64,000 bases of DNA from Ectocarpus siliculosus (lineage: Eukaryota; Sar; Phaeophyceae; Ectocarpales; Ectocarpaceae). Numbering within the stretch: the stretch's first letter is position 1; the number at the start of each line of letters is the position of its first letter. The notes beneath the pieces are model-generated. The model saw nothing but the letters and a program-made list of their open reading frames with translations, was not told the origin of the DNA and searched no databases. Made by a program: the position numbers and the translations under genes. Below are positions 1-64,000 of the stretch, piece by piece. The DNA lies in contig FN649758.1 of the NCBI GenBank assembly GCA_000310025.1, forward strand, positions 3,000,085 to 3,064,084. Reading direction: 5' to 3'.

Positions 1-636
1 GAGAATATATCTGTTGCTTGTGCCGACAGAGAAGAACAGAATCTAAGGAAAGAATCCAAGGATAAGGAGGGTCTAGAAGTGTACGGAATGTTGAAAGAAG
101 GAATAGGGTTCAAGGATTACCTACATGGACCAATGGATGCAGGGACAAAGCTTAAGGTCAAATTCAGGACCGGGGACATAGGCCTTCGCGAACGTCGACG
201 AAGACATAGGACGGTAGACGACGAAGACGACAAGTTCAAATGTGATTGCGGCTTCGAATGCGAAGACAGTGTTCATGTAGTCGCGGAATGTCCGTGGTAC
301 GAAAAGGAGAGGGAAGTGTACATGACTGAGCTGGGAAGAATACAAGGGACGTACAGGGAGATGTTTGAGGCATGGAATAGAGAGGAGAGGACGGTAGCGG
401 TACTGGGGAGTAGGAAGTGGTTTGAAAAGGCGGGAAATGACATCGGTAGGATAGACAGACTAGGGAAGACATTTTTGAGCCACCTTTGGCAAAGTAGGAA
501 GGAACGATTGGCCATCGGTGATCGGTCCTGTGGGAACAATGCTCCGTCCTCTCGAGGACGCGTGGTCAATGGTCTAACCGCTAAGGCATGCAAAGCATAA
601 GAGTACGCCCCCCCCCCCCCCCCCCCCCCCCCCCCC
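1..636 (+). mobile_element. Non-LTR retrotransposon 3' fragment (end of ORF2) with poly-C tail
   Basis: The frame is open from base 1 to a TAA at 598-600 and looks like the C-terminal end of a LINE-type reverse transcriptase polyprotein. A cysteine-histidine knuckle is visible around residues 79-95 of the open frame (CDCGF, then HVVAECPWY), the usual CxC...H....C arrangement downstream of reverse transcriptase domains. The catalytic domain would lie upstream and is not in the window. After the stop comes GAGTACG and a run of C, taken as the element's tail. Related tails occur at 6408, 8485, 19176, 31352 and 38303 on plus, and at 41421 and 56080 on minus. It lies in an intron of ORC1, in the same orientation as the gene. 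Family assignment rests on the knuckle and the repetition, not on a database hit. Confidence 0.7.
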
Positions 637-823
637 GCTACCCCCCTTCCCCCTTTTTTTTTTCCCCCCCCCCCCCCCCCTTTTTTTTTTTTTTTTTCCC
701 CCCCCCCTCTTTTTTTTTTCCCCNNNNNNNNNNNNNNNNNNNNNNNNNNNNNNNNNNNNNNNNNNNNNNNNNNNNNNNNNNNNNNNNNNNNNNNNNNNNN
801 NNNNNNNNNNNNNNNNNNNNNNN
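601..823. other. C-rich homopolymer run and 100-base assembly gap
   Basis: Alternating long runs of C and T follow the retroelement tail and lead into 100 N at 724-823. The runs look like collapsed or failed sequencing across the poly-C tail. No gene can be read here, and intron sequence upstream of the first visible ORC1 exon is missing. Confidence 0.85.
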
Positions 824-847
824 CTTTACGTTTGTTTGACTCATCAG

Positions 848-2477
848 GCTTCGATATGCTACCCAGTGAGGGTACACTCCCATGAGCACTACATGCAGAA
901 GGAGAAAGCGGGGGAGATCGACGTCGACACGGCGGAGCCCCGGGACTTCTTCTGCCGAAAGTTCTACGACGTCCGCCTCAAGAGGTAACCATAGCTGAAT
1001 TGCAAGCATGCTTGCCGCACGTGATTCCTCAAATAATGCTGGGAGGGCGAGGGGGGGGTGATACCAGGCGTCATCTGTGGGGTGTGGTACGTCGTGGGCA
1101 GGGCGCTTGTGACGATACAGGGAAAAAAGTTGTGTGAAGTCGAGAGGAGGGAATGGTCAATTTGGTGAGGTAGCATGCAAGTTTCCTCATTTTCCCGTAG
1201 GTGACCGTGAGTGAGAAACCTTCTACAGGATCGTGTGCGAAATCCACGCCTAAACGAGAGAATGAAACTGCTGTCTATTCACCTGTCGTACGTATCGGGG
1301 CCCGTAGATCATTGTCCGCTTTTCGACCCCCCCCCCCCCAAGCTTCACCGTGCGGTGTGCACCTTTTCGATGGCTTGCTGCGAAAAGGAATCGTTCTCAT
1401 ACACTGGATTGGTTTACACCGGCGACGTATTGGTGTTGGCATGCCCTGTGATTGGTCCCCTTGCGGAAACCGGGTTTGATGGGTGGGCAGACGTCGGCTT
1501 GTGCACACGCCGCTGTCTGGTAGACCTTCAGCACGGGGCGAAACACGCCCGACCGTCGTTGCCGTTGATTGTGTCATGGTGGTGGTCGTGTTCACAACAA
1601 TACATACCGTGCCGGTCGTTGCTCAGCACCTTACAGCCTCCGTACTGGCCCGCCTGATTCTTGCCCCTTCGTGTTGCATGGCGGCGGCGTTTCACATGTA
1701 TTTTTGCGGGATGCCCGCAAACCTGACGGGCCCTAGCCCTGTTTGTTGTTGTCCGCGGTGACAGGTTTATGCCGGAGGCAGAGCAGAGGACTGCGCAGAG
1801 GCTGCTGAGGGGGAGACGGTGGAGCGAGCGCTCGTCCAAGCCAGGTTAGTGGCTTGGACTGCCTGGCGTCAAGACTACTGGTAGACGCTAGTACAGACGA
1901 ATAACCGATCAGCCGGGGCGTCAAGAAAGAAGGAGTGGATGGGGAGTGGTTGATGGGCATGCCGACAATGTGGCCGAAGTAAGGAAAAGGGTTGCCCCAA
2001 GGATGGTGGGCGTGTCCTACACAGAAGAGGCGGCGCATCTTCGCAGAAGAGGTCGATCGTAGGAGATCGGGCCGGGGCGTCAAGAAGGAAGAAGCGCATG
2101 CGCATGCCGGCAAATGGGTCGAAGTACGAAACGGGTGTTTTGTGGGCGTGTCTTACACACGCAGAAGAGGCGGGTTGGGTGATCTTAACAGTTGAGGCGG
2201 GGACGGACGGTGTTTCTTCCTTCTCGGAAGGGGTGTGCGCCCCCTGACGTCATGTGAAATCATGTTCACTCGGGCAGTCAGGCAAGTAACGAAGGGGCAT
2301 CCCGGCTCCATCTCCCGCCCCCCCGCTCCCTTTTTGCCTCCAGACCAGAGTGACAGCAGTAGCAGCGGCAGCGGCAGCGGCGGTGGCAGCGAGAGCGACG
2401 ATGACGACGACGATGATACTGGTGCAGAGGAAAACGGCGGCGGTAGCGGCGATGATGACGACGGCGACCACGCTGAA

Positions 2478-2510
<33 letters not shown>

Positions 2511-5500
2511 AGCGGCGGTAGCGGTGCTGACGCTCGACAACGGCGGCATCCCAAACGGTATGTGGGAACGCCCCCCGCCCTCTCCTTCCTCCGATCCGAT
2601 TTGTTTGCGCTGCCGAACCGTTGCACTTCCGGTCCACCGTGGAATAGTGCGGTAAATGTGGTAGATGTGGTAGATGTGGTAGATGTGGTAGATGGGAAGA
2701 TCTACCGAACAAGCTATGCCGTGGCTTGGCGTTGCCATCAATGCGGGCTGTAGCACCCTTCTCTTCCATTCTTCAGAGGGTAGCGGTGCTGACGCTCGAC
2801 GCTTCTTCAGGGGGTGGCGGGCGGGGCCGGGAGGAGTGTACGTCTTCGAGCGACCTACCGTCGTACCCCAAACACTCGCTCCCTCCCCGCACTCGTTGCT
2901 CAGCACCAGGCCACATAATCGAGAAGTAGATCACTGCTGTCAGTGTCGGAAAATTCGCCGGTCAATTCCATGCCCACACGGGTTGTGAACCGTTCCTGTA
3001 GAGCGTTGCTCCCCCCTGGCAGTAGTTTTTCATGTCAAGTAGCAGAAACGACCCGCAATGGAAGTTGGGATACAGCCGCGATCATGGGCGATGTTGGAGG
3101 CGGCGACGGGATATTCTGCGTAGGCGGTGGGATGTTGCGGAACTCACGCCGACCACTGTACCAGGCACATATTTTTCAAACTACTGCGAGATTAACTTAT
3201 GCTCCAAAGGTGCCATTATTATGCACTCACTCCCGCCCGTATTCCACTTCAAAGCGTCTCCCAGAAAAGTTCCAAACGAGCCGACTCGAACAAGCAGCGC
3301 GCTTTACGACAAACCAAAAAACACAAGTCCTTGGGATGCCCACGCTTTGAGCGGCCAACAATCACGATAACGCGTTTACGATGCAGGCGTCGCCCGTCGT
3401 CGTCCGCTGGCGCCGGTGGCGGCGGCGGCAAGCGCCGGGACGGCAAGGGCAAGCGCCGCCCGCAGGACAAGTTCAGCGTGGCGATGGAGAGCCTCCACGT
3501 CACGGCCGTGCCCAAGTCCCTCCCCTGCCGCAACGACGAGAGGAACCAGCTGCTGAGCTTCCTCACGAGCAACATTAAGGCCGGTGAGCGAGCAGCAGCG
3601 CAGTCGCCGCTGTGTGGTGCTTCTTCGCAAAACAGGCTCGCACGCTCCGTCGTCCCTGGCGATTTGAGGGCTTGAATATGCCCGCCGGCTGTCGCGCGTG
3701 CTCTATGGAGCCGTGTCTAGCTAGCCTTTGGCACCCCCCAGTGCCCGGGGGAGACATGCACTTTGTGGGAGAGGGGGCGCGCGCCTGGGTCTGCTTGCTG
3801 CAATCGATGAAATATACCACGTGTTGACTTGTCGCGCGTAACGGCGAGAATGGGCCCCGTGTTCTACTTTCTTTGCTCTGTTAGAATCTACTGCTGTTGA
3901 ATTGTTGCTCTTGCCCTAGCATCATCATTTCATTTTGTTTTAGTATTATTCTCAAGTATTATGAGACGGTTGTCTCCAGGTTCGCGTGTGAGCAAGTTCC
4001 CGTTTGGGATGTGTGGTGTGGATACACACCGGTTCAACCTCTGGTGAAGAGGCTGATGAGTACGGATAGTTGTGTTGTGAGTCAAGGGGGGGAGCGACCT
4101 TGTGTTGAAGCAAGGTTCAGCATCCACCCGACACTGACTCTATCTGTGGCAACACCCCGAAGGTAGATCTCCGACAGGTCATCTGACGTCACAATCTACT
4201 ACAGTCTGAGGTGGCATTCACAGTATACTTATTTCCTACCTGGTGTTCTCTCGCGTACTCGCGGTAGGGAGAAAGACAATGATCGGCAATTTAATCAGTT
4301 CATCGGGGCAGACGCCTACAGCCATTTTGTGCCGAATTGGGATTCGTTTGTAAACCCGAGTTTACTAATAAACACACACGTTTTTCGTGTGGCGAGGGCC
4401 ATGTTGGTGGCGGCGGCGGCACGATCCCGTTGGCGTCGAGTGGGGAAGCAAGGGGTGTGTTGGAACGACCAATATGCCTCGTGCTCACGATATGTGTACG
4501 TGCTTGACTTGCAAGTATCGATCACCACCATGGAAGGGATCAACTCGAACCATACGCCCCCCCGTGTGAACTGGAAATGGAGTGGGGAAGCAAGGGGTGT
4601 ATTGGAACGACCGATATGCCTCGTGCCCACGATATGTGTACGTGCTTGACTTGCAAGTACCGATCACCACCATGGACGGGATCAACTCGAACCATACGCC
4701 CCCCGTGTGAACTGGAAATTTTACCTTCAAGTGCTTAGAGTTTACTCTCAACACTACTGTGATTCATCCACGTAATGCACAAACGCGGTGGTTTCGTTTC
4801 CATCACCCCCCCCCCTTCCAGAAGCTGACGATGCTCAAACTTTGGTGTTGGTGCACAAGGTGAGGGTCGAGAGGTTGACACAGCTGAGCATGAACACAGA
4901 CGCCGCTTACCCCAATGTTCTTGTGGACCTTTTCGGTGATGATGGGGCCAGGTGGTCTGGGAAACGCGCTGTTCGTGGCCGGCATGCCGGGGACCGGGAA
5001 AACGGCGACGGCGCACGAGGTACGTTTTGGTCGGGGGGGGGCGACGGCGGCGGCGCTTTTGGACACGCGGCTTGTTGCTGCAGAGGGGACATGCGCCGTT
5101 GCCGCTGCCGTCCCCGATCTTGTGTTGTCGATGTTGGTGCGGGTGTTGGGTGTTTTCCTACCACGGCGGTGTTGGCTTCTTGGCCGGAAAGCCGTTCTGA
5201 TCTCTGCCTGCCGCCGTCGGACCCAGTACTAATTAAGCCACCCGGTCTGGGAGGCGTTCTTCGTGGTACGATCCGTGTATCCGTGACGTGTTTTTTCCGG
5301 CGGAAGGGTGACCGCCGCTGTCTACAGCGTTTGTTGGTGCTGCGCGTAGTGTGCCCGCACTCGGTGGCGTTAGTCAATCGTTTCCGCACATGACTCGTCG
5401 GGGTGTTTCTGGGTAGGACTTGGGTGGCGGGGGCACCGCAGATTCGCTCTTCGACAGCACGGCCCCAGCGACAGATCCGGCGGTCCCAACCGGCATGTCA

Positions 5501-8500
5501 CCGATCCGGTATGACCTCTTCCGCAATCCCGTATGTATCCGGTACGGTTGGCCGGATGACCGAACTCAATCCATGGCCCGCGTTGCCACTCCCGTGCTCT
5601 CGACAACGCCGGCGAGGAGCTGCAGTGCAGCATGAAACCAATGACTGCTGTCCCCTTTCCCCGCCCCATGCGTCCGTTCCCGTCGGAAGGTGGTGAGAAT
5701 CCTGAAGGGACAGCAAGCAAGAGGCCTGCTGCCGCGCTTCAAGCTGGTCGAGCTTAACGGGATGCGACTTACAGAGCCCCACCAGGTTACACATAGTGTC
5801 TTGTTCCGCGAACTGAGAGTGAGGGGGGGGTTCAGACTTGTGAATGGGTTTCTAGAGATTCGGGCGTTGTCCTCGTTGTGGTTAGCGAAAAAACCCGGGG
5901 ATGAATGAAGTGCGCATCGCTTTTCGAACATTCACACCGATCAGCCACGTCACAACACTCGTCAACAGGGTTCTGCTGTGGACACTACGGTAGACAGCAA
6001 AGACGTCGTCGTCCTCTTTCAAACTTTTTCCCAAGCTGTCCGTGTTGTCCTCGATATTGACTACTTTTCGGCGGCTTTGGTTCTGAGTTGGTGCCTTTTT
6101 TTTTTTTGTTTCTCCGCGTCCTCTCTGCTCCATCCTTTCGAGGACGCATGTTCGAGATTCTACCGCTGAGGCACACAAAATATAAGATTACGCCGCCCCC
6201 TCTCTCCCTGATTGGTCAGGCGTACCCCCAGCTGTGGATGGCCCTCTCCGGAGAGATGCTGTCGCCGAAGCGAGCGCTGTACAAGCTGGAGAAGTACTTC
6301 TCGCGGGGCGACCCCTCGAGGGAGTTCGTGGTCCTACTGGTAGACGAGCTGGACTACATGGTCAGAAATTTTGCGGCGGTGGGGAGCGGTGTAGCAGAAG
6401 CAGTGGGAGTATTGATAGGCTGGCTAGATTGGGCAAAAACATTTTTTTGCCACCATTGGCCAATATGGAAGGAGCGGTCGATCCTGTGGGAACGAAAATC
6501 CTCCGTCCTCTCGGTGATGGGTGGTCTAACCGCGAAGGCATGCAAAACATGAGTACACCCCCCCCCCCCCGGTCAATGGCGAATGGTCTAACCGCTAACT
6601 GCATCCAAAGCATGAGTACACCCCCAAACCCCTTACCCCCCGGCCGCGGCGCAGACCACCCGTAAGCAGACGGTGCTTTACAACCTGTTCGAGTGGCCCA
6701 GCAGGCGAAACGCGCGGCTGGTGGTGGTCGGCATCGCCAACACCATAGACCTGCCGGAGAGGTGCCTCCCACGTGTCAGCAGCCGGGTCACCTCGAGGCT
6801 CACGTTCGGACCCTACACGAAATTGCAGGTGGGTTACCGTGCTGCTCTTTGCGGGTTGGGGGATCCGTGGAATCAATGCGGAACCGGAATGGAATCAACT
6901 GGGCGGGGGGGGGGTCCGTGGGATCAATGCAGAACCGGAATGATATCATCTGGAATATGAATTTATTCTCGACTTAACCGTTGTAAGGGGATTGATTGAC
7001 CTGTGTTGCTTTGTTTGGCATCCAAAAAAGGCCCTTGATATGCCCTTCCCCATAATCTCCAGTTTCGAATCGGAGTGCCACTGTTCCCTCACACCCTTAC
7101 CAAAAAACCCAAGCCCGGGCTGGGGGCGCACCATCGACCTTTAGGTAAACACCGCACCTGAGGCAACCCCGCCCCAACACGTGGATCAGCCCTCGCATTG
7201 GCCATTGACTTGGTCGAGAGAGCCGAATTGCGCTGGTTGGAACGGCAGACGTTTCGGATATAGAAGGCTCCTCCTCTAACATGTTCGCCGATATGTTTGG
7301 CTTAGCAGTTGCTCGTGATGCTCGTGATCATGGACAAATTAAAGTCATCCCCTCTCCTCGTGGGTGAAAAAACTGCATTCTACGAGTGTTTGAGAGGCGG
7401 GTGCTACGGTTCTTGATCCACGGTGGAGGCGACAGAACCGCAGAAGCTTTGTATCCGAGCCGCCCACTTGCTCGAACCGGCATCCGAAACAGCTCGCCGA
7501 GATCTTGCAAGCGCGATTGGTCGAGGCGAACGCCATCGGGGGCAAGGCGAGCCCCGTCGAGGGTAAGGCGAATACCTCCGTCGAGGGCAAGGCGTTCGAC
7601 AACGGCGCGATCAACATGGCCGCGGCGAAGGTGGCGTCGTCTTCGGGAGACATGAGGATGTGCCTCAAGTACTGCCGCAGGGCTATCGAGGTACCAAGTT
7701 TAACCTTCCTTCGGTGTTGCTCGTCGCTGTCCCTGCTGCCGGGTGTCGTTGTACGTCGAGTTACCTCAAACTTCCTTCCCTCCTTTGGTTTTGCTCGCGT
7801 TGCTGCCGTTGTACGTGTTTCCGTTGTACAGCACCAGGTTTCGTAGTTGTCGTTGTCGTTGTTGCTGTTTGGTGTTTATATCGCTGTCGATGTTTTGTGT
7901 ATTGAGGTTGATGTTGACCGTGTTGTTGGTTTATAGTTTTTGAGTCTTGTTTTTTGCCAGCGTAGTGCTGCCGATGTTGGCAAATTTGTTTTGCTCGCTT
8001 CGAGGATCACTTGTTCGCGTTGGCTGGCACAGAGAACGCATGATTTAGGTGACCGCCTTTTGAAACTAGCGTCTCGACGTGGCCGTGGTGTATAAGTGGA
8101 CCGTGATGTTGTTGCATATAGCCATGTACCACTCCTATTTTTTTCCGTTCTCTTTCAAGGGCTCCCTTTTTGAGCCCCACCCGCGAGAACGGGCTGGTTT
8201 TGGGCGACAAGCTCGACTGACATAAAAGTGAAAACAAAGAAGCCGAAGAGTTCACGTATCCAAAACCTTGGTAGTTGCCCCGGCCTTGTAACCGTGGGCA
8301 GTCAAAAGCCAATTGCCCGCGGGTTGGTAGACCAGCAGCACATCGTTGTGTGTTCAGGGGTGACAGGTTGCGGTGACTACTGAGAGATGACGCTTTTTAT
8401 GGCGGCGATACCTTCCCTACGGCTATGTGTAGTAGAGAACATCCGTGCGAGACACGGCAACAAAGGCCCTAGCGTTACGGGTATGTCTGCTAAAGATTGA

Positions 8501-11500
8501 ACCTAGCGACGCCCCCCGTCTCCTGGGCACCATTGCTCGATGGTCACACTGCGAATGCAGGCATCATGTACGCCCCCCCCCCCCCCCCATAGTTGGGGAG
8601 TGTGAGTTGTACAGGAAGGAAAAAAAAGATCTCCAGGAAGAAATGAGACAGAGAGGGTGTGACATGGACAAGTTTGGTAAATTAGACAACAGCGAAAAAA
8701 CGATCGCGATAATTGGGGATAGATGGTGGGCACAAGAGGCCCTAGAGGACGGGGATAAGATGTGCAAGAAATTTTTATGGAGTTTGTGGCAGAAACGTAA
8801 AGAGCTCCCAAATGTTGGTGGTGTCTTTAGTAGGTGTAGGAACGGTGCTCCGTCTCGAAAGGGACGCGTGGTCAATGGTCAAATGATTACGGCAAGCAGC
8901 AAATGAGTACGCCCCCCCCCGGGCGTGCGCGAACGCTAAATAAACCCCAGGTGTGCAAGGCGAGGGTGGAATCCGCCAAAGAGGACGGCAATGGGGACAA
9001 GGTAAGGCAGTGCTGCTAAATAGAGCCATTCATGGCCGAATGATGCGTCTTCCCGTTGCTTGCCGAACCTGTTGGTTTCAGCCAATAGGAGGACAGGTGC
9101 CGGAGCTGTTCCGAAAGGTGGTTCACTCTTTGTTTTTTTTCCTTGCCGCGCTTTGTTGTGTTTTTTCTCGTACAGCGATTTTGTTTATATCAGTTTTTTT
9201 TTTCCCCTTGGGTTGACTCAGCGGTTGTCTACCCATGACGCTCTGCTGGGCAACACCCGAGGACCACGGGGCCCCTTCGCCAATCACTGACATCGACAAC
9301 GGGGTGTGGTTAGTGGTGGCGTCGACTGCGCTTATCCAATGAAATTTCGACTGCGCTTATCCAATGAAATTTCGACTGCGCTTAACCAATGAAATTTCGA
9401 CTGCGCTTAACCAATGAAATTTCGATTGCGCTTAACCAATGAAATTTCGCCAGCCTCGGTGCGGCTCAAAACGCTTCTTCTGTCGTCACAAAGTTCGTGT
9501 GTTGCGTCTTTGTGTCGTGTTACTCTCCACAATCCAACCCGGCTCGTCGTCACGAAACGAACGCACCGCAGGTGTCTTGGGAGGTCTCTGTGAAGGACGT
9601 TCACGTTGCGGTTCGGGAGATCAACGAGCAGGCTCACCTGGTGGCCGTGAGGGACTCGGCGCCCCAGGAGAGGCTGCTGCTCGTGGCCATCACCAACGAG
9701 GTTCACCTCGGGGGAAAGGTGGGTTCACCTCGGGGGAACAGTAGGTTCACCTCGGGATAACCTAGGGATAAAATTTTAACCTCGGGGGAACGGTAGGTTC
9801 ACCTCGGGATACGTAGGTGCAGAGTCGTTTTTGCGTTGATTAATTCGTCAAGGCTTGGAATCGCTGGTGTGACAAGGCGGTGTTTACGTTCTTTTGTTTA
9901 GCTTGGTGTCATCACTTCCTGCATTAGCCTTTTCTCTCGCTCGCTCGCTCGCTATTGTTGTCTCCCTCGCTCTATCACGCTCACCAACTCTCAGGGTGCG
10001 ACGAGCATAGACTACCATCGACGGCCCTTTGAAGGACCAGGCCGGCGCGGCGGCGTCTTCCAACAGGCTCGCCTGCCCGAGTCTCTTTATCTCTACAATA
10101 GTGTCTGCGCTCGTAGCAGGGCTGGTGACCGCAACGAATGAAGCTTAAGCTTCACCTCGACTGAAACTCTAGTAGACGTAGCGCGCAGCAGTCGGTGTGC
10201 AAGTGCAGATGACGGCAAGAAGATTGTCGTGTTCGCCCCATCGTTTCCCTCGGGAAGGACTGTGGTGGGGAGCAACGAAACTTTTAACACACACCAGCAT
10301 TGATAGATATCCTTCTTTTGATCCTGAGCACCATAAACGACCGCAGCGTGATTCGCTGGCTTTGTCCGATCGTCTTTCCGGGCCTTGAAGCCTGTTCTTG
10401 CTCAGAAAAAATCTTCGTCGTTTCATCGCCGCCGCGACCCTTAAGTCCCCCCCCTCGCCTTTTAACCTCGATCCCCTCTCTTGCTGCCTGTCCTGTGTGT
10501 GCTTTGGTAGGGCGTGGTGGATATGGACGACGTTCGGACGCGGATGGAAGGGATCTGCAGGGCGCACCCGAACGGGCCGAGGATGCCCAACGTGACCACT
10601 ATCTTGGAGATGATATCAAGGTAGTAGATACCGTGGTAGGATCTTCGGCGCCTCGCCCGTCCCGTACCGGTTTTGAAGCAATACTGTAACCGTTCCTCCC
10701 TTGCTACCGTACACGCTTTCGACAAGAAGGAAACAAAAGACAGAAAGAAAGCGCAGGCACGCGGGGAGCTTCTGTGGGAAACTAACCCACCGACCGGTGG
10801 GCAAATGTATTCACCTACGACACCAAGTGTATTCACCTACGACACCAAATCGACGTTCTGTCGAGGAACTCGAAAGTCGAGGATACGAAAGAGCACCCAA
10901 CGCAATCGTGCATGCAGCAGCGATTGATTCTTCATGCTGTGCTATGCATTCATAGGGGTAGACTTGCGTCCCGCGTGCAACCTTTCCACATGCCGCACGA
11001 AATAAGTACTGCACAAGAGAAGTACACCAGCAGTCTAAGCAGGTTTTTCTAACTAAGCAAATATACTGGGTATTGTCTAGAATCGATTAGGTTGGGGTTG
11101 GGGTTAGGCTTAGGCTTAGGGTCTGAATGCCCCCTCCCTGGCCTTTTTTTCGTGATAGCCTTACTTTCTTTGCCTAGGCTGCAGTCCAAGTATACCAAAC
11201 ACACACTCTTGTGCATTCGCGTGCTCGTCCGAAGACCGGCTTGCTCTAATGGAGGGGGAAAGTGATCCGACCCCATCCGGCGCGGCCGGCATGCAAGCTG
11301 AGGACGGGTGCCACGCATCAACCGTAACTGTGCAATAGTGCGGGCAATACCACACACCCCGCCCCCCCTTCTCCCTGTCGCCGGCCAACGCCCGCTGATG
11401 TTTTGAGTACCGAGAAGCCGCACGAGAGCGCGGAGGCGGGCTGGGTGGAGTCTACGGTACGCTGGCGCAAGATACCACCCCCCCCCCCCCGGAACAATTT

Positions 11501-12034
11501 TCTCTAATCTGCGGCACGCCTCAACAACGCCCAAACTGGGGTCCTTGGAACTGTCTCGTCCAGAGGTTCCCAAAATGTATATAATTTGGACATTGCCATC
11601 CTCTTCATCGTGGAACAATTTTGCTTACTATATCGGTCCCAGGGGGTATGGTGGTATCTTGTGCGGCTTACGGTAACCGTGCACAACCACCCCCCGCTCC
11701 TCCTTCGCTGGTTGTGTTGACCGATGGACAGATCATAAAATCTGAAAAAGAATTTTGCACCCCAATAACAGTCTCGAAAAACTCCTCTGAAGTCTCGCCC
11801 CGCTACACGGGATACACATACTCGTCACGTTTTTTTTTCTTTTAAATCAGGCTGGCAGCGGCTCAGGTGCTCGAGCTGGTTCTGTCGCGACGGACTCCCC
11901 TGCCAGATGTGGAGCTCAACATGACCGTCCGGGATGTGGTGCAAATGTTGAGGGACGATGAAGAATTTTCCCGGAAAGTTCTTCCGGACGCCCTCGTCAG
12001 CGAGTACCCGATGACTTCCTCGCTGCCGGGTTAA
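848..12034 (+). CDS. ORC1: Origin recognition complex subunit 1 (5'-partial, 13 exons)
   Basis: Nuclear AAA+ ATPase that marks replication origins and helps load the MCM helicase. Exons: 848-984, 1765-1844, 2344-2557, 3387-3583, 4952-5019, 5690-5785, 6220-6360, 6655-6828, 7493-7690, 8951-9001, 9572-9718, 10511-10620, 11851-12034. All phases agree and give 598 codons before the TAA. Exons 1-2 look like the end of a BAH domain (DFFCRKFYD). Exon 3 is an acidic Ser/Gly/Asp linker. Exon 4 starts the AAA+ core (LHVTAVPKSLPCR). Walker A GMPGTGKTAT is in exon 5, NGMRLTEPHQ in exon 6, Walker B VVLLVDELDYM in exon 7, and sensor 1 with the Arg region (GIANTIDLPER, SSRVTSRLTF) in exon 8. Exons 9-13 form the lid and winged-helix part. 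All key ATPase residues are intact. The start codon and N-terminus lie upstream. Several introns carry retroelement tails, a MITE or tandem repeats. Confidence 0.93.
1905..2175. repeat. Tandem duplication, period about 159 bp
   Basis: The string GCCGGGGCGTCAAGAA at 1912 recurs at 2071, followed in both copies by a shared GGGCGTGTCYTACACA block and an AGAAGAGGCGG block. The copies have diverged. It lies in the ORC1 intron between 1845 and 2343. Confidence 0.75.
2651..2694. repeat. Minisatellite, 9-bp unit GTGGTAGAT
   Basis: Four to five perfect copies of GTGGTAGAT lie head to tail in the ORC1 intron between 2558 and 3386. On either strand they would give short repeated peptides, which explains the spurious open frames here. 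Confidence 0.85.
4438..4721. repeat. Tandem duplication, period 142 bp, high identity
   Basis: The unit starting GAGTGGGGAAGCAAGGGGTG at 4438 is repeated at 4580 with only a few differences. It includes the blocks GGAACGACC and CGATCACCACCATGGA. High identity suggests a recent duplication. It lies in the ORC1 intron before the Walker A exon. Confidence 0.85.
6408..6629 (+). mobile_element. Retroelement 3' tail, poly-C type, filling a short ORC1 intron
   Basis: From about 6408 the sequence parallels 445-636: the region encoding RLGKTF/LDWAKTF, the CCTGTGGGAAC block, GGTCTAACCGC, GGCATGCAAA and then GAGTACACCCCC. A second, shorter tail copy follows at 6577-6629 with its own GAGTACACCCCC. Together they make up most of the 294-bp intron 6361-6654 and end about 25 bases before the 3' splice site. 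Confidence 0.75.
6853..6950. repeat. Short tandem duplication, about 50 bp
   Basis: GGATCCGTGGAATCAATGCG plus AACCGGAATG is repeated as GGTCCGTGGGATCAATGCAG plus AACCGGAATG. It lies near the 5' end of the ORC1 intron that starts at 6829. Confidence 0.7.
8485..8926 (+). mobile_element. Retroelement 3' fragment with poly-C tail
   Basis: A diverged copy of the element at 1-636. The encoded ECELYRKEKKDLQEEM matches ECPWYEKEREVYMTEL of the first copy, and GAPSRKGRVVNG matches NAPSSRGRVVNG. An internal run of C at about 8574-8588 interrupts the cysteine knuckle region, so the reading frame is broken. It ends with TGAGTACGCCCC, about 29 bases before the 3' splice site of the ORC1 exon at 8951. Sense orientation. 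Confidence 0.72.
9323..9447. repeat. Tandem repeat, 25-bp unit, five copies
   Basis: Five nearly identical units of CGACTGCGCTTAACCAATG followed by AAATTT run head to tail. Each holds a CCAAT pentamer. It lies in the ORC1 intron just upstream of the exon at 9572. Confidence 0.93.
9700..9822. repeat. Tandem copies of an exon end and its 5' splice site
   Basis: The last exon bases GGTTCACCTCGGGGGAAAG and the GTGGG donor (GT at 9719) are followed by copies of GGTTCACCTCGGG ending in AACAGTAGG or AACGGTAGG. At least three further copies reach about 9822. The annotated donor is the first one because it keeps the frame into the exon at 10511. Confidence 0.75.
11086..11122. repeat. Degenerate telomere-like TTAGGG/TTGGGG repeats
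   Basis: A short run of GGTTGGGGTTGGGGTTAGGC then TTAGGCTTAGGG lies in the last ORC1 intron. It could be an interstitial telomere-type insertion or simple-sequence drift. Confidence 0.5.
11453..11676. mobile_element. MITE family M1, copy 1
   Basis: An element of about 224 bp with inverted ends: left GCGCAAGATACCACC and right GGTGGTATCTTGTGC, with TACGGTA/TTACGGTA at the borders. The core holds GGAACTGTCTCGTC, AGAGGTT and GCCATCCTCTTCATCGTGGA, shared with copies at 34329, 40617, 51833 and 52773. No coding capacity. It lies in the last ORC1 intron. Confidence 0.78.
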
Positions 12035-12966
12035 ACGAAAAAAGTCGACCGTGTTTTTTTTTTGGCGTTTTTGTGGGAGTGTACGCGAGCTGTGCGGTTT
12101 TTGTGTAGAGAGTTGTGCCGCAATGTAGTGCAGAAGGCGAACGCTTGAGAGGGAGAGACATGGCGGTCGCGAATTTTTGTGCACATGTCTCTGGTCAGGC
12201 TCACGTTTTTCCCTTTGCGTTTCGTGTTCAGATCGGCCAATGTAGGGGGCGGCAAGGGGGAGCGGGCGTTCATATCATCGACGGCGTGTTGGCTTCTTGA
12301 TTTGAGGGGGGAAACAGATTGGGAGCTTCACGCCTTCAAGAGAACACTCTCACAAGTACGATGATGGGTTCTCTTCACATGCACAGAGTTTCACCCGCCC
12401 CTCCCACGCGTGGTACCACGTGTGTCGCTGTTCACTTCCTTTCTGTGCTGCATGCACGTTGTGTGCATTAAAACAAGACTGGTAGAATTACGCTGTTCAT
12501 CGCACTAACTAGGGCGAAGCATCTCCCCCCCCGCCCCCCCATTGGGCTGGGGGGGCATAAGGTCATGGAAGTCGAGGATAATGGTAATATCCGCCAGACA
12601 GAGTGGAAAGACAAGGGTGATGTTGACGTGTATGATGATGGTAATGGTCGTAGGGCAAAATCGCTGCGCCCCGATGTGTTGTTCCTTTGTAAGAGTTCTT
12701 TGGCACCTCGAAGTCTATATATTTTAGATTTGTGTGCTTTCCTTGAGACTGACATGCATGGGGAAGGGACCAAATGGTGGGGTTGCCGACTCTACTGCAA
12801 TTGGCTTCTCGGGGCCGTGCGATGACTCCGGACCCTGTACAGTGTGTGGAAATCGAGTTAAATCATTTGGTTTTGAGATGTTACGCACACCCTACCCTGT
12901 ACGATAGCTCCGTTATGTGCGGTCCTGAGTAAACCCTGAAGGCGATGTTATCAGGAGATTGTCAAG

Positions 12967-13310
12967 GGAGGAACCGATTCGCAGGGTATCCGTCGATTGA
13001 CTTTTACCAGAATCGGTACACCTACGCACATGGCGTCAGCAGGATACTGGTTTGGATCTCCTTGGGTGCACATTCTTTCTCCTGATTTGGACATTTTCCC
13101 ATGGACACGATGTGCGTCAGTCCTGAGAACACCTCTTGGAATCGATCCTACAAAGAACCTTGTGACACTTCCATCGAATTACCCGTCCTGGCCACGAGAG
13201 GTTCCCAGTTGAGGGTAAATTCTGTGGGTGGAGAGTGTTAAGGAGGACCCGATTCGCAGGGTATCCATCCGTCGATTGACTTTTACCAGAATCGGTACAC
13301 CTTCGCAAGA
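12967..13310. repeat. Pair of direct repeats with palindromic ends
   Basis: CGATTCGCAGGGTATC, then CGTCGATTGACTTTTACCAG and AATCGGTACACC, occurs at about 12972 and again at about 13249, roughly 275 bp apart. Within each copy CCGATTC and GAATCGG form inverted ends around about 40 bp. Confidence 0.75.
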
Positions 13311-13520
13311 TGCCAGTGGAAACAATGGAAACACCATGTGTTTCACGTTGTTTACCGATCCTCCAATGGAAATGCCAATGTGTTTCATTTCCTTCATACC
13401 CCCACGTGTGGGGTGCGACAATGACCTACAACAATACAGCACGGCTAACATGCCAGCGCTGGTTGCAGAGGTGGTAAAGTTGCCCCGGAATCGCTGCTAC
13501 TCCACTACCACCCTACTGTA

Positions 13521-13651
13521 GGTTGCGAGTCATCGCACTCCTGTACGGTGACTCCGGACCCTGAGCGGAAATCGAATTAAAAGCGTTGTAGCCATTTTGT
13601 TTGCATCGCACCCCTGTGCGATGACTCCTGACCATGCGGTGACTCGCAACC
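13521..13651. mobile_element. Small inverted-repeat element (MITE type 2)
   Basis: The left end GGTTGCGAGTCATCGCA is mirrored by the right end, which reads TGCGGTGACTCGCAACC. TA lies just outside on the left and TTA on the right. The interior contains CTCCGGACCCTG and GAAATCGAATTAAA, also seen without the inverted ends at about 12830. Non-coding. Confidence 0.65.
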
Positions 13652-14214
13652 TTACGGTATCCGGTGCCGGCCTGCTCATAAGAATGCCTTGGTAAGAAAT
13701 CCAGGCTCAGAATTTTGAAATTAAGAAAAAGCGCCGAAGAAATTGAGCTCATCTGACGGAGAAAGAAAATAAATGGACTTCAAGAAATTTGAAATAGCAC
13801 GATTTCGACTTCCTAGACATAAGAAAGAAAGGATTAAATTCAAGGTTGGCCGCAGGAAATAAGAAACGGCCTCCACGCCTCCACGTGTATCCAAAGCGTG
13901 GGGCCTATTTTCACCGCAAGTAGGGTACGACTGCCGCGTGTTTTTGGCATATAATATGATCAAGGCATCCTCCATTGTTGGCAGAGCTCTCCTCGCTCAC
14001 AATTACATCGCCTTGATTACAGACTACGCCGTGGTGCATGTTTGCACGGATATGGATATGCATGAAGATCCCCCTCATCTACGATTGGTTGGCAGTACAT
14101 GTACCCGTGTGCATTGCACGGGGCGCCCTTCATCTCTTACGGCAATCTTCGGAGATCTGGTCTGTCCAGCACCAGACGAAGAGCTACACACAACACCACA
14201 CGGCGTTCGGTAGC

Positions 14215-17200
14215 ATGAAGCGTCTTGTTGCTATCGCGTTGCTGATTGCCAGCATATCGGAAGCATGCTCCGGTGCATCCATTCCCGCCTCGAGCCAGCG
14301 GTATCCCCCTCGTACGGCGGGGGGCAGCCTATACTGGACGTCGTCAACCATTGCGACTTCTGCTGCTGCTGCACGAGCGACAATAATAATGCCTGCAACA
14401 GATGACGCATTGCCTGCAACAGATGCCGTCGCTCTCTCCTCGTCACGCCGCATGGCTTTCTCAAGAGTGCTGCGAGGTGGAGGTGGCAGTGACAGCAACG
14501 GTAGCGGCAGCGAAATGGAAGAACAAGCATCTCCTCCGCAGAAGCAGGATGTTGCTGTGGAGCCAGCTTCTTCCAGCCAGCCGGGTGGAGATCCAACAAA
14601 GGGCGCAGTCGGAGAGGGTCCAGAAACAGACGGCGCGACTGTCAAGCCTGCTGCTGCTGCTGCTGCTGCGGCGGCGGCGGCAGTCAAGCAGGAGCCCAAG
14701 GGCGATGCCAAGGAGAAAGCTCTACGCGAGGCTCTGCTATCGGCAGATGGCCCCTCCAAGTGAGTTCAGGTGTTGCCGTTTCGTCTGTCAGGCTCTGTCA
14801 GTTACAGGCGGCAAGCCCTCAACAACATAACAAGGGTTGTGTCATATTAAGAAGAATAAAAAAAAAACGCAGGACAGCAGTTCAGTCGGTTTTCTTTCAT
14901 TCGCCGTAAAGACTTCAACACATCCCCTTCGATTACCTTTGCATGTTTAATCTCGAACGGGTAGTCGATCTGTGTTTGTATGTACATTTTTTTAAACGGT
15001 AGACTGCTCGCAGAGCTTATACAATGTACATCAGGATTTCATTTGAAACAAGCTTCCTGAAGAAGACCCCTTGTCTACACGTGCGACCACAGCGGGCATT
15101 TTTTACGTATCGCACGAGGTTCTGCACATCTTGCACAACGCGCGAAGCAGCTCAGCAGACGGCAAATGGCAGTTCGCCTTGGGAACATGTTCGCACACAC
15201 ACACACCCTCTCGTCCTCGACTCCCAACGCCCCTCTCCTCCTCACCTCACCTCTTACTCGATGACCGTACGCTGCCACCTCTTCAGGATCCTGCGGGAGG
15301 CGGAGCGCATTCCCGCTCTCCGCCGGCTGTCCGACAGCGCCCTCCGAGTGACCTCCGCCACGCCGTCCGACGGGAGGCTGGCCGCGCTCGCGCTGTACCG
15401 CCTGGGCGCCGCGGCGCGCGCGGCGGAGTCGGCGCCTTCCTCCGGGCTCGCGTCTACGGCAGCGTCGGCCGTGGAAGGCAGCGTCGCGGCCGATGGAGAG
15501 AGATCTGCGGTGGGACCGTCGAAGACGGGAGGGGAAGGAGGAGGAGGAGGTGGAGGAGGAGGAGGAGAGCGACCTGAGAGGGGTGGGGCTAACGCCGGAG
15601 GCGCAGCTGGGGATGCCGAAAGACCTGCCGCGGCGACGGAATCGGGCGACCAGTCATCGACGACGCCTACCGCCACTTTGTCTGCGGCTACGGCGCGGCA
15701 GGGCGGTGAGCCGTTCAACAACGAACAAGGCCAGGCTGGCACTGGAGCTGCTACGGGCACGGGGATCGAAGTGCCGGGGGTCAAGGGCGATACTCCTGAA
15801 GAGGCGGGAGCTGCGGGTGAAAGTGTAAAGACGAAGGACCCTGCCCTCGCGGGGAGTGTGCCGCGTTCCTCTGAGGGTGGGGGTGGGGTGGAGGAAGAAG
15901 TCGGGACCCCGGCGGCGGCGGCATCGGTTGGCAGCTCTCCAAACAAGGGGGCGACGACGGCAGCGTTCGACATGGAGGAAGTGAGGTCCGACCAGCGGTT
16001 TGAGCAGCTCGTGGAGATCATCGAGTGCGTGTCGAAGGACCTTTCGGTTTCGGACACCAGCAAGGCAAGGAAGGAACAGCGCCGAAGGAGGCCAAACAGC
16101 AGTTTGTCTTTTTTGTGTGTGCCGTGTCGTTTAGCTTACTTTTCCTTTTTTGAGTTATTTGATGTGGATGTATCGGCGTTTACCAAACGGCCACGTCTAG
16201 AGGTGTAGTACGCGACCCATGGCTCTCGGGGAGCCGCCCTTCTGGGGGAAGACGACGAGGGAGACAAAGCGATGCACGTATCATACCACGCTGTCACCGC
16301 GGTGCTGCGGCAGCACGATGATGACCCTACCGTTGGTCAATTTCGGAGAACACCGAGACGAAGGCAGGCACACACTCAGAAAGCACCCCACGAAATGTTG
16401 TTTTTATCTCAGTATTTAGCCCCCCTCCGCCCCCAAGCTTCCGGTCCCTATCCCGTTCGCCTGTCACTGCCGTACCATCGGTCACCCTTTCCTTTTGGCC
16501 CGCTTCCGAGCGTCGTCTTTGGTTTCGTACCCACGCTTTCCCTCTGCTTTTCGTTGCCCTCACCACACCCACCCCCTTTCCGCGCGCGCCTCGCGTTTCT
16601 TTCTCCGTTTGGTGCACGTGTGCGTGTTTCCAAAACATTTCAAATGCACGTGCACCAGGTGGTGTGGGGCCTCTCTATCCTTGGACACGTGCCGCGCAAC
16701 AGCCTCCTCGAGTCGCTGGCCACATTCCTCACGGATCGCCTTCGGCAAGAGGCCGCCACCGCTGCCACAGCCGCCGCCGCCGCCACCGCCGCCGCCGCTC
16801 CCAGTGCCGCCGGCGATATCGGCGGGGATCCTGGCGAGGGCGAAGGTGGTGCTAACGGCCAAAAGGTGACGGTTGCCGGGGGCGCCGAAGACGGGATTTC
16901 AAGCCCCTCCTCGAGCGATTCGCCGCAGGAAGGGGGCTTGGGGTCGGGGAGCGGGAAGCCTGCGGAGGGTCATGACGATGGTCAACTTTCCGGCATCGAG
17001 GGAGGCAATGCCGGCGGCGGCGGCGGCGGCGGCAATGGTGCCGAGGCTGTCGACAAGGCGACGACGGGGGCGGCGAGCCCGAAGAAGCGGGACGCGGTGG
17101 CTTGCACGTCCGGGACGGATCTCGCGACTGCGGCGCTTTCCTTCGCGTACGCGCACGCCAGGTGAGGGATCACGGTGTTGGGCCTGCCGGGGGGCGAACG

Positions 17201-20200
17201 CGCCGGGGAAAACGGCAACGACAGCAGTGAGGATGGGGAGTGTGGGGGTTTACCCCGTGGGGTGTTGCGAACGTAGAGAAAGCTGATGAATGTTGCGACG
17301 ATAGGCGAGGTGGAGGTTGGGGTTGAGGGAGAGCCACGCGGGGTGTGCGAGAAGAAGTAGCGGGCGATAGGTGGGCTGGGAGTGAGCGTTTGAATAGCGA
17401 TTTAGTTTTTTCATGTTGCCCCCTTTGCCCTCGGCCTCTCGCTCGCGGTCGGAGTTTTTTCAGTGACTTGGGGCCTCTCGGTTTCTCGGCAAGGATCAAA
17501 AGTTCTTGTGGTGGGACCCATGCCTTCATCGAAGACAAGCACCTCTCGTTTTGTCTCGCGTGCGGTTGTCGAAATTTCCAACAGGGGAGGCGTTTAGTAT
17601 CCGCCGTTTCTGCTCGCGCATCGGATGATCTTCCTCTCTGATGCTCAAGCTACTGCTGTCTTTTCCGTGTGCGTTTTTTGGGGGGGCGGGGTTTCTTCTC
17701 CTTGTTTGCTCCCGCAGGCTGGACATCTCTACGGGGGAGCTGCTCGAGGTTATCGCCGCGTGCGCGACCCCTCAGCTGGCGGCGATGCCGCTGAGAGACC
17801 TCGCCAACCTGTCGTGGGCGTTCGCGGTGCAGCATCGGCTTCACCCCGAGATGATGGCGGGCGTCGGTCGAGAGGTGAGCTCGCTGTGGTGGCTAGCTTT
17901 CTTCTCTATAGGGAGGGGGTGGTGGTGATAGCAGCTGCAGTAGCGATGCTGGCGTTAAGCTTACCTCGGGAAGGAATTAATTTCCATCAATGCGGGCAGC
18001 AGCGGTGGCTATGCCGGCATTCTGTTTTTCGGTAGCAGAATAACTCATCACGGTGCGTGCTTCGCGGAATATTGTTACAGCGAACTTATGAATCAGTGCC
18101 AGGCTGAGTGACCACGGAATACCGATATCTGTGCGCCATTGGGTGAAGGTGGCTAGGTAGACGGCTTGGAGCTTCGCTGCCGTCATGAAGAGAACTCACA
18201 ACAGCAGTGGAATTCATCACCGGCGCCCCCTACCGTGCCTCCGTTTCCGTTTTGTGTTTGGCTGTTCGGTTGCATAATTACCACGTCTGGCCGATTTTTC
18301 TCCTTTTTTTTTTTTTTCCTTCCGGCCGGACATCCCCATCCACGCCGACGATAAACGCCGACAACGCGAAAAAAGTAGATCGTGTCCAGCCGGGCTTCCG
18401 GCCGCATGGCGGCCAAGGACGCCTCCATACTGGCCTGGGCCTACGGGATGCTGGGCCTGCGGCCCGCCAGGGTGATCGAGGCCCTCACCCGCGAGGGCCT
18501 GGCGACGGTCCAGGAAGCCACGCCGCACGACCTGTCGAACCTGGCGTGGGGGCTTGCGAAGGCGGGTGCGGGAGGCAGAGGCAAGGAAGAGGCGGAGGTG
18601 GAAGGTGGGGGTTGAGATGATGCTGGTTTGCTTCATGAACAACTGGAATTGGTGCCGCTGAACGGCGGACGCTCTTGTTGTGAGTTACCGTTTCGGGAGG
18701 GAAATGGTTGGTTCTTTTCCGACAGCCGTTATTTTTTGTAGGTGCCTGAGTTTGCTTCCATGAGCAGCGATGCGATACTTCCATTCGTGCTTCGAAGGAA
18801 GTGGCAGACCGAGGGTATGCAAAGTTGCAACGTTCGGCTAGGCTTTTCTGAGCCGGGAGCGTAGCATATGTTTCATCTGACAGCAGTGTCTTTCGACCCT
18901 CTCGTCAGCGAAGCAGAGGTTGTTTTTGCCGTGTTTCGAAGCGCGTTTTTAGCACCTCCTCTCTATCCGAGTGCTATAGTGGCTACCCTCTGAATCTCCG
19001 CACACGCCTCTCCCAACTCCGGAGTGAAGACGTGATACGACCGGTGCGGTACAATCGGGGTCCTTCTCCCCCGTCCTTACCCCCGGCTGTCCTCGTCGTT
19101 GTCTGAAAAGCGAAACAAATCACGCACACACCGCTACGGAGGGTTCTGAATTCTGAATCATCCGCGTCAAACGTAGCCTGGGCCGGCCCGCGAAAACCCG
19201 GCATACTTATCGCTCCTCCGCCCCGGCATTGTAGAGGTCGATGGTCTGCCGACTACGTTTGCATGAGTGCACGCCTCCCCGTAACCCTGCCCTGCCGGCA
19301 GATCCGGTGGCGTCGGCGGCATCCGAGGACTCTGGTAGCGGTGGAGGAGCGGGCAACGAGGCCAAGGCCGGGGAGGAGGCCGAGGCCTCGGCGCTGGGCG
19401 AGAGCGGGGAAGCGAGCGGCGGCGGCGGAGACGCCGATGGCGGCGGCGGTGGCGCGTGGGGCCTCGGGTGGGTGAAGTCGAGGTGGGAGCGGGGTAGCGG
19501 CCCGGAAGGGGACGGAGAAGAGGAGCAGGAGGACTGCGGCGAGGGGTTATCAGAGGAGGGCTCGGGTAGCGGGGAGGCGTCCAGTGATCCTGCTGACATT
19601 CACGCCACCTCGGTGGAAACCCTCGCGGACCTGGTTTCCCGGAGGGAAGGAGGAAGAGGCTTCGATGGAGCAGAGAGGTTGGGAGAGGCGGTGTTGGGGG
19701 GGGGGAAGGAATAGGTAGGGGGGGGGGGGGGGGGTGGCGGGGGGGGGGCTCCGGTTGTTTTTTCGCTCGCCTCGCTCGGGTTTTTTCGCGTCGCACTGGG
19801 AGGTGGTTTTTGACCTGTGTGTTTGGTTGGGGTGTTGAGTATCGTGCGCTGTGCTTGGGAGTCTGCCTCGCGGAACTGATGCCTCCTTGCCCCGCTCTTT
19901 GTGTCGGCGTCTGTCGCTTTTCGTCTCCCGAATTGTTTTTTCCCTGCGTGTGTGACGCTGGAACCCACCAGTTTTCAGCACTTCCAGCCTAGGCAGCTGT
20001 CGAGGCTGTGCTGGGCGCTGGGGGCGTGGCACGGGCGTGGGTCTGTCAAGCTCCTGGGGTCCGACATTTTCGCGGCGAGATCGTTGTCAGAAGCCGGGCA
20101 ACACCCCAAGGAGTACACAGCCGAAGAGCTAGCTCAGGCAAGGCAGCAGCGAGGAGGCGGGGTTGTTCGTGTATGCAACACCAGTTGTAAATTTTTCGTT

Positions 20201-23200
20201 GTTGTTGTTGCTGTCTCTCTCTCTTGTTGGTGTGATTTTTGTTTTGGGGTGTCTCCCTCTGGGTCTTGTTTTTTTTTTCAACGCATAGTCTGCATATCCC
20301 TGTTGCGCTAGGGAGCGCGCGCATGGTACGCTCCTCCACGATCTCGGTTTGTACGGAACCGCGCCCGCACTACTTTAGCGCCTCCTTTTTCACTTCACAC
20401 AACAAAAAAAAATGCTCCCCATCACCGGCATCAGGTTCTCTGGGCGTTCGCCACTCTGGTGGGCAAGGCCGACTCTCCGGCTCATGAGCTCGCCGGCCTC
20501 GTGGGGGCCCTGGCGGAGGGCTTCGAGACGGAGGGAGCCCGGGGCATGGGAGGAGGAGGGGGGGGAGGGGGGGTCTCCGCCGCCGGCAGGGAGGGGGGCC
20601 TGGACGCGGCGACGGCGTGCGACGTGCTCTGGTCGTTCGCGACGATGGGCCACCCGGCCCACAGCCTGTGCGAGGCGATGGCGAGGGACCTCGTCAACAA
20701 GGCGAGGCAAAGAACAGAATGATATAAGATGCACGCCTTCTTGGTTTGTCCCGCATCTCGCCGTCGTTGCTTGGGGATCGTGAGCCGCTGCTGAGATTGG
20801 CGGTTGGGTTGCTTGTTATAAATTCGAGGAGAAAGGGGGGTGGGTTGCCTGAGAGAGCAGGACGGCAGGCAAAGGGTAAAAGGAGGATGTTGTTGATCCT
20901 GTAGGTTTTTGCCGGTGAAGTTCGATGGGGTCCGCGGGGTCTCATCCGTGTTGGTTTGGAGACAGCCGGAAATTTATTGCCTGGTTGTGACGTACATCTG
21001 ACCGAGAGGGAACCGGGCACGAAGGGAGAAAATAAAAAACAAGAACACGGAACCACGGAAGGGAGGTAACAAAAAATGGAATCGCGTCTATTGCTGATGC
21101 GACTGGCGTCTCGCTCTCAAAGTTTGTTGTATCATGCTGGCGGCCCCCTCCATATATATTTTTTGTGCTTCTGAGCACTGCTCGCATGGAGCTCGCTGCA
21201 GAGAGGAGCGGCGTGTATTTTTTTTTGTTGCCCCTTGTTCATCGAGCTTTCGGTTGTGCGGCGGCATGTGCGCCCGCCCACCCGTCCCGCGCATGCATGC
21301 ACACGCCAGGTGCCGGAGCTTCCGCCTTCGTCGGTGTCGCAGCTGGCGTGGGCATACGCCAAGATGGGACATCCTTCCGCGGAGCTCATGGAACGCGTGG
21401 TGGGTTGTGAAGGGCACGGGGGTTGGGGGACTGCATGAACGTATACGTAACAGGCACCTGTAGAGAATGAAACACCGGAGGGTGGGGACGAATGTAAAAC
21501 ACAGGCACATCTGCAGAGATTTTTTTTTTTCTGGTGCTTGGCTGTGGTTTTTGTAGCTCTGCATGACGCGTGTTGCCTTGCGCTACGTAAGTATACACAC
21601 GAGTCGTCGCGTTCTGTGGTACGTGAGTCGGCCCCCCACCCATGCTTGGCGTTCCCCTGGCTTTCGCTTGCACTTCCCTCCGGTCGGTGGTTCGCCCAAC
21701 CCGCTCTCTCGCACTTCTCGCTTGCAATTCCGCCGCACGTATCGACGGACGACGGTCTTGGTTGGTTGGTTGCTTTGCTGCGTGACGCGGTGGGGTGTCA
21801 GCTGAGCGTGGTGGAGAGGAGGCTGGACGAGTTTACCGTGGAGGAAGCGGCGAGCGCGCTCTGGGCTCTTGGTGCCCTCGGGTACACGGTGTCTCTCAAG
21901 GTATGAAGATGTACCCTGTTCCGTGAGACCGCCGTCGGATAGGGGGGGGCTCTATCTACACGCCCTCGCAGGCCTTCCTGCAGATGCTGATTGGATGAAG
22001 CACGAAAGCGCTGCAAACAGCTACCACTCTGTTCACTAATATTCGAGCCATTCGGATACAAGCCCGAATGCCACAATGGTCCCTACATTTCCAACCGGAG
22101 TGGGATTAGCGATCACACTCCTCTTTCTCCCTTCGATTTTTTGGCATCGTAACAGCGCCAGTTCGACGTCACGAAGGACGACCTCACCTCGCTCAGCCCG
22201 TCCGCGTCAGCGAACTTGTTGTGGGGCTTGGTCAAGACGGAGGCGGCATTTGCAGACGGCTTCGACCGGGAGTGTCTCGAGGCTGTCGCGGCAGACATGG
22301 GACCCAAGCTGCTCAGCTTCTCGCCCAGGGTAAAGCAAAGCTCACCGACGAGGCTGTGTTGAGCTTTTTCGGGGTGTGGGAGAGGTCGTAGAAATAGATT
22401 CGAATACACAAGAATAGCAGTTCGTGAGTTCTGCGGTCACACAGTGTGCCACGACCCCCCCCGTCCCCCAGCTGAGGAGCGACGTGTCCCACACCCCCCA
22501 CTCGTTCCGTGTGGGACCCCAACAATTCGCTCAGCTGCGCGAACTCCGGTGCGCATTATACCGCTCTCTATTCGTTGTTGATGCCGGCGTACCGCACCAA
22601 GCGTCTCCAAGATTCCGTTCTCATTCCTCTTGCGTCGGCGGCTTTAGTCGATGACGATTCCTAGAGGAAAGGGGGCCTCTCCGGACACATCTATCACGCC
22701 ACCCTCCCAAGCCCATCACGCACTCACGCAGCCCAGCGCTGCCGTCCTCTCTCTTTGTACTTCCATTCGGCTCCGCGCAGGAGCTTTGCCGCACTGCTTG
22801 GGCCTTGGGGCGGCTGGGTCTGGGAGGCGTTTTGTTCGGGGGACCCGCGACGGACGGCGGGGGGGGAGATTCGGACGATGATGGCCCTGCGGTAGATGGG
22901 GGGTGCGAGTTGTCGGGGCTGATGGACAAGCTCTTGGGGGAGTGCTCGAAGTGGATCGAGATGTTCACGCCGCAGGTACCGCACTTACCCCAAGAGAAAC
23001 TCCATAGGCCTTGGGGTTGGCGTCTGTGTATGGGACTGGTGGCAACAGCAGCGGATTTCTTTGTGGCGGGGCTAGGAATAGATTTTTTTTTATTTTGTAG
23101 CCCGTCGAGGAGATGCCGGTGCAGATACACAAGCCCCGGGGAAGGATTGGAGTCTCTGCCGGGATGCATGTTGACGCGGCAGGTGCAAGCAGAGGCAGCG

Positions 23201-24615
23201 AACCTTGTTGGTACCATATGGACGTGTTGTTCCGTTGTAGACCTTTCTTACGGAGGTTTTTATACAAGGTGATGCCCTTCGACTCTCCCCCCATGTCGCC
23301 GTGGATCGGTTGCGAAGAGGAGCTTCACACCCAACGCTTGCACCGACACCAACCCCGCCGCAAGGCGAGAATTCGACGTACCTGCCACAATCTAGCCCCG
23401 CCCGCGCGCTCGCTCGCCCGGTGCTGGTGCAGCAAACAGCGTGGCCTGTTCAGGAGGGTACGCAAATGCGACGGCCCTCCGTCTCTGCAGTCCGCCGTTC
23501 CCCGATGGTCAATTCTGTAAAGGCATGTTGAACTAGTTGGAGTGCTCCTTGACCTCCCCCCACTCGGCCGTACGCCACCCCCGTGCACGCCCGCAAACGC
23601 CCGCTTAGGAATTGGAAACCTTGCTGTGGGCCGTCTGCCGTCTGGAGCACCGAGCGGACGACCTGGTGGCCGACATGGCGGCGGAGGTACGCGCAACCAA
23701 CCACTTGTTTTTTGTGTTCTGAAAAGTTTTCTCGCGCAATGAGAGTTGATCGGTGCAACCAAGAAGAGGCGTTTTTGAGATATGGGCTGCACCATTTCAC
23801 TGGGCTTCTTGGTAGAAAGTGTTTCGTTTGTTTGTTTCACCTTTCCTTCTGTTTTTGGGTCTGTAAGGCTACAAATATTTTCCGCTGATACGATGAGTTG
23901 TTGATGAAAGTGCCCAAAGGGCCTTTCACTCCTGCTGCCTGTCCCAGGAAAGTGAATTCTCAAGTGTCTTTTGCGCGGGGGACCCTGTTTTGACGCCGTT
24001 CGGGGTTTGTCGTTTTGTGTCGTTTATTGTTGGAGTCGATGTCTTCCCGATCGGTGTCCGGAGCCCAGTCTTGAAGGAAGTTTTCGTGAGAATGATCTGC
24101 ACCTCCGTACCAAGATCGGTTGCTATGCGAATCTCTTCGTATCACCGCCCGCACGGATGTAGCAGTCAGGTGAATTTTGTCACCATGGAAGGCGTTTCTG
24201 GAATATCCATGGGTATGTAGCTCCTCCTTGACACCCCTTTTTCTGCCCAGCTAAGTTTTGCTCTCTTATTTCACAAAAAAGTTTTGTTTATGTTGCGTCC
24301 CCAATACTGATAATTATGAAATACCCGTGTATCAGAAACAAAGCACACCCAATAATACACTGCATTGTCAGTTCTACACGGCCCTAACCCTTATGAATGA
24401 CCATGTACGTCCGGCAGGGAAAACGGCGCCAGGAGGAACTGCCGAGCCTGCTGAAGCAGTCGGGGCCCTCGGCAGCGCGCGACGCGGCCTTTCACCTAGG
24501 GGCATTTCGACACCTTCTCGCCAAGTACAGGGGGGTAGACTTCGACGGCCGGAGGGCGAGGGGGAGGTATCGCCGGGGCAAGAGCATGATTTCTCGCATG
24601 TTTCGAGAGAGATGA
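14215..24615 (+). CDS. Octotricopeptide-like repeat protein, predicted organellar RNA-binding factor (14 exons)
   Basis: Exons: 14215-14759, 15287-16064, 16659-17161, 17718-17874, 18379-18580, 19302-19690, 19979-20137, 20435-20701, 21310-21399, 21802-21900, 22156-22329, 22781-22975, 23609-23686, 24418-24615. All phases join, giving about 1,277 codons and a TGA. The start at 14215 was chosen because it opens a clear signal peptide (MKRLVAIALLIASISEACSG). A long low-complexity stretch with poly-Ala and poly-Gly follows. From exon 3 on, a helical motif recurs: VVWGLSILGH, LANLSWAFAVQH, ILAWAYGMLG, LSNLAWGLAKAG, LSRLCWALGAW, VLWAFATLVGK, LAWAYAKMGHP, ALWALGALGY, TAWALGRLGLGG, LLWAVCRLEHRAD. This resembles OPR/RAP-type algal proteins that act on chloroplast or mitochondrial transcripts. 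The function and plastid location are inferred. The ends of exons 6 and 8 are the least certain. Several introns appear to be GC-AG. Confidence 0.78.
19176..19275 (+). mobile_element. Short retroelement-tail repeat (sibling subfamily)
   Basis: The order GCCTGGGCCGG, AAAACCCGG, GAGGTCGATGGTCTGCCGAC, TTGCATGAGTGCAC parallels copies at 38303 (plus), 41421 and 56080 (minus). The last half is the same tail as in the longer retroelement fragments. It ends about 26 bases before the 3' splice site at 19301 of the OPR-like gene. Confidence 0.65.
22034..22110. repeat. Palindromic short element related to 33100-33175
   Basis: It contains CATTCGGATACAAGCCCGAATG, split here as CATTCGG and CCGAATG around a short loop, followed by ATGGTCCCTACATTTCC and AACCGGAGTGGGATT. 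The same order appears at 33108-33175. It lies in an intron of the OPR-like gene. Confidence 0.5.
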
Positions 24616-26243
24616 ATAAGTTCACCATTTCGAGAGAAAGATGAAGTAGTTGTGCTTGGTGGACTATGGATGTAGTGTTGTCGAGTGTTGGTTGTTGTGG
24701 TGGGCTGGTGACAAGAAGGCGTGCCGCGATGCCTGTTGACTGTGACGTTTTCAAGTTGTGGGAGCATACGCTGTTGGGGTTTTCGGGATTGATTTGGTCG
24801 CCGACCGCATGTCGCGAACAAGAACGAAACTGTGGATGTTCAATATCACTACTTCCGTTTTACACTGTTGTACGTGCTCCTTTGCCGTGCTTGTTCGGAG
24901 ATGCCGGTAGCTCTCCCCGTGGGGCAGTTGGTTCTGCTCGTTCCCTGTTACTGTCAGCTCTCGCAGTCACACATATGTGATGCGGGTCGGCCGCAGACCC
25001 CGTCTCCGGACGGAAACATGTCATCAACATCCGAATGTCTTGTGCGACTGCTGTCGTATTTCACACTCTCTCGTTGCTGGTATGGTGTCTTACCATCGTT
25101 AAGCCACGCCACAGAGTAGACAGAATTCGTTAGGAACCTTGGGGGGTCGGCAAACACCCCCGACAGGGATGTGGGCACGGTGAGGCCGTTGCGTTGTTGG
25201 CAGCCCCGTTGCTGGTCACTCACTTACCCTCGCGCCAATATGTGGATATTCTGCACGCCACAAGGGGAGAAGGCGAGGAGGTGTGAAATCCGATGTTGTC
25301 TTGGTGTTACTCGCTTGAAGAGTTTTGGACGTGGGGCGGCGTTAGTCTAACGCGTGCAGTCTTAGTCTTGCCAGCACGTTTTGCGAACAAACCTGGAAGG
25401 AGTTTTAAGAATATCCGGTGTATGAACTGATCTGTAACGATACATTTTGCAGAAATCTTCACCTACAACTGCTTCTTGAGGAGGGTGGTTGCGTTGCCTA
25501 GAGAGTGGTAGCGTAGTTGTTGGTACATAGATAGATGCGTTTCGGCGACAAGAAGCCGGGGGAGGAACCTGTGTCACGCTCTTGAAATAAACGCGTGTTC
25601 CAAAACGAGTTTTTCTCGCCCATTGTGTGCGTGTGGAACCTGGATTTTCATCATGCCATGATACTACCGCTCGAAAGGCGAGGTGTCCAGCTGCGCAGAA
25701 GGTTTAGCTGAGGAAGGAGAGGAGTAAGTAAAAGCTGTATCAACCCGCTCTGAGTTCGGAGTCAAGACGAAATTATCTATGCCTGAGGGAAGGAAAATTA
25801 GTCACTACATTTACATTCCCCATCCCCACGGTTACCTCGAATGCGGCCAAACCTGTCGATTACAGTGTGCTCAGCGCGCTACGAGTGTGGCTTGCTCTCA
25901 ATTTGCACCGGTTCATACATGTAAACGAAGTTTCACGCCTATTCGGAGAATATCCATGAAGACCCCTGTGCGAAACGTTATAGTCTAGTCCCGAGCGAAT
26001 TGCGGCACTACATGTTGAACGACGGGGAGAAGCCAATAAGCCCTGAATTTTAGAGGAGCTTTAAAGGTGGGTTTTCATCTCTGATATCAACTACCTAACT
26101 GTTATGGGTAGATGAACGAGACCAAGCGGACAACCGGTCTTGTCCTTTGAAAGCACGGCCATGCGTCCGTATACTCTTTGAAAAATCCCGTGGTGGTATC
26201 GGCAGTGCCCACCTACGGCAAGATCTCGCCACCAATCTATGTG

Positions 26244-26480
26244 TGTAGGATTTCATGTGGCGACGGCGGCCGAGCCCAGGTTTTGGCAATATTTGTCGGT
26301 GTTTCCTCAACCAACCATGGTGCATGAACCTCTCTGGCCATAATATATCCAATCAAACTGTTTGTAGGATCTCATGTGAAGACGGCGGCTGAGGCCATTT
26401 TTATTGTGCAAAATGTTCGTGTATCTTCAAGCTTGGATGGCCCTCCCTGGCCAAAAACTGTTCAATCAAATTGCGCGAGA
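26244..26480. repeat. Diverged tandem duplication, period about 119 bp
   Basis: TGTAGGATTTCATGTG at 26244 recurs as TGTAGGATCTCATGTG at 26363. Both are followed by GACGGCGGC, a TTCGTGT/TGTCGGTGT block, CTGGCCA and a final CAATCAAA. Intergenic. Confidence 0.7.
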
Positions 26481-28592
26481 ACGTGCGGCACAGACACTTC
26501 TCCTTCCAGTAGTGGCGAGTTCCTCAGGATTCAAGTATCGGTTCACGTGAATTTGTGGTTTGTGTTGTACATTGTTACCTGCGAGGCAAGTACATCGAAT
26601 GTGAGATGGAGCAAGGAAAGTGCAGCTGTTTGCTTATCTGTGCATAGCACGTCCTCTCCCGTCGTCTTCACAACGTATACCCTCGTAATGCTTGGTTTTG
26701 CCGTTCTTTCTATATATCCATGCACAGGAAGTTTGGATGCGGAATGGTTATTGCTGGCACAACATATGCCGCCCTACCGTGTAGAACTCGTCACGGGTCA
26801 ACCAACGATATTTTTTGCCGCCACATGCACGAACTGCATAGACTATCGATGGCGTGTAGATTCTTCGGGCGGGGGGTTACATTCAGTTCGTATTGCTGTA
26901 GTTAGGGTCGAGGGGGGTTTCGAGCGGAGCCAACTCTCCAGAGAAAAGTTTTCCTCACGATGCGTACGTAGTGGTCTAGGCCGTGATGCGGGTCCATTCC
27001 CGATATGGTTATCCCGGGCTGTGGAGACCTGACCGCCTACTCTAAGTACAGTAGTTGCTGTTGTTCCAGTCTATGTGTAGGGCCAGCAGAGCCAACCTGC
27101 TGGTGAGATGAGAAAATTATGCTTTGCTGCCATTTCGCATTCGCAACGCTACAGCAGTACAAGGAAATAATACTCCGACATAAGGGGGGGGGGGGGGGGT
27201 GCTCACCCTAACCCTAAACGCACAACACGAAATGTATTTCGCGACCTCCACACGATCTCTCTGCTATAACATCCGATTGTTCTCACCGCGCAAGAGCACG
27301 CCGGACACCAAAACGACAACATACGACATCTAGTCTACGTACTGCTGTAGTATGCAGGGCAAAAAGCGACGACACGCCGTATCGAAATAGCAGGAACACT
27401 GGACACCTCTCACGCACCTCACCGGTGTATTCGTTCAGGTACTTATGACACAGGAAACACCGCAACTCCAACGATGTAACGGCAGCACGCCACGTTCAGG
27501 AAGCTGGCAACGCTGCAACGGCCCGCGGACAGTGTCGTTTCGCGGAACTGTCATATGCGGCGTCATCGCCTACCAATCACGTACGAGTCGTGGGAGTTGT
27601 GGGAAGGGATGTCAGCAGTACTTTTTCTCTGAATACAGGGGTCCGGGGATGAAAGCAAGACGCGCGAAGAGGGAAGTTGAGGGAAGGCGAGAGGGGTGAA
27701 GAGTTTCTCTCGCCACGCACAAGGGGAACAACACGTCTCGAACAATCGCCGGGAGCTGGTGCTTCCGATCATCACTACCGCGTTATTCCTTTGCCGTGAA
27801 CTCGGACGAATTTGAGAAGGTGAGAACTGCGCACGGTCTCGCTCGAGCAGCCAGGAATCGCTGACACACACTGGCTGATTTGGTGTAGGTTTACCCTGAT
27901 GGTTCGTTCGCGCAACTACTACTACAGCACTAGAGCGGGCGTCTCTACTTCAGAAATCGGAGAAAGTCGTAGAAGCAGTGAGGACCTTGCTCCGACCTCC
28001 CTACGTTCCCCTTCGCCGCTGTTGGTGCTTGTCTGGAGTCAGTTGTGTTCGCCCAGCGTGGTTCCCTCTTGTTGCTCACCATGTTCAAGACCGTGGGCCG
28101 TTTGTCCTTTGCCTCGCGCGGACGTACCAGCCTCGTCAGATACGGAGAGTAGAGCTGCGGACTTTGTGTGTTGAACAACCTCCGCGTCAGCGTTGTGGGC
28201 CAGGCAATAGACGGGTGTCAATCAATCGCCACGTGCGTGCACCAGACACAAACATGTTGTGGCCTGGTCGTTGTGTTGTCTCTGCGTTGCACGTGGAGAG
28301 CACTCCCTCACGGGTGCGTCGTCCCTGTTCAACTGCCGTACATACACACCTGCACCTCTCCGAAAGACAGCATGCAATGTGCAGTTCGTTGTTATCATGT
28401 CGCAGAGTCTAGCCTTCTTCGTAGCCTTCTTGCAATACATAATCATAAAGCCTGCCGCGTTTGCATTCGACCACAGCAGTCTGAGCATCATCCTTGGAGC
28501 CCTTTCTCTCGGCGTCGGTGCCATGGCTGAGCACGTGACACACATTTCACCATCGCCGCACCAAACTTTCCCACAAAGATTGTTGAGTCACA

Positions 28593-28760
28593 GCTGATTG
28601 TACCCGAGTTGGGACCTCTCATGATCGACTTTCTGTTGTTGGGTGATGCTGCGGGTGATATACAAGACAGCGGGCGGTTGATTGTTGCGCCTGAGTTGGG
28701 TCCTCTCATGATGGAACAACTGCTGCCGGGTGTTTGTGCGGGCAAATATGCATACAATAC
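28593..28760. repeat. Diverged tandem duplication, period about 84 bp
   Basis: CCGAGTTGGGACCTCTCATG near 28603 is repeated as CTGAGTTGGGTCCTCTCATG near 28690, each followed by CTGYTGYYGGGTG. It lies upstream of the m-AAA protease start. Confidence 0.7.
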
Positions 28761-29162
28761 AAACGGCGGTATAGCTCCGTGATAACTTCGAGCGCCATTC
28801 TGCAACACGGCACGGCGGCAGTGTTTCAGCAAGCGCCTCTTGCTCAAGGGCTTCGCGGGCACCTACTACACCGTTCGTGTGCCCCCGCTCGGTAGAAAAA
28901 ATTCCCGGCGGTGCCTGCTACAGCAAAATCCCTGCGGCGTATGTATAACCCTTCGCTGACACTTGAAAACCCAACCGCTGCTCTTCTTCTACGACCTGCT
29001 ACAACTATTAATGCTTGTGTGCGCGTTCCTGCTACGGCGTTCACACCCCCTTACCCCCCGCGTTTCCCCAAAACTGAATCAGCAGCAGCAGCAGCAGCAG
29101 CGGCCAGAGCGAGAAAAAACAACACCCCTTCACGGCAAAGAGGGCCGAGAGGATACAACACA

Positions 29163-47052
<17,890 letters not shown>

Positions 47053-49110
47053 TTTTGATTAGGGGAGGCGGCGTGCCGCCAGAGGGAGAGCCGTGATTTT
47101 TGCCTAGAGATTTATGTTGCTCGGTGCAAGTCGGGTCGGCGTTTTGGTTTGGTGTTAGTTCGATTGACCGCTGCGGCACTCGTTTCCTGCTGCATCATAG
47201 CGCAGGTTTTGCGGAGAGATGGTGCGGGTTCCAAGTATGACCTCCATCGTCCAGCGTGGTTGAGCTTTGCAGGGTTAGCGCGTGGTTTCGTTTCTCATAG
47301 TATTTAGTTGCCCGGCCCTCCGTGATGCACAGCTACTCCTTCCCGGCACGATATGGCTACCTGTCGGACTTCCTTGGGATTTCCAACGACGTGTATAAGG
47401 GAGGCGTTTTTGAGAAGCATTTGTGTTGTTCGGGTCGGGTGGGTCGCACAACTACACACGGTTGGAGAAGAATAAGAACAACACACAGCAAGATGAACAA
47501 TACCCAGCTGTTGCTGCCGTATTTATGGGAAACCGGGGAACATGACTCCCTCTGATGTTGTCGCCCCGCTCTTTCGTTTACTGACAAGAGCCACACAGGA
47601 AGACGCATCGCGGCATCTACTGCTCTGGTTAACGTGTGTCGGGTTGCGAACCGGTCCTCGAGTTCGAGTTGACTCCGACGAGCATCCGATTTAGCCGGGA
47701 AGGGACCCCACTTGGAAGCAAGGCCCGAACGCATCGCCACACCACTTCTAGTTTCGTTCCACCCCGCCCGGTATAGCATTTTTCTCTCCATTTCTGTGCG
47801 CTTGTGCTTGCAGCACTACTGTATTTTCGCAGCACTGCTGCGCTCTGCGAGAGGTATGCATGCCCACACAAGGACCATCGCTCTGCTGCACCGAGGGGCT
47901 CGAGCTTGGAAATCTGTCCTCGCGGTGTGTATCAGTCTTCTGGATTGCGAGGACCCCCTAAAGGAACTAGAGGGCGGTGTTGGGGTGAAACGCGGTGGAA
48001 GAGGTTGGTGGTCTTGGTGGCGACTGATCCGCGTTGGTAGTAGCTAGATGGTAGCATCCGTGCTCCGTGTGGACGCTCTCATCACGATGTCGTTTGTCTT
48101 TTTCCCTTGGCAAAGTTTTGTTTTTTCATGTTCGGTATGATCATCGGTGGGTACTTTGTGGTTGGCGACGCAAGTGAGTCGAAAGAAACGAACACGGTAG
48201 CAACAGGGAAATAACTCGACATCGGGATCCTGAGATAAAAACGTCCCCACAAAGTTGCCATGCAGGCCTTGGCAGAACCAGCGGATGGGTATCAAGCTTA
48301 GGCCGTTCGCAAAGAGGGCACGTGGCTCACGCGGAAAGTCAGCGCAAGAACAGATGTTGCCCGATTGCAAAGGATGGGTTCTCCAGTCCGCTCTAAGGCC
48401 CGGTGGTGCCGGCTACCGCACGCGATAACCGTCCGGGCGAATCCCTGCCAATGTCACACGTCGCAAGACAAGTGTCTCCGCAACAACAACAGTCTCCACG
48501 AAAAGAAAGACGCCGTTGCCGCATGCTGGTCGTGCTGCCGACGCGGTCACATCCACCCCCCTCCCCCCCTCATGGAAATATGACTGATGCAACGCAACGG
48601 TATCCCAACACGGGACCTATACACAAGAGTTTGTTGCCTTCTGCTGCGCCGCCCTTGACTCCCCTCGTCCCTCCACCACCGGCTCCTGTCGAAAGCCAAG
48701 CGACTCCGGTACACTCAAAATTGCACAACAATACCACAGGCGGTGTTTTTGGGCGTCCTCTAAGCATCATGGGCACATGAGGAAAAGAGAGAAAACATCA
48801 AAATTCAAATTTCCCTCAAACTCGCACTACATGCGGCAAAACACACGCACGGCAGTGTAATCTCAAAAGGCGCAGAGGAAGCACTGCGTCACGCAGACAT
48901 CGTTCAACGACAACCAGCAGCGGTGTACTCCAACAGGACACGACACTCCTAGAAGAGCGAGAACGGATTCACATCCGATAACACACTTCGTTGCTGTTGG
49001 CTTTCCGCGAACAAACGGGTGTCGTCTTCGGTTCTGCAAAGGCCAATCTACAAAAAATATCCGCGTCCTCCTTTACCCTAGACACCGGGTACGACGGTCC
49101 ACGCGCCGGG
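47053..49110. other. Convergent intergenic region
   Basis: It separates the 3' ends of the m-AAA gene (plus) and the plastid protein gene (minus), so it contains both 3' untranslated regions. I see no further gene, and open frames here lack recognisable motifs. Confidence 0.55.
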
Positions 49111-52100
49111 TTAGTTGCCGCCGGAGATGATCGCCGAGAGGATCTGCTCCCGCGAAATGCCGGTGCCCATCTCGACCTGTCAGCGCGGTGATTATCGGAT
49201 TAACATGATGTAACATACGTACGGGGTGGGGCAGGTTGTCGTTTTCAACACGGAGAAAAAATATACAGGGGTTCCAACCGAGGCGCAAGGTACCCTCTTA
49301 CTACGTCGAATCTGTCGCGAACTGAACAAATGAAAAAAGTGGTTTCTGCCGTAGTTTTCAGGGCAAGAATTCCAAAGCACGTGGAATAAAACGAGAAGAA
49401 TGAGCCAGTTTCGTGTGTGATGGCGCGCCTCGTTGGCGCAGGCGAGGAAAAGCGATGCCAGGAGGATTGTCCTGCCCGGCGCTGAACATCAGACACCGCG
49501 GCGCCGCCGCTACTGCTGCTCAAGGGCTAGCCACGACCGAGCCATATCCACTGCAAAACCACGCCGCTCCGTGTGTGCCATGTGACCAGTGACCAGCACT
49601 CTCACCACGAAAGCGGTGTGGACGAGCTCCTCGCACCAAGGACGACAAGCCACAACACTGCCCGCGATACTCGCAGCGTTGACAGGATGGAGGCAATGAT
49701 ACTTGCGCTACACGCGTAAGGTAGCAAGGGCAGAGCAGCTGCAGAAATACTAATTGCTTCATGCATCACTTACCAAGGGAATGGCAAGGCAGAAGGCCAG
49801 GCCGAAGAGGAGGACGGGTCCAAGAGGCCTGCAACAAAAAAGACAAAATGCATTTCACGAATGGAGGGGGGCTGCAGTTGATCAACATTGAAGCCAGAAT
49901 AAACGACTGATCGCCGTGATGAAAGAGCTTCGAGCCCGTAATTTAGTGGAAAACAAGAAAAAATGAAAAATTGACCCCAGGGGGGCAACGAGATGGGAGA
50001 CAAGGCGGGACGAGGCAGAGGCTTTGGTGCGTTTACGTGGCACTCCCTGGTTCAAGACTCACTACACACCAGCGTGGGAACTCCAAAACAAAGATTGTTT
50101 TGGTCTACACAACAGCACCAACGATCCATTCGAGTTTTATTGTTGTCTTCATTTCAAATCAGCCCTCACAGCACTTGCTTGCCAGTTTACGACAACTCGT
50201 GGTCACACAGAAGGGTTTCCCTCTGCCCACCCCTCCTGCGGTACTTTGCCTTCGATTACTAATGCGAGAAGAGTGCAGCACTCTCTTCCCTCTGTATACA
50301 CACGAACTTCCGCCCAGGCCAGGAACGGAAGCGAGAGAAACACTCACTTTGCAAGAAAAGCTCGCTCACGCCGGGATTCGAACCCCTTACCCTGAACACT
50401 AGAAGGTTTTCAAAGATACAAACTAGACTACCGGGGCGACCACATAAGATCGGAAAAAACTAAGCGGTGAGGCTAGACAAGAACGAAGCGTCACCCTCCC
50501 TATCACCAGTCTGACTTGCCTACCCGCAAGCAAGCGCGAAGTCACACAGGAACAAAACTAAGAAAAGACGAGGCGACCACATCTAGGACTTGCCTAGTGG
50601 CCGCGATGACGTAGCTCATCTGCATCGTGTCCGACTTCGCGTTAGCCGCGCCGCCGAAACCGGTCGGCCGCACCTGCAGTAAACAAACCAAGCACACAAC
50701 CGGCAGAATAAGCAAGAGTCGCAATCTGATTGGTGGAAACTCACCGTGAAAAGAGGGAATCGTCTGCAATAAACAGCCAAGCACGACGCAGAGAAAGTAG
50801 AGTCGCAATCTGAATCATTGCAGACACATCACTGTGATTAGAGGGAGGAATTGTCTCGACAAACGTGTGGGCAGACTGTACCCCTATGAAGGGGGATCTC
50901 CACATTTTCTCAACAACATGCGGCCATTTTTTCTAATCTCCACAGTCCGCAAGCAGGCAGGATTCCCCCTTCCATCGATGATTCTGTTGCCACCCCTCTT
51001 CCCGCCCCCCCGGCAGGACCCACATCGAAGGGGCCCCGCTGATTCTCGAGAGGTTCCGCTCGTTGTTGAGTACGTCAGCCGGCTACATAGTTCAGGCTTG
51101 AAGACGAACAAAAGCGCCAAAGATGACATCACCAGACGCCGTTGAACAATCGCCAGGAAACCAGGACAAGAACCCCTGAGTAAGCACGAGCCATGCCAGT
51201 TGCTAGCCAGTCGTCGCCAGGGACATTCGAACTCCCCATGAATCCACAATCGAAGCCTTTATGCGTTGTGATGAAGCCAACAAATAAACACCGAACGACT
51301 CAGTATTGGCTTTGAAAAAAACTCTCGAATACTGCTGTAGACTGCACGCACATCATCAAGCAAAAAACACATTCGAAAAACCGCCCGTTTTCTGTTTTAC
51401 GTATTTCCCGTATAGTGGCGGTAACTTCGACCGAAGGGGATTAGACTACAGGACTACAGTCATTGGCCGAGGAGGCGGCATACATTACACTCACCGCAAG
51501 GAGGTTGGGGTTGCGAGTCACCATCCTGTTACCCGAGTAAGAGATACCGGGTGCGCCATCCACGGCGTGTACGGGGGATGGGCACGGGGACGGGGGGGCA
51601 GCGAACAGAGGTGAACAGCGCGTCGAAAGAGGAAACACAGGACAAAATCGAGGAGTTTGATCGTGAAATAAATCCGCTGAAATGGACCACCATGAGACTA
51701 CCATACAAAAAGCAGTACAAAAAGCAGCCCAACCACATTCAACCCCCACCACCAGTCAAGTTCAGCAATCACCACGTACGATTATCATACATCAGCAGTA
51801 GTCCCAAGGCTGCCGACACCTTTGACAGAACATACCGTAGGTTGCAAAGGATACCACACACACCCTGGGCCATGGGCCAATTTTCAAAGCTAGATTACCC
51901 TCAGGCACAAAATAGCAACGGTGTCGAAAAATGTCGGCGTTGGAACCGTCTCGACTCAAAACTCGCCGAAAACGTATCATTTTGATCTTGGCATCCTCTT
52001 CGTCGTGGAGAAATCGAGCTTTGAAGCTTGGTCTAGGGTGGGGATATGGTATCTTACGTCATGCGACATGCGGCACACACACCCTTTCGTCTCTTCCTCC

Positions 52101-53552
52101 CCGAACACCTCCGTGAAGGCCTCGAAGGTGGCCTGGAAAACCGACCCGTCGTAGCCGAGGCACGAGGGCGAGTTCTTCACCTGTTAGCAACGCACGCGAC
52201 ACAGCAGCAGCAGTCGTGGCGGGATAGGGTTCAAAAGTTTGGCCGTGGGTGTGGAGGCAAAAAGGGCTGTAGGCATTTCTACCGCCGTGTCCATACCTCC
52301 TCCAGAGAGGACGAAAAGCAGCGGGCTTGCTGGCATTTGTTACAATGTATGCCTGTGTGCAAACAACGCCCGCCGGCACGGCAAGCATGTGGCTGCGCCG
52401 CCGACTTAATGCCAAGGTTTACATGCCTCCCCAAGCAATGATCGCGAAGCTCCGTACCTAAAGCTACAGAGCAGTTCGTGTTTTTTTTTTTTTTTCTCAA
52501 TATGACACAACGAATCCTTTTTTTGTTTTTTTACAACAACCCTTAGTACAGACATCAGTACCGATACTTCCAGGTACCGATAGTCTCACGGTACGGCTTC
52601 CCTCCCTGGAGGACCTACGATTCTTCATGTTGGTTCGGGGGAAAATCTTCTTTCCTTTCCTGCCTTGTCAACGACGCGGTCGAATATCATTACAATTGTA
52701 CTTGTATTGTTCATGCACATACTGGCAGACACAAAAAAACACACACAAAAAAAAAACACCACGCCATGGATCTACCGTTGGTGACGCAAGACATCACACC
52801 CCCATAGACCGCCGAGCTCGATTGTTCCACAGCAGACCGGCGGTGCCGACCAAAGCCGAAATTATGGTGGCGTTGGGACCGTCTCGTCGATAGCTTTCCG
52901 AATCGTTTGATCTAAGCATCCCCTTCGTCATTCGTCGTGGAGTATCGAGCTTCGAAATCGGTCGAGGGGGGGGTGGTGTCTCTCGTCTCATTTACTCTAT
53001 CAACGGGAGTACCGTTTCGGGCATGAGATATCGACAGCAGGGTCGATACAATAGACAAGTTCCGGTGGTAGCTCTGTTTCGCACACCGCGCACCGATGTA
53101 ACGGCCGTGTAGACTTACACTATGTAGCAACGGGTCTTTGGCTACCTAAACGACGGGGATGGCCGAAGGGCCGAAGGGCGGGCCAGCACACGAGGCGGAA
53201 AAACATGCACCCAGGTGACGTCGTGATCCTCGCTGTTCATGATCTCGAGGCTCACCATCTGCACGGCGTTGTCCTCGCCATAGACCTTGCACATGTCCGC
53301 AAAGGTGCCCGCTGCCCTCTTCTCGATCCCCTCGTCCGTCTCCCATCGCTTGGCGCCCACCAACTTCTTGTACCTCGACACTGACGACTCGACGTTCGAA
53401 GTCGCTTGCATCACTATTCCTGCTGGTGCTCTGGAGGCTCCTTTGGGACCAACGGAAGCAATTGCTCGCCCGGAGGGCGAACATACGAACGCGCAGGCTT
53501 GCCCTGCCAGCAGGCACACACCAAGGTGTAGAGCGTAGATGGCGGATCGCAT
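49111..53552 (-). CDS. Plastid-targeted small membrane protein of unknown family (6 exons, 208 residues)
   Basis: Exons on minus: 53552-53256, 52180-52083, 51525-51495, 50673-50594, 49828-49774, 49176-49111; all phases fit and end in TAA. The start at 53552 opens a signal peptide (MRSAIYALHLGVCLLAG) that ends QACAFVCS. An Ala-Phe at the cleavage site is the mark of plastid import through four membranes in stramenopiles. An upstream in-frame ATG at 53621 is possible but would blunt the signal peptide. The mature part has two similar helical units, each FEAFTEVFGEEE-like then MVxxNPxxLA-like (VQMVKNSPSCLGY and MVTRNPNLLAV). It continues RPTGFGGAANA, SYVIAATRPLG and a transmembrane helix PVLLFGLAFCLAIPL near the C-terminus. 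The exon of 31 bases is a microexon, and the intron after 50594 is GC-AG. I do not recognise the family. Introns 1 and 2 each hold a MITE. Confidence 0.78.
50372..50450 (-). other. tRNA-like sequence with A- and B-box motifs (pseudogene or SINE head)
   Basis: On the minus strand TAGTCTAGTTTG fits an RNA polymerase III A box, and GGTTCGAATCC about 50 bases later is an exact B box. The acceptor stem and part of the T stem do not pair well, so I do not call a functional tRNA or an anticodon. It lies in an intron of the plastid protein gene, on the same strand. Confidence 0.35.
51833..52073. mobile_element. MITE family M1, copy 4
   Basis: Left end TACCGTAGGTTGCAAAGGAT, ACCACACACACCC; right end inverse GGTATCTTACGTCATGCG. 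The core keeps GCGTTGGAACCGTCTCG and GGCATCCTCTTCGTCGTGGA. It makes up over 40% of the intron 51526-52082 of the plastid protein gene and ends about 9 bases from its 5' splice site. Confidence 0.8.
52773..52998. mobile_element. MITE family M1, copy 5
   Basis: Left end TACCGTTGGTGACGCAAGAC, ATCACACCCCC; the core has GGCGTTGGGACCGTCTCGTC and GCATCCCCTTCGTC with GTCGTGGAGTATCGAGC; the right end has GGTGTCTCTCGTCTCA. It lies in the first intron of the plastid protein gene. Confidence 0.78.
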
Positions 53553-53658
53553 GGCGGCGGCAAAGTAGGAGAAAGAAGACAGATGCGAGCAGCAGAGCAG
53601 AGACGCGGCCAGGTGCGGCAAATTTTTGGTGTACCGGGCCAGCTTTTTAATTTAATTC

Positions 53659-53675
53659 CGCGGCCGAAGGCCGCG
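53659..53675. promoter_or_regulatory. GC hairpin upstream of the plastid protein gene
   Basis: CGCGGCC and GGCCGCG flank a GAA loop, about 107 bases upstream of the predicted start. Whether it acts in the promoter or 5' leader is not shown by the sequence. Confidence 0.3.
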
Positions 53676-55514
53676 CAACATAATACGAAAACTTTTTGCG
53701 CGCGCGCAGCGGGCGCTCGGGGGAAAGAGGGAAGAGACGGAGGAGACCTTTGCCATTGGAGACTCTACCTTTTGCCGCATATCTCTTCGAGAAATGCTTC
53801 GATTTTCAAACAAATTTTTGTTTCTGATAGCTGGGAATCATGCGGATATAATGGATGGTGTCTGGAGACAAGTTGGTGCAAAGGCGTTGCAGTAGAGCAT
53901 TGCGAAATCAACTAATGTTCCTGAAGGTTGGTGTGTCCCCACAAGCAAGGCGCCCTTGTTACCTATTTGTTGGAGTGGAACGTTGTTTTGCATCCGAACA
54001 CTAATTTCCCTGCAGGCCTCATGAACGAACATGGCATTCCTGCTGATGAGCAAAAAAGAGACGTTCGGAAACAGGAAAATAATTGTGGCATGCCAAATAA
54101 CCGTAGGCTTCACAAAAGGGTACACACCCAGAGGAAGAAATGCTCATCATCTCCGTCAACCACCAAAAAGTTTTGCTTCACCTGCGCTTTATGCGTCACT
54201 GCTGATGATGTGGCTCTATCGTTCCCAGAGTTTTTTTCGTCTGTATGCATAGTTTGACATGAGCAGGTGCTGCATACTACATTTTTCATGGTTCAGGAAA
54301 ATTTCCCGTCTACGGTGTGGCCTTATGCATGCCTCCTCCGTTCGTTGCGCTCCTTCCTTTCGTTGCACCCATTTCCAACACGAATCGACAGAAACTCAAG
54401 CCAGAGCATACATACAGCAGAAGCAAGTTAACGGACGCCCCAACCATGTCAAAACACCCAAAGATGGGAGTGCACAACACTGGGCAAGCAAGGCTCGTAC
54501 TTCACACTCGAACGTGTGTTCATGCCAACTGTCGCTGCTGCCAGAATCTTCCCTCGACGTTCCGAGTCTCATCCCTCCTCTAGCCAAGCATGTAAAATTA
54601 TTTATTAGTAGTTTAGCAGCTCAAATGCCAACCAGGACATTCATGGGCGATCAAACGACAGCCACAAACACCTGTTGGCGATGCCGTCAACACTCAACAT
54701 CCCATCCACCCCCACGTTCTGCACGCATTCCCTCGGCGGAGGCAGCACACGGGATGCGGTAGAGAGATGCGGTAGAGATGCCCCCCGAGCACTCTTTTCA
54801 TGCACAACCACGCTGGTTCCCGCTCGTCTTGGGCAGCAGAGCATCGTAATTCTCCATCCATCGACCCACCCTCCTCATCCGGCCTCTCCCTATCGCAACA
54901 TTCTTGCGCCAAGTACGGGCTCGTTGGCTTCCTGCATGCAGAGCGGGCATACGAAGTACAACACATCAGGCCGAAATGGCGTACGATTCGAAAGGGTGGT
55001 GCTGGGCAGCAGCAACGGCAGACATGGAAACATTTTCCGCATAAGATCGTAGAACGACAGAAAGACTACAACACTGGCAGAAAAACGCGATTTTGTTGTG
55101 ATGGTACCACCGCAGTCGTTGAGGTAGCTTCACACGCACCTACGCGAAGCGAACAAAACATCCACCCGCCTTTCTACCGCCAAAATCAACGTACGTGCCA
55201 ATACACACACGCCGTACACACGGCAAAAAACAAGGGGTGCCGTGCTGATGAGCGCACCAAACATCGGACGGAGGGCAGTAGGACTCCCGCAAAAAAGCGT
55301 TACACGATTTACGCAGAGACAGCGTCAAGATAAAATGCGGACGTAAAGTCTCTTGGGGAGCCTTGTTTCAATGTTTCAATAACTGTCTCGAGCGACCTTC
55401 GCTCCTGGTCTTTACGGTACTCGACACGAAACAACTGCTGTCACGAAAAAAAAAAACTACTTGAGGAGGAGGACGGCCATTTGCGCGAGGCCTAATTGGT
55501 ACGCTCTTAATCGC

Positions 55515-55541
55515 AGCAGCAGCAGCAGCAGCAGCAGCAGG
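55515..55541. repeat. CAG trinucleotide microsatellite
   Basis: About nine uninterrupted CAG units in intergenic DNA. Confidence 0.9.
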
Positions 55542-56079
55542 TTTGTGCAGCGGCAGTTGTAGTCAGGTGGATGCCGTCTGCGGCTTGCTGTTCCAGGAAT
55601 GAGACTCTGTACGATTGACTTCCCGCTGGTGCGCATGTACTGGGGGGGGTGCTACGAAGGTACTATTTAGATCACACAGCCGGCACACGGGCTCCCTCTC
55701 TCGGTTTAAGATGCGGCTCTAGCGTAAATAGCCGCCCTGCTCGTCGTCACGATACACCTCTTCGCAATTTGTTGCGAAGGTAGCAGATGACACAACCTGC
55801 GCGTCAGAATTGTTTTTACATAGCTTAAGATTGGGCTCTACCGGCTCTACCGCGAAGAGCCGCCCTACTCGTCCTCACGATACACGCTTTTCGTAACTTG
55901 AAATTCAACATGCCACTGCTGACCTCGCGGCTTCCACTGATTGGCATTTCCGCCTAAAATATCTACGGGAAAAGAGCGCAGGCAAGCGCAGAGATCGGCC
56001 GACTGGTTGACGCTGCAACTGTTGGACGGTAAGTATGTCATGCTAAAGTCCTGACCGACATCATGGTGATGCGCGGGAG

Positions 56080-56205
56080 CGGGGGAGGGGGGTGTACTCA
56101 TAGTCGCGCATGCCGCAGTCGTTAGACCATTGACCTCGCATCCCTACAAAGCCGGGACGGAGCACGCCGGGTTCTCACTGGACCAGGCTCTCACATCACC
56201 AAGCG
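56080..56205 (-). mobile_element. Short retroelement-tail repeat, antisense, with C-run tail
   Basis: Read on the minus strand: GCCTGGTCCAGTGAGAACCC, CGTGCTCCGTCCCGGCTT, GAGGTCAATGGTCTAACGAC, GCGGCATGCGCGACTATGAG, TACACCCCCC. The complete tail, including the C run, identifies the 3' end of the family. Confidence 0.75.
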
Positions 56206-57569
56206 CGAAGCGCCGTGAGGTATTCGGCGAGTCGCATGGAGGGTGGCGCGGCATCCTGCTACAAAGGGCGCTGCTTCTTGTGCTTACTTCCTTTCATACG
56301 GATGACAACTGCGGATGACTTTGTTAAATTTTTTGGGGGGGGGCGGGGGAGGGTGGAGAGAGATTCACAGAAGGAGTTAAAAGAGGAGTATAACAACACA
56401 CGGAAACCATTCTTGATCTGCTCGGGACTCCGATGAACCAAAAACTCAGCGTCAAAACGAGGCAAACGCGAACCACAACGAACGGTTGACAAACACACCT
56501 GCCGTGTTGGTGAATCCATGATGCATGGACATGCAGCGTTTTCCGTGCAGGCAGCGTCCTTCATAGCGCGCAGTCGCTCATGTTACTGATGTCTCCACAC
56601 GCGTCCTTCCGCTTTGAAGGTTGGGCACCTCCCGCTGTCGAATAAAATGAGGTTGAACGACAAGGCCCGATGCGGGGCGAAACAGGGACGGTTGGGCTGT
56701 GCGCAAAGAAAAGCGAAGGCCGACACACCCATCACAGAGTGCAAAAAGCAGCATACCGCGACTCGTCAGGTATGATGGTACCAAAACGGTGGTGTAGAGG
56801 TAAAAGTGGTATACGTAATGAGTGCACAGACACCGCTGTTCTCGTCTACAGCATGGCAGTACAGCAGTAGTAGAGTTTTGAAGTGCGATTGCAATGAGCT
56901 CACAGTGGCCATCACTCCACATCGATTTTCGTCGATGCACTTTGAAACACAACTATAAAATAACAATTGCTGACATGCACACAACATGGTTAATTATCCG
57001 TGATGGAACGCTAAAAAGGCAAGCGAAAGGTGAATTAGGAGCAACGAGGTAACACTGCTGTACGAACGACTGCTGCTCATGGACGATATCGACGGTATCT
57101 CTACTGGCTGTTGGAGACTTTAGATGTACCGGGCTTGTAGTTCTCTCTCCCCGCACTACTGTATGCAGATGTAGCTGGCAGTGCGAACGTCTTCACCCTC
57201 TTACCTCTCTTGATACAGCAGCAGGTGGTAGCATGGTGTACTGCTGTGCTGCAGCAACAGGTAGGTCCATCCACTGGTCAGGGGCAGCAGGAGCATTGGG
57301 CCTCGCCATCATACCCCAAGTGGTCGACTACTTCGTCTGCAGACAGCAGTGTTCTATGCAGAGCTATGCAGATGATGCGCTCCAATGCTCAGGCCGTACG
57401 ACTGCCCATCAATGTGTCCGTCGCACCAGACTTCGCTCCAGCCCTTCGCCTTGTCCTTCCCTTGCTTGGCTAAACAAGCATCGCTGCCAACTAGAGTCGC
57501 GGAGAAGAGCATCGCTCCAGCAGGATAGGGCATGACAGCAGTACTCTAGGTGCGGCGCTACCTCGGCGT

Positions 57570-57710
57570 GCGCGCGCGATGCAGAGCAAATGCAGAGCAA
57601 ATGCAGGGCACTGATTGGCCAATGCAGAGCAAAAAGGTTTCGATGACCTTGCATTTTTACGATGCAGAGCATAATGAAGCTCTCTGATTGGTCAATGCAG
57701 AGCAGATCTG
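57570..57710. repeat. Cluster of TGCAGAGCA motifs with a duplicated CCAAT-type block
   Basis: ATGCAGAGCA or close variants occur about six times. Two copies sit in a longer shared block, CTGATTGGYCAATGCAGAGC, at about 57611 and 57688. Intergenic. Confidence 0.7.
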
Positions 57711-58134
57711 GCCCGCTACATACCAGCTTCGCCGCCCCCCCGCCAGGTGCGCCACGCGACGGGGGGACGCGAACAGTATTTACCGTATGACAACAACAGG
57801 ATATTTTGATGCGCGTCGCCCCCCGCAGATCGCACAACCAAACACAACAGTCGAAAGATCGCCATTCACCACCCACAGAGCAGAGCTACACAAAGAGAGA
57901 AAAGCGGCGCGAGACGAAAAGGAAAACAGGATCCTGCTTCGACCGCGCTTCTGCAAAGTGGAAAGGTGAAAACATGTGGGGGAGATTCTCGTACGAAGTG
58001 CGCGCTGCAGACAGGTTGAGAGATTTCGAGTTAGCGAGATGTGACGTCCCGGTGAAGTTCGGTTAAAAATATTAGTTTGACTCGATCCTTGCCCATGCCT
58101 TTGATGGAGCTCTGTGTACGTCGCACATTTTCTT

Positions 58135-58640
58135 CATTTTCCGGGGTCGCGTTCTGCACTCTTTTTGCGATATTTTACCGTGATGCCCTCCTGTGGTGGG
58201 TGGGGTGTAACCAGGGCGCAGCGCTTCGTGGCATCTGTGCGCGCACGCGCAGATACCGTATGTTGAAAGAGCTTACGAGTGTGCAAGACGGGACGCAAGC
58301 GGCAACCCCAGCGAAATCCGGCGTGTGGCCTGATATCTTTCCTTATTTGTCCATGCAATGTGTTGCCGGGGTCGTGTTCTGCGTTGTTTTTTTGTGATTT
58401 CCGTGATGTTGGTTGAACATGCCCTCTTGGCGGGTGATGGAGGTGTATGTATGTAGTACTGTTTGTAGTAAGTATTGTAATGACCAGGCCGCAGCGCTTT
58501 GTGGCATCGGTGCGCGCCGCAGACACACACACATGGAAGGGTTACGATTGTGCGAGACGGAAAGCACACGGCAACCCCGGTGAATTTCGGCGCGTGGCCT
58601 GAGGACATGAACTGTTTGCCCATGCATTTTGCTGGTGTGT
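58135..58640. repeat. Two-copy diverged tandem duplication, period about 245 bp
   Basis: GCCGGGGTCGTGTTCTGC near 58365 matches TTCCGGGGTCGCGTTCTGC near 58138. Both copies then run through CCGTGATG, GCCCTC, GCAGCGCTT, TGTGGCATC, GCGCGC, TACGA..GTG and GCGTGGCCTGA. Confidence 0.72.
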
Positions 58641-59548
58641 GTCGCACCGTTTATTTTTCCCGCGGTCGCGTTTTGTAATTATTTTTCGTCTTCTCGATGA
58701 CGATGATGATCATTTTTTACTCCCACAAAATATGAATGAAGGAGTATCGCTCTCAAGTTCACCAGACTTGGTTCTCTTCCATATGTGTATGAGGTGTGGA
58801 ATACACACACACCTGGTCTCACTCTCGATACGGCGAGAGGGCAGACGAGAAGGAAGAAGTGTGTGTTTAGAGAGACAGGAAGCAGAAATAACAAGGTTGC
58901 GAGAAAAATGGGAACCTATTTTGAAATGGGAATCAACCGGTCTCCGGGATTGTGTCCATCAGTTCGATTTAGTTTCGCTCGAAAGCGCTTTCGTGGAGTT
59001 TATGTTGCCAGAAAGAGTTCCAACGGGCGGCCTACGGAGAGCGACATGTGCTGTGGTGATCGATGGCGGGAAACGTGGCGGGAGGTGGATAGAATACGTC
59101 TTACCGGGAGGGAAGAATTGCTTCTTCGGCACAGATTCTGGCTGGGAGTTTGCCTGGCTTAAAACGTCGATACTCTTTTTGTTCTTGAATGTGCTTGAGG
59201 CGGTAGATAAGCATCCTGTCACGGAGAATGGATATCCGACTCCGCACGAAGCATCTGAACTCGGGCGGTAAGGGGGCTAGCGTGTGTCGGAACACATCTC
59301 CATGCGGGTCCACCGCTCCCAGGAACCACCCACGCTCTCCCGTGGCCGCCCCTCAATAACTTTATTTAAATGTCATAGGAAACTCTTGTTGAAGTCACGA
59401 ACAATGAACACACCATCAGGAAGACGCAGTCGTGGCAGTCACCGTGCCTGGGACAAAGTCACTACGCGGAATGTCACGCAAAGTTCACCTTTTATCGAAT
59501 CTATAAGCCCATGCAACACCGGTAACAAGTCGTCCCACTACTGACCCC

Positions 59549-62500
59549 TCACCCTTGTTGTGTCCTACGTGGTCTGAAATGGGCAGCGGTCAACCGTACG
59601 CCGGGCGCTGGAGGAGCACTTTGCGAGTCACTGCGAGAAGGGTGCGGGATCGGGCCGGTGTCCCTCGTGTGAGGTGGAATAGTGGGAGATGGAGCCAAAC
59701 CTGATTGCTCTTCCCCTCGGCACCCCCCCGCTGCCCCCCCCCCCTCGACGCCGTCTGCATCCGAATCACTGTCGTCTGTCTCCGCTTCCTCCAGAGAGGA
59801 AGACGGAACGCTCTCTTCAACAGCCGCCCACACCCCACTTGGCAGTTTCCCGCTCTGAAGCAAGGACTGGAAGGTGAAACATACGGATTTGATCGACTCC
59901 GTACTCTGATCCGGTGTGAGCTTGTTGTCCTGCTTGAGAAACTGTTGCGACCATACGCCCCTCCCGTACCTCGACCGACGGCATTTTTTACGAGAAACAG
60001 GCGCAAACCAATTGATGAGCACCTCACCCCCATTCTCGCCGCCGGATTCCACGCTTACTATTTGGCCAACCACCAGTGGGCAAGTATTCGTCATCTCCAA
60101 AGGCAGAACGGCAAACCACCCAGGCTGCAAGCGCAAACTGTTTCCGGCGCCCCCACCCCCACTCTCTGTCAGTGGCCCATCCGGCAACGCCTCCGGCGAC
60201 ATGGTGTCCAGAGCTCCGCTGTCACCGGTGCCATCGCCACCGGGGCTCTCGTCGCCCGAGCTCTCGTCGTCCGAGCTCTCGTCATCCGAGCTGTCGGTGT
60301 GAAGCCCAGCTGTTCTCGTTAAGCTCGGAAGATCCCAGTCCTTCGTCCCCGTTTCACGCAGCAGCTCAACCGAGAGGTTCATCTCACGGACAATCTCGCT
60401 TCGCTTCGCAGGATCTGCATCGGAAGAAAGAAGGGCGTCGATACATGCACGTAATGCTTCACAGGGTTAGGTTGGTGTGGGGTTGGCTATTGTTCCACCA
60501 CGAGGGACGACAATAGCAAACGGCGCGAAAGGCGTCGGTGACAGGTACCCTACCCTCCCCGGAAATGAAATTTCGAGCTGCGTTCGACCTATCGCCCTCG
60601 AAACAGGTAATGGAAACACAACGAATATCTTAATATTCTCCCGCTCCCTGTCAAAAATAGCGAAAGAGGTTAACGACTCGTAATGACATACATACTTTTT
60701 GGAGGACATCGAGTAGAGGCGGGAGGACACCAGATATTCGTGACGGGGGGAGTAAAGACGCGGTTGTCGGTCTCACGGAGGGAGTAGAAAAACCGCTGTT
60801 GTATGTATGCGTTGAAAAACCGTTTGTGAACACACACCAAGACCATTCCACCGTTATCCATCTAAAGGCTAAATGGCACAAGGTCTTACCGTCGGGAAAC
60901 AAGGCCTCCAATCTCGGGACTACAGAGTCGTAGCGCTGCTGAATTTTGACAAGGGTGTCCTGTTCAACAGCCTTCAGCTCGAAAGGGGGGGCGTCTGCTG
61001 CGTCCGGGATGCCTCCAACGAACACCTCGTGCGGCTTTCCAGCGAATACTCCATCTCCTGTCATGCCCCTATATACCTCGTGGTGCATGAATTCCTTCAT
61101 GCCCACCGTCACCTGGGAAGGAGAGAAGGTTTACGCGGAATGTTGTAGGCACGATATGGTTAGGCCGTCTTTCAATAATGTGGATAGACAACTGAGATGG
61201 GTAGAGGGGCGTTACGCAGTAGTGCCTCGAAACTCACGTGTCGTTGTTCGAGCGAAGCGAGTTTCTGATCCACACCAACCCATGACGTAATAGCGCTCGC
61301 GCTTTTCGAAATAGTTTGTGCGTTGTGCGTGCGTGCGTGCGTGTCTTCGACTAATTTTAAATTAGTAGAAATTAGAGTGCGATCACTTGAGAATAGAGGG
61401 CCGCCGGGGGTGGACAGTACGGCCAAAAATAAAACAGCCGCGCCGCTCCCACAGAATTAATACCACCGGGCAGTTCTCGGCGTTGAGGCCACTGGGAGGC
61501 ATCCGAATACCTCCATCGTGTGCTCCGTTGTGATATCTCACGGGGTGACGATCGTGTGAGGCATGAGGTAACTGTGTGCCGAGAGCTTCATGGTAAAAGG
61601 TGCTTAGCGCGCACGCAGCATGCAGCACACCGCAAGGAAAAAAAAACGAGGGGGGTTGGCAAAAGACTGCAATGAAAAAATAGATTAAGGGGGAATACCC
61701 GGCGCCAACGGGGAACCAATGAATACCATTTCCATTCTGCTGCAGATACACGAACGGGCACATCAAACCTACCGCCGTATCGGCTCTCTTCCACCGGCGG
61801 TGGCCCTCGCAACCACACGAACGATCCGCCTGAGGGTCTGACGACAGTTACACCTATCACCTGTCGCTCGTTTTGGCGACAGCAACAATATTTTCAAGGG
61901 GCTGAGCCCGTACACTGTTACGCCAACGAAAGTGGGCGCACGAGCACACCGCTTTCCTGTAACACACCTGCGTAGGGCCGTCTTTGAGGAGTTGGAACGC
62001 TCGTGCCTTGGTCATGCCGCCCAACCTTTTTACGACAACTCCCGGGATGAACACGCCTTTGTAGTTGCCGAGGTTTCGAAGGGTGGTGGTGTGGACGGGC
62101 AACGTCTTGTACGCGGCGGAGAAAGCCTCCGCCTGCTGTCCCCGCGTGAACAGGTTACGACGCTTGCACCCAACAGCGAGCCTTGTACACAAAAAAAGGA
62201 GAGTGACGATACAAAAAAAAAACACGTGTACCGGGGGAAGCCATCCGTGAGGAATCATATGACCCGCAATAAGGTCAACACAAGGTAAAGAAGCCAACAC
62301 CATATGGAAATGTCGCCATCATACTGGCCATGACGTCGTGGACGGAGCGGGTAACCAGCAGAACACCGGACAAGAGCGGGAAGGCAATGCCAGACAGTAC
62401 AACACATCATGAACCCAAAAAAGGCACACTATCTACTAGATATACCCAAAATAGGCTGAGGACGACAATACACATGAGTCGGGTGGAAAACACATCTAGC

Positions 62501-63404
62501 TGGAGACAACGGTGAATGGGAAAGGCCGGAATAGTTCAGCCCAATATAATTACCGACGACGATTGCGGTGCCAGGAACCTTTGTTGTACCTACAAGTAGC
62601 GACGTCCCCACAAGGTCCACGGACCCGGCGTGTGAAAACTCTAAGACCAGAAACCGAAAGCAAGTGCATGCGAATCGATGCAATCGAAGCCAAGCCCCCA
62701 TAATCCGCAAGAAATAAATAGGTCAGCATGCAGACAAAGAGATCAATCCACACACACACCTACCTGGAGAAAACTTGGTCGATCTTGATGTGGGTATGCC
62801 CCACAGGCATGAACTGCACCTCCACCTCGCCAATGATGCCCTGGGCGACGAGGGACCCGAGGTAGCCGATCACTATGTGGTTCTTGTTTTCAGACACACA
62901 GTTGTCAACTTGGATCGTGAAGCGATAGATGTATGGTCGCTTCCCGACCGGAACGTACATCTCGAACAACCGATGGAGGATCCGGTGAATAGAGGTGCAG
63001 ATCAGGTTGCAACCTGCGTCGGGAACGCCGATGACAAGTTAGCTGGCACGTGGAGTCGAGGCGAAACCAATATCGACAGCAAGGCAAGTTACGCTTGAAA
63101 ACATTGAGTAAACAAAGCACAGCCTAGGTGTGCCTACACGAAACACAGATCCGCCTCCAACATGAAAAGGAGACGGCGACTCTACATAACACAGTTGGGA
63201 TACATTCATGGTGGACACACAAAATATTTATCGCCAACCAGACTAACGGCGCCCAAAGGTTCAGCGGTGCAGAGAAATAGATGATGATCGCGACCTTAAT
63301 GTATCCACGCCTCACCTCCTCCGAGATTCTGCGGGGTGAGGAAGATCTCGACGAACTGGCCCTCTACGTGCACAGCATGCACTTTTTGGCGTTCAGCGTA
63401 GCCC
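59549..63404 (-). CDS. DUF7869-type protein, transposon-derived family (5'-partial, 7 exons)
   Basis: Exons on minus: 63404-63316, 63013-62764, 62181-61968, 61860-61769, 61301-61238, 61112-60890, 60414-59549; phases agree through to the stop. The core is the RNase H-like block typical of DUF7869: a QVDNCVSENKN strand-helix, YLGSLVAQGIIGEVEVQF, then the diagnostic MPVGHTHIKIDQVFSR. After this come a helical segment, then GWFAVLPLEMTNTCPLVVGQ and INWFAP, the usual C-terminal tail of such proteins. A 20-residue acidic Ser/Asp/Glu stretch sits in the last exon. The family is widespread and repeat-like in eukaryotes, so this may be a transposon-encoded or domesticated gene; its activity is unknown. 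The joins of the 61860-61769 and 61301-61238 exons are less sure. The 5' end is not found. Confidence 0.72.
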
Positions 63405-63727
63405 CTGAGGTATTTAATTTAACGCGACGAGGTGAGCAACATGTGGACAACTCTTCTTGAATCATATATTATTTTCGACTATATTACTCAACAACGAGGG
63501 TGATGTGCCTAAAGGTGTATTCACTAGGACAACTATTTCGACGAAACAGTAGTTGAATGCCACCACTTTCGGCGGCGCCCCTCTCTGTACAATATGTATA
63601 TTGTGGACGAATAAAGCACGGAAAACTATCCCGGGTCAAAGTGGCATCATACATGTGACCTTAACACGTACGATTCATCGATTGCGTGTTGCAGCGAGCC
63701 CCCGTCATCCTGCATATATCACCATAC

Positions 63728-63925
63728 CTTCAGCGGGTTCGTCAACATGACTTGGGGAAGCAGACGCTTTCGATCCCCAACCGGCACTACCGCGGTCATG
63801 ATGGTATGTCGGCGGTACTGCTGTACGACCCCCCGCCTCCTGACATCGGGCATCGCCGGGGTGAAATCTAGCTTGGTGTTGACGTAACGCCCTCGTGTCA
63901 CGCGCTTCCGTCCCGCAGAAACAGG
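63728..63925 (-). other. Possible further upstream exon, uncertain
   Basis: A minus-strand open stretch ends at a good donor (CTGAAG then GTATGG) at 63728 and encodes QQYRRHTIMTAVVPVGDRKR among others. Its phase does not fit the exon at 63404 directly, so an intermediate exon would be needed or it belongs elsewhere. I cannot recognise it. Confidence 0.25.
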
Positions 63926-64000
63926 GAAATCTTCCTTGTTTTTTATGGGACGTCGCCCGCTCCGCCTCGCGCCCGGCCATTACTTATGTATACATATGTC

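Follow-up and report, generated by a model that had tools for sequence, protein, structure and literature searches.

A putative LINE 3' end occupies most of a short ORC1 intron in Ectocarpus siliculosus and probably entered an intron that already existed

Introduction

The origin of new introns is an open question. In the parts of the literature drawn on here, 35 intron gains are attributed to transposon insertion (PMC3443670), and introners are recognized by the presence of at least four similar introns per genome, with families that lack target-site duplications and with imprecise gains (PMC9860276); the gains in these two sources are often linked to DNA-type elements. The main text of PMC9860276 contains no mention of Ectocarpus, brown alga or Phaeophyceae. 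For Ectocarpus itself, the sections of PMC12477816 used here describe intronic elements as ubiquitous, with 81% of genes having one or more genic insertions, and report 16,418 LINE/RTE-X copies, LINEs that are often 5' truncated, a non-autonomous family of ~600 bp whose 3' end is conserved with RTE-X, and a median length of 524 bp for autosomal introns.

Here we analyze an intron of the replication gene ORC1 in a stretch of 64,000 nucleotides of E. siliculosus DNA (the window). The element that fills most of this intron resembles the brown-algal LINEs (RTE-X, RTE, CRE) of those sections of PMC12477816 in being dispersed and 5' truncated, with many intronic copies, but its ORF is represented in the window by the C-terminal part alone, and a look for reverse transcriptase or endonuclease domains with three element peptides gave no Pfam family. 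As with the introners and transposon-gained introns of the portions of PMC9860276 and PMC3443670 cited above, the intron consists mostly of a repeated element and lies in a conserved coding region. It differs from introners in having neither a target-site duplication nor terminal repeats, and in that the window contains no set of near-identical introns, the other mapped copies sitting in long introns.

Results

Boundaries of the ORC1 intron

The ORC1 gene lies on the forward strand of the window, and six of its introns were located through their exon edges. These introns, and the two exons that flank the intron of interest (D), are as follows.

3584-4951, + strand, ORC1 intron A, 1368 nt
5020-5689, + strand, ORC1 intron B, 670 nt
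5786-6219, + strand, ORC1 intron C, 434 nt, donor GTTACA
6220-6360, + strand, upstream exon, AYPQLW...VLLVDELDYM, with Walker B
6361-6654, + strand, ORC1 intron D, 294 nt, phase 0, GTCAGA...GCGCAG
6655-6828, + strand, downstream exon, beginning TTRKQTVLYNLFEWP...
6829-7492, + strand, ORC1 intron E, 664 nt
7691-8950, + strand, ORC1 intron F, 1260 nt, with two element ends inside

The translated exons match ORC1 chains in the PDB (best E 1.4e-54). The first-pass annotation had placed a 294-nt intron between DELDYM and TTRKQ, and the protein bears this out: removal of intron D gives a gap-free junction with human ORC1 (DELDYMTTRKQ against DELDLLWTHKQ), while read-through translation meets a stop codon within the intron. 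The residue at the junction is Thr here, Trp in human, Val in yeast and Cys in fly in the ORC1 alignments. The intron position is one that we take to be just after the Walker B motif, in agreement with the earlier remark that a conserved part of ORC1 is interrupted. Intron D thus has GT and AG at its ends, and taking it out re-establishes the conserved protein. With its boundaries set by protein homology, 6361-6654 is, as far as sequence can tell, a normal spliceosomal intron of the GT-AG type in a functional ORC1 gene, and splicing would run from GTCAGA to GCGCAG. We consider it very improbable that the region is misassembled, or that the insertion inactivates this copy of ORC1 and leaves a pseudogene. 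The assembly is gapped, with two N runs in the window, but in and near the AAA+ region the exons have an open, conserved reading frame (51% identity to human ORC1 over 171 aligned residues), and GT and AG sit exactly where the protein requires them.

Intron D is the shortest of the six mapped introns (range 294-1368 nt). Its donor, GTCAGA, had been called weak; the donor sequence was correctly read, but its weakness does not discriminate, given the GTTACA of intron C. The pyrimidine fraction at positions -23 to -4 is 0.65, compared with 0.45-0.80 in the other five ORC1 introns, so that the donor and the proportion of pyrimidines near the acceptor both fall within the spread of the gene. The RNA fold of intron D is not more stable than that of shuffled sequences (z 1.04; 170/200 fold as well), and no tandem repeats were reported at 6300-6700.

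A dispersed element with a poly-C tail

The window contains several copies of an element whose tail reads GGTCTAAC..GGCATGC..ATGAGTAC, followed by poly-C. The principal copies are the following.

1-636, + strand, longest element copy in the window, C-terminal part of the ORF (1-600), then the poly-C tail
6415-6570, + strand, element 3' end in intron D, with ORF end, 3' tail and C13
6571-6625, + strand, second tail copy in intron D, abutting the poly-C of the first tail and ending in C5
within 7691-8950, + strand, element ends in ORC1 intron F, with a C16 ending at 8588, an ORF copy at 8589-8903 and a C9 ending at 8920
38353-38396, + strand, diverged tail on the sense strand of an intron (37531-38447) of an FtsH-like gene

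The tail core occurs six times in the window, on both strands, with at most three mismatches, where shuffled sequences would be expected to give 0.14 occurrences; a looser scan of the window finds eight places, both tails of intron D among them. The ORF that covers the first 600 bases of the window stops just before the tail and a long poly-C. The copies at 1-636, 6415-6570, 6571-6625, 8589-8920 and 31358-31424, and others, share a common 3' end and differ in their 5' starts. These common 3' ends, the varying 5' starts and the ORF that reaches the tail suggest that the element is a LINE.

Further tail copies are seen at 41445-41465 and 56108-56128 on the reverse strand and at 31358-31424 on the forward strand, and the tail subtypes seem to number two (..TAACCGCTAAGG.. 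and ..TAACGACTGCGG..). Two scans of viral_contigs with the tail pattern gave no match; in genome_contigs, five bacterial records carried one match apiece, which we took as chance. Protein patterns of the element picked out 5 and 224 stretches in viral_contigs, none of which was confirmed as a relative, and the same was true of ORC1, with 53 pattern-matching stretches in viral_contigs and 52 in genome_contigs.

Element content of intron D

A BLAST comparison of intron D with the window pairs 6436-6570 with 466-620 (71.5% identity, E 6e-20), and the two tails within the intron align with one another at 88% across 42 columns. The poly-C-tailed fragment and second tail that had been noticed on first inspection are therefore real, and the second tail does end near the acceptor, its C5 finishing at 6625, 29 nt upstream. 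Over 6415-6557, 114 of 137 ungapped columns are identical to copy 1-636 (83%, K2P 0.19). This degree of divergence does not sustain the description of the intron as young, and two copies cannot date an insertion. At the protein level, translated intron D scores 82 against the ORF at 1-597, above 1000/1000 shuffles, and against the second ORF copy (8601) it reaches a score also attained by 149/1000 shuffles. The tblastn alignment to the element extends over 6364-6546 (E 5e-5). Judged by these matches, at least 6415-6625 (211/294 nt, 72%) represents the 3' end of the element in sense orientation. The earlier statement that the intron is almost entirely element is borne out for this part; it is not borne out for the last 29 nt or for 6364-6414, where the identity to the copy at 1-636 is 30/49, a value reached by 261/1991 unrelated 51-mers. 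What remains as non-element sequence is 83 nt (54 + 29) if the firm boundary is used and 32 nt (3 + 29) if the generous one is used.

The difference between these boundaries depends on the first 54 nt (6361-6414), for which similarity to the element is suggestive at best. The match to the element copy declines in the 5' direction, with 70/79 identical columns in 6475-6557, 44/58 in 6415-6474 and the 30/49 just given in 6364-6414. Taken alone, the last step does not reach significance (Fisher p 0.14), but the drop relative to the whole remaining match does (p 0.0026), and a comparison of the window's two ORF copies with each other gives no such 5' drop (34/57 and 33/56). When the DNA alignment is extended from an anchor in the element toward the donor, 58/300 shuffles and 5/299 random stretches do as well; if permitted, the extension continues into the exon to 6350, which signals compositional similarity. 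The anchored protein extension is equaled in 353 and 327 of 2000 cases, and the scores of the first 30 and the first 22 residues of intron D alone in 292 and 534 of 1000 shuffles, respectively. A frame-restricted ungapped block against copy 1 is reached by 211/5000 shuffles and by 19/865 window peptides, the corresponding block against copy 8601 by 571/5000, and the sum of both copies by 226/5000. Global alignment of the 5' part gives a similarity reached by 435/2000 dinucleotide shuffles and 33/3986 random stretches. The controls are thus split, several lying at the 1-4% level while composition-preserving shuffles reach the score more often. The open frame through intron D says little, because runs of 63 codons without a stop occur often in the window (967/4901). 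As regards the coincidence of element and intron edges that is looked for in introners, the match is firm from 6415 only and suggestive to 6364.

Target-site duplication and the 3' splice region

Around the copy in intron D, four comparisons covering both the creation of the intron by the element and insertion into an older intron gave no target-site duplication beyond shuffles. At the candidate edges, the longest words in common measure 5, 6, 5 and 4 nt, lengths that 471, 105, 171 and 819 of 1000 shuffles attain; the first two of these values belong to the exon edges. Target-site duplication does not separate creation from insertion. LINE copies without a visible target-site duplication are known, so that its absence does not exclude a LINE here.

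The remaining sequence at the 3' side of the intron contains the splice acceptor.

6626-6654, + strand, last 29 nt of intron D, with a C-rich stretch, a branch-point-like CTTAC (yTnAy; A at 6635) and the acceptor

Between CTTAC and the AG lie C6 and then 13 nt dominated by G and C; these last 13 nt (GGCCGCGGCGCAG) duplicate neither the tail nor the exon. Part of the C-rich stretch at 6626-6641 may be decayed tail. The proposal that the C-rich element tail serves as the polypyrimidine tract is not supported by this arrangement: the C13 of the first tail ends 84 nt before the acceptor, and near the acceptor there are only the short second tail and 6626-6641.

Discussion

Origin of intron D

We regard it as probable that the element was inserted into an intron that was already present. 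According to this account, a 5'-truncated, sense-oriented LINE-like element would have entered an older intron not far upstream of its 3' splice site; a second, very short copy would have joined the poly-C of the first by nested insertion or template jumping; and the element fragment would now be transcribed into the pre-mRNA and spliced out together with the remaining intron sequence. The 3' splice region of the older intron would survive as the final 29 nt, with CTTAC, C6 and AG. The order of these events and the age of intron D are what we infer from the present arrangement. Insertion is favored because the match is firm only from about 6415, so that the remaining 54 nt on the 5' side and 29 nt on the 3' side could stem from a short older intron, because no outstanding target-site duplication is found at the exon edges, and because intron F and the FtsH-like intron show a similar arrangement. 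The intronic elements, LINE truncation and RTE-X copy number described for Ectocarpus in the cited sections of PMC12477816 also support it.

Several observations count against insertion. An older intron of ~83 nt would be short in comparison with the other ORC1 introns (434-1368 nt) and with the Ectocarpus median given above, and an additional deletion may be needed as well. Weak signs carry the element to nucleotide 4 of intron D, the identities of 6364-6414 and 6415-6474 are not significantly different, and insertion, too, lacks a target-site duplication. The alternative is that the element created the intron, as had been suggested when the intron was first noticed: it would have landed in an ORC1 exon, with the donor at or near its left edge and the AG in its right flank, and Thr would have replaced the old residue. 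The intron is in phase 0, and the change would be an in-frame swap of one residue at a position where human (W), yeast (V) and fly (C) differ. Imprecise gains from transposable elements are described in the consulted parts of PMC9860276 and PMC3443670, and a non-autonomous copy that carries only a LINE 3' end, like RTEX-N1 in those of PMC12477816, would allow the first 54 nt to be element despite their lack of a match to the LINE ORF. The size of the remainder matters here: 83 nt suffice for a short former intron, whereas the 32 nt left by an element that reaches nucleotide 4 are too short for one, so that either the element made the intron or a deletion followed. However, by shuffles the first 54 nt are not significantly element (58/300 and 435/2000, as above), no target-site duplication is found, and the final 13 nt have no counterpart in tail or exon. 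The GTC of the donor could derive from the old exon, where it would encode the Val that yeast ORC1 has, but this is no special sign, because every phase-0 GT intron "begins with Val". With similarity firm only from 6415 and 54 + 29 nt remaining, we consider creation of the intron by the element possible but on the unlikely side.

A deletion could also have shaped the 5' edge. If the element entered a longer old intron and the sequence between the donor and the interior of the element was later lost, an element lying close to the donor and a short intron would both be accounted for without any intron gain, and the 3' arrangement would be that of intron F. This history requires an extra event of which there is no direct trace, and we judge it quite improbable.

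If it were true that a LINE tail makes or completes an intron in a core replication gene, this would constitute a retroelement route to introns. Intron D is more likely an ordinary insertion of an element in an existing intron, and the aspect of wider interest is the pattern of tails near acceptors.

Tails close to other acceptors

In three of the introns mapped, a sense-strand tail lies no more than 51 nt from the acceptor: intron D, intron F (1260 nt), in which the last tail lies 30 nt before the acceptor and an earlier one at 362 nt, and the FtsH-like intron (917 nt), in which the tail ends 51 nt before it. Introns F and FtsH-like are long, otherwise unlike intron D, and far too long to be element alone. 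Under uniform placement, the combined p value is 0.011 for the last tails of intron F and the FtsH-like intron and 0.012 for five tails in three introns; these values are post hoc, are based on few cases, and omit copy 1-636, which is followed by an N run, as well as the two antisense copies (41445 and 56108). A local tendency of the element to insert a little upstream of 3' splice sites that already exist may therefore be at work, and intron D becomes less exceptional if insertion near existing acceptors is as common as it seems. A much stronger statement would be that the tail, recurring 29-51 nt upstream of 3' splice sites, targets acceptors or supplies acceptor function, and that a 5'-truncated copy in an ORC1 exon also became a complete intron, that is, LINE-driven gain in an otherwise intron-dense lineage; we find this combination doubtful.

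The tails also adjoin other copies. In intron D the second tail begins directly after the C13 of the first (6570/6571), and in intron F the ORF copy begins directly after a C16 (8588/8589). Both joins would be compatible with new copies landing on the poly-C of an older one, or with a reverse transcriptase that jumped between templates. The two N runs of the window, at 723-823 and about 36989-37088 (200 N), each lie beside a long tract of C (657-723 and 36973-36988, respectively), as though the assembly had halted at poly-C.
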